Source: Halobellus inordinatus (GTDB taxonomy: Archaea; Halobacteriota; Halobacteria; Halobacteriales; Haloferacaceae). From it: a DNA stretch of 64,000 nt. This document shows positions 1 to 64,000 of the stretch, piece by piece. A model generated the notes under the pieces. It worked only from the letters and a program-made list of their open reading frames with translations, did not search any database and had not been told where the DNA came from. Location of the stretch: NCBI RefSeq assembly GCF_024464655.1, contig NZ_JANHAV010000002.1, positions 62,001 to 126,000 on the forward strand. Reading direction: 5' to 3'. The position numbers and the translations under genes are program-made. The first letter of the stretch is position 1. Every line of letters begins with the position of its first letter.

Positions 1-753
1 GAACTCGCCTTCGATCAGCGTCCCGCCGGTCAACAGGTCACCGTGCTGATAGTGGACGACGCGAACCCCGAGCTCGTCGTTCTTGTACGACAGCGCCGAG
101 GGTGCGACGACTTCCGCGCCGCGGAAGGAGAGGTTGCGGAGTTCGTCGACGGTGATCCGGCCGACGTTGCGCGCGCCTTCGACGACGTGTGGGTCGCCGG
201 TCATCACGCCTTCGACGTCGGTGACGATGACGACCTCGTCGGCGTCCATATAGCGGCCGAGCATCACGGCGGTCGTGTCCGAACCGCCGCGTCCGAGCGT
301 GGTGATCTCACCTTCGAGGTTCTGTGCGAGAAAGCCCGTGATGACTGGGACGACGTTGTCCAGTTCTTCGGCGAGTTTGGCGGCGCGGCGCTGCGTCTCC
401 TCGACGTCGACTTCGCCGAGGTCGTTCGCGATGACCGGCCAGTCTTCCGCGCCGGGTTCGACGAAGATGGCGTTGACGCCGCGCGCGGCCAGAGCCGCTT
501 TGAGCATCCGGACGCTCGTCCGCTCGCCCATCGAGACGATCTCCGCGCGGTCGCGGTCGTCGGCCTCGAACTCGATGTCTTCGAGGAGTTCGTCCGTCGT
601 ATTCCCCATCGCGGAGGCGACGACGGCGATCTCGTGGCCTTCCTCGACCGCCGCGGCGATCGAGTCGGCGGCGCGGTTGATCCGGTCGCCGCTTCCGAGA
701 GAAGTCCCCCCGAACTTTGCAACTACGCGCACGGTCGATCCTCCTGTCGGCAT
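1..753 (-). CDS. lysC: Aspartate kinase, N-terminal part (runs off left edge)
   Basis: Phosphorylates aspartate to aspartyl-4-phosphate, the first step toward lysine, threonine and methionine. The minus strand reads from an ATG at 753 as MPTGGSTVRVVAKFGGTSLG; the VAKFGGTS motif is the amino-acid-kinase nucleotide loop. Further in are the aspartokinase-typical stretches VASAMGNTTDELL, VSMGERTS, ITGFLAQN and the GRGGSD-TTAVMLG substrate/ATP segment. The 251 codons seen cover the catalytic kinase domain. The regulatory ACT domains expected at the C-terminus lie beyond the window, so feedback control cannot be judged. It is divergent from the GNAT-like gene, with about 220 bp between their starts. 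Confidence 0.93.
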   Translation of the reverse strand, partial: MPTGGSTVRVVAKFGGTSLGSGDRINRAADSIAAAVEEGHEIAVVASAMGNTTDELLEDIEFEADDRDRAEIVSMGERTSVRMLKAALAARGVNAIFVEPGAEDWPVIANDLGEVDVEETQRRAAKLAEELDNVVPVITGFLAQNLEGEITTLGRGGSDTTAVMLGRYMDADEVVIVTDVEGVMTGDPHVVEGARNVGRITVDELRNLSFRGAEVVAPSALSYKNDELGVRVVHYQHGDLLTGGTLIEGEF

Positions 754-945
754 ACGAGACAGATCTGCGAGTGGTGCTCTGACATAGCCGATGATTGCGG
801 GGGGGTAGTGTAAAACCTTGTCTCCCGTCTCAACCGTTGCCGAGTTCTGCTGATCGGCGTGCGACCGTCGCTACGGACGATACTCGAAACCGGATCGTGA
901 TGGATCGTGAAATCCTGACAGCTTCGGCGCGAATCTGCCGCGGTC

Positions 946-955
946 GTTTAAGTTT
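946..955 (+). promoter_or_regulatory. TATA-like box upstream of GNAT-like gene
   Basis: The T-rich GTTTAAGTTT box ends 20 nt before the ATG at 976, a distance that fits a short-leader or leaderless transcript. It sits in the region between the divergent aspartokinase gene and this gene. Confidence 0.4.
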
Positions 956-975
956 CTCCGCTCTAATACGGACGT

Positions 976-1416
976 ATGACCGTAAACGTCCGAGACGCCG
1001 TCGAGGCGGACGCCGAGACGCTCGGATCCATCGTCGACCTCCCCGCAGACGCGCTCCGGAACGTCGTCCACGACCGGACGGTGCGCCTCGCGGTCGACCA
1101 AGCCGACGCGGGGCCGAACGCCGACGCCGAAAACGGTGAGAACGCGGAATCGGTGCTCGGATTCGTCGCCTTCGACGTCAGAGACGGCACGGTACACGTG
1201 ACTCAGCTCGCGGGCGATGCTGACGTGGCCGAACGACTGCTCGCGGAGCCGGTTCGCTTCGCGGTCAACGAGGGCTTCGACGTCGCCTTCGTCGTTCCGG
1301 ACTCCGACGACGACGCCGAGGCGGCCGCCGAAGCCGCGGGCTTCGAGGCCGCCGGTCCGGGGCCACGCTTCGACGGCGACTCGACGACGCGGTACCGATT
1401 CCGGCCGGGTGACTGA
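976..1416 (+). CDS. GNAT-like acetyltransferase family protein
   Basis: A 146-residue acidic protein starting MTVNVRDAVEADAETL, the usual opening of a GNAT domain (beta-strand, then a helix beginning with an acidic 'ADA' run). A central strand reads VLGFVAFDVRDGTVHVTQL. A helix then ends in an arginine-rich strand at the C-terminus. The pyrophosphate-binding Q/RxxGxG/A loop is not convincing, so acetyl-CoA binding is inferred from the overall pattern only and the substrate is unknown. A TATA-like box lies 20 nt upstream of the ATG. It converges on the PolD small-subunit gene, with 17 nt between the two stop codons. Confidence 0.6.
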   Translation: MTVNVRDAVEADAETLGSIVDLPADALRNVVHDRTVRLAVDQADAGPNADAENGENAESVLGFVAFDVRDGTVHVTQLAGDADVAERLLAEPVRFAVNEGFDVAFVVPDSDDDAEAAAEAAGFEAAGPGPRFDGDSTTRYRFRPGD

Positions 1417-1433
1417 TCGCTGGTAGATCCCTC

Positions 1434-3077
1434 TCAGGAGAACTTCCGCACCGTCATATCGAGCGTGTCGAGGTCGAGGATGGGTGCGTAGCCGACGTCG
1501 GGGTCGATGTTTACGGACTTCTGGAAGTCGGTCTGCGCCTGCCAGCAGCCGGAGTTGACCGCGAGGACGTTGTGGTACTTCCCCCACCCGAGTTTGTGGA
1601 CGTGGCCGGTGTGGAAGACGTCCGGGACCTCCTCCATCACCAGGTAGTCCTCCTCCTCGGGGGCGAGCCGTGTCTTCCCGCCGAACTGCGGCGCGACGTG
1701 CCGCTTCTTCAGGAGTTGATACATCGCCTTGTGGGGGTCGTCGTAGCTCGCTTTCTCTTCGGGGAGTTCGGCGATGACCTCGTCGAGCGAGACGCCGTGA
1801 TACATCTGGATGTTCACGCCCTCGACGGTCACGAGCGACGGGTTGCCCGTGATGCGCGCGTCGTGGGCCGATATAATGTCCCGGAGTCGCTCGTCGAATC
1901 CGGGTTGGGGCTCCGCGAGGCGAACGGCGTCGTGGTTCCCCGGGATCATCAGAATCTCCATATCGCCGGGGACGTCTTTGAGGTGTTCGGAGAACTGCTC
2001 GTACTGCTCGTAGATGTCGACGATATCGAGCTCCTCGTCCTGGTCCGGGTAGACGCCGACGCCTTCGACCATATCACCCGCGATGAGCAGGTACTCCACC
2101 CGTTCTGCCGCCTCGGTGTGGAGCCAGTCGGCGAAGCGACCCCAGGCGTCGGCCTCGAACTCCTGGCTGCCGACGTGGACGTCCGAAATGAGGGCCGCCT
2201 GGACGTGTCTGTCGGCGGTGTTCGGCGAGTACGTCCGCGGCACGTCCGGGAAGTACATCGCGTCGACGAACATAATCCCCGCGTCGTCCGAGAGCGTCCC
2301 CTCGACGGCGATGCACTCGTCGAGCAGCAGTTCGTCGACCAGGCTGGCGAACTCGCGGTCTTTCATCACGAGACAGGGGAACGTCCCGGTCGTGTCTTCC
2401 AGTTCCACGAGCCAGTGGCCGCTTTTCGTCGATCGGATGTCGTTGACGAGGCCGATCATCGCGGCGTCGTTGCCGCCGCTCATCGACTGGATCGCCTCGG
2501 CCGGCCGGTGATTGACGCGGCCGCGGAGTTGCTTCGAGAGCTTCTCGTAGCGGTCGCGGAACACCTTCACGAAGTCCTCGTACGCTCCCGTCCCGGTGCT
2601 CTGACCGGTTATGTCGCCGCTGACCTCCAGCGACCGGAGCGCTGGGTCGCGTCGCGACGCTGCGTCCCCAGTGGGAGATGCATCGTCTGTAGCCCGCGTC
2701 GAGGTAGGCGCGCTCTCCACCTCCGGCGCGGTCGAATCCTCCATTTCGTCTGGACCCTCAGAATCGGTGCGACTATCTGCCGCTTGCCGATTTTGTCCTG
2801 GTTTTCCACTAGAAACAGAGGGGTCTGGAGAGACGCCGGAGTCGTCGGCGGTAGGTGCGGCATCTGTCGGGTCGGCGTCGGGTCGCGCCCCGCCGAGCGC
2901 GGCCCGGACGTCGGCGACGGTGATCCGCAGCGCGTCGTCGTCGACGGACTCGACGACCCGTTCGAGCGCTCGCGCGGGGTTCTCCGCGGCCGCGATGAGC
3001 GTCACTGCCTCCTGTTCGGCGTTGTAGCCGCGTCCGGCGAGTTCCCGCACGATGCGCACCGGCGTCTCCAGAGGCAC
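1434..3077 (-). CDS. polD1: DNA polymerase D small subunit (DP1), 3'-5' exonuclease
   Basis: Proofreading and scaffold subunit of the archaeal replicative polymerase PolD; its large partner is at 27481-31182. The 547-residue protein has an N-terminal domain (about 1-65), a low-complexity Ser/Asp/Thr linker (about 66-145), an OB-fold region (about 200-275, 'STKSGHWLVELEDTTG') and a calcineurin-like phosphoesterase domain. The Mre11-type metal motifs are intact: DVH at 299-301, GD at 334-335, GNHD at 380-383 and later GHVH. Nuclease activity is therefore likely retained. The ATG at 3077 gives the normal DP1 N-terminus. The acidic linker is longer than in non-halophile DP1 and is probably a salt adaptation. 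Confidence 0.95.
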   Translation of the reverse strand: MPLETPVRIVRELAGRGYNAEQEAVTLIAAAENPARALERVVESVDDDALRITVADVRAALGGARPDADPTDAAPTADDSGVSPDPSVSSGKPGQNRQAADSRTDSEGPDEMEDSTAPEVESAPTSTRATDDASPTGDAASRRDPALRSLEVSGDITGQSTGTGAYEDFVKVFRDRYEKLSKQLRGRVNHRPAEAIQSMSGGNDAAMIGLVNDIRSTKSGHWLVELEDTTGTFPCLVMKDREFASLVDELLLDECIAVEGTLSDDAGIMFVDAMYFPDVPRTYSPNTADRHVQAALISDVHVGSQEFEADAWGRFADWLHTEAAERVEYLLIAGDMVEGVGVYPDQDEELDIVDIYEQYEQFSEHLKDVPGDMEILMIPGNHDAVRLAEPQPGFDERLRDIISAHDARITGNPSLVTVEGVNIQMYHGVSLDEVIAELPEEKASYDDPHKAMYQLLKKRHVAPQFGGKTRLAPEEEDYLVMEEVPDVFHTGHVHKLGWGKYHNVLAVNSGCWQAQTDFQKSVNIDPDVGYAPILDLDTLDMTVRKFS

Positions 3078-3181
3078 ACCGGGCGAAGGAGGTAGCGGAT
3101 GAAAAGCGTACTGAACCCGCCCGCCGATCGGGAGGCGCGGCCCAGAAGCTTGAAACGCGGCGACGGAGAACGTTCCGGTAG

Positions 3182-4096
3182 ATGACGGACGACGAGGGCA
3201 GCGCGGACGACCCCGGCCGTTCTGACGTTCCCGGCGACGACGGAGATCCGTCGGCCGACACGGACGCTGCCGACGCGGGTGAGCGACGCGACGAGGCTCG
3301 CGGGACGACGACGCCCCGTACTGACGACACTCCCTCCGGGGCGGCGCACGAGGCGCGAGCGTCGTCCCCAGCCGACAGCGAAGACGACCAGCGCGACACC
3401 TCTGCTGGCGTCACCGAACCGGGTCCGAACGGCGACCGTCGGCCGCGCCCCGAACCGGGATCAGCTGCCGCCGGCTCACAGAGCTTTCTCACGCGCTTTC
3501 GGACGGCCCAGAGCGGCCCTTTGATGTTCGTCCGCGAGACGATTTATAGCGCTGCGGCCGTTCTCGGCGTTGGCCTCCTGCTGTTTGCGATCAGCGGCGT
3601 CTGGCCGCCGATGGTCGCCGTCGAGAGCGGGAGTATGGAACCCGAGATGCACCGCGGCGACCTCGTGTTCGTGACCGAACCGCACCGGTTCACGCCCGAC
3701 TACGCCTACGACGACACCGGCATCGTCACGGTCGACATCGGCACCGAGCGAGGATATCGAAGCTTCGGTGGCAACGGCTCGGTCGTGATCTACGATCCGC
3801 CGGACCGCGTCGGCTCGCCCATCATCCACCGGGCGCACTTCTACGTCGAGGAAGGCGAGAACTGGTACGACGAGGCGAACCCGGCGTACGTGACGGCGGA
3901 CGACTGCGATGCCCTCCAGAACTGCCCCGCGCCGCACGCCGGATTCATCACCAAGGGCGACGCGAACTCTCGATACGATCAAGCCAGCAACATCGCTGGC
4001 CCAGTGCGCCCCACCTGGATTCGCGGGACGGCCCGGCTCCGAATCCCGTATCTGGGGTACGTCCGGCTCCAGCTAGCCGGAATGTTCGCCGCGTAA
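3182..4096 (+). CDS. Signal peptidase I, archaeal/ER (Sec11) type
   Basis: Membrane serine protease that removes Sec signal peptides. The first ~115 residues are hydrophilic, rich in Asp, Ser and Arg, and look disordered. One transmembrane helix follows at about 121-141 (SAAAVLGVGLLLFAIS). The catalytic domain faces outward, with the nucleophile Ser151 in SGSMEP. His216 (IIHRA) replaces the bacterial lysine, and Asp260/Asp266 lie in GDANSRYDQ. This Ser-His-Asp set is that of the S26B family. At 304 residues it is longer than the catalytic core because of the N-terminal tail. It is divergent from polD1, with 104 bp between starts. Confidence 0.9.
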   Translation: MTDDEGSADDPGRSDVPGDDGDPSADTDAADAGERRDEARGTTTPRTDDTPSGAAHEARASSPADSEDDQRDTSAGVTEPGPNGDRRPRPEPGSAAAGSQSFLTRFRTAQSGPLMFVRETIYSAAAVLGVGLLLFAISGVWPPMVAVESGSMEPEMHRGDLVFVTEPHRFTPDYAYDDTGIVTVDIGTERGYRSFGGNGSVVIYDPPDRVGSPIIHRAHFYVEEGENWYDEANPAYVTADDCDALQNCPAPHAGFITKGDANSRYDQASNIAGPVRPTWIRGTARLRIPYLGYVRLQLAGMFAA

Positions 4097-4130
4097 GTCG
4101 CGGACGGCCGCTGCGCGTTCCCGCTCGGCG

Positions 4131-4865
4131 CTACTGATCGAGGACGTCGAGCGCCGCGGCCGCCTCCCGCGCGGCCGAGAGATGCTCGCTCGCGCGTCGC
4201 GGATCGTCGGTCTGCTCGGCTAATTGCGCGTGTCGCGTCAGCGCCCGCAGCAGCGACTGGCGTGCGGTCTGTCTGTCCGCTGCGCCGTCCGCTGCCGACA
4301 CACCCTCGGTGCGCCCCTCGCTGTCGGGGGTCGCCGTCGCCTCGGGACGAGGCGTCGCGGTCACCGGGGCGGACTCGTGCCGTCCGTTCGCTGCCGACTC
4401 GGTGCTCGGTGCCGAAGCGGCGCTGCTCGGCGTCGCCCCGGCGTCGGGGATCTGATCCGCCGCGGCTTCTGCCGACCGCTCCGCGGGCGATACTGCGTCG
4501 ACCTCGAGTGATTCGGGCTCCCGCTGCGCTCCGGCATTTGCGTCCGTAGCCTCCGCGGTGGGCTCAGGTGATCCCGACGCCGCAGGCGACTCGGCTGCTT
4601 GAGCCTCCGGCTCGGTTTCGGCGTCGGCCCCGGTGCCGCCCGCCTGCGCCTGCTCGCCGCCGGCGACGCGCTGGCAACTCGGACAGAACTCCTGACCCTG
4701 ATACCGGAATATCGGCGCGCCGCACTCGTCGCAGTGCCGGTTGGTCATCGTCGCGCCCTTCAGCAGGAGTTCGCTCATCTGCTGGGTCTCTTTGCGTCGC
4801 TCTTCGTCTTTTTCGTACTTCTCGCGCAGTCGCTTCCGCTCCGCTTCCTCGTCGAAGTCGCTCAC
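4131..4865 (-). CDS. UPF0148 / Sjogren autoantigen-like zinc-ribbon protein
   Basis: The N-terminal ~70 residues are the conserved part. A charged helix (SDFDEEAERKRLREKYEKDE) leads to MSELLLKGATMTNRHC, then a CxxC...CPSC zinc ribbon (HCDECGAPIFRYQGQEFCPSC). This is the signature of the UPF0148/SSSCA1 family. The middle (about 75-205) is a low-complexity Ala/Glu/Ser/Thr segment, and the last 40 residues form a probable helix (RQSLLRALTRHAQLAEQ). The molecular role of the family in archaea is not known to me. It lies 64 bp upstream of, and on the same strand as, the DedA-like gene, so the two may be co-transcribed. Confidence 0.82.
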   Translation of the reverse strand: MSDFDEEAERKRLREKYEKDEERRKETQQMSELLLKGATMTNRHCDECGAPIFRYQGQEFCPSCQRVAGGEQAQAGGTGADAETEPEAQAAESPAASGSPEPTAEATDANAGAQREPESLEVDAVSPAERSAEAAADQIPDAGATPSSAASAPSTESAANGRHESAPVTATPRPEATATPDSEGRTEGVSAADGAADRQTARQSLLRALTRHAQLAEQTDDPRRASEHLSAAREAAAALDVLDQ

Positions 4866-4929
4866 GTGTCCTGAAACGCGTCGTACGTCGAAAAATCCTC
4901 CGGGGTCCGGAGACGGGCGCGAAGCCGGC

Positions 4930-5454
4930 CTACAGCAGCGTCCCGCCGTAGAGATACAGACCGGCGAGTGCGACCTCGAAAACGAGCGTCCCGACCGCCG
5001 ACAGGCCCAGGAACTTCCGGTCGTCCATCTCCGCGAACCCGGCCGGGACGGTCAACATCCCGCGCGTGAACAAGAGCGCGTTGCTCACGGGGACGACGAT
5101 CGGCCCCCAGCGCTCGAACCACCCGTCGAAGCGGTCGAGCTTCGACTCCTCGATGCGGAACCACGACTTCGCGAGGAGGTACTCGCGGCCACCACGCTGG
5201 GCGACTTTGAACAGCGCGTACTGGCCGACGGTCGCGCCGAGGACGGCGACGGCGAGGACCGGGAGGAGCGCGTCGCCGCCGAGCAACAGCAGCGAACCGG
5301 GGACGATCAGCTCGCTCGGCATGAAGTACATCAGCATCGCGCCTTCGAGCACGAAGACGCCGAAGAGCACGACGTAAGCCCACTCGGACTCTAAGAGCGC
5401 CAGCAGGCGCGGGGGCATCGCGTCGAGTTGGAGGGCAAGCGCCGGCAACTGCAT
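4930..5454 (-). CDS. DedA/SNARE-associated family membrane protein
   Basis: The open frame extends further upstream, but the first plausible start is the ATG at 5454 ([17 protein letters not shown]); an ATG at 5418 is an alternative. The 174-residue protein is mostly hydrophobic. It contains the DedA hallmarks '[25 protein letters not shown]', a [14 protein letters not shown] segment, and a '[24 protein letters not shown]' re-entrant-like stretch with the conserved arginine. DedA proteins are membrane proteins implicated in lipid transport and envelope homeostasis; a specific substrate cannot be read here. It is somewhat shorter than typical DedA (about 200 residues). It is divergent from hemB. 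Confidence 0.82.
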
Positions 5455-5569
5455 TATGTATCTGTTCCAGAGAGCGTCACAAACATATTTCGCTCCGTAC
5501 GCCACGACCAGCGACGTCAGGATACCACGCGTGTCGTCTCTTGTCGTGTCGGCACCCGCGAGCGATGCG

Positions 5570-5578
5570 ATTTTTTCC
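5570..5578 (+). promoter_or_regulatory. T-rich promoter box of hemB
   Basis: A run of six T (ATTTTTTCC) ends 20 nt before the hemB ATG at 5599. Similar T-rich boxes occur at the same distance before several other genes here, so this is the likely TATA-equivalent of a short-leader transcript. Confidence 0.4.
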
Positions 5579-5598
5579 GGCCGTCGCGAAGTCCCGGT

Positions 5599-6579
5599 AT
5601 GGACCTCACAGACCGCCCGCGGCGACTCCGCCGGGACGGCATCAGATCGCTCGTCAGCGAGACACAACTCGACGCACACGACCTCGTCGCGCCGGTCTTC
5701 GTCGACGCGACCACAGACGAGCGCGTGCCGATCGACTCGATGCCAGGCCACGAGCGCGTTCCGATCGACGAAGCGGTCGCGCGCGTCGAGGAAGTTCGCG
5801 AGACGGGCGTCGAGGCCGTGATGGTGTTCGGCATCCCCCACTCAAAAGACGAGCGGGGCACGCGCGCGTGGGCGGACGACGGCGTCGTCCAGGAGGCCGT
5901 CCGCCGGATCACCGCCGAGACCGACGCCTACGTGATCACCGACGTCTGTCTCTGTGAGTACACCAGTCACGGCCACTGTGGCGTCCTCGAACCGGAGGCG
6001 GCCGAGGAGCCGACGCTGACCGTCCAGAACGACCCGACGCTGGAACTGCTGGCGAAGACCGCCGTCTCCCACGCTGAGGCGGGCGCGGATATGGTCGCGC
6101 CGAGTTCTATGACTGACGGGATGGTCGGCGCGATCCGCGAGGGCCTCGACGCCGCGGGCTACGAGGACGTCCCGATTATGTCCTACGCGGCGAAGTACGA
6201 GAGCGCCTTCTACGGGCCGTTCCGCGACGCTGCCGACGGCGCGCCGGCGTTCGGTGACCGGCGACACTACCAGATGGACCCCGCGAACGGTCGCGAGGCG
6301 CTGCGGGAAGTCCGACTCGACGTCGAACAGGGCGCGGACGTGTTGATGGTCAAGCCCGCGTTGGCGTATCTCGACGTCGTCCGCGACGTCCGACGGGAGT
6401 TCGAGCACCCGGTAGCGGCATACAACGTCTCCGGCGAGTACGCGATGCTGCACGCCGCCGCCGAGAAAGGCTGGCTCGACCTCGAAGAAGTCGCCTACGA
6501 GTCGCTGCTCGCGATGAGACGCGCCGGTGCGGATCTGATCATCACCTACTTCGCCGAGGACGTCGCGGCGCGGCTCTGA
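5599..6579 (+). CDS. hemB: Porphobilinogen synthase (delta-aminolevulinate dehydratase)
   Basis: Condenses two 5-aminolevulinate molecules to porphobilinogen, the second committed step of heme, siroheme and cobalamin synthesis. The ATG at 5599 gives [21 protein letters not shown], the usual HemB N-terminus, in 326 residues. The Schiff-base lysines are Lys199 ([17 protein letters not shown]) and Lys252 ([11 protein letters not shown]). The zinc-type triad is Cys117, Cys119 and Cys127 in [14 protein letters not shown], so this is a zinc enzyme rather than the Mg-only Asp variant. It opens a chromosomal stretch that also carries hemL, hemC, a SUMT gene and hemD, although amt-glnK and a protease gene intervene. 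Confidence 0.97.
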
Positions 6580-6918
6580 TCCCGCTGTCGGACCCTCAGC
6601 TCTCTCCTCGAAGATAATTTCCATACTGAAATCAGAGGCGGCGCGCGCTCCCTAGATAGTATAATCTGGCAGGAATTGCCTGAACGGATGTCCAATAGAA
6701 TTCGAAATAATTCTGCGATTCTGGACAGAATAGGGCCTTATACACATAATATTGTTACCCAAATCATACGAACGTCTGAATACGAACACGTATTTTGGAC
6801 GTTTTCAACTCCAAATTTTATATACTACCTTTGCTTGAAGATATCCCGTGAGACACAATACGAACCGCACCGAATTTGGCGCACTGTTGGACGAATGTCC
6901 GTCAAAAGTGGTGAAAGT
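6580..6918 (+). promoter_or_regulatory. AT-rich control region upstream of amt-glnK
   Basis: This 339-bp gap is much richer in AT than its surroundings and holds no convincing gene, although the amt frame stays open through most of it. A strong TATA box (TTTTATATA) lies at 6816-6824. Upstream are two inverted repeats: AGAATT-N6-AATTCT at 6697-6714, flanked by GTCCA (6690) and TGGAC (6722), and AATACG-N4-CGTATT at 6779-6794. These are candidate sites for a nitrogen-responsive regulator, which is an inference. The distance from the TATA box to the ATG at 6919 leaves a leader of about 70 nt. Confidence 0.5.
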
Positions 6919-8292
6919 ATGGTAACTCCGTTACAGGTCGATCCCGCGACGGTCGCCACCGGGATCAACAACGTCTGGGTGCTGGTGGTCACGTTCCTGA
7001 TCTTCTTCATGCAGCCGGGCTTCGCGCTCCTCGAAGCGGGGCAGGTCCGCGCGAAGAACGTCGGGAACGTGTTGATGAAGAATATGACCGACTGGATCCT
7101 CGGCACGCTCATCTACTTCGTCGTCGGTGCCGGGGTGGTGAGCATCGTCGGAGCGCTGACCTCCGGCGGCAGCGTCGCCGGCGCGTTCGCGTACGTCAGC
7201 GATCCGAACGCGTGGATCGGCTGGCTCTTCGGTGCCGTCTTCGCGATGACGGCGGCGACGATCGTCTCCGGCGCGGTCGCAGAGCGGATGAACTTCAACG
7301 CGTACGTCCTCTTCACGATCCTGATGACGGCGGCGATCTACCCGGTCGTCGTCGGCTTCACGTGGGGCGGCGGCCTCCTCGCGAGCGGCGGATTCATCGG
7401 CGCTGCACTCGGCGCAGGCTACCTCGACTTCGCCGGCGCGACCGTCGTCCACATGTGCGGCGGCGTCGCCGGTCTGGTCGCGGCGAAGTTCGTCGGAGCG
7501 CGCAAGGGCCGCTACGACGAGAACGGTAACAGCCAGCCCATCCCGGGTCACTCGATGCTGCTGGCCGTCCTCGGAACGTTCATCCTCGCGTTCGGCTGGT
7601 ACGGCTTCAACGTCGGCACGCAGGCGACCATCCTCGCGGTCGAGGACGGCAGCCTCACGTTTATGGGCGCCGCGCTCGGTCGCGTCGCGCTCGTGACGAC
7701 CCTCGGAATGGGTGCGGGCGGTGCAATGGCGATGCTGACCTCCGCGCGCTACCAGGGCAAGCCTGACCCGCTCTGGACCGCGAACGGCCTCCTGGCCGGC
7801 CTCGTGGCCGTCACCGGCGCGGTCCCGCACGTCACCTGGTGGGGCGGCGCGCTGCTCGGCGGCCTCGGCGGCTTCTTGGTCCTGCCCGCGTTCCACTTCA
7901 CCGTCGACCGGCTGAAGGTCGACGACGTCTGCGGCGTCTTCGCTGTCCACGGCGTCGCCGGCGCAGTCGGCACCGCGCTCATCCCGGTCTTTGCGGTCGG
8001 TGGCTTCGCGCTCAATCAGTTCGTGCTCCAGGTCGTCGGCGTCGGCGTCATCGCGCTCTGGACGATCGCCGCCTCGGCGGTCGTGCTCGTGGCGCTGGAC
8101 TCGCTGGTCGGCCTCCGCGTGAGCGAGCGCGAAGAGAGCGAAGGCCTCGACGAGGGCGAACACGGCGTCGCGGTCTACCCCGAGTTCGTCCCCAACGAGC
8201 GTCGTGAGAGTACCGTCGCCACGGACGGCGGCGACATTCGTACCGACGGCGGTGCGGACGTCTCCGAAACGGAGGTGAGCGACGATGAGTGA
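6919..8292 (+). CDS. amt: Ammonium transporter (Amt family)
   Basis: Membrane channel/transporter for ammonium, about 11 transmembrane helices in 457 residues. It contains the family stretches [19 protein letters not shown] near the N-terminus, the first pore histidine in [23 protein letters not shown], and the second pore histidine in [15 protein letters not shown]. The C-terminal tail (about 80 residues) is acidic and cytosolic. The start is ambiguous: the ATG at 6919 ([12 protein letters not shown]) has a nearby GGTGA; the ATG at 6895 adds eight residues. Frame upstream of that is unlikely to be translated. It overlaps glnK by 8 nt, the classic amt-glnK arrangement in which GlnK plugs the channel when nitrogen is plentiful. 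Confidence 0.95.
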
Positions 8293-8635
8293 CGAGATCA
8301 AGCTGGTGATGGCGTACATCCGGCCGGACAAACTCTCGGACGTTAAGCAGGCGCTGGCAGAGGTCGGCGCGCCGTCGTTGACGGTCACGAACGTCTCCGG
8401 TCGCGGCTCTCAGCCCGCGAAGAAGGGCCAGTGGCGCGGCGAGGAGTACACGGTCGATCTCCACCAGAAGGTAAAAGTCGAGTGCGTCGTCGCCGACATT
8501 CCGGCCGACGACGTCGCCGACGCGATCCTCGAAGCGGCGAGCACCGACGAGAAAGGCGACGGGAAAGTGTTCGTGCTGCCTGTCGATTCGGCGCACCAAA
8601 TACGCACGGGTAAGTCCGGTCCTGACGCCGTATAG
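8285..8635 (+). CDS. glnK: PII nitrogen-regulatory protein GlnK
   Basis: Trimeric PII signal protein that senses ATP/ADP and 2-oxoglutarate and binds Amt. The 116 residues include the N-terminal strand [24 protein letters not shown], the T-loop [19 protein letters not shown] with Tyr55 (equivalent to Tyr51 of bacterial PII), and a PII C-terminal region with '[18 protein letters not shown]' that follows the B-loop. The ATG overlaps the end of amt, so translation is probably coupled. Partner and regulation follow directly from this arrangement. Whether Tyr55 is modified in this organism cannot be read. Confidence 0.96.
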
Positions 8636-8697
8636 CGGCCGTCCCCGATCGGTGCCGGAGAGAAAGATCAAAGACGGGCGCTCACCGCACTCCCGGT

Positions 8698-9519
8698 GTG
8701 GAACTGACGCCGGTCACCGCCCTCGGACTCGTCGCCGCGCTCGTCGGCTTCGAGTTACTCGACCGACTTCGCGGCGCCATCGCTGCCGAGTCGGGCGGAC
8801 GCGCTGACGACGGCCCGTCTGCGCCCCCCGCGGACGTGAGTCCGCTGGCCACCGACCTCCGCGAGCACGTCTGGAAGTGGGTGATCCCGGGACTCCTTCT
8901 GGTGATCGTCGCCCTCGAAGGCAACTCGCTGGCCTCGATCGGCTGGCGGGTCGACTCCGTCGAACGGCTCATCTTCCAGATCGGCGTCGGTCTCGCGGTG
9001 ATGCTCGGGATGAACATCCTCTTTTCGCCGCTGTGGGCGCGCGTCGGCGACGGCGGCGAGAGCCTCGCGGCCGGTCTCGGGACGTTCGCGTCGCTGTCGG
9101 TCCCCGAACGGCTGTTCGTCGCGCTCACCGCGGGCGCGACCGAGGAGACCGCCTTCCACGGTTACGCGCTCGAACGCCTGCTCGCGCTCACCGGGAACGT
9201 CCCGCTCTCCGGCGGGATCGCCTTTCTCGCGTTCACGCTCGGCCACACTGGCGACACGTGGGATCGGGACGCCGTCGCCCGAATCGCCCAGCCAGCCCTC
9301 GTCACGACGCTGCTGTATCTCTGGTTTCGATCGTTGCCAGTTCTGATCGCCATTCACGCGCTGAACGACGCGGTCGGCCTCCTGCTCGCAGATCGGTTCG
9401 TGGTCCCGGACGACGGTGGCGGGCCAGCCGACGGACGCGACCCTGAGGCGGCAGAACGGGCCACCTCCGCCGCCGACGGGGACGACTCGGACGCACTCGG
9501 GTGGCTCCGTGGCGAGTGA
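8698..9519 (+). CDS. CPBP-family intramembrane metalloprotease
   Basis: A polytopic membrane protein of 273 residues beginning with GTG at 8698. The CPBP/CAAX-protease motifs are present: motif 1 at 149-154 (EETAFH), motif 2 at 179-183 (FTLGH) and motif 3 at 220-223 (HALN). In most relatives motif 1 is EExxxR; here the sixth position is histidine. The tail after residue 235 is acidic and low-complexity. CPBP proteins include CAAX-prenyl proteases and bacteriocin-immunity proteins. In archaea the substrate is generally unknown and nothing in the neighbourhood identifies it. Confidence 0.85.
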
Positions 9520-9619
9520 GTGGCCCCAGTTCAGACACAGTCTGCTGCGGACACTCACGTCTGCCGGACGACTGCGCGAAGCGACAAGGATTTTGGACGC
9601 GCCGGTCGAATCGAGGCGT

Positions 9620-10960
9620 ATGAACCACGACGAGTCGCGGGCGCTGTACGACCGCGCGCTGTCGGTGCTCCCCGGCGGCGTCAACTCCTCGGTTCGGGCG
9701 ACCCGACCGTACCCGTTCTTCATCGAGCGCGGCGACGGCGCACACGTCGTCGACGCCGACGGCAACCGCTACATCGACTACGTGATGGGCTACGGCCCGC
9801 TGCTGTACGGCCACGATATGCCCGAGCCAGTTCGCGCCGCCGTCCAGTCGCACGCCGCTGACGGTCCGATGTACGGCGCACCGACGGAGATCGAAGTCGA
9901 CCTCGCGGAGTTCGTCGCCCGACACGTCCCCTCCGTCGAGATGATCCGCTTCGTCAACTCCGGGACCGAAGCGACCGTCTCGGCCGTCCGCCTCGCGCGC
10001 GGCTACACCGGCCGCGACAAGATCGTCGTGATGCAGGGCGGCTACCACGGCGCCCAGGAGTCGACGCTCGTCGAGGGCGGCCCCGAACACGCTGAACCGA
10101 GCACGCCCGGCATCCCCTCGTCGTTCGCGGAGCACACGATTCCGGTGCCGTTCAACGACGAGGAGGCGATCGAGCGCGTCTTCGAAGCGCACGGCGAGGA
10201 AATCGCCGCAGTTCTGACCGAACCGATTCTCGCCAATACCGGTATCGTCCTGCCCGTGGACGGCTACCTCGAACGCCTCCGCGAACTGACCGCCGCCCAC
10301 GACTCCCTTTTGATCTTCGACGAGGTCATCACGGGCTTCCGCGTCGGCGGCCTCCAGTGCGCGCAGGGAAAATTCGGCGTCACGCCGGACGTGACGACGT
10401 TCGGCAAGATCGTCGGCGGCGGGTTCCCCGTCGGCGCGATCGGCGGCCGCTCGGAGATCATCGAGCACTTCACGCCCGCCGGCGACGTCTTCCAGTCCGG
10501 CACCTTCTCGGGCCACCCCGTGACGATGGCTGCCGGCTACGAGTACCTCACCTACGCTGCCGAGAACGACGTCTACGAACACGTGAACCGCCTCGGCGAG
10601 CGCCTGCGGGAAGGCATCGCCGAGATCGCCGCCGATCAGGCGCCCGCATACACGGTCGTCGGCACCGACTCGATGTTCAAGACGGTCTTCACGCGCGACG
10701 GCCCCGCCTCGGCCGACGCCGACGTCTGTGACGCCGGCTGCCGACAGCGCGAGTCGTGCGCGCGGTACGACCACTGTCCGAAGACGGGCGCCGACGTCGC
10801 CGACGCCGAGACCGAGCGCTGGGAGCGGATCTTCTGGCAGGAGATGAAAGAGCAGGGTATCTTCCTCACCGCCAATCAGTTCGAGTCGCAGTTCGTCTCC
10901 TACGCCCACACCGACGAGGACGTCGAGGAGACGCTCGAAGCGTACAAAGAGGCGCTGTAG
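9620..10960 (+). CDS. hemL: Glutamate-1-semialdehyde 2,1-aminomutase
   Basis: PLP enzyme that converts glutamate-1-semialdehyde to 5-aminolevulinate, feeding HemB. The ATG at 9620 gives [20 protein letters not shown], matching the family start; the frame upstream is part of the overlap with the preceding gene. Conserved parts are [41 protein letters not shown] and the PLP lysine Lys263 in [15 protein letters not shown]. At 446 residues it is slightly long because of an insertion at about 365-395. That insertion carries four cysteines (370, 374, 380, 386; pattern C-x3-C-x5-C-x5-C) and may bind a metal. Confidence 0.96.
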
Positions 10961-11013
10961 GTCGTTTCGTCACGGTCCCGGACTTTTTGTAGGATACCGG
11001 CGTACGGAGGGGT

Positions 11014-11562
11014 ATGTCGAGCCCTCCACACGACGAGTCTCCCTCTGAGGACGACACTCCGACGCCGCCGACTGACGAGCCGACGCCGCCGACTGACGAG
11101 CAGTCGCGAGAACGCGACGTGACCTCGCCCATCGGCGAGCAAGCGCAGGACTTCGACGACCCGATCGGCGACCTCCTCCCGCGCGCGAGCGTCGACTCGC
11201 GGTGGTGGTACTGGATCGCCGCGATCCCGCTGTACGTCGTTCTCGGCGGCGTCCTCGCCGTCCTGTTCGTCGGCGCGTTCCTCTTCGACATCTTTCTCAC
11301 CGGCGGAATCGCGACGGTCTTCGGGGCGTTCATCGTTCTCCCCGTTTTGGGCCTTCTCGGCCTCGTCCTCACCATCCTGTTCCCGGTCGCGACCTACGTC
11401 GACGCGCGAGCGATCGCCGAATCTGACGCGTCGTGGACGCCCGACCCGCTCGTCTGGGGCCTGGCGGCGCTCGCGACGGTCGTCCTGAGCGCGTTCACGC
11501 TGAGCGTCGTGCTGGCGCTGTACTACCTCTACAAGCGGCACGTCGCGGTCGGCACGCCCTGA
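11014..11562 (+). CDS. Uncharacterised membrane protein
   Basis: 182 residues. The first ~55 are hydrophilic, rich in Pro, Asp, Glu and Thr, and include a duplicated PTPPTDE. Three or four hydrophobic helices follow: about 67-95 (YWIAAIPLYVVLGGVLAVLFVG), 100-130 (GGIATVFGAFIVLPVLGLLGLVL) and 145-172 (VWGLAALATVVLSAFTLSVVLALYYLY). A short basic C-terminus (KRHVAVG) follows. The architecture resembles small haloarchaeal integral membrane proteins of unknown function; no catalytic motif is visible. A T-run (TTTTT) about 27 nt upstream of the ATG may act as its promoter box. Confidence 0.75.
   Translation: MSSPPHDESPSEDDTPTPPTDEPTPPTDEQSRERDVTSPIGEQAQDFDDPIGDLLPRASVDSRWWYWIAAIPLYVVLGGVLAVLFVGAFLFDIFLTGGIATVFGAFIVLPVLGLLGLVLTILFPVATYVDARAIAESDASWTPDPLVWGLAALATVVLSAFTLSVVLALYYLYKRHVAVGTP
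11059..11100 (+). repeat. Perfect 21-bp tandem duplication inside a CDS
   Basis: Positions 11059-11079 and 11080-11100 are identical. The unit encodes PTPPTDE twice in the disordered N-terminal tail of the membrane protein starting at 11014. Copy number may vary by slippage. Confidence 0.85.
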
Positions 11563-11593
11563 GACCACCCTTCGGTCTCCAGCGTGCCGTCTC

Positions 11594-12016
11594 TCACCCC
11601 GACTCGACCCCGATATACGTCCGGAACCATCGCCACGCTCGCGGGTTCGCGAGCGCGACCCCGACAGCGAGCGCGACGAGCCAGTACGCGAGCGTGAGTC
11701 CGAACGCGCGCCACGACCCGCCCGTAGCGACGCCGCGCCCGAGCCCCGAGAAGACGTGTAGCGCGAGGAACGTCACCATCGTCGCGACGCCGACGACGAA
11801 GCCGCGGAACAGTTCCCAGGAGGGGTCGTAGTATCGGACGACGGCGACGCCAGCGACCGAGAGAATCGGCGCGTACAGATCCTGCGCAGGCGGCGACAGC
11901 GGCAGCGCCGACGTGACGACGCTCACCGGCGTGAACGCCGAGTTGAGCAGGAACCACAGCACTGCGACGTGGAGGAGTTCGCCGAATTCGTCGGCGAGCC
12001 GGGTAGCGAGGGACAC
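11594..12016 (-). CDS. Uncharacterised small membrane protein
   Basis: 140 residues from a GTG start at 12016. Four hydrophobic segments are visible: about 14-37 (ELLHVAVLWFLLNSAFTPVSVV), 48-62 (LYAPILSVAGVAVVRYY), 71-91 (FVVGVATMVTFLALHVFSGLG) and 104-125 (FGLTLAYWLVALAVGVALA). Short charged loops separate them, and the tail is basic then acidic. No recognisable motif. It is convergent with the membrane-protein gene at 11014-11562 and divergent from hemC. Confidence 0.72.
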   Translation of the reverse strand: MSLATRLADEFGELLHVAVLWFLLNSAFTPVSVVTSALPLSPPAQDLYAPILSVAGVAVVRYYDPSWELFRGFVVGVATMVTFLALHVFSGLGRGVATGGSWRAFGLTLAYWLVALAVGVALANPRAWRWFRTYIGVESG

Positions 12017-12151
12017 GGGGATCTATCGGTAGCGCCGCAGTGAGTCGGTTTCGGTCCGTCGTTCGCGGCGGTCCCGACAGCTCACCCTGCCAGTGACACC
12101 TTCGAGACGGAAGTGGTGGCCTTTTCACCTGTGGCCGCCGAGGTTTCGGCA

Positions 12152-13267
12152 ATGACTACTCGCGGGACACTCCGACTTGCGACGCGGGGCTCGGACCTGG
12201 CGCTCCGGCAGGCAGCCAGCGTCCGAGACTCGCTCTCGGACCGGAAACTGGACGTGGAACTCGTCGAAGTCGAGACGCGCGGCGACCAGATCAGAGACGA
12301 ACTCATCCACCGACTCGGGAAGACCGGCGCGTTCGTCCGCGCCCTCGACGAGAAGGTCCTCGACGGCGAGGTCGACGCCGCGGTCCACTCGATGAAGGAT
12401 ATGCCGACCGAGCGTCCGCCGGACCTCGTCGTCGCCGGCGTCCCCGAGCGCGCGTCAGCCGCGGATCTGCTCCTCACGACCGACGGGACCGAACTGGAAG
12501 ACCTGCCCGTCGGGGCCGTCGTCGGGACGTCGTCGCTCCGCCGGAAGGCGCAGATTCTCGCGACGCGTCCGGACCTCGAGGTCGAACCGCTCCGCGGCAA
12601 CGTCGACACGCGGATCGAGAAGCTCCTCGCGCCCGAGCTACAGGCCGAACACGAACGGCGCGTCGACGCCGACCGCGACGAGAAGGGCAACGCTGCAGAG
12701 GCGTCTGCGGAGGGCGAAGAGTACGAATCGGAGTTCGACGAGTCCATCGAAGAGTGGTTCGACGGCCTCGCGGAGATCGAACGCCGCGCGCTCGAACGCG
12801 AACTCGACGTCGAGTACGACGCCATCGTCCTCGCGGAGGCCGGCCTGCGGCGCGCGGGCCTGCTACACCACGTCGAGTACGCGCGCCTCGATCCGGCCTC
12901 GTTCGTCCCCGCCCCCGGCCAAGGCGCGATCGCGATCACGGCCCGGCGCGACAGCGACGCGACCGAGAAGATCCGCTCGACGCTCGACCACCCGCGGACG
13001 CGCGTCGAGACGACCGTCGAGCGGACGGTGCTTGCCGAACTCGGTGGCGGCTGTATCGCCCCGATCGGCGTCCACGCGAAACTCCAGGGGAAGCACGTCC
13101 ACACGACCGCTCGCGTCCTCTCCGGCGACGGCGAGGAGGAGGTGCAGGCGAGCCGTGACCTGCCGGTCGACGACCACGCCAACGCGGCGGCCGAGTTCGC
13201 CGACGCACTCGCCGAGCGGGGTGCCGACGACCTGATTGCCGAGGCGCGCGAAGCCGCGGAGGAGTGA
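12152..13267 (+). CDS. hemC: Hydroxymethylbilane synthase (porphobilinogen deaminase)
   Basis: Polymerises four porphobilinogens into hydroxymethylbilane. The ATG at 12152 gives MTTRGTLRLATRGSDLALRQA, the standard N-terminus. Asp83 in HSMKDMP is the catalytic aspartate. Cys301 in ELGGGCIAPIG carries the dipyrromethane cofactor. VVGTSSLRRKAQI and PLRGNVDTRIEKL are family blocks. The 371-residue length exceeds the usual ~310 because of an acidic insertion at about 165-215. It heads a tight hemC-SUMT-hemD unit with gaps of 2 nt and then an overlap of 4 nt. Confidence 0.96.
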   Translation: MTTRGTLRLATRGSDLALRQAASVRDSLSDRKLDVELVEVETRGDQIRDELIHRLGKTGAFVRALDEKVLDGEVDAAVHSMKDMPTERPPDLVVAGVPERASAADLLLTTDGTELEDLPVGAVVGTSSLRRKAQILATRPDLEVEPLRGNVDTRIEKLLAPELQAEHERRVDADRDEKGNAAEASAEGEEYESEFDESIEEWFDGLAEIERRALERELDVEYDAIVLAEAGLRRAGLLHHVEYARLDPASFVPAPGQGAIAITARRDSDATEKIRSTLDHPRTRVETTVERTVLAELGGGCIAPIGVHAKLQGKHVHTTARVLSGDGEEEVQASRDLPVDDHANAAAEFADALAERGADDLIAEAREAAEE

Positions 13268-13269
13268 CG

Positions 13270-14130
13270 ATGGAAGACGAGACGACAGCCGACGCGGTCG
13301 ACGGCGATGCGACGGGCGGCGCTGCGGCAGCCGAATCGGATGCCGACACCGACGTCGGGATGGTCTACCTCGTCGGTAGCGGCCCCGGCGACCCGGAACT
13401 GCTGACGGTGAAAGCGAAGCGACTCCTCGAAGCGGCCGACGTCGTCCTCCACGACAAGCTTCCCGGCCCGGAGATCATCGAGTCGATCCCCGAGGAGAAA
13501 CGCGAGGACGTCGGCAAGCGCGCCGGTGGCGAGTGGACGCCCCAGGAGTACACCAACCGCCGACTCGTCGAACTCGCCCGCGAAGGAAAGACCGTCGTCC
13601 GACTGAAGGGCGGCGACCCGTTCGTCTTCGGGCGCGGCGGTGAGGAGATGGAACACCTCGCCAGCGAGGAAATTCCGTTCGAGATCGTCCCGGGAATCAC
13701 GTCTGCGATCGCCGGCCCCGGAACGGCCGGCATCCCCGTCACGCACCGCGATCACGCCTCGTCGGTCTCGTTCGTCACAGGCCACGAGGACCCGACGAAA
13801 GAGGAGTCGGCGGTGAACTGGGAGGCGCTCGCGGCCACGGGCGGCACCATCGTCGTCCTGATGGGCGTCGGGAAACTGCCGGATTACACCGCCGCGCTTC
13901 GCGACGCCGGGATGGACCCCGACACGCCCGTGGCGCTCGTCGAGCGCGCGACGCGTCCGGAGATGCGCGCCGCGACCGGGACGCTCGATACGATCGTCGA
14001 CGTCCGCGACGAGGAGGGGATCGAACCGCCCGCGATCACCGTGATCGGCGCGGTCGCGTCGACGCGTGAGCGCGTCGTCGAGTTCCTGCGGAACCGCACG
14101 GGCGACGCCGTCGAGGTGGCCGACGAATGA
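13270..14130 (+). CDS. cobA: Uroporphyrinogen-III C-methyltransferase (SUMT)
   Basis: Transfers two methyl groups from S-adenosylmethionine to uroporphyrinogen III, giving precorrin-2 for siroheme or cobalamin. The start used is the ATG at 13270, 2 nt after hemC; a GTG at 13264 overlapping the hemC stop is possible. An acidic Ala/Asp-rich leader of ~30 residues precedes the tetrapyrrole-methylase fold: YLVGSGPGDPELLTVKAKRL, then VRLKGGDPFVFGRGGEE, VPGITSAIAGPGTAGIPVTHR and LMGVGKLPDY. Other names in use are sirA/hemX. There is no fused HemD domain; hemD follows as a separate gene. Confidence 0.94.
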   Translation: MEDETTADAVDGDATGGAAAAESDADTDVGMVYLVGSGPGDPELLTVKAKRLLEAADVVLHDKLPGPEIIESIPEEKREDVGKRAGGEWTPQEYTNRRLVELAREGKTVVRLKGGDPFVFGRGGEEMEHLASEEIPFEIVPGITSAIAGPGTAGIPVTHRDHASSVSFVTGHEDPTKEESAVNWEALAATGGTIVVLMGVGKLPDYTAALRDAGMDPDTPVALVERATRPEMRAATGTLDTIVDVRDEEGIEPPAITVIGAVASTRERVVEFLRNRTGDAVEVADE

Positions 14131-14888
14131 CCCGCGACGTCAGAGTCGCCGTGTTCCGCCCCGACGACGAACGGATGGCCGAGGCCGTCGAACTGCTCGA
14201 CTCCCTCGGCGCGGCTCCGGTTCCCGATCCGATGCTCGCGGTCGAACCGACGGGCGCGGTGCCTGATGGGGCCGACGACGTCCCCGATCCGGATATCGTC
14301 GTCCTGACGAGCAAGACGGGCGTCGAACTTCTCGCGGATGCGGGGTGGTGTCCGGGCGAGGCGACTCTCGTTTGCATCGGCCCGCGAACTGCTGCCGCCG
14401 CTCGCGACGCCGGCTGGACCGTCGACGTCGTCCCCGAGGAGTACACCTCGTCGGGCCTCGTCGAGACGCTCGCAGACGAGGTCGACGGCCGCCGCGTCGA
14501 GGTCGCGCGCAGCGATCACGGCAGCGACGTCTTACTCGACGGGCTTCGCGACGCGGGCGCGGACGTGCACGAGACGGTTCTGTACCGACTCGTCCGCCCC
14601 GAGGGCTCCGGCCAGTCGACCGTGATGGCTGCGGGCGGCGAACTCGACGCCGTCTGTTTTACCTCGTCGCTGACCGTCGCGAACTTCCTCGACGCGGCCG
14701 ACGAACGCGGCGTCCGAGAGGAGGCCGTCGCCGGCCTGAACCGCGCCGTCGTCGGCGTCATCGGTGACCCGACGCGGGAGACAGCCGAGGGGTACGGTGT
14801 CCGCGTCGACGTCGTCCCCGAGAACGCGACGTTCGAGGAACTGGCCACCGAGGTCGTCGAGACCGCCGCGCCAACGTACCACGAGTGA
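14127..14888 (+). CDS. hemD: Uroporphyrinogen-III synthase
   Basis: Cyclises hydroxymethylbilane with inversion of ring D to uroporphyrinogen III. HemD proteins are poorly conserved. The evidence is the two-lobed pattern VRVAVFRPDDERMAEAVELLDSLGAAPVPDPMLAVEP, then DIVVLTSKTGVELL, VCIGPRTAAAARDAGW, EYTSSGLVETL, VLYRLVRP, DAVCFTSSLTVANFLD and VVGVIGDPTRETAEGYGV, together with position. The ATGA overlap with the SUMT gene implies translational coupling. At 253 residues it is of normal length. Confidence 0.92.
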   Translation: MTRDVRVAVFRPDDERMAEAVELLDSLGAAPVPDPMLAVEPTGAVPDGADDVPDPDIVVLTSKTGVELLADAGWCPGEATLVCIGPRTAAAARDAGWTVDVVPEEYTSSGLVETLADEVDGRRVEVARSDHGSDVLLDGLRDAGADVHETVLYRLVRPEGSGQSTVMAAGGELDAVCFTSSLTVANFLDAADERGVREEAVAGLNRAVVGVIGDPTRETAEGYGVRVDVVPENATFEELATEVVETAAPTYHE

Positions 14889-14980
14889 GTTAGCACGTCG
14901 TCGCGCTGACACCACTCGCCTCCCCGATCACCGCCGCCGACTCGACAGCGTGAAGTCCGCCGCACTCCGACGACGCGAGC

Positions 14981-16141
14981 GTGTCGCGTGACTGGCGATC
15001 GGTCGGTCTCGTCGCAGGGTGGCAGACGGCCGCGAGTCTCTGCTACTACAGCATTTTCGCCGCGACGGGGTTCGTCCGCGAGGCGTTCACGCTTTCTGAG
15101 TCGCTCGTCGGCCTCTTTCTGACGGCCGCGCTCGTCGGCTACACCGTGACGCTCTTTCCGAGCGGGGCCGCCGTCGACGGCTACGGCGAACGTCCGGTGA
15201 TGATCGCCGGTCTGCTCGCGCTCGCTGCTGCCGCAGTCGGCGTCTCCTTCGCGCCGACGTACGCGACCGTCCTCGCGGCGGGCGGCGTCCTCGGCGCGGC
15301 GTACTCGACGGCGATGCCAGCCTCGAACCGCGGTATCGTCGCGCACGCACCGACGGGGCAGACGAACCTCGCGATGGGGCTCAAGCAGGTCGGCGTCACG
15401 ACCGGCAGCGCGGCGGCCTCACTCCTCGTCACGGGCGTCGCCGCCGTCCTCGCGTGGCAGGTCGGCTTCTGGGTGATCGCGCTCCTGGCTGTGGGCTACG
15501 CTGCCCTGTTCGCTGCGCACTACCGGGGCAAGGAGGGTACCGGCGAGCTCTCGGTCCCGGACGTGACGGGCCTGTTCGAGCAGCGCGCGTACGCCGCCCT
15601 CGTCGCGGCCGGTCTGTTTCTCGGGGCATCTATCTTCACGATGCTCGGGTACATCGTCCTCTACGTGCAGGACGCCGTCGGTGCCAGCGCCGCCATCGGC
15701 GGGATCGCGCTCGCGCTCACGCAGATCACGGGGAGCGTCGCCCGCGTCGGCGCGGGTAGCCTCGCCGACCGGCTTGGCGGCGCACGCGGTGCCGCGCTCG
15801 TCGCGCTCGGCCAACTCGGGCTCGGAACCGCACTGTTCGGAACGCTCGCGTTCGATCCGGGGTCGCTCGTCCCCGTGCTCGTCCTCTTCGCGGGCCTCGG
15901 ACTCTCGATCCACGGCTCGACGGGCGTCTTCTACTCGTGTCTCACCGACCTCGTCGACGGCGACGAAGTGGGCGCGGCGACCGCCGGCGGGCAGACCGCG
16001 ATCAACGTCGGCGGCGTGGTGACGCCGCCGATTTTCGGCTTCCTCGTCGAGACCGGCGGCTACGACGCTGCCTGGGCGCTCCTGGCACTCACCGCCGGCG
16101 CGGCCACGCTCCTGCTGCTGCTCGTCACCCGCCGAACGTAA
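14981..16141 (+). CDS. Major facilitator superfamily transporter
   Basis: 386 residues with about 12 hydrophobic helices. Between helices 2 and 3 is the MFS A-like loop (SGAAVDGYGERPVMIAG), and a matching loop lies between helices 8 and 9 (GSLADRLGGARGAALV). Translation probably starts at the GTG at 14981 (MSRDWRSVGLVAGWQTAAS). The stretch GLKQVGVTTGSAAASLL resembles anion/sugar-acid MFS members, but the substrate cannot be assigned. It follows hemD by 92 bp on the same strand; a link to tetrapyrrole metabolism is possible but unproven. Confidence 0.88.
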   Translation: MSRDWRSVGLVAGWQTAASLCYYSIFAATGFVREAFTLSESLVGLFLTAALVGYTVTLFPSGAAVDGYGERPVMIAGLLALAAAAVGVSFAPTYATVLAAGGVLGAAYSTAMPASNRGIVAHAPTGQTNLAMGLKQVGVTTGSAAASLLVTGVAAVLAWQVGFWVIALLAVGYAALFAAHYRGKEGTGELSVPDVTGLFEQRAYAALVAAGLFLGASIFTMLGYIVLYVQDAVGASAAIGGIALALTQITGSVARVGAGSLADRLGGARGAALVALGQLGLGTALFGTLAFDPGSLVPVLVLFAGLGLSIHGSTGVFYSCLTDLVDGDEVGAATAGGQTAINVGGVVTPPIFGFLVETGGYDAAWALLALTAGAATLLLLLVTRRT

Positions 16142-16176
16142 GCCGCGGCGAGCCACCGCGGCGGACTGGAGCGCAG

Positions 16177-16184
16177 ATTTAAAT
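16177..16184 (+). promoter_or_regulatory. TATA box of the RecJ-like gene
   Basis: ATTTAAAT ends 23 nt before the ATG at 16208 in an otherwise GC-rich gap. This is a good match in sequence and spacing to a haloarchaeal TATA box serving a leaderless transcript. Confidence 0.5.
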
Positions 16185-16207
16185 CCGAGAGCGCCCCACG
16201 CCCGGAT

Positions 16208-17659
16208 ATGAGCGCGGACACGACGCCGAGCGCCGAGGGACCGGTCCCCGAACTGCGGGAGCGGGCGGTCGCCTGCGCGGAGCGACTACAGAGTGCCGAC
16301 CGTGTGCTGCTCGCGTCGCACATCGACGCCGACGGGCTGACGAGCGCGGCCATCGCCGCGACGGCGCTCGAACGTGCCGAGATCCCCTTCGAGACCGTGT
16401 TCGCGAAGCAACTCGACGAGCGGGAGGTCGCTCGCATTGCCGCCACCGACTACGACACAGTTCTGTTCACTGACTTCGGGAGTGGCCAGTTGGACGTCGT
16501 CGCGCCCTACGCGGCTGACGGCGCGTTCACCCCCGTCGTCGCCGACCATCACCAGCCGGCGGAGGTCCCCGACGGGGTTGACGAACCGGCGTTCCACCTC
16601 AACCCACTTCTTTTCGGGCTCGACGGCGCGTCGGAACTCTCCGGGGCCGGTGCCAGCTACACGCTCGCGCGCGCACTCGAACCGCCGGAGAGCGACAACC
16701 GCGACCTCGCCGGCCTCGCGGTCGTCGGCGCGGTCGGCGATATGCAGGGCACCGACGGTGGGCTCTCGGGCGCGAATCAGGGCATCGTCGAGGAGGGCGT
16801 CGCCGCCGACGTGCTCGAGGAGGCGACGGACCTCCTCGTCTATGGCCGCCAGACGCGCCCGCTTCCGAAGTTTCTCGAATACGCGAGCGACGTCCGGATT
16901 CCGGGCATCACGAACGACGAGAACGGGGCGATCGAGTTCCTCTCGGGACTCGATCTCGATTTGAAACACGACGGCGAGTGGCGTCGCTGGGTCGATCTGA
17001 CGATGGACGAGCGACAGACCGTCGTGAGCGGCCTCCTGAAACGCGCGATGGCCTCGGGCGTCCCCGCAGATCGGATCGACGACCTCGTCGGGACGACCTA
17101 CACGCTCACCGACGAGTCGCCCGGAACAGAACTCCGCGACGTCAGCGAGTTCTCGACGCTCCTGAACGCGACCGCACGGTACGAGCGCGCCGACGTCGGC
17201 CTCGCGGTGTGTCTGGGCGACCGAGAAGATGCGCTCGCCCGTGCACGCAAACTCCTCCGAAATCACCGCCGCAACCTCTCGGAAGGGCTGCAGTGGGTCA
17301 AAAACGAGGGGACGACTGTCGAAGACAACGTCCAATGGTTCGACGCCGGCACGCGCATCCGCGAGACGATCGTCGGTATCGTCGCCGGGATGGCCGTCGG
17401 AGCCTCCGGCGTCCGCGGCGACATCCCGATTCTCGCGTTCGCGGAGAAGTCCGACGAGGAGGTGAAAGTCAGTGCGCGCGGGTCGCACGGACTCGTCCGC
17501 AAAGGGCTGGATCTCTCGCGCGTGATGCGCGAGGCCTCACGAGCGGTCGGCGGCGACGGCGGCGGTCACGACGTCGCCGCGGGCGCGACGATCCCGACTG
17601 GAACACAGACGGAGTTCGTCGCCGAGGCCGACCGTATCGTCGGCGAGCAACTCTCCTGA
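16208..17659 (+). CDS. DHH/DHHA1 phosphoesterase, RecJ-like single-strand nuclease
   Basis: Predicted Mn-dependent 5'-3' single-strand exonuclease of the archaeal RecJ/GAN group. DHH motifs: SHIDADGLTSAAI with Asp40 and Asp42, FTDFGSG with Asp89, VADHHQP at 113-115, and GAVGDMQGTD. The C-terminal DHHA1 domain ends in the diagnostic glycine-rich AVGGDGGGHDVAAGATIP stretch. At 483 residues it fits the archaeal RecJ-like size. Haloarchaea carry several such paralogues with distinct roles (replisome nuclease, tRNA or nucleotide processing), and the sequence alone does not tell which one this is. It is monocistronic, with its own TATA box. Confidence 0.88.
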   Translation: MSADTTPSAEGPVPELRERAVACAERLQSADRVLLASHIDADGLTSAAIAATALERAEIPFETVFAKQLDEREVARIAATDYDTVLFTDFGSGQLDVVAPYAADGAFTPVVADHHQPAEVPDGVDEPAFHLNPLLFGLDGASELSGAGASYTLARALEPPESDNRDLAGLAVVGAVGDMQGTDGGLSGANQGIVEEGVAADVLEEATDLLVYGRQTRPLPKFLEYASDVRIPGITNDENGAIEFLSGLDLDLKHDGEWRRWVDLTMDERQTVVSGLLKRAMASGVPADRIDDLVGTTYTLTDESPGTELRDVSEFSTLLNATARYERADVGLAVCLGDREDALARARKLLRNHRRNLSEGLQWVKNEGTTVEDNVQWFDAGTRIRETIVGIVAGMAVGASGVRGDIPILAFAEKSDEEVKVSARGSHGLVRKGLDLSRVMREASRAVGGDGGGHDVAAGATIPTGTQTEFVAEADRIVGEQLS

Positions 17660-17835
17660 GCCGTCGTCGGTCTCTCGATTCCGGTTTTCTCTCGTAGTCC
17701 ACGTGCCGCTGCCGTCTTCTTTCGACTCATCGCCGATCTGCCGATTCACCGCGGCCGGACCAACCAATTTTGTATAGCGTTATCTAGTTTACTCTGTGCC
17801 GTTTCCGGTCAGTGGCGGACGAGTAGTTCACAATA

Positions 17836-18618
17836 ATGCACTTGGCGCTGGTCGATGTCGTCTCAGATATGGTTGAGACTCTCTCTCGCGACACGAAAAA
17901 AGAGACTATCACACTCTCTACGGGCCACCGAGTCGAGTTGCCGCTCGTCACGGAGGCAAGGATGACCGGCGTCGTCCTGTCGGCCGATCCCCTCGCTGCT
18001 CGTGCACTGCTTCCGGACGGGCTGACTCCGATTCGACTGACGCCGGGCCGAGCCGGCGTGACGTTCCTGTGCGTCGAGTACCACCGAATTGGGCGTCGCG
18101 GTGAGATCGAACCGTACAACGAGTTCGGCGCTCTCGTACCCGCTACTGCTGGCTCGGGTCCACCCCCCTACGCGTCGATTCTCACTCACGGCGTGAGCGG
18201 GTACGTCTGGTACCTTCCCGTGACTACCGAACCCGCGAAAGCACTCGGTGTCGACGTCTGGGGCTACCCGAAGGAAGTCGGAGACATCACCCACGTCGAC
18301 CGGGGTTCGGAACGCCGAACGACCGTCACGGTGAACGATCAACGCGTTATCGATATAACGATCCCTCGGCCGCCGACGTTCGAACAAACCCGGTCGTCGG
18401 TGAGCTATACGATCAAGGACGGCCACGTACTGCGGGAAGCGTTGACGCTCGACGGCGATGTCGGATTCTGGCCCTACAGCCGGGTCACGTACTCGCTGGG
18501 AGATCATCCCCGAGGGCGACAGCTGAAATCGCTCGATCTCGGTGATCGCGCGCTGCTTCGTTTCGCGGCGGACGCGGAGTTCGTCATCGAAACCGGAGAG
18601 CCGATAGAGAGCCGTTGA
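17836..18618 (+). CDS. Acetoacetate decarboxylase family protein
   Basis: 260 residues from the ATG at 17836; an internal ATG at 17869 is an alternative start. The segment DVWGYPKEVGDI contains Lys146, which aligns with the Schiff-base lysine of acetoacetate decarboxylase (WGYPK). Other family features are EYHRIGRRGEIEPYNEFGALVP and GVSGYVWYLPVTTEPAKALG. The family also includes aldolase/dehydratase-like members, so acetoacetate as substrate is not certain. An AT-rich promoter region with TTTTGTATAG lies about 60 nt upstream. The gene stands alone between the RecJ-like and RNA-ligase genes. Confidence 0.85.
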   Translation: MHLALVDVVSDMVETLSRDTKKETITLSTGHRVELPLVTEARMTGVVLSADPLAARALLPDGLTPIRLTPGRAGVTFLCVEYHRIGRRGEIEPYNEFGALVPATAGSGPPPYASILTHGVSGYVWYLPVTTEPAKALGVDVWGYPKEVGDITHVDRGSERRTTVTVNDQRVIDITIPRPPTFEQTRSSVSYTIKDGHVLREALTLDGDVGFWPYSRVTYSLGDHPRGRQLKSLDLGDRALLRFAADAEFVIETGEPIESR

Positions 18619-18747
18619 GAAACGACTCCAACGAGATCGGCGCGAACCGCGGTTCTCGGGCGTTCTAGGTGTCCTCCTCGCTCGTTCGTTAGACGTGCGT
18701 GACCTCCAATAAACTCTATGACGATATACAAAATAAGCTTCTCGCGT

Positions 18748-19881
18748 TCACTCGTCGTAGGTACCGCCATCCAGATAGTACTGGACGCGGTCGATCGTGG
18801 ATTCGGCAACTTTGCAGAACTCGACGACGCGGTGGCCGTTCTCCCGGTAATCCGCTTCTACCTCGACCGTCAGCGACTGATCGCGCAGGTGCTCCAGCAG
18901 TGCGTCGAGCTCGTCGGCGTCCCCGCGCACACGATGTCGTTCACCGACGGTCTCACCCGCGTCGACATCCCGGATGGTCTCGACGGCCGGGAGGAGGATC
19001 GACTCGCCGAGGTCGTGGGCTCGGTCCCGGAGCCGTTCTTCGCTCTCGTCGAACTCGGCGGCCTGAAACGCCTCGCGGGTGATACGAGAGAAGACGAAAT
19101 CCCGACCGAGATCGAACGGCAGCGAGAACGCGTACGCGAGTTCCTCGTGGTGCTGGCTCTCGGTGGTGTATTTCACCATCGACTCGCTGTCGGCCGTCTT
19201 CATCACGACGCCTTCTCGTTCGGCGTCGTCGAGGTCGTCGATGACGTCGTGAATCTGCTCGGGGAGTTCCGTTGGCTCGTATCGGCCGAACAGCCGGGGC
19301 TGCGGGAAGTCGTACCGTTCGCAGAGATCACGTCGCTCCGAGACCGAGAACGGGTCGCCCGATTCGCGGTCGCGAACGTCGAACACGCGAATCGCGTACG
19401 AGTCGACGCCGTCGTAGTCGTGCGTGGAGTACGGCGTCTCGGGACCGATCAGTTCGGCGCACAGCATCTCTTTTGGGTGATTCTCGAAGAATGGTCCCAT
19501 TTCGAGCAGTTCTCGCGCTTTCGCAGTCGTGTAGGGGCAGACGTACCCGCCGCGCGTGAACGCGAGCGGCTCGTCCGAGTCCCCGACGGCCGCGACGCGG
19601 ACGTTGAACCCGTCGAGTTTCTCCTCGGCGACGACGGTCTCGCCGGTCTCGAAGAACGAGGTGACGCCGGCGTCGAGTGCGAGCACGCGCGGGATGCTCG
19701 GATAGCCACGTACGATGGCGTCGTCGCCGAGAATCACGGTCCCGCGCTCGACGCCGTGACGGGAGTCGGGAAGTACGTAGACTGTCTCGCCGCCGACCGT
19801 GCGCTGCTCGAAGTGTTCGAACAGTCCAGCGGGATCCGACGCGGTCGAGTCCAGCCGCTCGAAGCACGCGCGTTCGTCCAT
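18748..19881 (-). CDS. ATP-dependent RNA ligase, Pab1020 (Rnl3) family
   Basis: Seals or circularises RNA through a covalent lysyl-AMP intermediate. In 377 residues the nucleotidyltransferase motifs are clear: motif I EEKLDGFNVR with Lys88, motif IIIa-like VDSYAIRVFDV, motif IV EGVVMKTA and motif V MVKYTT. A helical C-terminal domain follows, as in the homodimeric Pab1020 enzyme. The ATG at 19881 is preceded by a T-rich box (minus strand, 19901-19914). The RNA-ligase-partner gene is divergent, and an 86-bp palindromic element lies between the two promoters. In vivo substrates are not established for the family. Confidence 0.93.
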   Translation of the reverse strand: MDERACFERLDSTASDPAGLFEHFEQRTVGGETVYVLPDSRHGVERGTVILGDDAIVRGYPSIPRVLALDAGVTSFFETGETVVAEEKLDGFNVRVAAVGDSDEPLAFTRGGYVCPYTTAKARELLEMGPFFENHPKEMLCAELIGPETPYSTHDYDGVDSYAIRVFDVRDRESGDPFSVSERRDLCERYDFPQPRLFGRYEPTELPEQIHDVIDDLDDAEREGVVMKTADSESMVKYTTESQHHEELAYAFSLPFDLGRDFVFSRITREAFQAAEFDESEERLRDRAHDLGESILLPAVETIRDVDAGETVGERHRVRGDADELDALLEHLRDQSLTVEVEADYRENGHRVVEFCKVAESTIDRVQYYLDGGTYDE

Positions 19882-19938
19882 ACCGATACTCCGGGAGATT
19901 CGGTGAAAAGAGTCGGCCCGTGGCGCGTCCGGTCGGCT

Positions 19939-20024
19939 CTATAGTAGCGTTTGCAACTGATTGCTCATCAGATCGCACGCAGTCGTGCGATCGAGTGAGT
20001 AAAGACTTGCAAACGCTACTATAG
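19939..20024. repeat. 86-bp nested palindromic element, family A copy 1
   Basis: The ends are a perfect 18-bp inverted repeat: ctatagtagcgtttgcaa at the left and its complement at the right. In the centre is a second perfect 9-bp stem, gatcgcacg-CAGT-cgtgcgatc. The connecting arms are only partly complementary. A diverged copy in opposite orientation lies at 26395-26477. The element sits between the promoters of two divergent genes (RNA ligase and its partner). It has no coding capacity. It could be a non-autonomous mobile element (MITE-like) or a structured regulatory or nucleoid site. Confidence 0.85.
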
Positions 20025-20063
20025 GGGATGACCTCTTTAGGGTTCACTCACGAACAGCGAGGT

Positions 20064-20756
20064 ATGCCCGGTGACCTTCCGCGCCAGCAGTTCGTCCTCG
20101 ACACGTCGCTCTTCATCACCGAGGAGATCCGCCGGGACGACGAGTCGCTGACCGACGCCGTGCTCAGACTGCTCGACCTCGTCGCGACGGCCCGATTGGA
20201 ACTCAACATCTCCTGTCATATGCCGCCCTCCATTCACGACGAGCTCGCGACGATGCTCCGCGACCGCGATGTCGACGACGAGGTGTTCTCGCGGCTCGAC
20301 ACGTGGGTCGTCCGCAAGAGCCCCGACCGCTACGGCGTCACCATCCCGGCGAACATCGTCTACGACTTCATCGACGAGATGAGCGACCGGGTGGATCGAG
20401 GCCTCCGCGTCTCCGAGAAGGCGCTTCGCGAGGTCGAACAACTCGACCCGGCCAACCTCGCGCAGGGCGACATCGACGACGGCGCGGCCGACTATATGAC
20501 CGAGGCCGACCGAATTCTCTCGAATATGCGGGACAAGTACCGGAAAGCGCTCCGGCAGGGCGTCCTCGACTCCCGGGAGGACTTCGACCTCCTCGTGCTC
20601 GCGCGGGAACTCGACGCCGGCGTCGTCACCGAAGACCGGGGAATCATCTCGTGGGCGGACGAGTTCGGCCTCCGTTACGTCCGCGGCGGGCAGTTCCCGA
20701 CCTTACTGGAGGAGTACCTTCGGGCGACGGGCGCCGAGGGCTACGCACCCGAGTAG
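20064..20756 (+). CDS. RNA ligase partner protein (PIN-like, UPF0278)
   Basis: 230 residues. The ATG at 20064 ([21 protein letters not shown]) has a T-rich box at 20034-20040; the ATG at 20028 abutting the palindrome is less likely. A PIN-like nuclease fold is suggested by Asp13 in VLDTSLF, conserved acidic residues later on, and the C-terminal [32 protein letters not shown]. This is the family usually found next to Pab1020-type RNA ligases, hence the name. It may trim or bind the RNA ends that the ligase joins; this role is inferred from gene linkage, not proven. Confidence 0.9.
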
Positions 20757-20851
20757 ACACCCATCGAACTCCTCTGCGGTGCGCCTTTGGTCGTTGAGAA
20801 CCGCTTTCGGATCTGAGAGGATATGTACACCTCGCCGCGGCTACGTCACAG

Positions 20852-21679
20852 TCACCCGGTGATCTCGCGGTAGAACGACACCGAGAACACGGTGAAGAAT
20901 CCGCCGAACAGCGTTCCGAGGACGACGATCAACGCGGTGACGCCGGCGAGGCCAGCGATCGATGCTGACGTCTGCGGCGCGGCCGCTGCCATCCCCGGTC
21001 CCATCGTCGAACCCGGCGTCGTGCTCGGCGTGAGAAAGTACGAACTGACGGCGAAGACGCTCCCGAGGAGGCCACCGACCACGCCCGCGAGCACCGTGTA
21101 TCCGAACGTGCTCAGGAGGTTCCCGCGGACGACCCCGACGCTTCGCTTGAGGCCGTCGACGGCGTCTCTGTCTTCGAGGACGATCGCCTGTCCGTAGAAC
21201 TGGACGAAGAAGACGATCAGCAGGTACGCCAGCAACGCCACGGCGACCACTACGCCGATCACGGCGAGCGCGGCGAGGTTTGCGCTCTGGAAGCCGCCGC
21301 TTCCGAGGAACAGCACGCCGCCGGCGATGCTCGCGGCGAATCCGAACATCCCGAACACGAAGTTGACCGCGACGAGGACGAGATACGCGATCAGGATCGC
21401 GACGTAGTATTGCTTGCCGGCAGCGACGAACGTGTCGAGCGCCGTTCGGCCGCCGAGGGCCTCGTCAGCCATCGCGAACAGTCCGCCCTGTACGAACGGC
21501 ATCGCGGCGACGAACACGAGCGACAGCGCCGCGGAGGCGACGCTCGCGAGCAGCGGATTGACCGACTGGAGGAGCAGTATCGGGAACTGTACGATCATCA
21601 GCGCGAGTATCGGTACGAAGAGCACCGGATTTCGGAGGAGGGCGCCGGGGCTCTGTCGGAGGGCTGTCAGGACGGCCAT
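20852..21679 (-). CDS. Uncharacterised polytopic membrane protein
   Basis: 275 residues from the ATG at 21679 (MAVLTALRQSPGALLRNPVLF). About six hydrophobic segments. The order resembles haloarchaeal proteins with a YciC/DUF975-like layout: a short amphipathic 'LRQSPGALLRNPVLFVPIL' lead, paired helices, then a 'LKRSVGVVRGNLLSTFGYTVLAGVVGG' block, which is the most conserved-looking part. A Met/Ala/Pro-rich extracellular loop lies at about 220-240. No catalytic residues are visible. A T-run on the minus strand about 30 nt upstream may be the promoter box. Confidence 0.78.
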   Translation of the reverse strand: MAVLTALRQSPGALLRNPVLFVPILALMIVQFPILLLQSVNPLLASVASAALSLVFVAAMPFVQGGLFAMADEALGGRTALDTFVAAGKQYYVAILIAYLVLVAVNFVFGMFGFAASIAGGVLFLGSGGFQSANLAALAVIGVVVAVALLAYLLIVFFVQFYGQAIVLEDRDAVDGLKRSVGVVRGNLLSTFGYTVLAGVVGGLLGSVFAVSSYFLTPSTTPGSTMGPGMAAAAPQTSASIAGLAGVTALIVVLGTLFGGFFTVFSVSFYREITG

Positions 21680-21769
21680 ACGAGGGTACAGTTCTCCGCA
21701 CCCGCACAAAAAGTCTGGTGTGGTCGCCGTCGTCGCCTGTCGCTGTGTGAACGCGCTGGGCGCCCTTCT

Positions 21770-22651
21770 CTACTCGATCTGTCGCTCTCGAACCGTCAAC
21801 ACCGGGACAGACGCCGTTCGGAGGATTTTCTCGGTCACGCTGCCGAGCAGGTAGCGATCGAGGCCCGTGCGGCCGTGCGTGCCCATCACGACGAGGTCGA
21901 TATCGTGTTCGTCGACGTACGAGCAGATCGTCCGGTAGATCGACGTTCCCGTCTCGACGTGGCCCGTGATGTCGGCCTCGTCGACGCCGGCCTCGGTTGC
22001 GACGCGGACGCCGTCGTCGACGAACTGCTGTGCGTTCGATTCCAACTGTTCGATCTGGAGGTCGACCCGCACGTCGAGACCGAGGTGGGCGATGTCGACG
22101 ACGGAGAGGAGGTTCAGCGTGGCGTCGTCAGCGGCCGCGAGGTTCGCGCCGAACGAGAGCGCCGTCGTGGCACAGTCGCTACCGTCGATCGGGACGAGGA
22201 TGCGCTCGTAGGGGTAGTCGAGATCGGACTCCTCGTCGGGTTGCACGGTGAGTACAGGGGCGTTCGAACGCCTGACGACGCGCTCGGTCGTACTCCCGAG
22301 GACGAGCCGTTCGATTCCCGTGCGTCCGTGCGTGGGCATCACGACGAGGCCGACGCCCGTCTCCTCGGCGTACTCGACGATCGCTTCGTAGGGCTCGCCA
22401 CGCCGGACCGTCGTGACGGTCTCGACGCCCCGGTCGGCGGCGCGGTCGGCGGCGTCCGCGACGATCGTTTCCGCCTCTGACTCGACCGCCTCGGCGACCT
22501 CGCCGCCGTGAGTGAGCCGGTCGCCGCCGGGGCCAGCGGCCGTGAGGACGTGCAACGTCGCCTCGTGTGCGACGGCCAGATCGAGCACGTGATCGAGTAC
22601 CCGCGCTGCGCCCTCGCCGCCGTCGGTCGGAAAGAGAACCTCCTCGAACAT
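21770..22651 (-). CDS. Universal stress protein with two UspA domains
   Basis: 293 residues from the ATG at 22651 (MFEEVLFPTDGGEGAARVL). It contains two complete UspA folds, about 1-145 and 150-293. Both carry the ATP-binding signature: VVMPTHGRTGIERLVLGSTTERVVRRS in the first and VVMGTHGRTGLDRYLLGSVTEKILRTA in the second (G-2x-G-9x-G-S/T). A pseudo-dimer within one chain is therefore expected. UspA proteins act in stress adaptation. A specific trigger cannot be read here. A single-domain UspA is encoded at 61396-61839. Confidence 0.93.
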   Translation of the reverse strand: MFEEVLFPTDGGEGAARVLDHVLDLAVAHEATLHVLTAAGPGGDRLTHGGEVAEAVESEAETIVADAADRAADRGVETVTTVRRGEPYEAIVEYAEETGVGLVVMPTHGRTGIERLVLGSTTERVVRRSNAPVLTVQPDEESDLDYPYERILVPIDGSDCATTALSFGANLAAADDATLNLLSVVDIAHLGLDVRVDLQIEQLESNAQQFVDDGVRVATEAGVDEADITGHVETGTSIYRTICSYVDEHDIDLVVMGTHGRTGLDRYLLGSVTEKILRTASVPVLTVRERQIE

Positions 22652-22785
22652 ACTTTCGCAATCCACGCGAGCCCCCAAATAGCGTCGGATATGTAATTAG
22701 GTTGTACTTTCTATGATCCGGTGATCGTTTCCTGTGATCCGGTGGTCGTCTCCGTCTGTGGACGACTGCCCGGCGCCAGCGGCGC

Positions 22786-23877
22786 TCACTCGGTGTCGTC
22801 AGGCGAGATGGGGTGGTCTTCGTCGTCGGCTTCGACGTCGAGCGGGTCTTCGAGGTCGCCCATCACGGCCTCGAAGGCGTCCGTCGCCGTCAGGAGGCCA
22901 GCGACGTCACCGCCGTCGAGGACGAGCGCGAGCTCCTGTCGCTCCACCTGAAACTGATCGATCGCCTCGCTGATGAGCGTATCCGCCGACAGCGTCATCG
23001 GTGGCGCGGCGATCTCCTCGAACGTCGTGGTCCCGTCCCGAAGGTCGTCGACGTTCGCGACGACGGTCGGCACGTAAACGATCCCGCGGAAGTCTTCGGG
23101 ATCCGCGCCGACGAGCGGGAACCGGGTGTGTGGACTGTCACCGATCCGTTCGAGGTTCTCTACGACCGACGCGGTCGTCGAGAGGAAGACGACGTCCTCG
23201 GCGGGGGTCATCTCGTCGCGGATCGAGCGGTCGCCGACCGTGAGGGCGTTGAGAACCTCCTCGCGCCGCTCCTCGGGCAGATCGCCGCGGTCGAGCACCG
23301 AGCCGAGTTCGTGACGGAGATCCGCCCGCGACTCGATGGCGTCGGTCTCGGCTTCGAGCCAGGCCCCGGTCATCTCGACTCCGAACAGTTTGAGCGTCCA
23401 CTTCGCGACGGTGTCGCCGATCGTGATGATCGGCGAGATGATTTTCGCGAACCAGTACAGCGGCGTCGCGCCGTAGCGGGCGACGAACTTCGAACGCTCG
23501 ACGCCGAGGTACGTCGGGGTCTGCTCGCCGTGCGTGAGGTGCAGGAGGTTGATAATCAGGAACGCCAAGACGCCGCCGGCGCCGATCGACGCCAGGACCG
23601 TCGCCTGGAAGTACGGCTCGAAGAGTGCCGCTAGTGCCGGTTCGGCGACGATCCCGACGGCGATACTGGAGGCCGTGATACCGACCTGACAGCTCGTCAG
23701 GTAGATCTCCAGGTCGTCGGTCATCTCCCACGCGCGACGCAGGCCCGGTTTGTCGAACTCGGCTTCGGAGTACTGCCGCACGCGGGTGAGCGCGAACTCG
23801 ATGGCGACGAAGAACCCGTTGACCAGAATCAGCGCGAGACCGGCGAGCAGTCGGAGGGAGATCTCGAGGCCGTTCAT
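22786..23877 (-). CDS. CNNM/CorC-type transporter-associated protein (HlyC/CorC family)
   Basis: 363 residues. The N-terminal CNNM (DUF21) domain, about 1-180, has four hydrophobic segments starting LRLLAGLALILVNGFFVAIEFALTRVR. It includes the typical LTSCQVGITASSIAVGIVAEPALA block. Two CBS repeats follow, about 200-330 (VGDRSIRDEMTPAEDVVFLS... and APPMTLSADTLISEAIDQFQ...). The tail is acidic, without the C-terminal CorC_HlyC domain seen in many bacterial members. The family is linked to magnesium/cobalt efflux; that role here is inferred. The ATG at 23877 lies 145 bp from the divergent gene at 24023. Confidence 0.9.
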   Translation of the reverse strand: MNGLEISLRLLAGLALILVNGFFVAIEFALTRVRQYSEAEFDKPGLRRAWEMTDDLEIYLTSCQVGITASSIAVGIVAEPALAALFEPYFQATVLASIGAGGVLAFLIINLLHLTHGEQTPTYLGVERSKFVARYGATPLYWFAKIISPIITIGDTVAKWTLKLFGVEMTGAWLEAETDAIESRADLRHELGSVLDRGDLPEERREEVLNALTVGDRSIRDEMTPAEDVVFLSTTASVVENLERIGDSPHTRFPLVGADPEDFRGIVYVPTVVANVDDLRDGTTTFEEIAAPPMTLSADTLISEAIDQFQVERQELALVLDGGDVAGLLTATDAFEAVMGDLEDPLDVEADDEDHPISPDDTE

Positions 23878-24022
23878 ACGGCGGATTCGTCGCTCCCGCG
23901 ACAAATACGTGGGGGACTCGGGCTGTCGCCGCGGAGCCGAGACGCCGACCCTGCTGAGCCGGGACGCCGACTCTGCCGCGCCCGGACAAAACCGGTTTGT
24001 ACCGACCCGGCCAATCACGGGT

Positions 24023-24340
24023 ATGACCGACTTCGATCCCGAGAAGTTCGAGGACAAGTACGCGAACTACTTCTCCGAACTCCAGCGCGCGTACAAGAAC
24101 GCCTTCGAGACGATGAACGACCAGTACGACTCGGAACTGATCCACGCCATCGACCAGCAGATCCTCAACGAGTCCGAGCCGTTCTACGAGGACGGCGACT
24201 TCCGGATCGAACTCCCCGAGAACCCCACGGAGCGACTGACGGCCGTCATCGTCGACGACGAGAAGCTCTCGACAGTGCTCGATCGGTACGTCGAAGAACT
24301 CCGCGAGCAGCACCGTCGCGTCTTCGATCTCGACGATTGA
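24023..24340 (+). CDS. Conserved haloarchaeal protein (DUF5783-like)
   Basis: 105 residues from the ATG at 24023: MTDFDPEKFEDKYANYFSEL, a very acidic, mostly helical protein without cysteines or membrane segments. I recognise it as a small protein conserved in haloarchaea; the DUF5783 label is from memory. No catalytic motif is visible. The frame is open well upstream of the ATG, but the residues there look like read-through of non-coding sequence. A TTTGTA box lies about 23 nt upstream of the chosen start. It precedes the NifU-like gene by 70 bp on the same strand. Confidence 0.75.
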   Translation: MTDFDPEKFEDKYANYFSELQRAYKNAFETMNDQYDSELIHAIDQQILNESEPFYEDGDFRIELPENPTERLTAVIVDDEKLSTVLDRYVEELREQHRRVFDLDD

Positions 24341-24410
24341 GGCGGCTTCGCTGCCCGCCGCTATTGGAGGGAACCAAAGGCCTAAGCCCGTCCACACCGA
24401 AGCGATCGGT

Positions 24411-24776
24411 ATGAGCACGGACGCCGCGAACGGCGACGACGACCTGAAAGAGCGCGTCACGAACTTCCTGCGCCGCAACTTCCCACAGATTCAGATGCAC
24501 GGCGGCTCGGCCGCCATCCAGCACCTCGACCGCGAGACGGGCGAGGTCACCGTTATGCTCGGTGGTGCCTGCTCCGGCTGTGGCATCTCTCCGATGACGA
24601 TCCAGGCGATCAAGAGCCGGATGGTCAAAGAGATCCCCGAGATCGAGACCGTCCACGCCGAGACCGGAATGGGCGGCGGCGGCCACGACGGCGGAATGTC
24701 CCCCTCCTTCCCCGGCGAGAGTACGAGCGAGGCCGACGACGCCGACAGCGACGAAGGTCCCCAGGCCCCGTTCTGA
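24411..24776 (+). CDS. NifU-like Fe-S scaffold protein (NifU C-terminal domain)
   Basis: 121 residues. The conserved domain covers about 10-90: LKERVTNFLRRNFPQIQMHGGSAAIQHLD, then VMLGGACSGCGISPMTIQAIKSRMVKEIPEIE. Cys54 and Cys57 form the CxxC that carries a transient Fe-S cluster for delivery to apoproteins. The C-terminal 30 residues are a Gly-rich stretch followed by an acidic tail. Local candidate clients include the XPD-like helicase encoded at 54445, although no operon link exists. A TATA-like box is weak (GCCTAAG about 27 nt upstream). Confidence 0.92.
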   Translation: MSTDAANGDDDLKERVTNFLRRNFPQIQMHGGSAAIQHLDRETGEVTVMLGGACSGCGISPMTIQAIKSRMVKEIPEIETVHAETGMGGGGHDGGMSPSFPGESTSEADDADSDEGPQAPF

Positions 24777-24844
24777 TCCCGACCATCGGGTCGAGTTCGA
24801 CCTGGGACCGGTGACTCTTTGATGCCCTCGCTGCGAGGGTGGGT

Positions 24845-26392
24845 ATGAGCATCGAATCGCCCGAGAACGTCCTCTTCGTGGTGATGGATACGGTCCGTAA
24901 GGACCGCCTCACGCCGTACGGGTACGACCGCCCGACGACGCCGAACCTCGCCGAGTTCGCCGAGGAGGCGACCGTCTTCGAGCAGGCCGTCGCACCCGCG
25001 CCGTGGACGCTGCCCGTTCACGCCTCTCTCTTTACCGGGATGTATCCCTCACAGCACGGTGCGGACCAGGAGAACCCGTATCTGGAGGGTGCGACCACGC
25101 TGGCACAGACGCTCTCGTCGGCGGGCTACGACACCGCCTGTTACTCCTCGAACGCGTGGATCACGCCGTACACCCACTTGACTGACGGATTCGACGATCA
25201 GGACAACTTCTTCGAGGTGATGCCCGGCGAGTTCCTCTCGGGACCGCTCGCTCGCGCGTGGAAGGCGATGAACGACAACGAGGCACTTCGGACACTCGCG
25301 GACAAGCTAGTGAGCCTCGGTAACACCGCCCACGAGTATTTCGCCGACAGCGAGGGGGCCGACTCGAAGACGCCCGCAGTGATCGACCGAACCAAGTCGT
25401 TCATCGCAGACGCCGACCAGTCGTTCGCATTCATCAATCTGATGGATGCACACCTCCCGTACCACCCGCCCGAGGAGTTCGCAGAAGAGTTCGCACCGGG
25501 CGTCGACTCCGCGGAAGTGTGTCAAAACTCCAAGGAGTACAACTCCGGTGCACGCGACATCAGCGACGACGAGTGGGCGGATATCCGCGGCCTCTACGAC
25601 GCCGAAATCGCGCACATCGACGATCAACTCGGCCGCCTGTTCGACTGGCTGAAAGCGGAAGGCAAGTGGGACGATACGATGGTCGTCGTCTGCGCGGATC
25701 ACGGCGAACTCCACGGCGAACACGACCTCTACGGCCACGAGTTCTGTCTGTACGACCCGCTCGTGAACGTCCCGCTGATGATCAAACACCCCGCGCTCGA
25801 CGCCGATCGCCGAGAGGACCAGGTCGAACTCGTCGACCTGTATCACACCGTCCTCGACGTCCTCGACGTCGACGGCGGCACGCCGGCGTCCCCAGCGGAA
25901 GACGCCGTCGCGCTCGATCGCACCCGCTCGCTCGTCTCCGACTCCTATCGCGCCTTCGAGGACCTCGACGCCGCCGACCGCGATCCGGGACAGCGCGGCG
26001 ACGGCGACTACGCGTTCGTCGAGTACTCCCGGCCCGTCGTGGAGTTGAATCAACTGGAGGAGAAAGCGGCCGACGCCGGCATCACGCTCCCGAGCGATTC
26101 ACGGTTCTACTCGCGGATGCGCGCCGCACGCCGGACAGACGCGAAGTACGTCCGCATCGACCGCATCGAAGACGAGGCCTACCGGATCGACGAGGACCCC
26201 GCCGAGACGGAAAATCTCGCCGACGCCGACGACCCCGCGATCGAGGCGACAGACGAGACGCTCGCCGCGTTCGAGTCCGCCGTCGGCGGTGCGTGGACCG
26301 ACGCGCTCGACGACGACGTCTCCGACGACAGCGTCGACGAGATGGACGACGAGGCCCAAGAGCGGCTTCGCGACCTCGGCTATCTGGAGTAG
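24845..26392 (+). CDS. Sulfatase-fold (alkaline-phosphatase superfamily) hydrolase
   Basis: 515 residues from the ATG at 24845. The metal-site start FVVMDTVRKDRLTPYGY (Asp15) and the late ADHGELHGEH (Asp285, His286) are sulfatase-superfamily motifs. The nucleophile block reads APWTLPVHASLFTG: Thr55 sits where a sulfatase has the Cys/Ser that becomes formylglycine (C/S-x-P-x-R), and His59 replaces the Arg. It is thus more likely a phospho-ester or phosphonate-type hydrolase or transferase than an arylsulfatase; this is an inference. The C-terminal 60 residues are very acidic. There is no signal peptide, so it should be cytoplasmic. Confidence 0.85.
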   Translation: MSIESPENVLFVVMDTVRKDRLTPYGYDRPTTPNLAEFAEEATVFEQAVAPAPWTLPVHASLFTGMYPSQHGADQENPYLEGATTLAQTLSSAGYDTACYSSNAWITPYTHLTDGFDDQDNFFEVMPGEFLSGPLARAWKAMNDNEALRTLADKLVSLGNTAHEYFADSEGADSKTPAVIDRTKSFIADADQSFAFINLMDAHLPYHPPEEFAEEFAPGVDSAEVCQNSKEYNSGARDISDDEWADIRGLYDAEIAHIDDQLGRLFDWLKAEGKWDDTMVVVCADHGELHGEHDLYGHEFCLYDPLVNVPLMIKHPALDADRREDQVELVDLYHTVLDVLDVDGGTPASPAEDAVALDRTRSLVSDSYRAFEDLDAADRDPGQRGDGDYAFVEYSRPVVELNQLEEKAADAGITLPSDSRFYSRMRAARRTDAKYVRIDRIEDEAYRIDEDPAETENLADADDPAIEATDETLAAFESAVGGAWTDALDDDVSDDSVDEMDDEAQERLRDLGYLE

Positions 26393-26394
26393 TA

Positions 26395-26477
26395 CTATAG
26401 TAGCACTTGCAAGTCTTCACGCATCGGATCGTCCGCTGTCGTGCGATCGGATGAGCAATCAGCAAATGCTACTATAG
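26395..26477. repeat. 83-bp nested palindromic element, family A copy 2
   Basis: Inverted relative to copy 1. Terminal arms ctatagtagcacttgc and gcaaatgctactatag pair with one mismatch; the inner hairpin around GATCGTCCG/CGTGCGATC has two mismatches. Read on the opposite strand it aligns with 19939-20024 along its full length, with one 3-nt gap and scattered substitutions. It fills nearly the whole 89-bp space between two convergent genes, starting 2 nt after the sulfatase-fold stop and ending 4 nt before the panE stop. In this position it could also work as a bidirectional terminator. Confidence 0.85.
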
Positions 26478-26481
26478 CTTT

Positions 26482-27378
26482 TCAGCGCACGCCGTGTCCG
26501 TCTTCCCAGGCTCTGAGGAGATCGGTCAGCGTTCGGTTTACCGGAACCCGCAGGTCGTGCTCTTCCGCCCGGCGAACCACTTCACCGTTGATCGCGTCGC
26601 TCTCGGTGCGCCGACCGGCGTCGACGTCCTGCAGCATCGACGAGCGGTTCGCCGCCGTCGCGTCGATGACGGTCTCCAGTGCCGCTTCGGCGCGGTCGGT
26701 CGGGAGGTCGACGCCGGACGCGCGGGCGACACGGGCCGTCTCACGAGCGGCCCGTCGCGCCGTCTCCGCGCCCGGGCCCGACGCGAGCGCGCCGTTCTCG
26801 ACCCGCGCGAGCGCCGTGACGGCGTTGATGCCGGCGTTGACCGCGAGCTTTTCCCAGCGACGGCGGGGCATATCGGCCGCGACGAGCGTTCGGACGTCGG
26901 CGTCGCGGAACGCCTTCCCGAGGCGTTCGGCCCAGGGGTGGCGCCCGCCGTCTCGGTTGCCCACGACGACGCGCCCGACGCCCGTGCAGACGACGTGTCC
27001 GGGACCTGCGAGTCGGGCCCCGTAGGTCGCTGTCCCGGCGAGTACCGGACACGCTAGCCCGCGGGCGAGGGTTTCCTCGGTCAAGCCGTTCTGGAGTGAA
27101 CAGACGGCCTCGCGCTCGCCGGTCGCGAGCGCCGCGGCGGCGTCCTCGGTGTCGAACGCTTTGACCGTCACGAGCGCGACGTCGGCCTCACGCCCCGCAC
27201 CGTTCGTCGTCGCATCCGGGTGCGTGTGCGCCTCGACGCCCCCCGAGATTTCGACGCCTGACTCGCGGACGGCCGAGATGTGTGGGTCGCGGCCGACGAG
27301 AGTCACGTCGTGCGTGCGCGCGAGCAGGCCGCCGAGCAGCGTGCCGAGGCTCCCCGCGCCGAAGACGAGAACGTTCAT
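26482..27378 (-). CDS. panE: 2-dehydropantoate 2-reductase (ketopantoate reductase)
   Basis: NADPH-dependent reduction of ketopantoate to pantoate for coenzyme A. The N-terminal Rossmann motif is MNVLVFGAGSLGTLLGGLLA. It is followed by VALVTVKAFDTEDAA and QNGLTEETLA. The catalytic lysine is in RRRWEKLAVNAGINAVTAL, and the substrate-binding NRSSMLQDVDAGRRTESDAINGEVVRRA lies near the C-terminus. 298 residues, normal length. It lies downstream of polD2 on the same strand, 102 bp apart, with a T-run between them. Confidence 0.93.
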   Translation of the reverse strand: MNVLVFGAGSLGTLLGGLLARTHDVTLVGRDPHISAVRESGVEISGGVEAHTHPDATTNGAGREADVALVTVKAFDTEDAAAALATGEREAVCSLQNGLTEETLARGLACPVLAGTATYGARLAGPGHVVCTGVGRVVVGNRDGGRHPWAERLGKAFRDADVRTLVAADMPRRRWEKLAVNAGINAVTALARVENGALASGPGAETARRAARETARVARASGVDLPTDRAEAALETVIDATAANRSSMLQDVDAGRRTESDAINGEVVRRAEEHDLRVPVNRTLTDLLRAWEDGHGVR

Positions 27379-27402
27379 ACGACGCGGGAGGCGGCCGGAC
27401 GC

Positions 27403-27408
27403 AAAAAA
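27403..27408 (-). terminator. T-rich putative terminator after polD2
   Basis: Six consecutive T on the minus strand, 70 nt past the polD2 stop and 25 nt before the panE start. Archaeal termination is T-run driven. However, at this distance from the panE ATG the same run could instead be the panE promoter box. Confidence 0.3.
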
Positions 27409-27480
27409 GCGGGTGGAGGCGGTTGGAATGGGAGTCGAGCGGAGATCGGGCGGCGTGAGGCCCCGGCGAAACAGGTGCGT

Positions 27481-30400
27481 TCACATAAAGTCCGCAATAC
27501 CTGACTGTTTGTTCTTGTCGTTTTCGAAGACAGATTCGAGACTCTTCTCTAAGACTTCGAGCCGTTGTTTCGTGTACTCGCGGCAGCCGAACTCCTCGGC
27601 GACGTGAATGGCGGTGTCCATATACTTGTTCACCGAGCCCTGGTGCACCGTGAGATTCACTCGGCCGCCGCACTCGCGACAGTCGCCGGTCAGCGGCATC
27701 CTGCGATACTTCTCGCCGCAGTCGAGACACCGCGTCTCCTGCCGTGAGAACGCCCGGAGGTTCCCGATCAGGTCGGGGAGAAAGTGATACTCGATGACGC
27801 GCTCTGCGACGTCGGTCTCGTCGACCGCCCGGAGCTTTCGCGAGAGTTCCAACTGCGCGTCCATCTTATCCATCATCGACCCGAGCGTCTTGTACGCCGA
27901 CAGATCGGGGCCGAGCGCGATGTTCGAGGTGTCGTGGGTGTGGTCGAAGCCGCGGTACTCGTCGTCGGTGCCGAGCGTGTCTTCGCCCAGTTGGATCAGG
28001 TCTTCGACGTCCTCTGGGTCCGCGAGCTCTCGCGTGGCCTCGTAGAACTCAGTCGGGTACTGCCGGACGATGTCCATATTGTGCGCCTCGTCGTCGATCT
28101 CGCTGGGATCGATCCGCGAGGACATCACGAGCGGCGCGTCCATCTGCCCGCCGCGCTTGTCGGGCAGGTAGTCTTTCGAGAAGTTGAGCAGGCCGTCCAT
28201 CAGCAGCATCACGCAGTCTTCGTCGCCGTCGCAATTCCGCCGTTTTGCGGCGTGAAAGTACGGATGCGCGTAGCCGACGGCCGCAGACGTGAAGCCGACG
28301 ACGCGGCCGACGACCGCGGCGGAGGTGTGCGGTGCCATCCCGAAGACGAGTTCGCCGACGAGGTCCTCGCGGTCGTCGACCTCGTAGAACGGCGGTAGGT
28401 CGTAGAACTGCTCTAGGAGGTCGTCGACGAAGTCCGCGGTCTTGAGCATGTGCTCGGCCGCGCCGTCCGAGAGGACGATGTCCTGGACTTTCAGCTCGAC
28501 GAGCTGATCGTCGAACTGCAGGGGTTCGCCGTCGATGTCCGTCTCGTAGCCGAGTTCGCGGAAGTCGGCGGCGGTCACGTCGAGCTCGGCGGGCCGGACC
28601 GCGGTGACCGGGAGGTCGGTCATATCGTAGCGGACCGTGCCGTCCTTGAACGACGTGACGCCGTTCTTCGCGCGGAGGACTCCCTTCTCCATCGGCTCGG
28701 GCGTCTTGTCCGCTGAGGTGAGTCCCTTGACGCCTTTCAGGATGTCGTAGGCCGATTCGCGCTCGCCCACCGCTTCGAGGGCCTCCCGGTACTCCTCGCC
28801 GACGTCGATGGAGAACCACTCGGGGCTCGTGACGTCGCGCTCGCAGCGCTCGCAGTGCACACGGCCCGATTCGTCGGGTTCGACGACGCGGCCGCACTCC
28901 TCACACTCGTAGTACGACTCGGTGTGCGTGCCGCACTCCGGGCACGTCGTTCGGTAGGTGTGGGTGTCGCAGTCGGGGCAGACGCGGTCGCCCACGCGGA
29001 CGTCGACGACGCCACGCCGGCCTTGATCGTCCCGGAGGCGGGCGGCTTCGCCGACGTCGCGCTGGCTCCCGCCGGCCTCGCCGATGGGAAAGAGCGTGTG
29101 CACTGCCGGCGAGAGGTCGCGCGATTCGGACTTCTCGGGGCGGCCCATCCGGTTGCCGATGCGCGTCGGCGCGCGCTCGCGGAGGTCGAAGGGCACGACC
29201 TCGTTCGCGGCTTCGAGCGCGCTCTCGCCGTCGTCCCACTCACGGGCACGGGACGAGAGGTCGTCCGGGTTCCACGTCCGTTCGAGCGAGCCCGTCTCGG
29301 CGTCGATCTCGAACCCGAGCGAGCGAACCAAGAGCCGCCACTCCGGCACGCGGATCGTCTCCTCGCGCTGGGTGTGTTCGACGAGGAGGTGTTCGAGCGT
29401 CTCCGCGATGGGTTCGGAGTTCGGGAGTTCGAGAACGTCGTTGCGGCCGTCCTCGTTCGCCCCGCGTCCGTCAGCGATACCGGCGTCGCGGTCGGCGCTC
29501 CCGTCCGCGCCGGCGAGGCCACCGTCGGCCTCCGCAGCGCGGACCTGTCCGCTGTCGACGGTGTCGGCGAGCGCCCCGAACTGCTCGACGGAAACATCGT
29601 GCCAGAGATACGTGTAGTCGGGGTGCAGCGGGCAGTCGTACGTCGTCGCCCACTCGTAGGCCTCCGCGGGCGTCGGGTGTTCGAGGTCGACGCCGGGGTC
29701 GTCTTCGAGCGCCTGTACCGGCGCGCCGGCGTCCTCGAACTCCTGGACCCACCACTCGTAGACGTAGGAGGCGGGCGCGAGCGGGTGGTTGTTCTCGACG
29801 AACTCGCCGAAGTTGACGAGGTACTCGCCGAGGTCGATGATCTTCTCGACGCCGTTGCGGATCTCCAGCGCCTCTTCGGGGTCGTCGATCTGACGCACGT
29901 CGCCGTTGGCGAGTCGCACGGTCGGTCCCTCGATGGAGTCGACCGGGATCACGCCGGCTGCCTTCCCGGGGCGTTCGGTCTTTATCTGCGTCCCCGTCGC
30001 GAGGAAGTCGTCGACGAGGTGCATCGTCGCCGGGTGGACGCCGGCGGTCGCGAAGCCGTGGTTTCGCGAGCGGCCGTAGCGGAGGCGGAACCCGCCCTCT
30101 GCGCTCGGGTGGCCGAAGACGGGGCGGCCGGCGATCAGGTCACGGAGGTACTTCGTCGAGGGATCGAGGCGCGGCGGCCCACTGGGGTCGCCGCTGTCCG
30201 TGCCGTCCTCGTTCGCGTCGCCGTCTTCGTCCGCCGCCTCGCTTTCTGCGCTGGCGTCGCCGTCCTCGTCTCCTACTGCGGCGGACTCGTCGTCTCCGTC
30301 GCTTTCGCCCTCGGTGCCGTCGTCGGCGTCCGCGCCGTCCTTGCCGATGGTGCCGTCGATGAGGTCCTGGAGCCACGGCCAGTCGACCTCCTCTAACCCG

Positions 30401-31182
30401 CGGGTGTAGCGCTGGATCTTCGGCGCTTTGAGCGCGATCCCCTCCGCGAGGACGAGGCACATCCCGCCGCGGGCGGAGTTGGTGTCGACGCGTTCGAGGT
30501 CGCGGAAGCCCGAGACCTCCTCGTCGCCGGTGGCTTCGCCGTCCAGCATAATCGGCATATGCTCGGCGATGAACTTCGTCTCCTTGTCCTTCGGCGAGTA
30601 CTGCAGGCCCGTCTCTTTGTCGTAGAGGGCGACCTCCTCGGCGTAGCGCTCGATCTCGTCGGACCGGGCCTTGTACTCGTCGATGCCGAGAAGCGAGCGG
30701 GCGTAGTCGGCGACGAGCACCGAGAGCGCCTGGGCGGTCCCGCCGGCCGAGCGGATCGGGCCGGCGTAGTAGACGTTCACGAACTCCGTGCCGTCGTCGT
30801 TTTCGAGGATCTCGACGCGGTCGATGCCCTCGATGGGCGCGGCGACGACTCCCTCGGTCAGGAGGGCGACCGCTGTCCGGACCGCGCCCTCGACCTTCCC
30901 GGCGCGGCTGTCGTAGTCGCCGACGCTCCCCTCGACGAAGTCGGTGACGAGTTCGAGTGCGGCCTCCTCGCGGGACATCTGTCCCTCTAGCTCGCGGACG
31001 CGCTCTGCGACGCCCGCGATGCCGAGGATGTTCTCGACGCGGTCGGCCATATCCTTCGCGACCGGAATCTCGACCTCGGACTCGGGGTCGTAGCCGCGGC
31101 CTTTGGCGCGCTCTGCGCGGTCGAACGCCTCGTCGAGACGGGATTCGATCCGCTCGAAGTACCGTTCGTCGTCCTCGCGCAC
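27481..31182 (-). CDS. polD2: DNA polymerase D large subunit (DP2), intein-free
   Basis: Catalytic subunit of PolD, 1233 residues from a GTG at 31182. The catalytic acidic motif NCDGDED lies near residue 980, followed by LLMDGLLNFSKDYLPDKRGGQMDAPLV. Zinc modules are visible at about 730-780 (CPDC...CPEC, CEEC...CERC) and near the C-terminus (CLDCGEK...CREC). The C-terminal GIADFM end fits a PCNA-binding tail (QxxIxxF-like: KQSGIADFM). An acidic, low-complexity insertion of about 55 residues (about 281-335) interrupts the N-terminal half. Many haloarchaeal DP2 genes carry inteins at the catalytic motif; this one has none. It is 2 nt downstream of a PPC-domain gene. Confidence 0.97.
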   Translation of the reverse strand: MREDDERYFERIESRLDEAFDRAERAKGRGYDPESEVEIPVAKDMADRVENILGIAGVAERVRELEGQMSREEAALELVTDFVEGSVGDYDSRAGKVEGAVRTAVALLTEGVVAAPIEGIDRVEILENDDGTEFVNVYYAGPIRSAGGTAQALSVLVADYARSLLGIDEYKARSDEIERYAEEVALYDKETGLQYSPKDKETKFIAEHMPIMLDGEATGDEEVSGFRDLERVDTNSARGGMCLVLAEGIALKAPKIQRYTRGLEEVDWPWLQDLIDGTIGKDGADADDGTEGESDGDDESAAVGDEDGDASAESEAADEDGDANEDGTDSGDPSGPPRLDPSTKYLRDLIAGRPVFGHPSAEGGFRLRYGRSRNHGFATAGVHPATMHLVDDFLATGTQIKTERPGKAAGVIPVDSIEGPTVRLANGDVRQIDDPEEALEIRNGVEKIIDLGEYLVNFGEFVENNHPLAPASYVYEWWVQEFEDAGAPVQALEDDPGVDLEHPTPAEAYEWATTYDCPLHPDYTYLWHDVSVEQFGALADTVDSGQVRAAEADGGLAGADGSADRDAGIADGRGANEDGRNDVLELPNSEPIAETLEHLLVEHTQREETIRVPEWRLLVRSLGFEIDAETGSLERTWNPDDLSSRAREWDDGESALEAANEVVPFDLRERAPTRIGNRMGRPEKSESRDLSPAVHTLFPIGEAGGSQRDVGEAARLRDDQGRRGVVDVRVGDRVCPDCDTHTYRTTCPECGTHTESYYECEECGRVVEPDESGRVHCERCERDVTSPEWFSIDVGEEYREALEAVGERESAYDILKGVKGLTSADKTPEPMEKGVLRAKNGVTSFKDGTVRYDMTDLPVTAVRPAELDVTAADFRELGYETDIDGEPLQFDDQLVELKVQDIVLSDGAAEHMLKTADFVDDLLEQFYDLPPFYEVDDREDLVGELVFGMAPHTSAAVVGRVVGFTSAAVGYAHPYFHAAKRRNCDGDEDCVMLLMDGLLNFSKDYLPDKRGGQMDAPLVMSSRIDPSEIDDEAHNMDIVRQYPTEFYEATRELADPEDVEDLIQLGEDTLGTDDEYRGFDHTHDTSNIALGPDLSAYKTLGSMMDKMDAQLELSRKLRAVDETDVAERVIEYHFLPDLIGNLRAFSRQETRCLDCGEKYRRMPLTGDCRECGGRVNLTVHQGSVNKYMDTAIHVAEEFGCREYTKQRLEVLEKSLESVFENDKNKQSGIADFM

Positions 31183-31184
31183 GG

Positions 31185-31604
31185 CTACAGCCAGAGGTCC
31201 AGATCAGTCAGTTCGTGGTGCTCCCGTTCGAGCCCCTCCTCGAACGCCCGGAGGTACACCTCGCCGGCGAATACCGTCGCGGCGTTGAGGTGCCCCGCGA
31301 GCGACTGCCCGGAGGGCCGCGAGAGGACGGCGTGGGTGTGTGCGAAGCGCTCGCCGTCGAGGTAAGAGACGTTGCCGACGCAGGCTGCCACTTCCAGCGG
31401 TTCGTCGAACGTTACCGAGTGGTACTCTTTGTCTTCTTGATCGTAGAACCACACCTCGGCGTCCTGAACGGCGCCCATCGCCTGAAACCACGCGGCGTCG
31501 ATCTCTTCGAGGGCGGCGAACTCCTCGATCTCGGTGCGCCAGTCGGCTCCCGTCTCGAGCCGAAGCAGGAACTCCCGGCTCGCGTCGACCTCGCGGTAGT
31601 GCAT
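31185..31604 (-). CDS. PPC (DUF296)-domain protein, DNA-binding-like
   Basis: 139 residues from the ATG at 31604 (MHYREVDASREFLLRLETG). The PPC fold is recognised from DWRTEIEEFAALEEIDAAWFQAMGAV, then the metal/trimer motif FAHTHAVLSRPSGQSLAGHLNAATVFAGEVYLRAF, with the conserved H-x-H and GHL. In plants the domain is attached to AT-hooks; prokaryotic members stand alone and their role is unclear. Only 2 nt separate its stop from the polD2 start codon, so the two are almost certainly co-transcribed and probably translationally coupled, which suggests a function tied to replication or its regulation. Confidence 0.85.
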   Translation of the reverse strand: MHYREVDASREFLLRLETGADWRTEIEEFAALEEIDAAWFQAMGAVQDAEVWFYDQEDKEYHSVTFDEPLEVAACVGNVSYLDGERFAHTHAVLSRPSGQSLAGHLNAATVFAGEVYLRAFEEGLEREHHELTDLDLWL

Positions 31605-31708
31605 ACTCCGTTGCTCGGGAGACGCGGACAAAAACCTCACTGTGTTCGCATCCGCCCTCGGCGCTGCCGACACCCGGCGCTCGCCGACCGGTACATTTAG
31701 GTATCAGT

Positions 31709-31741
31709 GTAAAGCATACTTTACTGTAAAGCGAGCTTTAC
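31709..31741 (+). promoter_or_regulatory. Two tandem perfect palindromic operators
   Basis: GTAAAG-N4-CTTTAC occurs twice, at 31709-31724 and 31726-31741, with centres 17 bp apart (about one and a half helical turns). They end 18 nt before the ATG at 31760. The HTH gene in this operon is the obvious candidate to bind them, giving autoregulation. A weak TATA-like TTTAGGTA lies just upstream (31697-31704), so bound protein would cover the transcription start. Confidence 0.7.
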
Positions 31742-31759
31742 ACAGCTCGCGTGATCACG

Positions 31760-32167
31760 ATGACAGAGACGATGTCGACAACCGCTGCTTCGGAACGGTC
31801 GTATCGACGTGCACACGGTGTCCTCTCGGGACTATCGGGACTCGCGCTGGGCGTGCTCATCGCTCTGGGCCGGCCGCTCCTCGGGGTCGTCGGGTTCGTC
31901 GCGTTCCTCGGTGCGGCGGGGTACCTCCGGGTGAGCTACGCGGGCACGCTGTTCGACGAGCGCGACGAGCGGACCCACGAGCGCGCCGCCGGGTGGACGC
32001 TCGCGCTCTTCGGGTGGGCCTCGGCGGTTTTCTTCCCGACGCTGACGGCCCTCGTGGCTCTCGGATATACCACCTGGCCGACGTGGCTGACGCCAATTGC
32101 TCTGACCGTTCCGGTCGTCTACGGTGCGTACGGCGTCCTCCTGCTCGTCGCTCGGCGGCGCGTATGA
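31760..32167 (+). CDS. DUF2178-like membrane protein
   Basis: 135 residues from the first ATG at 31760 (MTETMSTTAASERSY); an ATG at 31772 or a GTG at 31751 is possible. Two hydrophobic hairpins are visible: about 25-55 (LSGLALGVLIALGRPLLGVVGFVAFLG) and about 75-130. The signature between them, FDERDERTHERAAGWTLALFGW, is the DERxxxxxxxAA block of DUF2178-type proteins. It overlaps the HTH gene by 4 nt. Such membrane-protein/XRE pairs are frequent in haloarchaea; the signal they sense is not known. Confidence 0.8.
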   Translation: MTETMSTTAASERSYRRAHGVLSGLSGLALGVLIALGRPLLGVVGFVAFLGAAGYLRVSYAGTLFDERDERTHERAAGWTLALFGWASAVFFPTLTALVALGYTTWPTWLTPIALTVPVVYGAYGVLLLVARRRV

Positions 32168-32361
32168 AAAACGACCTCCCCGAGCGGCGCGAGCGCGCGG
32201 GAATCAGCCAGGCCGAACTGGCCGAGGCAGTCGGCGTCACTCGCCAGACGATAAACGCCGTCGAACGCGGGCGCTACGACCCGTCACTCGAACTCGCGTT
32301 CGCGCTCGCCGGCTATTTCGAGTGTCGCATCGAGGACGTCTTCGACCCTGCCGACGAGTGA
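32164..32361 (+). CDS. XRE-family helix-turn-helix repressor-like protein
   Basis: 65 residues: MKNDLPERRERAGISQAELA, then the recognition helix VTRQTINAVERGRYDPSLELAFALA and the C-terminal FECRIEDVFDP. This is the compact Cro/YozG-type HTH found in many archaea and Gram-positives. The start codon lies in an ATGA overlap with the preceding membrane gene. Likely target: the paired GTAAAG-N4-CTTTAC sites at the front of this operon. Confidence 0.92.
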   Translation: MKNDLPERRERAGISQAELAEAVGVTRQTINAVERGRYDPSLELAFALAGYFECRIEDVFDPADE

Positions 32362-32434
32362 CGCGGGACTGTCGCTGTCGACCTGCTCGGTTGCGAAAAA
32401 GCGCTGAAAGCTACTGCGACTGCGAAGTGGTCTG

Positions 32435-32605
32435 TCAGGCCCACTCGTCGAGCGACGGCGCCTCCGATACTCGCATCGAAAGCCACGCATCATCGCGGGA
32501 AATGTCCGCGATAATGAACTCCGATTGAGCGGGAGTGGAGTCCACCGAGGCCATCACCTCGGCGCGCGACGCGTCGGACGCTGCGGCCGTCGCATTCGGC
32601 GTCAT
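32435..32605 (-). CDS. Small conserved haloarchaeal protein, 56 residues
   Basis: Reading from the ATG at 32605 the minus strand gives MTPNATAAASDASRAEVMAS, then VDSTPAQSEFIIADISRDDA and WLSMRVSEAPSLDEWA before a stop. The tail EFIIADISRDDAWLSM resembles a widespread small haloarchaeal family (I recall it as DUF7556). A TATA-like TTTATG lies about 20 nt upstream of the ATG on the minus strand. Codon use has the strong GC3 of the surroundings. No function is known to me. Confidence 0.7.
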   Translation of the reverse strand: MTPNATAAASDASRAEVMASVDSTPAQSEFIIADISRDDAWLSMRVSEAPSLDEWA

Positions 32606-32861
32606 GTTTGTGAGTGTGTCTCATCCATACATAAACCCGTCGGATCGGTGTCGTGACGGAATCCACGGATGTGTATATTTATCGGTCTGAAAGAGCACGA
32701 TAATGCACATCTACCGTTCGAGGGTCGACGAATGGTACTCCGGCACCGACTGGTATGATAGGACTTACCAAGAAACCCGACACTACGGAGCGTGTGGTAG
32801 TGTGCGGACACCTAACAACCATCAGGTAAATTATATACAGATATGCCAACACGCAGCAAGT
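32606..32861. other. AT-rich divergent intergenic region
   Basis: Between the 56-codon gene and the lactate-oxidase-like gene. It holds two forward TATA-like boxes: GTATATTTATC at about 32671-32681 and TTATATA at 32831-32837. It also holds the reverse promoter of the small gene. The lactate-oxidase frame is open from an ATG at 32703, but the 53 extra residues are unlike the family and Cys/His/Tyr-rich, so I do not include them. Confidence 0.5.
32830..32838 (+). promoter_or_regulatory. TATA box of the lactate-oxidase-like gene
   Basis: ATTATATAC ends 23 nt upstream of the ATG at 32862, the spacing of a leaderless transcript. Confidence 0.6.
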
Positions 32862-34031
32862 ATGACTGACGAACTCCCGTCCCAACCCGGGCCGCGTCGC
32901 CAGGCGCAACTGTTCTCGGAGACCGCAGACACGCCGGACATCCCGATGTCGTTCGATGATCTGGAGGCTGCCGCACTGGAGGCGCTCTCCGACGAAGCGT
33001 ACGACTACGTTGCCGGCGGCGCGGGCGGCGAGGACACCGTCGACCGGAACCGCGAGGCGTTCCGCCAGTACCGCTTGCTCCCCCGGATGCTCCGGGACGT
33101 GAGCGAGCGGGACCTCTCGACGACGGTCTGCGGCACCGAACTGAACCACCCCGTGATGCTCGCGCCGGTCGGCGTCCAGTCGATCATCCACGAGGACGGC
33201 GAGCGGGCGAGTGCCCGCGCCGCCCGCGAGTTGGGTCTGGGGATGATCTCCAGTTCGGCGGCGTCGACGACGATGGAGGGCATCCGCGAGGAACTCGGCG
33301 ACGCGCCCGGGTGGTTCCAACTGTACTGGAGCGCGGACCACGACCTCGCGAAGAGCTTCGTCGATCGGGCGACGGAAGCCGGCTACGAGGCCCTCGTCGT
33401 CACGCTCGACACGCCGATGCTCGCCTGGCGCGAGCGGGATATGCAGCGCGGCTACCTCCCCTTCCTCGACCGCGACGGCGTCGCGAACTACTTCTCGGAC
33501 CCGACGTTCCAGTCGCGCGTCGACGGCGACGTCGAGGAGAATCCGGTCGCGGCCGTCAACGAATTCCTGGAGGTGTTCAGCGATCCCTCGCTCACCTGGG
33601 ACGACTTCGCGTGGCTCTGTGAGTACAGCGATCTCCCTGTCGTGCCGAAAGGCATTCTCCATCCCGCGGACGCCGAGCGAGCGGTCGAGGCAGGTGCGGC
33701 CGGCGTCGTCGTCTCGAACCACGGCGGCCGCCAGGTCGACGGTGCGGTCGCAGCCATCGAACAACTGTCGGCGGTCTCCGACGCCGTCGGCGACGAGGTC
33801 GACGTTCTGTTCGACAGCGGGATCCGACGCGGTGCGGACGCGCTGAAGGCGCTCGCGCTCGGCGCTGACGCCGTCTTGCTCGGCCGCCCGTTCGTGTACG
33901 GATTGGCTCTCGACGGGGCCGACGGCGTCCGCACCGTCTGTGAGAACTTCCTCGCCGATCTGGACCTGGGGCTGGGGCTCGTCGGCCACGACGACGTCGC
34001 GGACGTCGACGAGTCGGTACTGGCCGACTGA
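32862..34031 (+). CDS. FMN-dependent alpha-hydroxy-acid oxidase (lactate 2-monooxygenase-like)
   Basis: 389 residues from the ATG at 32862. FMN-binding and catalytic residues of the family are present: AYDYVAGGAGGEDTV near the start, MLAPVGVQSIIHEDGE, SSSAASTTMEGI, Lys263 in VVPKGIL, and His287/Arg290 in VVSNHGGRQVDGA, then DSGIRRGADALKALALGADAVLLGRPFVYGL. These mark an (S)-2-hydroxy-acid oxidase/dehydrogenase. The RDMQRGYLPFL insertion is like lactate monooxygenase. Lactate is the likely substrate, but glycolate or mandelate relatives cannot be excluded. A strong TATA box lies 23 nt upstream. Confidence 0.9.
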   Translation: MTDELPSQPGPRRQAQLFSETADTPDIPMSFDDLEAAALEALSDEAYDYVAGGAGGEDTVDRNREAFRQYRLLPRMLRDVSERDLSTTVCGTELNHPVMLAPVGVQSIIHEDGERASARAARELGLGMISSSAASTTMEGIREELGDAPGWFQLYWSADHDLAKSFVDRATEAGYEALVVTLDTPMLAWRERDMQRGYLPFLDRDGVANYFSDPTFQSRVDGDVEENPVAAVNEFLEVFSDPSLTWDDFAWLCEYSDLPVVPKGILHPADAERAVEAGAAGVVVSNHGGRQVDGAVAAIEQLSAVSDAVGDEVDVLFDSGIRRGADALKALALGADAVLLGRPFVYGLALDGADGVRTVCENFLADLDLGLGLVGHDDVADVDESVLAD

Positions 34032-34114
34032 GACTGTGTGCGAGCGGTCAGCGCGTGGGCGCTTCCGGACAGGCCTTCAAAGAGTACAAGAGGTGTGGCA
34101 CAGTAAAGCGCCGT

Positions 34115-34960
34115 ATGAACGTTGCCGACGCGATGACTCCCCGTGAGGACGTTGTTACTGTCGAACTTCCGGGGACTCGCGATGACGTGTTGGAGTACAT
34201 CCAAGAGCGCGGCTTCTCCTCGGTGCCGGTGGTCAAGCAGACCGACGACGGCGAAGAGTACCGCGGACTCGTCTCTCGCGAGGAACTGATCGAACGCCCC
34301 GACGAGGACCAGCTCGCGGTCTTGATGCGGGACGTCCCGACGGTCACCGCCGACACGAGCGTCGTGGACGCGGCGCATCTGATGATCGACGCCGGAACCC
34401 GGCGCGTCCCCGTCGTAGACGGCGAACTCGAAGGCATCTTCACCGTCACCGACGTCGTCCACGCCATCGCCCGCGGCGAGGTCGAACTGGAGGCGACCGC
34501 CGGCGACGTCGCGACCGAGGACGTGAACACGACCTACGACGGGACGCCGCTCCCGGTCGCCGAGCGCGAGATCTTCTACGCGAACGTCCCCTACGCGGTC
34601 TGTCTCGACGACGAGGGACGGATGAACGGCATCCTCACCGAAGTCGACATCATCGAGGTCGCCCGCGTCGTCGAGGGCGAAGACGACACCGGCGACTCGG
34701 TCGCCGGCCAGGACGACGAGTGGATGTGGGAAGGTATCAAAGCCATCGGCAAGCGCTACATCCCGACGCGGAACGTCGAGCTGCCGGCCGAGCCGGTCTC
34801 GACCTTTATGTCTGAGGACCTCGTGACCGTCTCGAAGCGCAAGCCCGGCGTCGAGATCGCACAAGCGATGATCACCGAGGACATCGAACAGATCCCCCTC
34901 GTCGCGGGCGACGAACTCGTCGGCATCGTTCGCGACATCGACCTCCTGGAGGCACTGTGA
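34115..34960 (+). CDS. Four-CBS-domain protein upstream of glyS
   Basis: 281 residues from the ATG at 34115. Four CBS repeats are recognisable by MNVADAMTPREDVVTVELPGTRDDVLEYI, VLMRDVPTVTADTSVVDAAHLMI, ATEDVNTTYDGTPLPVAEREI and VSTFMSEDLVTVSKRKPGVEIAQAMI, each ending in a G-x-(L/F)-(V/T) turn such as GIFTVTDVV, GILTEVDII and GIVRDIDLL. CBS pairs bind adenine nucleotides; here two Bateman modules are expected and no catalytic domain is attached. The stop codon overlaps the glyS ATG by 1 nt, so the two are co-expressed and a sensing role for ATP/AMP in relation to GlyRS is conceivable. Confidence 0.9.
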   Translation: MNVADAMTPREDVVTVELPGTRDDVLEYIQERGFSSVPVVKQTDDGEEYRGLVSREELIERPDEDQLAVLMRDVPTVTADTSVVDAAHLMIDAGTRRVPVVDGELEGIFTVTDVVHAIARGEVELEATAGDVATEDVNTTYDGTPLPVAEREIFYANVPYAVCLDDEGRMNGILTEVDIIEVARVVEGEDDTGDSVAGQDDEWMWEGIKAIGKRYIPTRNVELPAEPVSTFMSEDLVTVSKRKPGVEIAQAMITEDIEQIPLVAGDELVGIVRDIDLLEAL

Positions 34961-36759
34961 TGAGCGAGGAGCAGACCGAAGGCGAGCGACTCGCCGAACT
35001 GGCCAAGCGCCGCGGCTACTTCTTCGGCGCGAGCGGCGCGTACGGCGGCGCGGCCGGGTTCTACACGTTCGGCCCGCAGGGCGCGGCGCTGAAGTCGAAC
35101 GTCGAAGACGCCTGGCGCGACCGCTTCACCGTCCAGGAGGGCAACTTCGAGATCGAGGCGCCGACGATTATGCCCGAGCCCGTCTTCGAGGCGTCGGGCC
35201 ACCTCGACGGCTTCGACGATATGCTCGTCGAGTGCCCCGAGTGCGGCGAGTCCCACCGCGCGGACCACCTGATCGAAGACGAGACCGACATCGAAGACGC
35301 CGAGTCGCTGCCGATCGCGGAGGTCGAGGCGCTGATCGAGGAGCACGACCTCCAGTGTCCGAACTGCGGCGCGCACCTCGCGGGCGAGCCCGTCGAGGAT
35401 TTCAACCTGATGTTCGAGACGAACATCGGCCCCGGCTCGTCGACCCCGGGCTATCTCCGACCGGAGACGGCACAGGGCATCTTCGTCGAGTTCCCGCGCA
35501 TCAAGGAGTACGCGCGAAACAGCCTCCCGTTCGGCGCGACGCAGATCGGCCGGGCGTACCGCAACGAGATATCACCGCGAAAGAGCATCGTCCGCACGCG
35601 GGAGTTCACGCAGGCCGAACTGGAGCAGTTCGTCGACCCCGAGCGCGACGAACCCGACCTCAGTTCGGTCGAAGACGTCGAGGTGACGCTGTACCCGGCG
35701 ACCGAACAGCAGGCCGACGACGGCGAGTACGTCGAGACGACCGTCGGCAAGGCGGTCGACGAGGAGATCATCGGCGACCCGTGGATCGGCTACTTCGTCG
35801 GGATCGCCCAGGAGTGGTACGAGCGCGTCGGCGTCGATATGGACCGCTTCCGGTTCCGTCAGCACCTCGCGGGCGAGCGCGCCCACTACGCGGCGGACTG
35901 CTGGGACGCCGAGAGCGAGGTCGACGGCGACTGGATCGAGATCGCCGGCTTCGCCTACCGGGGCGACTACGACCTCTCGAAGCACGGCGAACACAGCGAC
36001 GACGACTTCACCATCTTCCGGCAGTTCGACGAGCCGAAGACGGTCGAGCGCGCGGTCGTCGAACCGGACATGAGCGTCCTCGGGCCGGAGTTCGGCGGGG
36101 CCGCCGCCGACGTGCAGTCGGCGCTCGAAGAGTTGGCCGAACGCGACCCCTCGGCGTTCGAAGACGAGGAGGTGTCGGTCACGGTCGGCGGCGAGACGAA
36201 GACCGTCGACGCCGACGTGGCGAACTTCCGCGTCGAGGAGCAGACGGTCTCGGGCGAGCACATCACGCCGCACGTGATCGAGCCCTCCTTCGGCGTCGAC
36301 CGGACCGTCTACACGCTCTTGGCGCACGCCTACAACGAGGACGAGGTCGACGGCGAGACGCGCTCGTACCTCTCGCTGTCGCCGACGGTCGCGCCGACGG
36401 ACGTCGGCGTCTTCCCGCTCGTCTCGAACGTCGAGGAACTCGTCGACCGGGCGGAGGCGATCGTCGACGACCTGCGGGAATCCGGCTTCAGCGTCGTCTA
36501 CGACGACTCCGGCAGTATCGGCCGGCGCTACCGACGCCAGGACGAGGTCGGGACGCCCTTCTGCGTCACCGTCGACCGCGACGGCCTCGAAGGGGAGGGT
36601 CCCGACAGCGTCACCATCCGCGAGCGCGACACCGCCCGGCAGATCCGCGTTCCGATCGACGACCTCGTCGCGGAACTCCGGACCGTCGAGAGCGGCGAGC
36701 GGACCTTCGACGACCTCGTCGAGGCGTACGAACTCGTCGCGCCGGGCGCGGACGCGTAG
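34960..36759 (+). CDS. glyS: Glycyl-tRNA synthetase, archaeal/eukaryotic type
   Basis: Class II synthetase, 599 residues, charging tRNA-Gly. Start at the ATG 34960, overlapping the CBS stop (TGATG); a GTG at 34957 is also possible. Motifs: FGPQGAALKSNVEDAWRDRF (motif 1 area), PGYLRPETAQGIFVEF, motif 2 YRNEISPRKSIVRTREFTQ and motif 3 IEPSFGVDRTVYTLL. A zinc ribbon insertion CPECGESHRADHL...CPNCGAHL lies at about 90-150. The anticodon-binding domain is at the C-terminus (APTDVGVFPLVSNVEELVDRAEAIV). All key regions are intact. Confidence 0.97.
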   Translation: MSEEQTEGERLAELAKRRGYFFGASGAYGGAAGFYTFGPQGAALKSNVEDAWRDRFTVQEGNFEIEAPTIMPEPVFEASGHLDGFDDMLVECPECGESHRADHLIEDETDIEDAESLPIAEVEALIEEHDLQCPNCGAHLAGEPVEDFNLMFETNIGPGSSTPGYLRPETAQGIFVEFPRIKEYARNSLPFGATQIGRAYRNEISPRKSIVRTREFTQAELEQFVDPERDEPDLSSVEDVEVTLYPATEQQADDGEYVETTVGKAVDEEIIGDPWIGYFVGIAQEWYERVGVDMDRFRFRQHLAGERAHYAADCWDAESEVDGDWIEIAGFAYRGDYDLSKHGEHSDDDFTIFRQFDEPKTVERAVVEPDMSVLGPEFGGAAADVQSALEELAERDPSAFEDEEVSVTVGGETKTVDADVANFRVEEQTVSGEHITPHVIEPSFGVDRTVYTLLAHAYNEDEVDGETRSYLSLSPTVAPTDVGVFPLVSNVEELVDRAEAIVDDLRESGFSVVYDDSGSIGRRYRRQDEVGTPFCVTVDRDGLEGEGPDSVTIRERDTARQIRVPIDDLVAELRTVESGERTFDDLVEAYELVAPGADA

Positions 36760-36762
36760 ACG

Positions 36763-37410
36763 GTGTCCGCATCGCCCGTCGAATCGCTCCCTCGTCCGTC
36801 GGCGAGCGAGCTAAAGCGCCGTCTCGTCCACGCGAGCGGGACCGGCCTCCCGCTGCTCTACATACTCGGATTCGTGTCGTGGTCGCAGTTCGGCCTCGTG
36901 ATGATCCTCTGTTCTGTGACCGCGGCCGTACTGGAGTTCTTCCGACTCGTGGTCGGTCTCGACTGGGCGGTCTACGACGAACTCACTCGCTCCTACGAGC
37001 AGACGAACGTCGCGGGGTACGCGCTGTATATGTTCAGCGTCACCGCCGTGGTGCTCGTATTCGCGCCGCACATCGGCGTCCCGGCGACGCTGATGCTGAC
37101 GGTCGGCGACCCCGTTTCGGGGCTGCTCGGGACGACCAGAGAGGCCGGTGAACCGAAGCGACTGCGGACGCTCGGGGCGATGTTCGCGGTCTGCCTGCTC
37201 GTTTCGGCTCCGTTTCTCGTCCCGGTCGCGGGCGTCGCGGTCGGCGGCGCGGCAGCCGTGGCGGCCGCGCTCGGGGCGACCGTCGCGGACGGATTCAAGC
37301 CGGTGATCGCCGGCTACGTCGTCGACGACAACCTCTCGATTCCGCCGGTCGCGGCCGTCGCTGCCGGCGCAGTCTTGGCTGTCGCCGGGGCCACACCGGT
37401 CTTCGCCTGA
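36763..37410 (+). CDS. Dolichol kinase-like CTP-dependent lipid kinase
   Basis: 215 residues from the GTG at 36763, only 3 nt after glyS. Six to seven hydrophobic segments. The motif ELKRRLVHASGTGLPLLYILGF and the conserved block MLTVGDPVSGLLGTTREAGEPKRLRTLGAMFAVCLLVSA, together with GATVADGFKPVIAGYVVDDNLSIP, match the CTP-dependent polyprenol/dolichol kinase family. A lipid phosphate for archaeal N-glycosylation or archaeol recycling is the probable product. The pairing with glyS looks like gene-order convenience. Confidence 0.8.
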   Translation: MSASPVESLPRPSASELKRRLVHASGTGLPLLYILGFVSWSQFGLVMILCSVTAAVLEFFRLVVGLDWAVYDELTRSYEQTNVAGYALYMFSVTAVVLVFAPHIGVPATLMLTVGDPVSGLLGTTREAGEPKRLRTLGAMFAVCLLVSAPFLVPVAGVAVGGAAAVAAALGATVADGFKPVIAGYVVDDNLSIPPVAAVAAGAVLAVAGATPVFA

Positions 37411-37496
37411 CCGACGGCCCTGCGGGACGGGCACCTCACCGACCGTATGGCTACTTCCCACGACGATTTTTGTACACAGCCGCCGAATCGCGTACT

Positions 37497-37982
37497 GTGA
37501 CCGTCTACGAGAGCGACCTCCCCGGCGTCGGCAAGAAACACGAGATCGACCTCCCGGACGGCTCACAGCTCGTCGTCGTGACCCACAACGAGGGGCGGCG
37601 CGAGGTGTTTCTGCGGCCGACGCCCGAGAGCGACTCCGAGAAGCTCTTCGAGCTCTCGGATCAGTTAGCCCGACAGATCGGCACGATTCTGGAGGGCGCG
37701 TACTTTCAGCCTGTCCGCTCTGAGAGTATCGAGACGCTGCTCGGCGGCGACACGCTCTTGGAGTGGGTCGAAGTGAGCGCGGACTCGCCGATCGCCGACC
37801 AGACGCTCGGCGAGTCGAACCTCCGGCAGGAGACGGGGGCGTCCGTCGTCGCCATCGAGCGCGCCGATGAGGTCATCCCCTCGCCGGGCGGCGAGACGAC
37901 AGTCCGCGCGGGTGACACGCTCGTGATCGTGGGCACACGAGAGAACTGTGACGCGTTCGAGGCGCGCGTCACGGGCGAATAA
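37497..37982 (+). CDS. Antiporter regulatory subunit, KhtT-type (TrkA-C/RCK domain)
   Basis: 161 residues. The GTG at 37497 gives MTVYESDLPGVGKKHEIDLP, the usual KhtT N-terminus, and has a TTTTTGTA box about 23 nt upstream. The N-terminal half (about 1-75) is the KhtT-specific domain, and the C-terminal half (about 80-161) is an RCK_C/TrkA_C ligand-binding domain: LEWVEVSADSPIADQTLGESNLRQETGASVVAIERADEV, then VRAGDTLVIVGTRENCDAFE. It regulates the antiporter encoded by the next gene, which overlaps it by 1 nt (TAATG). In characterised pairs the ligand is c-di-AMP; not shown here. Confidence 0.9.
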   Translation: MTVYESDLPGVGKKHEIDLPDGSQLVVVTHNEGRREVFLRPTPESDSEKLFELSDQLARQIGTILEGAYFQPVRSESIETLLGGDTLLEWVEVSADSPIADQTLGESNLRQETGASVVAIERADEVIPSPGGETTVRAGDTLVIVGTRENCDAFEARVTGE

Positions 37983-39217
37983 TGGCTGCCGGGCTGCTCG
38001 AACTCGGGGAGGTGTTCGTCGTCCTCGCGGTCGCGGGCGCGGTAGCGCTCCGCACCGACCTCTCGGTCATCCCGCTGTACGTCGTCGGCGGGATGCTCGC
38101 CGGCCCCTTCGTCGCCGGTCGCGTCGGCCTGCCGTACGTGCCGAACGGCGAACTGCTGACCGTCCTCGCGGAGATCGGGATCGTTCTCCTCCTGTTCTTT
38201 CTCGGCTTGGAGTTCAGCCTCGTGCGCCTGCTGGCCGCGCGCACGAAGATCACCCGCGCGGGGCTGATCGACGTCGCCGTAAACCTCCCGCTGGGCGTCG
38301 CGATCGGCCTCGCACTCGGCTGGTCGTTCGTCGAGGCGCTGCTGCTCGGCGGGATCGTCTACATCTCCTCGTCGGCCATCGTGACGAAGACGCTGATCGA
38401 CCTCGGGTGGATCGCCAACGAGGAGGCCGAGCCGATCCTCGGAACGCTCGTCTTCGAGGACCTGTTCATCGCCGTGTATCTCGCCGTCGTCACCTCGCTG
38501 GTCCTCGGCGGCTCGGGCGGCGCGGTCGCGACCGGGGCTGGCACTGAAGCGGTCGGCGGGCTGGGCGGCGTCGGCCGTTCGCTCGTCGTCGCCTTCGGCT
38601 TTCTCGGGCTCCTGCTAGTCGTCGTGCAGTACGGAACCGGGTTCTTCGTCCGCGTCCTCGACGTCTCCGAGAACGAAGCGTTCGTGATTCGGGCGCTCGC
38701 CGTGGTCGTTCCCGTCGCCGGCCTCGCGCTGGCGCTGGGTGTGAGCGAGGCCGTCGCGGCCTTCTTCGTCGGGATGGGATTCTCGACCAGCGGGCACCGC
38801 GAGCGTATCGAGCGCCAACTCACGCCCGTTCGGGACGTCTTCGCGGCCGTCTTCTTCTTCTGGATCGGCGTCGGGACCGATCCCCGACTGCTCGGCGGCG
38901 TCGCCGTCCCGCTCGCGGCGGCGATCCTGCTGACGACGCCCTCGAAAGTCTTCTCGGGCTATCTGGGCGGCCGCGCGTACGAGCTTTCGAGGCGGCGCTC
39001 GCTCCGGACCGGCCTCGGGCTAGTGCCGCGCGGGGAGTTCTCGCTCGTCATCGCCGCGCTCGCTGCCGGCGGGTCGACGCCGGTGATGCAGGAGACGATC
39101 CCCGCGCTCGCCGTCGGCTACGTGCTCGTGATGAGCGCGCTCGGGACGGTGCTGATGCAGCGCTCCGACGCCGTCGCAGGACTGATCGAACGCGCCTGGC
39201 CGCACGCTGACTTCTGA
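37982..39217 (+). CDS. CPA2-family cation/proton antiporter (KhtU/KefB-like)
   Basis: 411 residues, about 12 transmembrane helices. Family stretches: VIPLYVVGGMLAGPFVAGRVGLPYV, LAEIGIVLLLFFLGLEFSLVRLL (the conserved FxxGLEF), SSSAIVTKTLIDLGW, LGTLVFEDLFIAVYLAVV with the acidic pore residues, and FFFWIGVGTDP. It lacks a C-terminal TrkA-N domain; the separate KhtT-like subunit upstream fills that role. Likely function is K+ (or Na+) efflux in exchange for protons, important for a salt-in halophile. Confidence 0.92.
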   Translation: MAAGLLELGEVFVVLAVAGAVALRTDLSVIPLYVVGGMLAGPFVAGRVGLPYVPNGELLTVLAEIGIVLLLFFLGLEFSLVRLLAARTKITRAGLIDVAVNLPLGVAIGLALGWSFVEALLLGGIVYISSSAIVTKTLIDLGWIANEEAEPILGTLVFEDLFIAVYLAVVTSLVLGGSGGAVATGAGTEAVGGLGGVGRSLVVAFGFLGLLLVVVQYGTGFFVRVLDVSENEAFVIRALAVVVPVAGLALALGVSEAVAAFFVGMGFSTSGHRERIERQLTPVRDVFAAVFFFWIGVGTDPRLLGGVAVPLAAAILLTTPSKVFSGYLGGRAYELSRRRSLRTGLGLVPRGEFSLVIAALAAGGSTPVMQETIPALAVGYVLVMSALGTVLMQRSDAVAGLIERAWPHADF

Positions 39218-39223
39218 CGCCTA

Positions 39224-39228
39224 TTTTT
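39224..39228 (+). terminator. T-run putative terminator after the antiporter gene
   Basis: TTTTT starting 7 nt after the antiporter stop, 40 nt before the next ATG. Short T-runs end archaeal transcripts, but this one is marginal and could also serve as a promoter element of the DUF429 gene. Confidence 0.3.
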
Positions 39229-39268
39229 GCCAGCAGGCTTTCGTCAGCGGCGCGAGAGCAGTCGGTAA

Positions 39269-39985
39269 ATGGCTGCACGCTCGCCCGTCGTCGGCGTCGA
39301 CGCCTGCCCCGCTGGCTGGGTCGCGACGGTGCTCGACCGCGACGACGCACGAATCGAGACGCATCGAGATTTCGCGGCGGTCGCCGACACGTATGCGGAC
39401 GCCGAGCGGGTTCTCGTCGATATCCCGATCGGACTGCCGACGACGAGTCGGCGCCGCTGCGACGAGGACGCCAGCGACCTGCTCGGCTGTCGCGGGATCT
39501 CCGTGTTCTACCCGCCGAGCGCGGCCGCGATCGACTGCGACGACTACGAGACCGCGAGTGAGGCCCACCGCGAGGACGTCGGCCACGGGCTCTCACGGCA
39601 GGCGTTCTACATCGGCGAGAAGATCCGGGAGGTTGCGAGCGTCGTCGGCGACGACTACGGCGGGCGGATCCGCGAGGCCCACCCAGAGCTCTGCTTTGCC
39701 GCGCTGAACGGCCAACCGATCGCGTACGCCAAGTCCTCAGCGCGCGGATGTCGCCTCCGGCGGTCGCTTCTCGCCGACGCGCTCGACGGCGCGGAAGACG
39801 CATACGAGCAGGCGCGAGAGGACTATCCGCTGAGTGACGCCGGCCGCGACGACCTCCTCGATTCGATGGTGCTCGCCGTTGTGGCGGCGGGAAAGGCTGT
39901 GGCGGGCGGCCCGCTGACGACGGTCCCCGCGGACCCCGACGCCGACGAACCGCGGATCTACTACCCGCCGTTCGAGGTGGTCTGA
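39269..39985 (+). CDS. DUF429 family protein (predicted RNase H-fold nuclease)
   Basis: 238 residues beginning MAARSPVVGVDACPAGWVAT, the typical GVDxxxxGW start of DUF429 in which the Asp belongs to an RNase H-like active site. Other conserved parts are VLVDIPIGLP, a YPPSAAAI stretch, REAHPELCFAALNGQPIAYAKSS (the HPE motif with the second acidic residue) and the C-terminal DDLLDSMVLAVVAAGKA with more acidic ligands. The nuclease prediction is family-level; the substrate is not known. Confidence 0.88.
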   Translation: MAARSPVVGVDACPAGWVATVLDRDDARIETHRDFAAVADTYADAERVLVDIPIGLPTTSRRRCDEDASDLLGCRGISVFYPPSAAAIDCDDYETASEAHREDVGHGLSRQAFYIGEKIREVASVVGDDYGGRIREAHPELCFAALNGQPIAYAKSSARGCRLRRSLLADALDGAEDAYEQAREDYPLSDAGRDDLLDSMVLAVVAAGKAVAGGPLTTVPADPDADEPRIYYPPFEVV

Positions 39986-40048
39986 GCCGCTCCAGTCACA
40001 GACCTGTCCCGAAAACGTTTAGTGCGGCGGGATTGGTGTGGTGTTACA

Positions 40049-40180
40049 ATGACGCGGCTCTCGCTGCCGGCCGCTCGCGTCCAATCGAGAGTCGCTACTG
40101 CGGCCGTCTCGACGCTTTTCTCCGCGTTCTCCGTCGAGACCGCCGACGCCGCGCGACGACCGCGACGACGGGCCTGCTAG
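40049..40180 (+). CDS. Possible small ORF (43 residues) upstream of argG
   Basis: ATG at 40049, reading MTRLSLPAARVQSRVATAAV, then STLFSAFSVETADAARRPRR and RAC. A plausible promoter (GAAAACGTTTAG) ends 29 nt upstream, so a leaderless transcript is possible. The peptide is basic and Ala/Ser/Arg-rich, unlike the acidic proteins around it. That speaks against a stable cytosolic protein but would allow a leader-peptide or regulatory transcript. The rest of the gap up to argG holds only AT-rich promoter sequence. Confidence 0.3.
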   Translation: MTRLSLPAARVQSRVATAAVSTLFSAFSVETADAARRPRRRAC

Positions 40181-40282
40181 GCCCACTATTACCTCACCAC
40201 CACGTTGCAGCGAACTCAACTGAAAAGCGACCAGCGTCTCTATAGGCATCTATACGATTTAATTTCTAACACTCAAACCGTG

Positions 40283-40293
40283 TAATTTATACG
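40283..40293 (+). promoter_or_regulatory. TATA box of argG-argH
   Basis: TAATTTATACG ends 24 nt before the ATG at 40318 (18 nt before the alternative ATG at 40312). Upstream, 40240-40275 is unusually AT-rich and includes CTATAGGCATCTATACG. Confidence 0.6.
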
Positions 40294-40317
40294 GGAGAGA
40301 GCCGGACTCGGATGTAT

Positions 40318-41529
40318 ATGACAAGCGTGGCACTCGCGTTCTCCGGCGGACTCGACACCACAGTATGCGTTTCACTCCTCCAAGAGGAGTACGGCTACGA
40401 CGAGGTCGTCGGCGTCACCGTCGACGTCGGACAGCCGGAATCGGAGTTCGAGGAGGCACAGGAGACCGCCGACGCGCACGGACTCGACCTGCACGTCGTC
40501 GACGCCAAAGAGGAGTTCGCGGACCTCTGTTTCGACTCGGTTCGCGCGAACGCGACGTATCAGGGCTACCCGCTCGGCACGGCGCTTGCGCGCCCGGTCA
40601 TCGCCAACGAGATTCTCGACGTCGCCGAGGCCGAGGGTTGTGACGCACTCGCACACGGCTGCACCGGCAAAGGTAACGACCAGCTCCGTTTCGAGGCCGT
40701 CTGGCGCGCCTCCGACCTCGACGTCGTCGCGCCGATCCGCGAACTCGAACTCACCCGCGAGTGGGAGCAGGAGTACGCCGAGGAACACGACCTGCCCGTC
40801 CAGTCCGGCAACTCCGGCATCTGGTCGATCGACACGAACCTCTGGAGCCGCTCCGTCGAGGGCGGACAGCTGGAAGACCCCGCCCACGTCCCGCCGGAAG
40901 ACATCTACGAGTGGACCGACGACCCCGCGAACGCCACCGAGACCGAACTCGTCGAGATCACCTTCGAGGACGGCTATCCCGTCGCGCTCGACGGCGAGGA
41001 ACTCTCCCCGACGGAACTCATCCGCACGCTCAACGAGCAGGCCGGTAAACACGGCGTCGGCCGCACGGATATGATGGAAGACCGGATGCTCGGCCTGAAG
41101 GTCCGCGAGAACTACGAGCACCCGGCCGCGACGACGCTGCTCACCGCCCACGAGGCGCTCGAACAGCTCGTTCTCACGAAAGACGAGCGCGACTTCAAGC
41201 GCAGCATCGACAACGAATGGGCCCAGAAGGGCTACGAGGGCCTCGTCGACCACCCGCTCGTCGGCGCGCTCGAAGGCTTCATCGACGAGACGCAAGAGCG
41301 CGTCACCGGCACGGTGACGATCAAGTTCCAGGGCGGACAGGCCCGCCCGGTCGCCCGCGAGTCCGAGTACGCCGCCTACTCCGAGGACGCCGCCTCGTTC
41401 AACACCTCCGGCGTCGGCGACATCACCCAGAAGGACGCCACCGGCGTCGCGAAGTACCACGGCTTCCAGTCCCGCCTCGCGAACGCCGCGACGGCCGCTG
41501 CGAAGGCGAAGAAGAACGACTCCGAATAG
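40318..41529 (+). CDS. argG: Argininosuccinate synthase
   Basis: Joins citrulline and aspartate using ATP. The ATG at 40318 gives MTSVALAFSGGLDTTVCVSL; the P-loop-like SGGLDT is the N-type ATP pyrophosphatase motif. The 403 residues also contain GCTGKGNDQLRFE, DTNLWSRSVEGG, GVGRTDMMEDRMLGLKVRENYEHPAATTLL and a normal C-terminus with GDITQKDATGVAKYHG. An ATG at 40312 would add two residues. Followed after 3 nt by argH. Confidence 0.97.
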   Translation: MTSVALAFSGGLDTTVCVSLLQEEYGYDEVVGVTVDVGQPESEFEEAQETADAHGLDLHVVDAKEEFADLCFDSVRANATYQGYPLGTALARPVIANEILDVAEAEGCDALAHGCTGKGNDQLRFEAVWRASDLDVVAPIRELELTREWEQEYAEEHDLPVQSGNSGIWSIDTNLWSRSVEGGQLEDPAHVPPEDIYEWTDDPANATETELVEITFEDGYPVALDGEELSPTELIRTLNEQAGKHGVGRTDMMEDRMLGLKVRENYEHPAATTLLTAHEALEQLVLTKDERDFKRSIDNEWAQKGYEGLVDHPLVGALEGFIDETQERVTGTVTIKFQGGQARPVARESEYAAYSEDAASFNTSGVGDITQKDATGVAKYHGFQSRLANAATAAAKAKKNDSE

Positions 41530-41532
41530 ACA

Positions 41533-43020
41533 ATGACAGGCGCGGAGGAGACGGGAGACGGCGACACAGACGCCTCGGGCGTCGTCCGGCGCGACCGCTT
41601 CAGCGGCGGCCCCGCCCGCGGGTTTATGTCCAGCCTCGCGGCCGACGAGCGCATCTTCGCGGCGGACCTCGCTGTCGACCGCGCGCACGCGGTGATGCTG
41701 GCCGAGCAGGAGATCATCGGCGACGACGTCGCCGGCGAGATCCTCGCCGCGCTCGACGACGTCGAGTCGGCGGGCCACGGCGCGCTCCCCGACGGCGAGG
41801 ACGTTCACGAGGCGATCGAGACGGCCGTCGTCGACCGCGTCGGCCCCGACGGCGGGAAGATGCACACCGCCCGCAGTCGGAACGACGAGGTCGCGACCTG
41901 CATCCGCTACCGCCTGCGTGCGGACCTCCTCGACGCTATCGAGGCGACGATCGCGCTCCGCGAGGCGCTCGTCGAGACCGCCGCGGCGCACGTCGACACC
42001 GTGATGCCCGGCTACACGCACCTCCAGCCCGCACAGCCGACGACGGTCGCGCACTTCCTGCTCTCCTACGAGTCGGCGATCGCCCGCGACACTGCGCGCC
42101 TGCTCGACGCCTACGACCGGACGAACCGCTCGCCGCTCGGCGCGGCGGCGTTCGCCGGCACGCCGTTCGACGTCGACCGCGAGCGCACGGCGGACCTGCT
42201 CGGCTTCGACGGCGTCGTCGAGAACTCGATGGACGCGTCGGCGGGGAGAGATTTCCTCGCGGAGACGACGGCGGCGCTCGCGACGCACGCGACCACCGTA
42301 TCGGGCCTCGCGGAGGATCTGGTGATCTTCGCGAACAAGGGGTTCGTCGACCTGGCCGACGAGTACTCCTCGACGTCCTCGATTATGCCCCAGAAGGTCA
42401 ACCCCGACACCTTAGAACTGGTGCGCGCGGTCGCGGGCGACGCCGTCGGCGGCCTCACGGGTCTCTTGACGACGCTGAAGGGGCTCCCGCGGGCGTACAA
42501 CCGCGACCTCCAGCGCGCGACGCCGCACGCCTGGGAGACGGTCGACGCCGTCTCCGAAGCGACAGCCGTCGCCGCCGGCGCGGTCGCCACTGCCGAGTGG
42601 CCCGCCGAGACGCTCGAAGCCGAGGCCGGCGCGGGCTTCTCGACGGCCACGGGCGTAGCGGACGCGCTCGCGATGGCCGGCGTCCCGTTCCGCACCGCCC
42701 ACGAGGTGCTCGCCGCGGCCGCAGAGCGCGCCGACGGCGAGACGCCCGACCTCGCAACACTTGACGCGGTCGCAGCGGACGTGCTCGGCGAGTCCCTGTT
42801 CGAGTACGTGAGCCGCGAGCGCGTCGAAGCGGCGCTGGATCCCGTCCAGAGCGTCGCGAGCCGCGACTCCGTCGGCGGGCCGGCACCCGAAGCGGTGGCG
42901 TCACAGCTCGACGGGTCCGAGGCCGGAATCGATGCCGACCAGACAGCACTCGAAGAGCGCGGCGACGCGCTTGAGGACGCCACGGAGACGCTCCAGACGG
43001 AGGTGGCCCACTATGTGTGA
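41533..43020 (+). CDS. argH: Argininosuccinate lyase
   Basis: Splits argininosuccinate into arginine and fumarate, last step of the pathway. 495 residues: VVRRDRFSGGPARGFMSSLA at the start, EDVHEAIETAVVDRVG, KMHTARSRNDEVATCIRYRLR, MPGYTHLQPAQPTTVAHFLLSYE, and the fumarase/ASL signature SSIMPQKVNPDTLEL. The fumarase-superfamily catalytic serine sits in that signature loop. An acidic/Ser-rich 15-residue leader precedes the conserved part. argG-argH form one transcription unit; a hairpin 50 nt after argH may end it. Confidence 0.96.
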   Translation: MTGAEETGDGDTDASGVVRRDRFSGGPARGFMSSLAADERIFAADLAVDRAHAVMLAEQEIIGDDVAGEILAALDDVESAGHGALPDGEDVHEAIETAVVDRVGPDGGKMHTARSRNDEVATCIRYRLRADLLDAIEATIALREALVETAAAHVDTVMPGYTHLQPAQPTTVAHFLLSYESAIARDTARLLDAYDRTNRSPLGAAAFAGTPFDVDRERTADLLGFDGVVENSMDASAGRDFLAETTAALATHATTVSGLAEDLVIFANKGFVDLADEYSSTSSIMPQKVNPDTLELVRAVAGDAVGGLTGLLTTLKGLPRAYNRDLQRATPHAWETVDAVSEATAVAAGAVATAEWPAETLEAEAGAGFSTATGVADALAMAGVPFRTAHEVLAAAAERADGETPDLATLDAVAADVLGESLFEYVSRERVEAALDPVQSVASRDSVGGPAPEAVASQLDGSEAGIDADQTALEERGDALEDATETLQTEVAHYV

Positions 43021-43071
43021 GCCAGGCGACTGGCGGGTCCCCGGCCCCCATCTGCGACGCTCGCCGCGACG

Positions 43072-43087
43072 GTCCCCTCACGGGGAC
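43072..43087 (+). terminator. Short perfect hairpin after argH
   Basis: GTCCCC-TCAC-GGGGAC, a 6-bp GC stem with a 4-nt loop, 52 nt past the argH stop. It has no T-run behind it, so a processing or pausing site is as likely as a terminator. Confidence 0.3.
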
Positions 43088-43096
43088 GATAACATA

Positions 43097-43117
43097 TGAA
43101 ATCAGACATAGATTTCA
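43097..43117. promoter_or_regulatory. Inverted repeat upstream of the argW operon
   Basis: TGAAATC-N7-GATTTCA, perfect 7-bp arms in an AT-rich setting, about 75 nt upstream of the first TATA-like box (TTTATT, 43173-43178) and about 98 nt upstream of the second (TTTAAG, 43195-43200; 24 nt before the argW ATG). Possible binding site for a regulator of arginine synthesis; inference only. Confidence 0.4.
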
Positions 43118-43224
43118 CACGGGCGGACTGATCGACTGTTCCACGCCGTTAGTGGTTTCGCTGCTTAGTTAATTTATTCGATACTTTCGATGGGTTTAAG
43201 GATCTTCCTCGCCCACCGACGAGT

Positions 43225-43404
43225 ATGGCAGAGACCATCACCGCAGAAGATCCGCTCACCGGAGAGGAGATCGAGATTCCCGCCGACGTCGAAGTCGGCG
43301 AGATCGTCGACAGCCCCGCGACCGGCGCGGAGCTGGAAGTCGTCTCGGTCGATCCCGTAACACTCGAAGAAGCCCCCGAGCTCGAAGAGGACTGGGGCGA
43401 GTGA
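43225..43404 (+). CDS. argW: LysW/ArgW-type amino-group carrier protein lacking zinc cysteines
   Basis: 59 residues, ATG 43225, stop 43402-43404. It is the carrier whose C-terminal glutamate is linked to the alpha-amino group of glutamate (or 2-aminoadipate) so that intermediates stay bound. The family core is present: IEIPADVEVGEIVDSPATGA, ELEVVSVDP and the invariant tail EEDWGE. In most LysW proteins two C-x-x-C pairs bind zinc; here they read D9-P-L-T12 and S30-P-A-T33, so all four cysteines are gone. The gene is below common length cutoffs. It is 1 nt upstream of argX and heads the operon. Confidence 0.93.
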   Translation: MAETITAEDPLTGEEIEIPADVEVGEIVDSPATGAELEVVSVDPVTLEEAPELEEDWGE

Positions 43405-43405
43405 A

Positions 43406-44272
43406 ATGAAGGTTGGGCTGCTCTACTCCCGGATCCGGCGAGACGAGAAGCTCCTCCTCTCGGAGCTTCGCGAGCGCGGACACGAGATAGAGAAGATCGA
43501 CGTCCGGAAAGAGCAGTTCAACATCTCCGAACCGCCGGCGTCGCTCGACGGCGTCGACATCGTCGTCGACCGCTGTCTGGCGACCAGCCGGAGTATCTAC
43601 ACCACGCAGTTCCTCGACGCCTACGACGTCCCCGTCGTCAACTCCGCACACACCGCGGACGTCTGCGCGGACAAGGTGAAAAACAGCCTCGCGCTGGAAC
43701 GAGCCGGGGTCCCGACGCCGAACACCGAAGTCGCGTTCACCACCGACAGCGCCTTGGAGACGATCGAGAAGTTCGGCTACCCCTGCGTGCTGAAGCCCGT
43801 CATCGGGTCGTGGGGACGCCTGATGGCGAAGGTCGACTCCCGGTCGGCCGCCGAAGCCATCCTCGAACACAAGGCGACGCTCGGTCACTACGAGCACAAG
43901 GTGTTCTACGTCCAGGAGTTCGTCGAGAAGCCCGGCCGCGACATCCGCGTGCTGGCCGTCGACGGCGAACCGATCGCCGCGATGACCCGCTCGTCGGACC
44001 ACTGGCTGACCAACGCCGCGAAGGGCGGAGAGGTCGAGGCGTTCGACCTCGACGACCGCGCCCGCGAACTCGTTGCGGCCGCCTCCGACGCCGTCGGCGG
44101 CGGCCTGCTCGGCGTCGACCTGATGGAGACGGGCGAGGACTACACCGTCCACGAGGTCAACCACACCGTCGAGTTCAAGGCGCTCAACGACGCCGTCGAC
44201 GTCGACGTGCCCGCACAGGTCGTCGACTGGATCGAAAACAAGGTAGCGACGGAAACCGAGGCGAGCGTATGA
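43406..44272 (+). CDS. argX: Glutamate--[ArgW] ligase (LysX/ArgX family)
   Basis: ATP-grasp ligase of 288 residues that attaches glutamate (possibly also 2-aminoadipate) to the ArgW C-terminus. Start MKVGLLYSRIRRDEKLLL; ATP-grasp blocks include ADVCADKVKNSLALERAGVPTPNT, YPCVLKPVIGSWGRLMAKVDS, VFYVQEFVEKPGRDIRVLAVDG and the metal-site LLGVDLMETGEDYTVHEVNHTVEFK. The HEVNHTVEFK stretch is diagnostic of LysX/ArgX. The gene overlaps argC by 4 nt. Substrate choice between Glu and aminoadipate is not readable; the flanking argG, argH and argF favour arginine. Confidence 0.93.
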   Translation: MKVGLLYSRIRRDEKLLLSELRERGHEIEKIDVRKEQFNISEPPASLDGVDIVVDRCLATSRSIYTTQFLDAYDVPVVNSAHTADVCADKVKNSLALERAGVPTPNTEVAFTTDSALETIEKFGYPCVLKPVIGSWGRLMAKVDSRSAAEAILEHKATLGHYEHKVFYVQEFVEKPGRDIRVLAVDGEPIAAMTRSSDHWLTNAAKGGEVEAFDLDDRARELVAAASDAVGGGLLGVDLMETGEDYTVHEVNHTVEFKALNDAVDVDVPAQVVDWIENKVATETEASV

Positions 44273-45333
44273 ACGCTGACGCGACTGACGCAGACCCCGA
44301 CTACACGGCCGCCGTCGTCGGCGGCTCGGGCTTCACCGGCGGCGAACTGCTCCGCTTGCTCTATCAGCACCCCGAGTTCGACGTCGTGCAGGCGACGAGC
44401 CGTTCGAAAGAGCGCAAGACCGTCGGCCACGTCCACCCGAACCTCCGCGAGATGGATCTTCGGTTCACCTCGCCGGAGGACCTCGAATCCGTGGACGTGC
44501 TCTTCGCGGCGACGCCACACGGCGTCTCGATGGAGCACATCGACGCGTTCCGCGACGCCGCCGACACCGTCGTCGACCTCTCGGCGGACTTCCGCCTCGA
44601 CACGGAGGAACAGTACGACGAGTGGTACGACGGCCACGTCTGTCCCGAGTACCTCGACGACGCGGAGTACGCGCTGCCGGAGATCAACCGCGAGAACCTC
44701 CCCGGCGCCGAACTGATCGCCTCCGGCGGCTGCAACGCCACGGCGACGATCCTCGGCCTGAAGCCGCTCTTCGACGCCGGCATCCTCGCGGGCGACGAAC
44801 AGGCGGTCGTCGACGTGAAGGTCGGCTCCTCGGAAGGTGGCGCCGGCGGTAGCGACGCCTCCAGTCACCCCGAGCGCTCGGGCATCGTCCGCCCGTACGC
44901 GCCGACCGGCCACCGTCACGAGGCCGAGATCGAGCAGTTTCTCGGCCTCTCGGTGTCGTTCACCGTTCACGCCGTGGATATGACCCGCGGCGCGAGCGCG
45001 ACCTGTCACCTGTTCCCGAACGAGCCCGTCTCGAAGGGCGACCTCTGGAGCGCCTACCGCGACGCCTACGCCGAGGAGCCGTTTATGCGGACCGTCGCCG
45101 GCGGTGGCGGCGTCTACCGCTATCCGGAACCGAAGGCGGTCGCCGGGACCAATTACGGCGAAGTCGGCTTCGAGGTCGACCCCGGAAACCGCCGGCTGGT
45201 CGTCTTCTCGGCGATCGACAATATGATGAAAGGCTCGGCCGGCCAGGCCGTCCACGCGGCGAACATCGCCCTCGGGATCGAGGAGACCGCCGGTCTGGAG
45301 TTCACCGGCCTCCACCCCGTCGGAGCACCCTGA
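44269..45333 (+). CDS. argC: [LysW]-glutamyl-phosphate/aminoadipyl-phosphate reductase
   Basis: NADPH-dependent reduction of the carrier-bound acyl phosphate to the semialdehyde. 354 residues from the ATG at 44269. Rossmann start YTAAVVGGSGFTGGELLRLLYQHPEFDV, catalytic cysteine in ASGGCNATATILGLKPL, and the later HRHEAEIEQFLGLSVSFTVHAVDMTRG and VFSAIDNMMKGSAGQAVHAANI that match ArgC/LysY. A ten-residue acidic leader precedes the fold. ATGA overlap with argX. Confidence 0.95.
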   Translation: MNADATDADPDYTAAVVGGSGFTGGELLRLLYQHPEFDVVQATSRSKERKTVGHVHPNLREMDLRFTSPEDLESVDVLFAATPHGVSMEHIDAFRDAADTVVDLSADFRLDTEEQYDEWYDGHVCPEYLDDAEYALPEINRENLPGAELIASGGCNATATILGLKPLFDAGILAGDEQAVVDVKVGSSEGGAGGSDASSHPERSGIVRPYAPTGHRHEAEIEQFLGLSVSFTVHAVDMTRGASATCHLFPNEPVSKGDLWSAYRDAYAEEPFMRTVAGGGGVYRYPEPKAVAGTNYGEVGFEVDPGNRRLVVFSAIDNMMKGSAGQAVHAANIALGIEETAGLEFTGLHPVGAP

Positions 45334-45335
45334 CG

Positions 45336-46340
45336 ATGACGAACGAAGACCACACACACGACGACACACGCGACGCGCGCCAGACGCCGGACGCCCGCGA
45401 CACGCGCGGGTCCGCTCGTGGCTCCCACGAGTCGGCCGCCGAGCGACCGCTCCGAACTGACGGCGGCCGGAGCGAGTCCCGTCCGCCGGTCGTCGTGAAG
45501 GTCGGTGGCGCACGCGCTGTCGACCCCGCCGGCGCAGTTGCGGACGTCGCGGCCCTCGTCGAAGACGGCCGCCAGGTCGTCGTCGTCCACGGCGGCTCGA
45601 CCGCCGTCGACGACACGCTCGAAGAACTGGGCGAAGAGCCCACCTACGTCGAGACGCCGAGCGGCGTCGTCGGTCGCTTCACCGACGAGCGCACGATGGA
45701 GGTGTTCTCGATGGTGATGCCCGGCAAACTCAACACCGACCTCACCGTCACGCTTCGTGATGCTGGCGTCGACGCGCTCGGTCTCTCGGGTGTCGACGGC
45801 GGCCTCCTGACCGGTCCGCGCAAGTCGGCCGTCCGCGTGATCGAAGACGGCAAGAAGAAGATCAAGCGCGGCGACCACTCGGGGAAGATCACCGGCGTGA
45901 ACGCCGGCCTGCTCGAAACGCTCCTGCAGGACGGCTACACGCCCGTCGTCACCGTCCCGATGCTAGCCGACGACGGCGTCGCGGTCAACGCCGACGCCGA
46001 CCGCGCTGCCGCGGCGGTCGCCGGCGCGCTCGGCGCCGAATTAGTCGTCCTCACGGACGTCGAAGGCATCTACGCCGACCCCGACGATGCGTCGACGCTC
46101 ATCGAGTCGGTGACGACGTCCGCGGAGTTCGACGCGCTGAAAGACGCCGCGGAAGGGTTTATGACGAAGAAAGTGATGGCGGCGAAAGAAGCCCTCGACG
46201 GCGGCGCCGTGACGGTCATCGTCGCGGACGCCAACGCCGACGAGCCGATCCTCTCGGCGCTCGCCGGCGGAGGCACGCACATCGACGCGAGCGCCGTCGC
46301 GAGCGACGACGCGGGCGAGGACGCGGAGGTGGCACAATGA
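45336..46340 (+). CDS. argB: [LysW]-glutamate/aminoadipate kinase
   Basis: Phosphorylates the side-chain carboxylate of the carrier-bound substrate. 334 residues: amino-acid-kinase start PPVVVKVGGARAVDPAGAVADVA at about 50, VVVVHGGSTAVDD, GVVGRFTDERTMEVFSMVMPGKLN, ALGLSGVDGGLLTG, then NADADRAAAAVAGALGAELVVLTDVEGIY. The first ~48 residues (rich in Asp, His, Arg, Ser, Thr) are an extension absent from typical family members and probably disordered. Starts 2 nt after argC and overlaps argD by 4 nt. Confidence 0.94.
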   Translation: MTNEDHTHDDTRDARQTPDARDTRGSARGSHESAAERPLRTDGGRSESRPPVVVKVGGARAVDPAGAVADVAALVEDGRQVVVVHGGSTAVDDTLEELGEEPTYVETPSGVVGRFTDERTMEVFSMVMPGKLNTDLTVTLRDAGVDALGLSGVDGGLLTGPRKSAVRVIEDGKKKIKRGDHSGKITGVNAGLLETLLQDGYTPVVTVPMLADDGVAVNADADRAAAAVAGALGAELVVLTDVEGIYADPDDASTLIESVTTSAEFDALKDAAEGFMTKKVMAAKEALDGGAVTVIVADANADEPILSALAGGGTHIDASAVASDDAGEDAEVAQ

Positions 46341-47476
46341 CCGGCGGCTTCGTCTTCTCCGAGAAGCCGATCCAGATCGAGTCCGGCGAGGGCGCGTACC
46401 TCTACAGCCCCGACGGCACCGAGTACCTCGACTTCGGGGCCTCCTACGCCGTCGCCGCGCTCGGTCACTCCCATCCGGCCGTCACGGAGGCGGTCCAAGA
46501 GCAGGCCGCGCGGCTGGCCTACGTGCAGGCGTCGTATCCGGTCGAAGTCCGGACGGAACTCTATCAGAAGTTGGCGACGCTCGCACCCGGCGACATCGAC
46601 AACGTCTGGCTCTGTAACTCCGGGACAGAGGCCAACGAGGCGGCGATGAAGTTCGCTCGCTCGGCCACCGGCCGCTCGAAGATCGTCGCGACCAAGCGCG
46701 GCTTCCACGGCCGGACGATGGGCGCGCTCGCGATGACCTGGAAGGACAAGTACAAGAAGCCCTTCGAGCCGCTGGCGGGCGACGTGGAGTTCGTCCCCTA
46801 CGGCGACGCCGACGCGCTCGCTGAGGCGGTCGACGAGGAGACCGCCGCGCTCTTCCTCGAACCGGTGCAGGGCGAAGGTGGCATCCACCCCGCCGCTACT
46901 GAGTACCTCGAACGCGCCCGCGAGGTGACAGACGAGGCCGGCGCGGCGCTCGTCTTCGACGAGATCCAGACTGGCGTCGGCCGCACCGGCGACCTGTGGG
47001 CTTGCGAGGGCGTCGGCGTCGAACCCGACATCCTCACCTCGGCGAAAGGTATCGCCAACGGCCTGCCGCTGGGCGCGACGCTCGTGAAAGACTGGATCGC
47101 CGAGGATCCCGGCAACCACGGCTCGACGTTCTCCGGCGGCCCGGTCGTCTGTGCGGCCGCCAACGCCACGCTCGACACCATCGTCGAGGAGGACGTCCCC
47201 GGCCACGCCGCACAGGTCGGCGAGTACCTGCAGAGCGAACTGCGGGCTGCGACCGAGGAACACGACCTGCCCGTCCGCGAGGTTCGCGGCCTCGGATTGA
47301 TGATCGGCGTCCAGGTGAAACGCGGGGCCAACCGCGTGCTGAAGAACCTCGCGATCCAGGAGCAGGTGCTCGCGCTCCCGGCCGGTCGGACGGTCGTCCG
47401 GCTCCTGCCGCCGCTCGTCGTCGACGAGTCCCACGCAGACCAGTTCGTCGACTCCTTCGTGGAGGTGCTCGGATGA
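46337..47476 (+). CDS. argD: [LysW]-ornithine/lysine aminotransferase
   Basis: PLP aminotransferase of 379 residues giving the carrier-bound ornithine (or lysine). Motifs: LDFGASYAVAALGHSHPAVTEAV, LCNSGTEANEAAMKFARSATG, FHGRTMGALAMTWKDKYKKPFEP, LEPVQGEGGIHPA, VFDEIQTGVGRTGDLWACE and the PLP lysine in ILTSAKGIANGLPLGATLV. Start and stop both lie in ATGA overlaps with argB and argE. Confidence 0.95.
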   Translation: MTGGFVFSEKPIQIESGEGAYLYSPDGTEYLDFGASYAVAALGHSHPAVTEAVQEQAARLAYVQASYPVEVRTELYQKLATLAPGDIDNVWLCNSGTEANEAAMKFARSATGRSKIVATKRGFHGRTMGALAMTWKDKYKKPFEPLAGDVEFVPYGDADALAEAVDEETAALFLEPVQGEGGIHPAATEYLERAREVTDEAGAALVFDEIQTGVGRTGDLWACEGVGVEPDILTSAKGIANGLPLGATLVKDWIAEDPGNHGSTFSGGPVVCAAANATLDTIVEEDVPGHAAQVGEYLQSELRAATEEHDLPVREVRGLGLMIGVQVKRGANRVLKNLAIQEQVLALPAGRTVVRLLPPLVVDESHADQFVDSFVEVLG

Positions 47477-48690
47477 GCGCCGAACTCGACGCCGACGAGA
47501 GCGAGGACGTCGCAGCCGACGGCGAGGGCGCCATCGAAACCGAGGAGGCGCACGAACTCGACCCCGAGGAGGCCACCGAGGCCGCGGCCGAACTCGACGC
47601 CGAACTGTCTGCGGAGGCGTCGTTCGTCCCCGACCACGACGTCTTCGAGGTCGAAGAGAACCTCACCGACGGGCTGACCGAGGCCCAGGCGCTCCTGGCC
47701 GACCTGGTCTCGATCCCCTCACCGTCCGGCGAAGAAGAAGCTGCGGCTCGGCGCCTGAAGGCGTTCTTCGAGGCGCACGACCGCGACGTCTGGATCGACG
47801 AGATCGGCAACGTCCGCGCGCCCGCCGACGACTCGGTGCTTTTGACCTCGCACATCGACACCGTCCCGGGCGACGTCCCGGTCAAGATCGAAAACGGCGT
47901 GCTCTGGGGTCGCGGTAGCGTCGACGCGACGGGGCCGCTCGCCTCGATGGCCGTCGCGGCCGTCGAAACCGGCGTCTCCTTCGTCGGCGTCGTCGGCGAG
48001 GAGACCAGTTCCCGCGGCGCGTGGCACCTCGTGGAGAACCGCGACCAGCCCGAGGCGGTCATCAACGGTGAACCGTCGGGCTGGGACGGAATCACGCTCG
48101 GCTACCGCGGCTTCCTCTCGGGCACGTACGTCTCGACCAGCGAACTCGGCCACTCCTCGCGCCCCGAAGACAACGCCATCCAGTCGGCGGTGAACTGGTG
48201 GTCGAGCGTCGCGGACTTCTTCGACGAGGACGAGTCCGACGGCGTCTTCGACACCGTGACGACGAAGCCGGTCCGTTTCGACGGCGGCCCCACCGAGGAC
48301 GGCCTCGCCGTCGAGTCGACCGTCGACGTGCAGTTCCGCGTTCCACCGAAGTACTCTATCGACGACATTCGGGAGGTCGCGGAGGGAGAACTCGACCGCG
48401 GAAGCGTCCACTGGGAGAAACCGATCCCGCCGGTGATGACGAGTCCGCGGACAGAGGTCGCCCGCGCGTTCCGCGTCGCGATCCGGCAGGCCGGCGGTGA
48501 ACCCCGGCTGCTCCGGAAGACCGGGACCAGCGATATGAACATCTTCGCCGGCACGTGGGACTGTCCGATGGCGACCTACGGCCCCGGCGACTCCGACCTG
48601 GATCACGCGCCGAACGAACACCTCGACCTCGCGGAGTACGATAGCTCGATCGACGTCCTCGTGGACGTCTGCGAGCGCCTTATGGAGTGA
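47473..48690 (+). CDS. argE: [LysW]-ornithine/lysine carboxypeptidase (ArgE/LysK family)
   Basis: Releases ornithine (or lysine) from the carrier. 405 residues. The M20-type metallopeptidase core starts at about 65 (LTDGLTEAQALLADLVSIPSPSGEEEAAARRL). It has metal ligands in LTSHIDTVPGDVPVKIENGVLWGRGSVDATG, a catalytic/ligand pair in VGVVGEETSSRGAWHLV, and GEPSGWDGITLGYRGFLSG typical of LysK. The N-terminal ~60 residues are an Ala/Glu/Asp-rich acidic extension not needed for the fold. Other usable symbols: lysK. ATGA overlap with argD, GTGA overlap with argF. Confidence 0.93.
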   Translation: MSAELDADESEDVAADGEGAIETEEAHELDPEEATEAAAELDAELSAEASFVPDHDVFEVEENLTDGLTEAQALLADLVSIPSPSGEEEAAARRLKAFFEAHDRDVWIDEIGNVRAPADDSVLLTSHIDTVPGDVPVKIENGVLWGRGSVDATGPLASMAVAAVETGVSFVGVVGEETSSRGAWHLVENRDQPEAVINGEPSGWDGITLGYRGFLSGTYVSTSELGHSSRPEDNAIQSAVNWWSSVADFFDEDESDGVFDTVTTKPVRFDGGPTEDGLAVESTVDVQFRVPPKYSIDDIREVAEGELDRGSVHWEKPIPPVMTSPRTEVARAFRVAIRQAGGEPRLLRKTGTSDMNIFAGTWDCPMATYGPGDSDLDHAPNEHLDLAEYDSSIDVLVDVCERLME

Positions 48691-49598
48691 CGATCCGGAT
48701 GCTCGAAACCGACCACTTCCTCGACATCGACGACCTCTCGACGGACGAACTGCACACCGTTCTCGACCGTGCCGCGGCCATCAAAGCCGGCGAGGACGAC
48801 ACCCAACTGCCCGACCAGACGCTGGGGATGCTCTTCGAGAAGCCGAGCACCAGAACCCGGATCTCCTTCGAGACCGGGATGACCCAGCTCGGCGGCCACG
48901 CCATCTTCCTCGGGCCCGACGACATCCAGCTCGGTCACGGCGAACCGCTCTCGGACACCTCGCGCGTCCTCTCGCGGTACGTCGACGCTGTGATGGCGCG
49001 GCTGTTCGACCACGAAGACCTGCTCGAAATCGCCGAGTACTCCGACGTGCCGATCGTCAACGGCCTCACCGACGACGCCCACCCCTGCCAGACGCTCGCC
49101 GATCTGCTGACGATCGAGGAGGCCTTCGACGGCTTCGACGGCGTGCAGGCGGCGTGGGTCGGCGACGGCAACAACGTCGGCCAGTCGTTCGTGATCGGGG
49201 CCGCGATGGTCGGCCTGGATCTGACGGTCGCGACGCCGGAGAACTACGGGATGGACGACGCGGTGCTCGAACAGGCCGAAGAGATCGGTCACGCGCCGAC
49301 GGTCGTCGACGACCCGAAAGACGCCGTCGACGACGCCGACGTCGTTTACACCGACGTCTGGATCTCGATGGGCCAAGAGGACCAGCGCCACGAGAAACTG
49401 GCTGCCTTCGACGGCTATCAGGTGAACGAGTCGCTGCTCGCAGACTCCGACGCGCAGGTGATGCACTGTCTCCCCGCCCACCGCGGCGAGGAGATCACTG
49501 ACGAGGTCTTAGAGTCCGATCGGGCTCTCGTCTGGGACCAGGCGGAGAACCGCCTGCACGCCCAGAAGGGCCTGCTCGTCGAACTGCTGGACGCGTAG
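48687..49598 (+). CDS. argF: Ornithine carbamoyltransferase
   Basis: Forms citrulline from ornithine and carbamoyl phosphate. The carbamoyl-phosphate loop is FEKPSTRTRISFE; other signatures are HPCQTLADLLTIEE, WVGDGNNVGQSFV, VVYTDVWISMGQE and the ornithine loop MHCLPAHRGEEIT. Starting at the GTG 48687 continues the 4-nt overlap pattern of the operon (303 residues); the ATG at 48699 would remove four residues. It is the last gene of the argW-argF run. A palindromic element and the convergent ppk gene follow. Confidence 0.96.
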   Translation: MTIRMLETDHFLDIDDLSTDELHTVLDRAAAIKAGEDDTQLPDQTLGMLFEKPSTRTRISFETGMTQLGGHAIFLGPDDIQLGHGEPLSDTSRVLSRYVDAVMARLFDHEDLLEIAEYSDVPIVNGLTDDAHPCQTLADLLTIEEAFDGFDGVQAAWVGDGNNVGQSFVIGAAMVGLDLTVATPENYGMDDAVLEQAEEIGHAPTVVDDPKDAVDDADVVYTDVWISMGQEDQRHEKLAAFDGYQVNESLLADSDAQVMHCLPAHRGEEITDEVLESDRALVWDQAENRLHAQKGLLVELLDA

Positions 49599-49642
49599 TT
49601 CGGCGCGTTCGAGGCTCGGTGCGTTCTTCTGTGCTGCTTCTC

Positions 49643-49722
49643 ATAGGGATTATCGTACGTCTCCATAGATTTCTCGCCGGACGGTACGGCGAGAATCTCC
49701 GAACAGTGACGATAATCCCTAT
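49643..49722. repeat. 80-bp nested palindromic element, family B
   Basis: Terminal perfect 14-bp inverted repeat: atagggattatcgt at 49643-49656 and its complement at 49709-49722. Inner perfect 9-bp stem ttctcgccg / cggcgagaa (49671-49679 and 49687-49695) with loop gacggta. No sequence similarity to family A but the same outer-arm, spacer, inner-hairpin plan and ATAG-type ends. It lies between the convergent argF and ppk stops. Confidence 0.85.
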
Positions 49723-49756
49723 CAGTTCCCCGTCTGTGAAGCGCTCGCGAAACCGA

Positions 49757-52258
49757 TCAGAGTTCGCTCTCGTCGGTGTAGACCTCGTCGAGGTCGACGT
49801 TGGGTTCGCGACGCGGTTCGCGCTCGGGGTTGCGCGACTCTCCAGGGTCTCGCGCCCGTGCGCGCTCCATCAGGATCTCCTGTGTGTCGCGGACGGGTTC
49901 CTCACCGGGGTGCTGCTGTACGTAACTGCCATCCGATTGCATCACCCACCGCCGGCGGTTGTCCGAGAGCATCACCGAGAGAATCTCGTCGAGTTCGGCC
50001 TGTAGATCCGGATCTTCGACCGGCGCAACCGCTTCGATGCGGCGATCTAAGTTCCGCGTCATCCAGTCGGCCGAGCCGACGAAGTACGCGGGATCGCCGG
50101 CGTTCCCGAACTTGAAGATCCGCGAGTGTTCGAGGAACCGACCGACGATGCTGTGGACCTTGATCGACTCGGTCGCCCCGTCGACGCCCGGGCGGAGCCG
50201 ACAGATGTCGCGGACGAACAGGTCGATGTCGACGCCCGCGTCGCCGGCCTCGTACAGTTTTTCGACGATGCCGGGGTCTTCCAGCGCGTTCATCTTCGCG
50301 ATGATCCGGCCGCCGTCGCCCGCCTCGGCGTGTTCGATCTCGCGGTCGATGAGTTCACAGATGCGCGATCGAAGCGTCTCGGGGGCGACCAGCAGCTTTC
50401 GGTACTCCTGCTGTCGGGAGTGGCCAGTGAAGGAGTTGAACAGGCGGACGATGTCCTGTCCGACGTCCGGATCGGCCGTGAACAGGCCGAGATCGACGTA
50501 TCCCTTCGCCGTCCCCGAGTGATAGTTCCCGGTCGCGACGTGGGAGTAGATGCGGACGTCGTCGCTCTCCTGTCTGACCGCCAGTGCGACCTTACTGTGG
50601 GTCTTCAGGTCGATCGAGCCGTAGGCGACGTGGATCCCCTCCTCCTCGAGGCGCTTGACCCAGCGGAGGTTGTTCTCCTCGTCGAAGCGGGCTTTCAGTT
50701 CGACCATCACGGCGACCTGCTTGCCGTTCTTCGCGGCGTCGATGAGGCTCCGGAGCACGCGCGAGTCGGGTGCGGTGCGGTAGATCGCGGCTTTGATCGC
50801 CAGCGTGTCCGAGTCGTGTGCGGCCGCGTCGAGGAACGCCTGGACGGTGTCGTCGAAGGTGTGATAGGGGTGATGCACGAGCGCGGGCTTCTCGCGGATC
50901 GCCTCGAACAGGTCGTCGGGGCGGTCCGGGTCCAATTTGGCGAACCGCGGGTGCTGCTGTGGCGTCCACGGCCGCAGCTTGAGCGAGGGTGCGTCGAGAT
51001 CGACCAGACCGTCGAAGTCGCGCAACGCCAGCGGTGAGGAGACCTCGAACACCTCGTCCTCGGTGATATTGAGGTGTCTGACCAACAGCTCTCGGATGCG
51101 GTCGGCCGCACCGTCTGCGATCTCCAGGCGGACGATCGTCGCGAACCGCCGCTGTCGGAGGACGTCTTCGATCTGTTCGATCAGCCCCTCCGCGACGTCC
51201 TCGTTGCGCCGCACCTCCGCGTTCCGCGTCACGCGGAACGTCGTGTAGTGTGTGACCTCGACGTTCGGAAACAGGAGGTCGAGGTTCGCCGCGATGACCT
51301 CCTCGATCGGGATGTAGCGGCCACGCGGGTCGCCCTCGATCTCGTCGACGGGCGTCCCGACGTCGAAAAGGGGGATCAGCCGGGGCAGATTCGCGGGCAC
51401 CTTGATCCGGGAGAAGCGCTCTTCGCCCTCGTCGTCGCGGGTGAGCACCGCGAGCGACAGCGACAGATTGGAGATGAACGGGAACGGATGCGCCGGATCG
51501 AACGTCAGCGGCGTCAGCGTCGGCAGGACCGAGGACTCGAAGTACGAGCGGAGTCGATCTGACTCCTCGTCGGTCAACCCCGCCGCTCCAATGATTTCGA
51601 TGCCTGCGTCCTCGAGTTCGGGCTGAACTGCGTGCTGATAACACCGCGCCTGCGTCTCGACCAGGTCCGACGCCATTTCGAGAGACTCCCGCCACTGCTC
51701 TTTGGGCGAGCGGCCGTCGACCGTGGACGTGGTGACGCCGGCGTCGATCTGCTGTTTCAGCCCGCCGATCCGCTTCATAAAGAACTCGTCGAGGTTCCGC
51801 GTCAGAATCGAGAGGAATCGGAGTCGGTACAGCGGTGGCTGGCGCCCGTCTAACGCCTCGTAGAGCACCCGCCACTGGAAACTCAGCTCCGAGAGCTCCC
51901 GGTTGAGATACCAACTCTCGTCGTCGAAGGAGCCGGTCGGCTCCTCGTCGGCCAGCGGCGGCGTTCGTGCCGGCGCGTCGGTCGCCCACTCGGTCGGACC
52001 GAGCGTGACCGGATCGGGGATGTCCGACGCCGACGACGCCGCCTCGTCGTCGGTCGCGGTCGTCGTTGTGGCGTCCTCAGTCGCCGCTGTATCCCCGGTC
52101 CCTGCTGCGTCGTCCTCGATCCCTGAATCGATCCCGTCGTTCGCTTCGACGTCGCGAGCGGGGTCGGACTCGCTGTCGACGTCCGCGGCCGGGCTGGTTT
52201 CGTCTGCGCTTTTCGCCTTCGGATCGCCGTCTTCGGTGGAGTTGTGACTATCTGACAT
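49757..52258 (-). CDS. ppk: Polyphosphate kinase 1
   Basis: Reversibly polymerises the gamma-phosphate of ATP into polyphosphate. 833 residues from the ATG at 52258. The first ~110 residues are acidic, low-complexity and absent from bacterial PPK1. The core starts SWYLNRELSELSFQWRVLYEA. It has RFLSILTRNLDEFFMKRIGGLKQQ, VHHPYHTFD, VMVELKARFDEENNLRWVKRLEEEG, the catalytic-histidine regions DLKTHSKVALAV and VGRFLEHSRIFKFGNAG, and DWMTRNLDRRIE. The C-terminal tail is Arg/Glu-rich. Its start overlaps the stop of the phosphatase gene by 11 nt, so both belong to one operon. Confidence 0.96.
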   Translation of the reverse strand: MSDSHNSTEDGDPKAKSADETSPAADVDSESDPARDVEANDGIDSGIEDDAAGTGDTAATEDATTTTATDDEAASSASDIPDPVTLGPTEWATDAPARTPPLADEEPTGSFDDESWYLNRELSELSFQWRVLYEALDGRQPPLYRLRFLSILTRNLDEFFMKRIGGLKQQIDAGVTTSTVDGRSPKEQWRESLEMASDLVETQARCYQHAVQPELEDAGIEIIGAAGLTDEESDRLRSYFESSVLPTLTPLTFDPAHPFPFISNLSLSLAVLTRDDEGEERFSRIKVPANLPRLIPLFDVGTPVDEIEGDPRGRYIPIEEVIAANLDLLFPNVEVTHYTTFRVTRNAEVRRNEDVAEGLIEQIEDVLRQRRFATIVRLEIADGAADRIRELLVRHLNITEDEVFEVSSPLALRDFDGLVDLDAPSLKLRPWTPQQHPRFAKLDPDRPDDLFEAIREKPALVHHPYHTFDDTVQAFLDAAAHDSDTLAIKAAIYRTAPDSRVLRSLIDAAKNGKQVAVMVELKARFDEENNLRWVKRLEEEGIHVAYGSIDLKTHSKVALAVRQESDDVRIYSHVATGNYHSGTAKGYVDLGLFTADPDVGQDIVRLFNSFTGHSRQQEYRKLLVAPETLRSRICELIDREIEHAEAGDGGRIIAKMNALEDPGIVEKLYEAGDAGVDIDLFVRDICRLRPGVDGATESIKVHSIVGRFLEHSRIFKFGNAGDPAYFVGSADWMTRNLDRRIEAVAPVEDPDLQAELDEILSVMLSDNRRRWVMQSDGSYVQQHPGEEPVRDTQEILMERARARDPGESRNPEREPRREPNVDLDEVYTDESEL

Positions 52259-52949
52259 TCTTCTCGTGCGCCGTCGAGGCGACCTTCGAGTCGGATCGTT
52301 CGAGCCCTGTTTGTTGAGCCGGGACGCGGTGGATGGAGTCGTCGCCGAGGCGGTACGCCGTCAGCGACCCGCCGTAGACGCAGCCGGTATCGAGCCCGAC
52401 GCTCCACGCCCTCACGAGCGGTTCCTCGAGTACGGTGTGACCGAAGAACACGCGCGGCGGTCCCTCGTAGGAGTCGTACCAGAACGGGCCGTCGTAGCCG
52501 CCGCCCGGGACGGTCGCTCGCGCGGTCTGGAGGTCACCGACCGTGTGTTCGGCCAGCGGCACGTCGGGATAGACGCCGCCGTGGACGACGAGTGCGCCGT
52601 CCCAACTGATCGCGACCGGGAGCGACCGGATCCACTCGCGCGCCGCTTCGTCGAGTTCCGGCAGCGTCGCCTCCCCGCGGAGGACCTGTTCCTCGTTGTT
52701 GCCGCGGACCGAGAGCATATTCTCGGCCGCCCGCACGCGCTCGACGACGCCGGCGCTGTCGGGGCCTTTCCGGACGAGGTCGCCGACGAAGACGAACAGG
52801 TCGTCCGCCGACAGACCAACCGCGCCGACGAGCTGATCGAGCGTCTCTCGGCACCCGTGGACGTCGCCGACGACGTAGACGTCGTCCCACTCCGTCGGAT
52901 CTATCCGCCGGTGTTGATCGGCGACGTCGGGGGCGAATGATAGCGGCAT
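52248..52949 (-). CDS. PPP-type metallophosphoesterase
   Basis: 233 residues from the ATG at 52949. Metal motifs: VVGDVHGCRETLDQL, FVGDLVRKGPDS, VRGNNEEQVL, VVHGGVYPD, VFFGHTVLEEP and DTGCVYGGSLTAYRL. This is the bacterial ApaH/PrpE-like layout, but GDxxDRG reads GDLVRKG and GNHE reads GNNE, so two usual active-site residues differ. It may hydrolyse a dinucleoside polyphosphate, a protein phosphate or a polyphosphate-related substrate. Overlap with ppk hints at the last, but that is inference. A TTAAAG box lies 25 nt upstream. Confidence 0.85.
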   Translation of the reverse strand: MPLSFAPDVADQHRRIDPTEWDDVYVVGDVHGCRETLDQLVGAVGLSADDLFVFVGDLVRKGPDSAGVVERVRAAENMLSVRGNNEEQVLRGEATLPELDEAAREWIRSLPVAISWDGALVVHGGVYPDVPLAEHTVGDLQTARATVPGGGYDGPFWYDSYEGPPRVFFGHTVLEEPLVRAWSVGLDTGCVYGGSLTAYRLGDDSIHRVPAQQTGLERSDSKVASTAHEKNVR

Positions 52950-53090
52950 CCCCTCGAATAGAGACGCTCGATCGACTTTAAGACGTGCTAAGATCGGTAC
53001 GTACTGCTATTGAGAGATGGGTATTCGACGCTCTCGGAGCGCGGTCGACGCGTCCGAGCGGGGCCAACAGCGGTGACGGGGCGCGGCCGC

Positions 53091-53546
53091 TCACCGAAGC
53101 GCCGCGTAGACTCCGCCGAGCACGACGCCGTAGACCACGTGCCCGACGAGACTCATTACGCTCACGTTCGGGAGCGGCGGATTCGCGGGCGACCCGACCA
53201 CGGAGAGCCAGATCGGCATCACGAGGACCGCGAGTACGATCCAGAGCACGACGCCGTACCCCACGCCGAGCGCGGTGCTCTTTGCGATCGTCAGATCTGC
53301 CTGCGTCGACGCGATCGCGGCGAAGGCGACGCCGAGGACCGCACCGTGGGCGACGTGGATCGTGAACCCCGCGAGCCCGCCCGTCAGGAAGTACATCGAG
53401 GGGATCGCGACTTCGAGCACGGGCCGCATCTGCATCGCCATCAGCCCGCCCATCACGATCGCGGCGACGACGCCGGCGACGACGCCGTACTGCCACTCGT
53501 TCGTTTCGGTCTGTGCTGTCGTCTGGGTGGCGGTGTCTGTCGCCAT
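53091..53546 (-). CDS. Uncharacterised haloarchaeal membrane protein, four helices
   Basis: 151 residues from the ATG at 53546. A short Thr-rich N-terminus (MATDTATQTTAQTETNE) is followed by four hydrophobic helices: about 18-40 (YGVVAGVVAAIVMGGLMAMQMR), 52-80 (MYFLTGGLAGFTIHVAHGAVLGVAFAAI), 92-115 (STALGVGYGVVLWIVLAVLVMPIWL) and 130-150 (VMSLVGHVVYGVVLGGVYAAL). Histidines fall inside helices 2 and 4 (HVAHG, GHVVYG). Similar proteins are common in haloarchaea; I know no function. A TATA-like CATTATTC lies upstream on the minus strand. Confidence 0.75.
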   Translation of the reverse strand: MATDTATQTTAQTETNEWQYGVVAGVVAAIVMGGLMAMQMRPVLEVAIPSMYFLTGGLAGFTIHVAHGAVLGVAFAAIASTQADLTIAKSTALGVGYGVVLWIVLAVLVMPIWLSVVGSPANPPLPNVSVMSLVGHVVYGVVLGGVYAALR

Positions 53547-53684
53547 AGCAGAGACGACCGCATACTCCCGAATAATGGCATCCCGGCCGCGCGATCCGGA
53601 CGCACTGGGCCGATAGAAATATGCGGTATGAAAACAAACAGCACAGAATTATCGAGCCTACAGATTTCTGTCGGTATCTGCGAT

Positions 53685-53708
53685 CTTGTAGTACAACTAC
53701 ACTACAAG
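53685..53708. promoter_or_regulatory. Inverted repeat in the OsmC upstream region
   Basis: CTTGTAGT-N8-ACTACAAG with an internal TGTAGT-N3-ACTACA. It lies about 60 nt upstream of the TTATAAG box at 53772-53778 that probably drives the OsmC-like gene. The whole gap 53547-53810 is AT-rich and otherwise holds nothing I can call. Candidate operator; binding factor unknown. Confidence 0.4.
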
Positions 53709-53810
53709 TGAGAAAAATCAATGTTTGCTACGAGTAATATCCGGCCACCGTTGAGAACCGTTTCCTTCCCGTTATAAGCTAGCCCGCAGATAGTATTGTG
53801 TAGAAAAAGA

Positions 53811-54359
53811 ATGACTGTAGTAAATGGCTTAGACACCGACGAGCTCGAAAACCTGATTGAAGCGGCTGCGGAAGACCCTGATTCGGCGTCGTTCACGTTC
53901 CGGGCAGAAACGGAGTGGACTGGTGGATTTGCGAGTGAAACGCACATCAGCGACTTCGAGCAGGACGGGACGACGGTCGAGTCGCCGGAGTTCACGATTA
54001 CTGGCGACGAACCCGAAGCGCTCCTCGGCGAGCGGGCCGGTCCCAACGCCGTCGAGCACCTCCTCGCCGCGATCGGTTCGTGTCTGGCCGTGACGTATGC
54101 GGGGCACGCGGCGGCGCACGGCATCCAGATCGAGGACCTCTCCTTCGAGTTCGAGGGCGACATCGACCTCCGTGGATTCCTCGGTCTGAGCGACGACGTC
54201 CGACCGGGCTACGACGAGATCCGCGCGACGACGCATATCGACGCCGACGCGTCGGAAGCGGAACTCCAGGAACTACACGACGAAGTCACGGCGACTTCCC
54301 CGCTGTACGACAACGTGACGAACGAGGTCGCACTCGACTTCGACCTCCAGTTCGAGTAA
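53811..54359 (+). CDS. OsmC-like family protein
   Basis: 182 residues from the ATG at 53811. The OsmC fold is recognised by FRAETEWTGGFASETHIS, then GPNAVEHLLAAIGSCLAVTYAGHAAAHGIQIEDLSFEFEGDIDLRG and a C-terminal ATSPLYDNVTNEVALDFDL. The peroxidatic cysteine (GSC) is present, but the second cysteine of hydroperoxide reductases (CPVS region) is Thr-Ser here, so a two-cysteine peroxidase mechanism is unlikely. A role in thiol or sulfur-compound metabolism is possible. Upstream TATA-like TTATAAG and an inverted repeat suggest a regulated single gene. Confidence 0.85.
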   Translation: MTVVNGLDTDELENLIEAAAEDPDSASFTFRAETEWTGGFASETHISDFEQDGTTVESPEFTITGDEPEALLGERAGPNAVEHLLAAIGSCLAVTYAGHAAAHGIQIEDLSFEFEGDIDLRGFLGLSDDVRPGYDEIRATTHIDADASEAELQELHDEVTATSPLYDNVTNEVALDFDLQFE

Positions 54360-54444
54360 GCCGCCCGCGCCGCCACGCGAAGCACACGGACACGTCTCTT
54401 CCCCCGTCCGAGGCTTTTAATCTCAGGAAGGCGGAGAGACCCCT

Positions 54445-56622
54445 GTGTCGACGACCGGCGAGTACGAGCGGTTCTTCCCCTACGAGGAGCCGTATCCGAA
54501 TCAGCGCTCTGCGATGGCCGAAATCGCCGAGGCGCTGGACGACGAACGCGACGTTCTGTTAGAGGGTGCTCCGGGGACGGGCAAGACGCTCTCGGCGCTC
54601 GTGCCGGCGCTTGAGTACGCCCGCCGGACGGACAAGACGGTGGTCATCACCACCAACGTCCACCAGCAGATGCGCCAGTTCGTCGAGGACGCCCGCGCAA
54701 TCACGCGGGAGGAACCGCTCCGCGCGGTCGTGTTCAAGGGCAAATCGTCGATGTGTCACATCGACGTCGAGTACCAGGAGTGTCAGACGCTTCGCGACAC
54801 TACGCGGACGCTCGTCGAGAAGGAAACCGAGCGCGCCGAACTGAACCAGCAGGCCGAGGCGCTCTTGGATCGGATCCGCGAGGGCGAAGACGGCGCTGGC
54901 GAGGCCAGAAACACGGTGACGGACGAACTCGACGCCGTCGAATCCGAACTCGAAGAGCTACGGGACGGCAACGTCTGTGAGCACTACTACAACAACCTCG
55001 TCGGCAACACCGACGAGTTCTTCGAGTGGCTCTTCGACGACGTTCGAACCCCAGAAGAGATCTACGAGTACGCGGACCAACGACAGCTCTGCGGCTACGA
55101 ACTCCTCAAAGAGGGGATGGAGGCGGTCGATCTGGTGGTCTGCAACTACCACCACCTGCTGGACCCCGCGATCCGCGAGCAGTTCTTCCGGTGGCTCGGT
55201 CGCGAGCCAGAAGACGTCGTCACCGTCTTCGACGAGGCTCACAACATCGAGTCGGCCGCGCGCGACCACGCGAGTCGGACACTGACCGAAAACACGCTCG
55301 AAGAGGCGCTCTCGGAACTGGAAGACGCCGACGACTCGCGGGCGCAACCGGCCGAGAACGTCCTCTCGGCGTTCCTCGGCGCGCTCAGAGCGACCTACGA
55401 CGACGCGCTCGGCTTCGGAGAGCGCGAGCAGGTCGGCGACGACTGGTACGATCTCACGATCGCCAACAGCGACCGCCGCGACGACCTGACGCTGGCGTTT
55501 CTCGACCGCTACGAGGGCCGCGGCATCGACGCAGAAGTGGATCTGGCGCTCCAACTCGGGCGAGCGCTCGACAGGGAGTACGAGGAAGCGTACAAGAACG
55601 GGCAGGCGACGACGCGCTCGGAATGTCAGACGCTGCAGGCCGCGGAGTTCATCGCGGCGTGGATGGCCGACGGCGGGAAACTCGGCCAGCACCCGATGTG
55701 TTCGGTGCGGCGCGACGCCGGGACCGAGGAGGTGTACGGGCGCGCGGAACTGTACACCTGCATCCCGCGGGAGGTGACCGAGACGCTGTTCGAGGAGGTC
55801 AACGCGAGCATCCTGATGTCGGCGACGCTGCGCCCCTTCGACGTGATCGAAGACGTGCTCGGCCTCTCGGATCCGGCGACGATGGCCTACGGCCTCGAAT
55901 ATCCCGAGGACCGCCGGCGGACGCTCGCGGTCGAAGCGCCGGCGCTTTTCAGTTCCGAGCGGAGCGACCCCAACACGCAGTCTGCGGTCGCGGACGTACT
56001 GGCCGACGCGACGCGCTTCACGCCGGGGAACGTGCTCCTGTTTTTCCCCTCCTACGCCGAGGCCGAGCGGTATCACGACCGCCTGCTGAACCGCGCCGAC
56101 GTGACGAGTCGGCTCCTCCTCGACGAACCGGGCGTCGAGACCGAGTCGATGCGCCAATCGTTCGTCGGCGGGGACGACGCGATTCTCTGCACGTCGCTGT
56201 GGGGGACGCTCGCAGAGGGCGTGAGCTTCGACGGCGACGACGCCCGGACGGTCGCCGTCGTCGGCGTGCCGTATCCGCACCTCTCGGAACGAATGGAGGC
56301 GATACAGGACGCCTACGACCGCGCCTACGCCGACCGGCGCGAAGCGGGCTGGCGCTACGCGGTCGAGATCCCGACGATCCGGAAGACGAGACAGGCGCTC
56401 GGCCGGGTCATCCGCGCCCCCGACGACTACGGCGTCCGGCTGCTCGTCGACAAGCGCTACACCCGCGCGAGCGCCGATATGGGGAAGTACGGTGTCCGCG
56501 GGAGCTTTCCCCCAGAGGAGCGCGCCGAACTCGTCGACGTCGACCCCGAGAAGTTGAAATTCGCGATGTTGAACTTCTACGCCGACCTCGACGCCTACCC
56601 GGACGAACCACCGCGGCCGTAG
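54445..56622 (+). CDS. XPD/DinG-type Fe-S DNA helicase
   Basis: 5'-3' SF2 helicase of 725 residues from the GTG at 54445. Walker A is GAPGTGKT (41-48) and the DEAH box FDEAHNIE lies at 262-269. Four cysteines (104 in SSMCHID, 113 in YQECQTL, 178 in GNVCEHYY, 216 in RQLCGYEL) fall in the Fe-S domain between motifs Ia and II, as in XPD/Rad3. Domain 2 contains SATLRPFDVIEDVLG, LLFFPSYAEAERY, LWGTLAEGVSFDGDDARTV and RQALGRVIRAPDDYG. A TTTTAAT box lies 25 nt upstream. Repair or processing of secondary structures is the expected role. Confidence 0.94.
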   Translation: MSTTGEYERFFPYEEPYPNQRSAMAEIAEALDDERDVLLEGAPGTGKTLSALVPALEYARRTDKTVVITTNVHQQMRQFVEDARAITREEPLRAVVFKGKSSMCHIDVEYQECQTLRDTTRTLVEKETERAELNQQAEALLDRIREGEDGAGEARNTVTDELDAVESELEELRDGNVCEHYYNNLVGNTDEFFEWLFDDVRTPEEIYEYADQRQLCGYELLKEGMEAVDLVVCNYHHLLDPAIREQFFRWLGREPEDVVTVFDEAHNIESAARDHASRTLTENTLEEALSELEDADDSRAQPAENVLSAFLGALRATYDDALGFGEREQVGDDWYDLTIANSDRRDDLTLAFLDRYEGRGIDAEVDLALQLGRALDREYEEAYKNGQATTRSECQTLQAAEFIAAWMADGGKLGQHPMCSVRRDAGTEEVYGRAELYTCIPREVTETLFEEVNASILMSATLRPFDVIEDVLGLSDPATMAYGLEYPEDRRRTLAVEAPALFSSERSDPNTQSAVADVLADATRFTPGNVLLFFPSYAEAERYHDRLLNRADVTSRLLLDEPGVETESMRQSFVGGDDAILCTSLWGTLAEGVSFDGDDARTVAVVGVPYPHLSERMEAIQDAYDRAYADRREAGWRYAVEIPTIRKTRQALGRVIRAPDDYGVRLLVDKRYTRASADMGKYGVRGSFPPEERAELVDVDPEKLKFAMLNFYADLDAYPDEPPRP

Positions 56623-56705
56623 CCCTAGCCTCACGCGAACCACCCACGCGCCCCGACGCCTGATCGGCCGAACGGCTGATATCGTTGGAGACCAACTAGA
56701 CTCCG

Positions 56706-58076
56706 ATGCGAACTCAGCCCCCTGGACCCGCGGGCGTACCGGTCTTCGGGAACAGCCGCCAGTACGCGCGGGACCCCTTCACGTTTCTCACGAGCGTCGC
56801 GGACGCCTACGGCGACGTGGCGCGCTTCGACCTCGGGCCGATCGAGACGTATATGGTCACGAATCCCGCGGACATCGAGCGGGTGCTGGTGACCGAGGAC
56901 GCGAAGTACCACAAACCGGACTTCCAGGACGACGCCATCGGCACGCTGCTCGGCGATGGGCTGCTGCTCAGTGAGGGCGAGACGTGGCGCAAACAGCGCC
57001 AACTCGCCCAGCCCGCCTTCGGCCCGAAGCGCATTTCGGCACTCGGCGACGTGATCTCCCGTCACGCCCAGACGATGCTCGACGACTGGGAGGCGGGCGA
57101 GGTCCGCGACGTCCACCTCGAAATGGCCCGCGTGACCGTTCGGATCATCGTCGAGGCGATGTTCGGCTCGCAGCTGACCGACGAGCAGACCGAACTGGTC
57201 CAGGAGAACCTCGAACCGCTCGGGAAGCGCTTCGAGCCCGACCCGCTGCGATTCCTCGTCCCCGACTGGGTCCCGACACGAGAGAACCGCGAGTACCACG
57301 AGTCCGTCCGTATCTTAGAGGAGATTATCGACGACGTCGTCGCCGAGCGGCGCGGCACCGAACACGACCCCGACGTCGACCCCGCCTCCGACATCGTCGG
57401 CGACGCCGACGAGCCGATGGACCTGCTGTCGATCCTGCTGCGCGCGAAACAGCGCGGCGAGCAGTCCGACCAGCAACTCAGAGACGAACTGATGACGATG
57501 CTGCTCGCGGGCCACGACACGACGGCGCTGACGCTGACGTACACGTGGTATCTCCTCTCACAACACCCCGAGGCGGAGGCGCGGGTCCACGAGGAACTCG
57601 CCGCGGTCTGCGGCGACGCGCCGCCGACGGCCGCGGACGTGCGGCAACTCGACTACCTCGAACGCGTGTTACAGGAGGCGATGCGGCTCTATCCGCCGGT
57701 GTACGTCATTTTCCGAGAGCCGCAGGTCGACGTCGAACTCGGCGGGTATCGGATTCCGAGCGGCTCGGCTGTGATGCTGTCGCAGTGGGCGGTCCATCGA
57801 TCCGAGCGGTGGTACGACGATCCCGAGACGTTCGATCCCGACCGCTGGCTGCCGGAGCGCCGGCGCGAGCGACCGCGATTCGCGTACTTCCCGTTCGGCG
57901 GCGGTCCGCGTCACTGCATCGGCAAGCACCTCTCGATGCTCGAGGCGAAACTCATTCTCGGCACCGTCGCCCAGGAGTACGAACTCGACTACGTCCGCGA
58001 CCGGCCGTTCGAGCTCCGAGGGTCGCTGACGATGCACCCCGAGGAGCCGATGGGGATGCGGCTCACGCCCCGCTGA
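56706..58076 (+). CDS. Cytochrome P450 (haloarchaeal CYP174-like)
   Basis: 456 residues. Heme-ligand Cys404 lies in FPFGGGPRHCIGKHLSM. The I-helix oxygen-binding AGHDTTALTLTYTW lies at 268-281, and ExxR at Glu324-Arg327 (QEAMRLYPP). The C-helix WRKQRQ follows the EGETW stretch at 90-94. There is no N-terminal membrane anchor; the protein begins MRTQPPGPAGVPVFGNSRQY. The CYP174 label is from memory of halobacterial P450s. No dedicated ferredoxin or reductase gene is adjacent. Substrate unknown. Confidence 0.92.
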   Translation: MRTQPPGPAGVPVFGNSRQYARDPFTFLTSVADAYGDVARFDLGPIETYMVTNPADIERVLVTEDAKYHKPDFQDDAIGTLLGDGLLLSEGETWRKQRQLAQPAFGPKRISALGDVISRHAQTMLDDWEAGEVRDVHLEMARVTVRIIVEAMFGSQLTDEQTELVQENLEPLGKRFEPDPLRFLVPDWVPTRENREYHESVRILEEIIDDVVAERRGTEHDPDVDPASDIVGDADEPMDLLSILLRAKQRGEQSDQQLRDELMTMLLAGHDTTALTLTYTWYLLSQHPEAEARVHEELAAVCGDAPPTAADVRQLDYLERVLQEAMRLYPPVYVIFREPQVDVELGGYRIPSGSAVMLSQWAVHRSERWYDDPETFDPDRWLPERRRERPRFAYFPFGGGPRHCIGKHLSMLEAKLILGTVAQEYELDYVRDRPFELRGSLTMHPEEPMGMRLTPR

Positions 58077-58100
58077 GGCGACCGCTGTAAGCCGACGCGG

Positions 58101-58628
58101 TCACCGTAACGGAATCCGCGCCGCGGGCTCCCGATAGCGCGAGTCCCAGATCTGGACCTCGTTCGCCGTCCACGCGACCGGCTCGATCTCCGTGCGATCG
58201 ACGAGGTCGGCGGCGTCCGCGATGCGACCCCCGCGAGCGAGCGTCACGTGCGGGACGTACCCCTCGCCCTCCATCCCTTCGACGGTGCCGAACGACTCAC
58301 AGAGTCGGCGATGCAGCGCGTGGAGGTCCGGGCTCTCGACGGTGAGATAGACGACCGGACCCGGACCTCGCGGCGGCGTCTCGAAGTAATCGAGCCCGGT
58401 CACTCGGAGGTCGATCCCGGAGCGCCCGCCCCTGCGTTCCCGAAGGATCGGCCGGAGTCGCTCGCGGAGCCGCGGGAGCGAGTCGGCGTCGTCGTCGAGT
58501 GCGGTGTCGAAGCGCTTCGCGAGCAGCGTGTGCCGCTCGCGGATCCGCTCGAACCGCGTGAGTTTCGGATGCAACTCCGAGGCGAGGCGGTCGACCTGCC
58601 CCGGGACCGGGACGTTCAGACTGAACAC
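58101..58628 (-). CDS. 2'-5' RNA ligase / 2H phosphoesterase-like protein
   Basis: 175 residues from the GTG at 58628. The C-terminal H-x-T motif is clear: GYVPHVTLARGG with His127 and Thr129. The N-terminal motif of the 2H superfamily is not: the expected H-x-T/S near residue 35-45 reads ERHTLLAKRF, where His33 and Thr34 are adjacent. Layout otherwise fits (VTGLDYFETPPRGPGPVVYLTVESPDLHALHRRLC). The protein may have lost 2'-3' cyclic phosphodiesterase or ligase activity, or it may use another histidine. It converges on the P450 gene. Confidence 0.72.
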   Translation of the reverse strand: MFSLNVPVPGQVDRLASELHPKLTRFERIRERHTLLAKRFDTALDDDADSLPRLRERLRPILRERRGGRSGIDLRVTGLDYFETPPRGPGPVVYLTVESPDLHALHRRLCESFGTVEGMEGEGYVPHVTLARGGRIADAADLVDRTEIEPVAWTANEVQIWDSRYREPAARIPLR

Positions 58629-58716
58629 GGTCGAGCGTCGGCGCCAGCGGGCAAGAAGCCGTCGGGAGCGACCCGCCTACCGGAGCGTTTTGTTCCGGAC
58701 CGATCAACAGAGTCGT

Positions 58717-59324
58717 ATGAATCGCTGTCCAACGCTCGCCAGACGTCGCGTTCTCGCCGGGGCGGCGAGCGTGTTCGTCGGTGGAGTGCTGGCCGGATGT
58801 AGCGAGCAGTCGAACGGGGCCGACAGTGGCGACGGACCGACTAGCGTCACGGCCGGGGCGAACAGCACGACTGGGTCGACCACTGCCACCGACGGCCCGA
58901 CCAGCGAGACTGGAACGACCGACGATGACGGCTCCGAGGCGACGGACGAGTCGCCCCTCGATCTCCGAGAGGCGAACGTCGTCGGTGTCAGTTTCGAGGG
59001 CCGGGCGGGGTCCTACACGTTCGACGTGACGCTCCATCACGACGACGCCGGCGAAGACGGCTACGCGAACTGGTGGCAGATCGAGCGTCTCGACGGGACC
59101 CGACTGGGCCCCGGGAACTGCTCCACGCACACTCCCAGCAACCGTTCACGCGCTCTGAAACCATCGAGATCCCCGAGGACGTGACCTGCGTCGTCGTCCG
59201 CGGCCACGACCAGACGCACGGCTACGGCGGGCGAGTGCTGCTCGTGAATCTCGATACAGCGGCGACACGAACCATCGACCAGGGTCCCGACCGCCAGGGC
59301 GTCGACGAGGCCGATTGCCCGTGA
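58717..59324 (+). pseudogene. Tat lipoprotein gene interrupted by a single-base frameshift
   Basis: From the ATG at 58717 the frame reads a twin-arginine lipoprotein signal, ARRRVLAGAASVFVGGVLAGC, then a Ser/Thr/Gly/Asp-rich linker and a domain ending DGYANWWQIERLDGTRLG. At the C-run 59109-59112 the frame drifts into a nonsense tail that stops at 59184. The neighbouring frame continues the domain: RELLHAHSQQPFTRSETIEI, PEDVTCVVVRGHDQTHGYGG, then VDEADCP and a stop at 59324. Adding one C to the run joins the two halves exactly. Either a real mutation or a sequencing error. Intact, it would be a surface lipoprotein of ~200 residues of unknown function. Confidence 0.8.
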
Positions 59325-59344
59325 GAGTGCGGTTCTCGAGCGTA

Positions 59345-59554
59345 TTAGATTCGATCGAGCAGCCACAGCACGATGAGCGCAACGACGGCGAGTCCCAGGA
59401 ACGGTCGCAGCGGACCCAGAAGTTCAGCGAGAATCCCGAGGATGCCGCCGACGACTTCCAGCACGAGCCAGATCACGACGAGGACGAGCACGACCTTCAG
59501 CAGGTCTTCGACCTCCAGTTCCGCACGGTCGGGTCCGGGGCTCGGTAAGCGCAT
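59345..59554 (-). CDS. Small haloarchaeal membrane protein (DUF7554-like)
   Basis: 69 residues from the ATG at 59554: MRLPSPGPDRAELEVEDLLK followed by one long or two short hydrophobic segments, VVLVLVVIWLVLEVVGGILG and LGLAVVALIVLWLLDRI, with the charged LLGPLRPF turn between. I recall it as a small conserved haloarchaeal family; no function known. Divergent from the SPFH gene, 134 bp between starts. Confidence 0.72.
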   Translation of the reverse strand: MRLPSPGPDRAELEVEDLLKVVLVLVVIWLVLEVVGGILGILAELLGPLRPFLGLAVVALIVLWLLDRI

Positions 59555-59673
59555 ACTCTCCCTCTCTTGGCCATCCTGAAGTGCCTTCGGGCGCGGTGAC
59601 GTCGCTCTCGACTTCCTCTCTCGACCGCGCTCTGTCGCTGCTGCTCCGTGCCCACTGGCCGGGACACCCTTAA

Positions 59674-59688
59674 TGTGACTCCGTCACA
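59674..59688. promoter_or_regulatory. Perfect palindrome abutting the SPFH start codon
   Basis: TGTGAC-TCC-GTCACA, 6-bp arms with a 3-nt spacer, directly before the ATG at 59689. A TATA-like CCCTTAATG lies just upstream and overlaps its left edge. A protein bound here would cover the transcription and translation start, as expected for a repressor site. Confidence 0.6.
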
Positions 59689-60873
59689 ATGTCTTCTATG
59701 GCGAACCTCTTCCGCGAACTCGGCCGGCTCTCCGCCCGCGGCCTTCCCGGCTGGGTGGTCCCCACTGTGGGCGTCGTCGCCGCCGTCCTCGTCGCCTTCG
59801 CCCTCTTCGGCGGGGATCCGGTGACGGTCGTCGGTCTCGTGGTCCTCGTACTCGCGATCGCGACGGTGTACAGCACGGTCGAGATCGTCAACGCCTACGA
59901 GCGCCGCGTGCTGACGGTGTTCGGAGAGTACCGACGACTGCTCGACCCCGGACTCAACGTGATCCCGCCGTTCATCTCGAAGACCTACCCCTTCGATCTC
60001 CGGACGCAGACGTTCGACGTCCCCAAGCAAGAGGCGATCACGCGCGACAACTCGCCGGTGACCGCCGACGCCGTCGTCTACATCCGCGTGATGGACGCGA
60101 AACGGGCCTTCCTGGAAGTCGACGACTACGAACGCGCGGTCTCGAACCTCGCGCAGACGACGTTGCGGGCGGTTCTGGGCGATATGGAACTCGACGAGAC
60201 CCTCTCAGAAAGAGAGAAGATCAACCGTCGGATCAACGAGGAACTCGACGAACCGACCGACGAGTGGGGCATCCGCGTCGAGAGCGTCGAGGTGCGGACG
60301 GTCAAGCCGAGCGCGGACGTCGAGAACGCGATGGAACAGCAGACGTCCGCCGAGCGCCGCCGCCGCGCGATGATCCTGGAAGCGCAGGGTGAACGCCGCT
60401 CCGCCATCGAGACGGCGCAGGGTGCGAAGCAGGCGAACATCATCCGCGCCCAGGGTGAAAAACAGAGTCAGATCCTGGAAGCGCAGGGCGACGCGGTCGC
60501 GACGGTCCTCCGAGCGCGGGCCGCCGAGTCGATGGGCGAGCGCGCGATTATCGACCGCGGGCTGGAGACGCTCACGAACATCGGCACGTCGCCGTCGACG
60601 ACGTACGTCATCCCGCAGGAACTCACGAGCCTCCTCGGCCGGTACGGGCGCGGGCTCACCGACTCCGATATGCAGGCGTCGGCCGCTCTGGAGAGCCTCG
60701 ACTTCGACCCGGAGACTCGGGACCTCCTCGGCATCGACGACGTAGAAGAGATCGTCGCGGACGTCTCCGACATCGAAGCCGTCGAATCGGTCGGCGATCT
60801 CCCCGAGCGCGGCGACGGCGCGGCCGAGACCGAGGTCGACCTGAATCTCGACGGCGCGTACGAGAGCCAATAA
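59689..60873 (+). CDS. SPFH/band-7 (stomatin-prohibitin) family membrane protein
   Basis: 394 residues; the ATG at 59698 is an alternative start. Two hydrophobic segments at about 20-60 anchor it. The SPFH domain follows: VNAYERRVLTVFGEYRRLLDPGLNVIPPFISKTYPFDLRTQTFDVPKQEAITRDNSPVTADAVVYIRV, then GDMELDETLSEREKINRRINEELD and VEVRTVKPSADVENAMEQQTSAERRRRAMILEAQGER. A coiled-coil region with QGAKQANIIRAQGEKQSQILEAQGDA comes next, and an acidic tail. Such proteins organise membrane domains and bind membrane proteases. The usual nfeD partner is not adjacent here. Confidence 0.92.
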   Translation: MSSMANLFRELGRLSARGLPGWVVPTVGVVAAVLVAFALFGGDPVTVVGLVVLVLAIATVYSTVEIVNAYERRVLTVFGEYRRLLDPGLNVIPPFISKTYPFDLRTQTFDVPKQEAITRDNSPVTADAVVYIRVMDAKRAFLEVDDYERAVSNLAQTTLRAVLGDMELDETLSEREKINRRINEELDEPTDEWGIRVESVEVRTVKPSADVENAMEQQTSAERRRRAMILEAQGERRSAIETAQGAKQANIIRAQGEKQSQILEAQGDAVATVLRARAAESMGERAIIDRGLETLTNIGTSPSTTYVIPQELTSLLGRYGRGLTDSDMQASAALESLDFDPETRDLLGIDDVEEIVADVSDIEAVESVGDLPERGDGAAETEVDLNLDGAYESQ

Positions 60874-60979
60874 CGTAGAGCGAGGTTTCGTCGGCCCGCC
60901 GGGGTCGCGGTCGCGACTTCTTACCCAGGCAACACGAACAATCGTTATAATTATCCGGCGACCGAAAGTATGTGTTAGT

Positions 60980-61126
60980 ATGAGCCACGAACGCGGTCCG
61001 GCAGTTCCCCGCGGCGAGGCAACGCCCCCGACGCCAGAGAACTCGCCTCTGAGTCGGCTGAAGCGGCATCTCCTCGAGTGGCCACGGCGCTATATCGAGA
61101 TGCGCGTCGACGCCGTCGAACGATAG
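60980..61126 (+). CDS. Small basic protein, 48 residues
   Basis: Reads MSHERGPAVPRGEATPPTPE, NSPLSRLKRHLLEWPRRYIE and MRVDAVER from the ATG at 60980 to the TAG at 61124-61126. A good TATA box, TTATAATT (60945-60952), ends 27 nt upstream. The protein is basic, with a Pro-rich front and an amphipathic helix at the end. Basic character is unusual among haloarchaeal soluble proteins; interaction with nucleic acid or membrane is conceivable. Not assignable to a family from sequence alone. Confidence 0.6.
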   Translation: MSHERGPAVPRGEATPPTPENSPLSRLKRHLLEWPRRYIEMRVDAVER

Positions 61127-61197
61127 TTTCGCGCTCGCACTCGCGTGCTCTGCTCGAATAGAAGCAGTTAGGTGGCTTCTCCAGCCATATCTGTCCG

Positions 61198-61350
61198 ATG
61201 GTAACTCCGCTACATCTGGGACTCGAACACCCCAGCGTACTGTGGCTGCTCGGCGCCGGCCTGCTCGCATTCGTAGCAGGGCTCGTCGTCAATCTGTACC
61301 GCTCACGCCGCGCCGACACGTCCGCGAACGCTGTCGGCGAGCAGAAATAG
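61198..61350 (+). CDS. Small single-span membrane protein, 50 residues
   Basis: Reads MVTPLHLGLEHPSVLWLLGA, GLLAFVAGLVVNLYRSRRAD and TSANAVGEQK; ATG 61198, TAG 61348-61350. One helix (VLWLLGAGLLAFVAGLVVNLY) is followed by a basic YRSRR stop-transfer. Similar miniature proteins occur near UspA and TauE/SafE genes in haloarchaea as far as I recall. It is convergent with the UspA-TauE pair here. Function unknown. Confidence 0.65.
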   Translation: MVTPLHLGLEHPSVLWLLGAGLLAFVAGLVVNLYRSRRADTSANAVGEQK

Positions 61351-61395
61351 CGTCCGACAGTATCAGCACCGCATCGACTGAGAGCTGTTTTCCGC

Positions 61396-61839
61396 TTACG
61401 CGTCCGGGTCGTCGTCCCGAACGGTCAGCACCGGCACCGACGCGTGACGCATCACCCGCTCGGTGACGCTACCGATCAGGTAGCGGTCGATCCCCGACCG
61501 GCTGTGGGTCCCCATCACGACGACGTCGGCGTCCGCTCGCTGGATCTGATCGAGGATCTCGTCTTGCGGGATTCCCATCACGACCGACCGCTCGACGTCG
61601 ACGTCGTCGGGGAGGTACTCGACGGTCTCGTCGATAGCTGCCTCGGCGCGGTCGCGCTCGGCTTCCTCCCACGCTTCGGGTGCGAGCCCGCTGCTCGGGC
61701 TCTCGAAGCGGTTTCGACTGTCGGCGACCGACACGACGCGGACAGTCGCCTCGTTGGTCTGTGCGAGCGATCCCGCGTGTGTCGCCGCCGCCAGCGACGC
61801 GTCGCTGCCGTCGGTCGGAAGCAGCACCGTCTCGTACAT
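61396..61839 (-). CDS. Universal stress protein, single UspA domain
   Basis: 147 residues from the ATG at 61839: MYETVLLPTDGSDASLAAAT, then DVVVMGTHSRSGIDRYLIGSVTERVMRHASVPVLTV with the G-2x-G-9x-G-S ATP-binding pattern. 1 nt separates its start from the stop of the upstream TauE/SafE gene, so the two form one operon. It may tune the transporter or respond to the same stress. Closest local relative is the second domain of the UspA pair at 21770-22651. Confidence 0.93.
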   Translation of the reverse strand: MYETVLLPTDGSDASLAAATHAGSLAQTNEATVRVVSVADSRNRFESPSSGLAPEAWEEAERDRAEAAIDETVEYLPDDVDVERSVVMGIPQDEILDQIQRADADVVVMGTHSRSGIDRYLIGSVTERVMRHASVPVLTVRDDDPDA

Positions 61840-61840
61840 C

Positions 61841-62947
61841 TCAGGCCACCCCCGCCGCCATCAGGAACAGCGCAACCGAGATAATCGCGAACAGGCCGCC
61901 GACGAACGCCTTGATCGTCGACGTGCTGAGCGCGTTCGAGACGTAAGGCGCGATCTGGCCGCCGGTCACCGTCGCCGGGACGGTGAAGACGACCATATTC
62001 CACGGCGTCGAGGCGAGACTCAGGCTGTGCCCGCCGACGAGGCCGCCGCCGAACACGTGGACCAGCGAGGCCAGGATGGCCGTCAGCGCCACGACGATGT
62101 GGTTCGTCCCGATAGCGACGCGGACCGGGACCTTGGTGCCGAGCATCGAGATGATCCCGAGTTCGCCGACGCCGAAGCCGGCCAGCCCCTGGAACATACC
62201 CCCGATGCTGTAGTTGGCGAAGCGGCGGAGATAGCCGCCGCGCGTGTAGCGGTAGTCGTCGCCCTCGCGGTCGACGCGGGTCACGGTCCCTTCTTCGTCG
62301 GTGTGGACGCCGGCGGGGCCGAGCTTCCCGGCGTCGTCCGGCAGTTCAGCCTGGCCGCCGTCAGTCGCGGCGGCGTCGTTGTGGTCGGCGTCAGTGCCCT
62401 CGTGGTCGAGATCAGCCTTGAACAGCAGATACGACGCTGCGAGCAGCGCGAGTCCGAGCAGCCCGTGGAAGAGCGGTTCGGGGATGACGAACGACAGGAG
62501 CGCGCCGCCGACGACGAAGGGAACCGCGCCGCCGACGAGCGTAAGCGCCAGGCGTCGGTCGACGAGCCCGTACTGAATGAACGCGATCGCGGAACTCGAC
62601 AGCCCGAACGCCTCGCTGATCAGTCCGACCTTCACGATCGTCTCCGGCTCCAGCGGGTTCGCGGCCAGCGGGAAGAGGAAGATGAGGAACGGGACGAAAA
62701 GCGCCGAACCGCTGATCCCGACCGTGTTCACGATAGTGGCCCCCAGCAGGAACGCCGGGAACAGCCACCAGTACTCGAGCCAGTAGTCCATCCACGGGCC
62801 CTCGAACATATTTCCGATGCCGGTCTCGGCCGGCGTCGGAGCGCTGAGCAGGACCCCGACGATGAACGCGAGGGGCGCGAGGAACACGAAGATGTGCTGA
62901 TAGCGCAGGAACGACCGCTGGACACGACTGTAGGACACTGATGTCAT
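61841..62947 (-). CDS. TauE/SafE-family anion (sulfite) exporter-like permease
   Basis: 368 residues with about eight or nine hydrophobic helices. Family features: ATIVNTVGISGSALFVPFLIFLF near the front, EAFGLSSSAIAFIQYGLVDRRLAL, and the second repeat FANYSIGGMFQGLAGFGVGELGIISMLGTKVPVRVAIGTNHIVVALTAI. A hydrophilic acidic loop (about residues 190-240) links the halves. Substrates in the family are sulfite, sulfoacetate and related anions; the actual one cannot be told. Same operon as the UspA gene downstream. Confidence 0.88.
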   Translation of the reverse strand: MTSVSYSRVQRSFLRYQHIFVFLAPLAFIVGVLLSAPTPAETGIGNMFEGPWMDYWLEYWWLFPAFLLGATIVNTVGISGSALFVPFLIFLFPLAANPLEPETIVKVGLISEAFGLSSSAIAFIQYGLVDRRLALTLVGGAVPFVVGGALLSFVIPEPLFHGLLGLALLAASYLLFKADLDHEGTDADHNDAAATDGGQAELPDDAGKLGPAGVHTDEEGTVTRVDREGDDYRYTRGGYLRRFANYSIGGMFQGLAGFGVGELGIISMLGTKVPVRVAIGTNHIVVALTAILASLVHVFGGGLVGGHSLSLASTPWNMVVFTVPATVTGGQIAPYVSNALSTSTIKAFVGGLFAIISVALFLMAAGVA

Positions 62948-63293
62948 TGGTTTCGTTTGGAGGTTAGTTGTCGACAGGAGATACGACCGGATCGACGGAA
63001 GAACGAGGGGCTATCGATCGGTGCGGTGCTGCGCTGACGGGGTCCGTGTGCTGACAGCGGTCGAACGTCGACTCGAGCGACGAACGGTCGAGCGCGCGGG
63101 ACATCTACGTGATGCCCCCTCGCGTATCGCGGTGGAAGTTGTGATCGATTCGGGCAACCGCGTCGTCGAACATCATCGTAGCCGCCGGATAGCGACGACC
63201 GAGGAATAAATCTTGAGGTTCGAACTCGCCGTGGGGACGTGTGGCGTGCGGCGTTTCGCCCATCCTTGCCCCGTCGTCGCGACCCGCGTCAGG
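62948..63293. other. Gap between uvrB and the TauE operon
   Basis: 346 bp. On the minus strand a TATA-like ATTTATTCC (63203-63211) is followed by an ATG-initiated ORF of about 23 codons and, after it, another of about 46 codons ending shortly before the TauE ATG. Neither shows convincing family features, so I do not call them genes. The box probably drives the TauE-UspA operon with a long leader. No repeat or RNA structure seen. Confidence 0.4.
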
Positions 63294-64000
63294 TCAGCGA
63301 TCGTCAGTCGACGCGTCGTCCTGGCGGTCTCCGATCGCGTCCTCGCCGGGCGGCACGCCACCGAGTGCATCGTCGCCCACTGGCACTCCGTCGAGCGGGT
63401 CGTCGCCGGGGTCGACACCCTCTTCGCGACCGTCGCGTTCGTCGTCCTCGGCGATCCCGAACTCCTGTCTAAGTGTCCGGATCCGATCGCGGATGTCGGC
63501 TGCGAGCTCGAATTCGAGGTTGTCTGCGGCCTCCTGCATCCGGTCTTCCAGGTAGGCGATCCGTTCGCGCGCTTCCGACTCGTCGGCCGGCTCGTCGCTC
63601 GTCGATTCGCCGCTGCTCCCACCGCTCCCGGGGAGGCTCGTCTCGCCGATCGCTTTCTCGATCGTCTTCGGCTCGAAGCCGTGCTCCTCGTTGTACTCGC
63701 GCTGGATCTGCCGTCGGCGACGCGTCTCATCGATCGCAGACTGCATCGAGTCGGTCGTCTCGTCGGCGTAGAGGACGACCTCGCCCTCGACGTTTCGCGC
63801 GGCGCGGCCCATCGTCTGCACGAGCGTCGTCTCCGAGCGGAGGAATCCCTCCTGGTCGGCGTCGAGGATGGCGACGAGTGAGACCTCGGGGATGTCCAGG
63901 CCCTCCCGGAGGAGGTTGATCCCGACGAGTACGTCGATGTTCCCCAATCTGAGGTCCCGAACCAGCTCGTGGCGCTCCAGCGTGTCGGTCTCGTCGTGCA
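63294..64000 (-). CDS. uvrB: UvrABC excinuclease subunit B, C-terminal part (runs off right edge)
   Basis: Damage-verification helicase subunit of nucleotide excision repair. The minus strand enters the window at [20 protein letters not shown] and continues with [49 protein letters not shown], which are helicase motifs V and VI of UvrB. The UvrC-interacting UVR domain follows ([28 protein letters not shown]). A 45-residue Asp/Gly/Pro-rich tail closes it. At least 235 codons are visible; the ATP-binding and beta-hairpin parts lie outside. Confidence 0.95.

Follow-up and report, generated by a model that had tools for sequence, protein, structure and literature searches.

MITEs of the IS630/Tc1-mariner group occur in prokaryotes and eukaryotes, and are short, non-coding elements with inverted repeats, a TA duplication and a high copy number. 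An intact mobilising transposon in the same genome supports such an assignment, yet it is not strictly part of the definition and may be lost after the MITE has spread. The SMRs of Haloquadratum walsbyi are 80–110 bp repeats with prominent inverted repeats, are present in many copies and are nested with other repeats; both a target duplication and a related transposon were reported to be lacking (PMC3119063). The PATEs of Haloquadratum are palindromic, transposase-free and multicopy, have no terminal inverted repeats and have relatives of the IS605 type (PMC3119063).

The window analysed here, 64,000 nucleotides of the Halobellus inordinatus genome (contig NZ_JANHAV010000002.1), contains two copies of a nested palindrome. 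These belong to a MITE family for which an ISNpe3/ISNma7-type IS630 transposase acting in trans is the most likely mover, a reading to which a probability of about 0.78 is given. The element is short and non-coding (84 bp), has 17–18 bp terminal inverted repeats, is dispersed in about 60 copies and is associated with a TA duplication. A description of the family was sought in the literature and none was found within the limited open-access coverage.

The two copies and their family

Copy 1 (19939–20024) and copy 2 (26395–26477) are in opposite orientation and 6.4 kb apart. An earlier note had described them as a pair of nested palindromes, and the coordinates, orientation, spacing, arms and inner 9 bp stem were all recovered. 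The two copies are real, but they are not just a pair, since the family occupies about 60 places genome-wide. A repeat search at copy 1 returned 41 nt arms (19939–19979 and 19984–20024) that are 83% complementary around a 4 nt loop. The outer C and G of this 86 bp copy (C19939 and G20024) are the preferred target bases of a C-TA-G site and lie outside the element proper, which measures 84 bp with the two terminal TA dinucleotides counted and 80 bp without them, is quasi-palindromic and non-coding, and extends from 19940 to 20023 on the + strand.

The terminal inverted repeats of copy 1 are 17 bp long (left, 19940–19956, + strand; right, 20007–20023, − strand), or 18 bp when the flanking C and G are included. 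The TA at 19940–19941 is the left half of a putative target duplication, with its partner at 20022–20023; the duplication itself is seen at two other copies, L021 and L026. The left joining segment (19957–19967, + strand), CTGATTGCTCA, has TTGCTCA at positions 22–28, as in the 3' end of the ISNpe3-type IS630, and the right joining segment (19996–20006, − strand), with the reverse complement GTCTTTACTCA, has the sub-terminal motif TTTACTCA, which is like the 5' end of the same transposon. Between them is the inner hairpin (19971–19992), GATCGCACG-CAGT-CGTGCGATC, which is specific to the MITE and has a 9 bp stem.

Copy 1 is flanked on the left by an RNA ligase gene (TIGR01209; 18751–19881, − strand) and on the right by the RNA ligase partner protein gene (TIGR03875; 20064–20756, + strand). 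The start codon of the partner gene matches that of congeners and is about 40 bp from copy 1. A promoter-like TTTAGG is present about 25 bp before this start codon, with copy 1 just upstream of it, and the corresponding place in congeners has a T-rich box. Copy 2 (element proper 26396–26476, − strand) has a 3 bp deletion in one arm. It occupies the gap between two convergent genes: a sulfatase-family gene has its stop codon 3 bp before the copy, and a 2-dehydropantoate 2-reductase gene ends 5 bp away on the other side. Both copies are ordinary intergenic insertions.

Genome copies were gathered by search and by place. With a covariance model and a threshold of E ≤ 1e-5, the element was located at 61 separate places of the genome, two of which are in the window, and there were 77 BLAST matches with both strands counted. 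The majority of full copies run from TATAG to CTATA and measure exactly 84 bp. An identical element is present elsewhere in the genome for 7 out of 35 copies; identical copies thus occupy different sites, which indicates recent spread. The suspicion that the element is dispersed was borne out beyond this genome too, where the MITE is present in 11 of the 16 congeners searched and matches were found in 23 out of 99 related genomes (E ≤ 0.001), patchily by genus. It is also carried on plasmids of Halobellus, Haloferax mediterranei, Halorubrum and others. In H. mediterranei, a host accessible to experiment, plasmid pHME505 (NZ_CP039140.1) matches at 29 places when both strands are counted. At L072 (G000:C18:176863-177012) a copy has a second right end and a repetition of its flank (GATTCTCACG) after it, which amounts to a partial tandem duplication. 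A search of a phage collection gave no match, and an IMG/VR scan with the 17 bp end gave 22 matches, mostly AT-rich and none with the element interior, which were read as chance.

Insertion sites and target preference

At L021 and L026 the element, family A, sits inside another palindromic repeat family, family B, and the insertion in both cases is at the same TA. When the element and one TA are removed, L021 aligns without gaps to family B copies over 78 bp (91%) and L026 over 87 bp (93%). The target is therefore TA, which is duplicated. A target preference is also evident outside the TA, where C is present at 107 of 148 MITE ends (72%; background 0.31). Considered by side, C precedes the element at 54 of 74 copies, G follows it at 53 of 74 and both are present at 38 of 74, C-TA-G being preferred.

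The site of copy 1 is empty in three congeners, in which the RNA ligase and partner genes on either side are conserved at about 79–80% DNA identity. The intergenic DNA of these congeners is too diverged for an exact junction, so the exact junctions come from the nested repeats. The earlier note had left a MITE-like element and a cruciform-forming site as alternatives, and it is the former that is upheld by the many copies, the TA duplication, the C-TA-G targets, the empty orthologous site and the presence of a candidate parent transposon. A chromosomal cruciform or a protein-binding site serving DNA structure might be expected from a near-perfect palindrome in many copies. Its patchy presence across genera, its mobility with TA duplication and its occurrence on plasmids speak against this, and such a role is very hard to credit.

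Other repeats are found in and beside the family A copies. Family B is palindromic, about 80 bp long (TAGGGATTATCG...CGATAGTCCCTA), and is itself inserted into family A copies at L073, L074 and L086 (G000:C16:311 kb, C16:442 kb and C1:42.6 kb), apparently with 3 bp TNA duplications (TCA, TGA). The family A copy at L076 (G000:C18:112782-113398) is broken by a sequence of about 130 bp bounded by GAGTGAT/ATCACTC, and several copies are adjoined by another repeat that contains GGCACCCCGTGGGTGCC or a variant of it, as in the flanks of L015, L083 and L005.

Fold, arm covariation and gene context

The predicted RNA folds are strong, at −53.4 kcal/mol for copy 1 (z = −10.3) and −33.2 kcal/mol for copy 2 (z = −4.6), with none of 200 shuffles as good. 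Across 63 copies and 36 pairs, 88.8% of cells show the pair formed. Changes on both sides of a pair were seen in 68 cells, against 27.8 in shuffles and 10–27 in slid controls, although kinship of the copies inflates such counts. The arms change jointly, for example from G10-C75 to A10-U75 in 13 copies, and this recurs in other genera.

Template switching between the arms of a quasi-palindrome can keep them matched. Matched arms can stem from this process, from subfamily descent or from a single protein that recognises both ends. Arm covariation does not require selection on a fold or cruciform; such selection is not proven by it, because template switching or end recognition by one protein can keep the arms matched. 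Perfect arms had been taken earlier as a possible sign of selection. The arms are indeed the most conserved part of the element, with a mean identity to the consensus of 0.94–0.96, and they covary, but selection on a cruciform is not needed to account for this. The accompanying view of the joining segments as drifted sequence was not supported, as their identity (0.86–0.88) is not the lowest, the inner stem being at 0.79–0.88 and the loop at 0.71. The left segment is not the same as the right, and a TTRCTCA-like motif is found in them at the offset that it has in IS630 ends; the segments are better read as sub-terminal transposon-like sites.

Gene context was determined for 49 copies with a simple codon-based gene finder. 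Of these, 26 are between co-directional genes, 10 are convergent, 8 are divergent, 3 are in predicted ORFs and 2 are at edges, while the gene spacers of the window are divided 34/11/11 between the co-directional, convergent and divergent types. The 44 copies that are intergenic with both neighbours found have proportions like those of ordinary spacers. The observation that neither a pure terminator nor a pure promoter element suits both positions in the window is reinforced by this spread over contexts. A regulatory role deduced from context was rejected, there being no context preference among the 49 copies, and this indifference speaks against a role as terminator, promoter or riboregulator.

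A structured element useful to the host, whether a terminator, promoter element or RNA hairpin, and kept by selection on its fold, would suit the strong fold, the excess of two-sided pair changes over shuffles, and the positions of copy 1 just upstream of the promoter-like TTTAGG and of copy 2 in the narrow space between convergent genes. It is highly improbable given the different contexts of these two copies, the spacer-like distribution of the 49, the empty orthologous site in congeners and the Rfam search, in which the element matched no family at threshold (best 24.8 bits versus 70), so that a known structured RNA was also dismissed. Caution is warranted against taking such hairpins as regulatory.

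Candidate mobilising transposon and comparison with known elements

Of 17 genomes of the genus, 11 contain IS630 elements (PF13358). One group of these is about 1,059 bp from TA to TA, has its transposase in two overlapping frames and ends in TATAGTAG. About 22 bp from its ends stands TTGCTCAC/TTACTCA, the TTRCTCA-like motif of positions 22–28. The names ISNpe3 and ISNma7 are taken from the annotation of plasmid relatives, and NCBIfam assigns the group to IS630. The MITE ends match the ISNpe3-type ends at 0.89–0.94 over positions 1–8 and 0.57–0.77 over positions 22–28, above column shuffles, and the frequency-weighted match over positions 9–30 also exceeds column shuffles (p 0.0004–0.003). The correspondence of the left and right MITE ends to the 3' and 5' ends of the transposon is statistically non-specific. 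The transposon shows TA duplication as the MITE does, and its target preference is equal, with C outside the TA at 35 of 48 ends (73%; background 0.31). In other IS630 groups of the genus no comparable ends were found, and these groups do not share this set of features with the MITE.

No autonomous element with exact TATAGTAGCRTTTGC ends was found in a search for a parent; the matches to this end are MITE variants, a sibling MITE of another genus and an unrelated conserved site. An IS630 gene beside a CRISPR-like array (G000:C1:103.6-104.6 kb) was rejected as parent as its ends do not match. This gene is of another group and directly follows the long array of regularly spaced repeats (L214, G000:C1:98.4-103.5 kb), which appear in translation as FRRTPCGVEA / VSDGPLVGSK. 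The sibling MITE of another genus is 108–111 bp (L216, L224, L227, L229 and L267; G017 and G044) and has the ends TATAGTAGCGTTTGCAA in common with the present family but not the interior; in this family of about 111 bp the IS630-like sub-terminal sequence is found again. At L222, L225 and L226 (G002, G012 and G006) a common site, GTATTATAGTAGCGTTTGCAG, is present but the MITE interior is not, and the upstream sequences of two species resemble each other; the site is either an old insertion remnant or a conserved one.

Mobilisation in trans is put forward as probable rather than established, since positions 9–17 of the MITE (CGTTTGCAA) differ from IS630 ends (e.g. TCGTTAGAA) and several copy-rich genomes are without an intact IS630 of this type. 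In the present genome an intact ISNpe3-type IS630 was sought and only a 3' remnant was found; the copy-rich G004 and G006 have neither a PF13358 match nor an IS end of the ISNpe3 type. These same differences could point to another transposase or enzyme as the mover, as has been proposed for the SMRs, which are 80–110 bp with inverted repeats and whose mobilisation is unexplained (PMC3119063). The TATAGTAG end, sub-terminal motif, TA duplication and C-TA-G preference shared with the ISNpe3-type IS630 count against this, as does the description of SMRs without target duplication and with ends unrelated to transposons, and another mover is considered unlikely. More doubtful still is the idea that the element has no IS630 of its own to depend on and spreads by means of a transposase, either of the host or an unrelated one, that recognises the folded palindrome. 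If true, such recognition would also account for the SMRs and for those genomes with many copies but no IS630.

The preferred reading, mobilisation by the ISNpe3/ISNma7-type transposase, can be set out as follows. The 80 bp non-coding, quasi-palindromic element inserts at TA, preferably C-TA-G, and duplicates the TA. The transposase would recognise the outer TATAGTAG and the sub-terminal TTRCTCA at both MITE ends and so move the MITE in trans. The copies of this genome probably spread at a time when it still had an intact transposon, which would since have been lost, leaving the 3' remnant; loss after spread appears the simplest account of copy-rich genomes without IS630. End recognition, together with template switching between the arms, may keep these complementary.

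This is a new haloarchaeal family of a kind of element already known, probably mobilised by the ISNpe3-type IS630 transposase. That transposon is alike in its terminal TATAGTAG, its TTRCTCA-like motif at positions 22–28, its TA duplication and its C-TA-G preference, and differs in being 1,059 bp with a two-frame transposase, in positions 9–17 and in having no inner GATCGCACG hairpin. With IS630/Tc1-mariner MITEs the element shares short length, lack of coding sequence, inverted repeats, TA duplication and high copy number, whereas the sequence family, the long, near-complete palindrome and the haloarchaeal host range are its own. PATEs are likewise palindromic, transposase-free and multicopy, but they have no terminal inverted repeats, and the presence of these in the MITE rules out assignment to the PATEs. 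SMRs are similar in size, inverted repeats, copy number and nesting; the TA duplication and IS630-like ends of the MITE set it apart, so that it does not conform to a definition of SMRs as lacking a target duplication and having ends with no kinship to known transposons. Haloarchaeal short mobile palindromes thereby gain a target duplication and a candidate transposase, which were reported missing for the comparable SMRs of Haloquadratum. As a TA duplication is easily missed beside an end starting with TAG, the SMRs may deserve re-examination.

Follow-up and report, generated by a model that had tools for sequence, protein, structure and literature searches.

A palindrome between argF and ppk in Halobellus inordinatus as a very probable copy of a 78-bp non-autonomous, TNA-duplicating mobile element

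The palindrome and its locus

The window is the whole stretch of Halobellus inordinatus DNA that was analyzed, 64 kb in length. A palindrome lies at 49643-49722 in the gap between two convergent genes, where the forward-strand gene, named argF in a preliminary description of the sequence, ends at 49598 and the reverse-strand gene, which matches annotated ppk1, ends at 49757. That description had reported the palindrome in this gap, together with 14-bp perfect arms and an inner 9-bp perfect hairpin, and all are present. The arms, ATAGGGATTATCGT, occupy 49643-49656 and 49709-49722. The inner hairpin (49671..49695, forward strand) is composed of a 9-bp stem, with TTCTCGCCG at 49671-49679 and CGGCGAGAA at 49687-49695, and a 7-base loop; it is seen in the sequence and in the fold, and its stem pairs are mostly invariant among 74 distinct copies. 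As RNA, the palindrome folds at -39.1 kcal/mol (z -6.6), and 0 of 200 shuffles folded as well. Perfect inverted pairs of at least 14 bp within 250 bp number three in the 64 kb, namely the palindrome, a family A element at 19939, and one more.

The total of 80 bp given earlier is the span as read, but only 78 bp of it, TAGGG...CCCTA (49644..49721, forward strand), make up the element itself. Its ends are set by the TNA found on both sides of 65 of 81 copies and by unoccupied copies of family A. The flanks are duplicated and the consensus around insertions is CTNAG, which places the A and T at the two extremes of the span within the duplicated target. At this locus, the target C-TCA-G gives a left duplication TCA at 49641..49643 and a right duplication TCA at 49722..49724, both read from the sequence and following the pattern of the same 65 copies. 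Once the target A/T is removed, the termini are 13-bp perfect repeats. The left one, TAGGGATTATCGT, is at 49644..49656 on the forward strand, and this end is also found in other genera; the right one, located by the inverted-pair search, is at 49709..49721 on the reverse strand.

Inside the terminal repeats, the two ends are unequal. The subterminal motif CATAG occupies positions 21-25 from the left end (49664..49668, forward strand), and CGGAG occupies positions 21-25 from the right end (49697..49701, reverse strand). These motifs are assigned by their pairing in the copies of the family: CATAG at one end and CGGAG at the other is observed in 65 of 81 copies in this genome, with one mismatch allowed. 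The pair is absent at all 21 other offsets tested.

Copies and boundaries in the genome

The element belongs to a dispersed family. Searched by BLAST with the 80-mer, the genome (23 contigs, 3.41 Mb in total) has 40 scored matches, each 78-80 bp long and 93-100% identical, and a pattern of both arms gave 76 matches. A core pattern, counted once per copy, gave 87 matches (36 forward, 51 reverse), with 0 for the reversed control. At least two more copies (L170 and L339) lie outside this set. The possibility raised earlier that the element is unique is thus false, and its proposal of a mobilized repeat agrees with the 87 core matches. The main counts (flanks, gene context, stop codons, and unequal ends) cover all 87; the flanking consensus, divergence, background CTNAG, family A nesting, and subterminal offsets were taken from 82 or 76 copies. 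Mean divergence from the consensus is 6.4 percent (76 copies compared).

Recognizable ends are present in 81 of the 87 copies. The 3-bp flanks are identical in 68 of these 81 and differ in 13, and 65 of the 68 identical pairs are TNA (31 TCA, 26 TGA, 4 TTA, and 4 TAA). The consensus around the insertions (76 copies) is the palindrome CTNAG; farther out, A and T are more weakly preferred.

Nesting and movement

Movement is recorded where the two families have inserted into each other. Five copies of the 78-bp family lie inside family A elements, in both orientations, at a single site whose sequence is CTGATT or a variant. Removal of the element and one duplication restores the unoccupied family A sequence in four of the five, and in the fifth (L027) yields CTGAG, a variant of the site. 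The reverse is also observed: two family A copies lie within 78-bp elements (L038, 15474-15553; L065, 1267-1346) with a TA duplication, one TA copy of one insertion carrying a base change. Because the nesting is reciprocal and unoccupied family A copies exist, both families have moved. The 78-bp family therefore shows a target duplication (65/81 TNA) as well as an unoccupied site, in family A with and without the insertion.

Comparison with a relative (G012) is consistent with this history. By their flanks, 0 of 13 copies read there share a position with a copy in the H. inordinatus genome. No clean orthologous empty site was obtained from G012: its argF-ppk gap is without the element but otherwise different, and around one of the copies read there the intergenic sequence does not align.

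Family A, a MITE-like repeat, is the comparison family. In the window, it is represented by an 80-bp element at 19942..20021 and a second element of 77 bp at 26398..26474, both on the forward strand and flanked by a TA duplication. The preliminary description proposed that the two families share an architecture without sequence identity. The ~80-bp fold-back design is common to both, as are unequal arms and mutual nesting, and identity is indeed lacking beyond the termini TAG...CTA; the target duplications, however, differ. The "ATAG-type ends" said to be shared hold for TAG...CTA, but are in part target sequence. Across the genus, family A also has the broader distribution of the two, being present in 12 of 17 genomes.

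A single type of protein for both families, also suggested earlier, does not agree with duplications of TA in 30 of 38 family A copies versus TNA in 65 of 81 copies here. A single shared transposase is therefore unlikely, though the two families may derive from related groups within a single superfamily. The eukaryotic Tourist and Stowaway MITEs of plants, which make 3-bp TWA-type and 2-bp TA duplications, respectively, show the same pairing of 3 bp and 2 bp as the 78-bp family and family A.

Named plasmids also carry family A, including some from Halobellus, Haloferax mediterranei, and Halorubrum, and a single Haloferax plasmid has it at 29 places. None of the annotated family A matches listed has an annotation under it. 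On a Halobellus plasmid, a gene for an IS5 transposase close to a family A copy was considered and has no ends like those of either family.

Size and nesting recall the SMRs of Haloquadratum walsbyi. In the available part of their description, HqIRS41 is 80 bp and SMR-A about 110 bp, the terminal repeats are unrelated to known transposons, and movement is attributed to an enigmatic process (PMC3119063). Like SMR-A and SMR-B (80-110 bp), the 78-bp family has terminal repeats and tens of copies, nests in other repeats, and has no known partner, the mobilizer of the SMRs being unknown. A repeat of this kind, with ends unrelated to known transposons and spread by such a process, is nevertheless quite unlikely here. 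The SMRs are described, in the text available, as making no target duplication (PMC3119063), whereas 65 of 81 copies of the 78-bp family carry a 3-bp TNA duplication; it is on this description that the two are set apart.

Gene context and stop codons

Genes were predicted with a home-made gene caller. All 87 copies are outside predicted genes, with 27 in convergent gaps, 48 in tandem gaps, 11 in divergent gaps, and one in a gap of undetermined type. The duplication is the exact stop codon of the neighboring gene in 39 of 87 copies (33 TGA, 6 TAA), though not in the copy in the window. The duplication copies pre-existing bases, and the gene thus had the same stop before the insertion. Since TGA and TAA are TNA triplets, insertion at a stop rebuilds it and leaves the protein unchanged.

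A bidirectional terminator or RNA-processing hairpin of the argF/ppk gap, perhaps spread by its usefulness, would draw on the strong fold (-39.1 kcal/mol), the convergent position of the window's copy, and the many copies that begin at a stop codon. Against it, 48 of 87 copies are in tandem gaps and 11 in divergent ones, and the locus-specific terminator offered earlier as an alternative is at odds with so wide a range of gene contexts. An intrinsic terminator lies downstream of genes and is followed by a T run, and no T run follows the hairpin at the window's copy. Changes in the arms are mostly uncompensated; for example, of 74 distinct copies, 85 percent form pair 6-73 and 76 percent form pair 7-72. 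The window has no Rfam match at gathering thresholds, and a terminator leaves the direct TNA duplications unexplained. This reading is very improbable.

The distribution of insertions was set against that of the empty CTNAG sites within these stretches, masked for 82 of the 87 copies. Insertions at exact CTNAG fall on stops (22) and in other intergenic sequence (20), with 0 in coding sequence; the unoccupied background holds 35 stop, 99 intergenic, and 287 coding sites. Insertions are enriched at stops relative to the rest of the intergenic CTNAG (Fisher p 0.002) and are absent from coding CTNAG (Fisher p 8e-20). Selection can account for the absence from genes and for part of the excess at stop codons. 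True targeting of stop codons by the element is possible. The ability of the 3 duplicated bases to serve as a stop codon would be a simple explanation for the tolerance of many insertions by genomes with short intergenic regions.

Relatives in other haloarchaea

Within the genus, the 80-mer matched 6 of 17 genomes by BLAST, with many matches only in the H. inordinatus genome, G012, and G009. A pattern of the ends, TNATAGGGANTATCGT, combined with TNA is much wider in its range. It is found in 40 of 391 genomes of the class, in 23 of 86 genera, with 2 of 391 for the reversed control, and in 19 of 170 genomes of the family Haloferacaceae. The earlier suggestion of a general class of element is borne out by these shared ends across haloarchaea.

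At the class sites, 81 paired elements were read, and 79 were analyzed after two were left out: L196, which is a copy from the H. inordinatus genome, and L198, whose 743-bp "partner" was taken as a chance pairing. The 79 outside elements span 64-135 bp, with 65 at 98-100 bp, 7 at 77-78 bp, and 7 of other lengths. Their 3-bp flanks are identical in 63 of 79. None lies within a predicted gene, and 24 of the 79 are on a TGA stop. The CATAG/CGGAG pair is present in 44 of 70 outside elements of 90-110 bp, with one mismatch allowed. The 7 short outside elements are without this asymmetry (CATAG at both ends in 4, at one end in 2, and at neither in 1), and unequal ends are therefore not universal.

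Three of the 99-100-bp relatives, used as queries, matched five plasmid records, of which four are annotated. In two of these four (Natronosalvus and Natronorubrum) the annotated gene stops precisely where the element lies; in the other two it does not. No match was obtained with the 80-mer by BLAST against phage and plasmid sequences, or with the paired end pattern in IMG/VR. Matches of the end pattern in IMG/VR to 11 AT-rich contigs have no credible second end and were taken as chance.

Several variants were seen among the sites read. A 135-bp relative (L231, 1465-1599) contains a partial internal duplication of its own sequence. In G184, 45-bp relatives (L163, and L158 near 1501) keep both ends without the inner hairpin and are possibly internal deletions. 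In G150, an unpaired TNATAGGGAGTATCGT stretch occurs twice (L184 and L214) with identical following sequence, and is perhaps another repeat. Single-ended sites, 10 without a partner and two more (one of them a site already read), were taken as chance or decayed.

The transposase

The preliminary description called for a transposase whose terminal repeats match the arms, and none was found among the transposase loci read in the H. inordinatus genome and in 12 element-bearing genomes, or at the class and family sites read. Ends like TAGGGATTATCGT were absent at 10 PF01609 matches in the H. inordinatus genome and at 30 PF01609 transposase loci from 12 element-bearing genomes. None of these transposon loci has terminal repeats matching those of the 78-bp family. 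No long paired, autonomous element was present at the sites read from pattern searches of 391 class and 170 family genomes. These searches used exact end patterns and one Pfam family (PF01609), and a partner sharing few terminal bases would be missed.

Five proteins of the H. inordinatus genome were scanned. One, an ISH3, passes the family cut-off; the others matched IS1182, IS982, IS5, IS701, IS4, or ISH3 models below the cut-off. A multi-copy IS5-type IS with GAGGGTGTCATAGAA ends was ruled out as the partner by its duplications of about 8 bp. This IS is roughly 1,068 bp, and nine copies were read in G065 (loci among L087, L279, L280, L301, and L305-L313). The H. inordinatus copy of it at L087 carries an in-frame stop.

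The enzyme may instead be a resident, transposase-like host protein that has no autonomous copy and prefers stop codons. That no autonomous partner lies at the sites read would fit such a protein, as would unequal ends conserved in several genera and the excess of insertions at stops. The searches behind the first point are limited to exact patterns and one transposase family, and purifying selection can yield the stop-codon excess, and on balance a resident enzyme is unlikely. A wider form of the idea would have miniature transposons with unequal ends throughout the haloarchaea, lacking any autonomous member, moved by a resident and possibly domesticated IS5-like enzyme, and preferring stops because the TNA duplication rebuilds them. 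It is speculative and rather unlikely.

The palindrome is best read as a copy of a non-autonomous, TNA-duplicating family of mobile MITEs, with a probability of about 0.93. A transposase would bind the 13-bp TAGGGATTATCGT ends, and perhaps also the unequal CATAG and CGGAG motifs. It would excise the element and insert it at a palindromic CTNAG site opened by cuts staggered by 3 bases, and gap repair would then produce the TNA duplication. Rebuilding of the stop, together with selection against insertions in genes, would leave copies only in intergenic sequence and often exactly on stops. The duplication pattern makes an IS1031-type transposase of the IS5 family the best guess for the enzyme.

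Comparison with known systems

The 78-bp family is short, has terminal inverted repeats, contains no transposase gene, and is present in many dispersed copies. It is a MITE in the broad sense, with a putative parentage in the IS1031 group. No description of the family was found in the literature searched, insofar as its texts were available; the search covered few subscription journals and not ISfinder. Among the matches listed for the literal end sequences, there was only a 10-base family A string, in unrelated work.

Within the IS5 family, insertions of the IS1031 group favor TNA targets and leave a direct repeat of 3 bp, according to the available part of PMC12016507, and the 78-bp family makes the same 3-bp TNA duplication. 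The members described there are complete ISs, and the one quoted has GAACCTGTCTAGTATCT ends, unlike those of the 78-bp family (PMC12016507). As no autonomous element was found, the putative IS5/IS1031 assignment comes from the target duplication alone.

Prokaryotic MITEs are known from other haloarchaea, including ISH2, which is mobilized by ISH8, and the Halobacterium MITEHsal elements (available parts of PMC10969869 and PMC10264941). Like the 78-bp family, these are short and non-coding, have terminal inverted repeats, duplicate their target, and reach many copies, and they are moved in trans, as the 78-bp family would be (PMC10969869, PMC10264941). As far as described in the text available, MITEHsal2 differs in its length of about 410 bp and duplications of 6-8 bp, versus TNA and no partner found for the 78-bp family, and the ISH2-ISH8 cassette differs in its 10-bp duplication, versus 3-bp TNA (PMC10264941).

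The kind of element is already known, as a MITE, and the family itself is new. What had been an oddity of one gap has become a mobile family whose exact ends, target rule, and host range are defined, and for which the enzyme can be sought.
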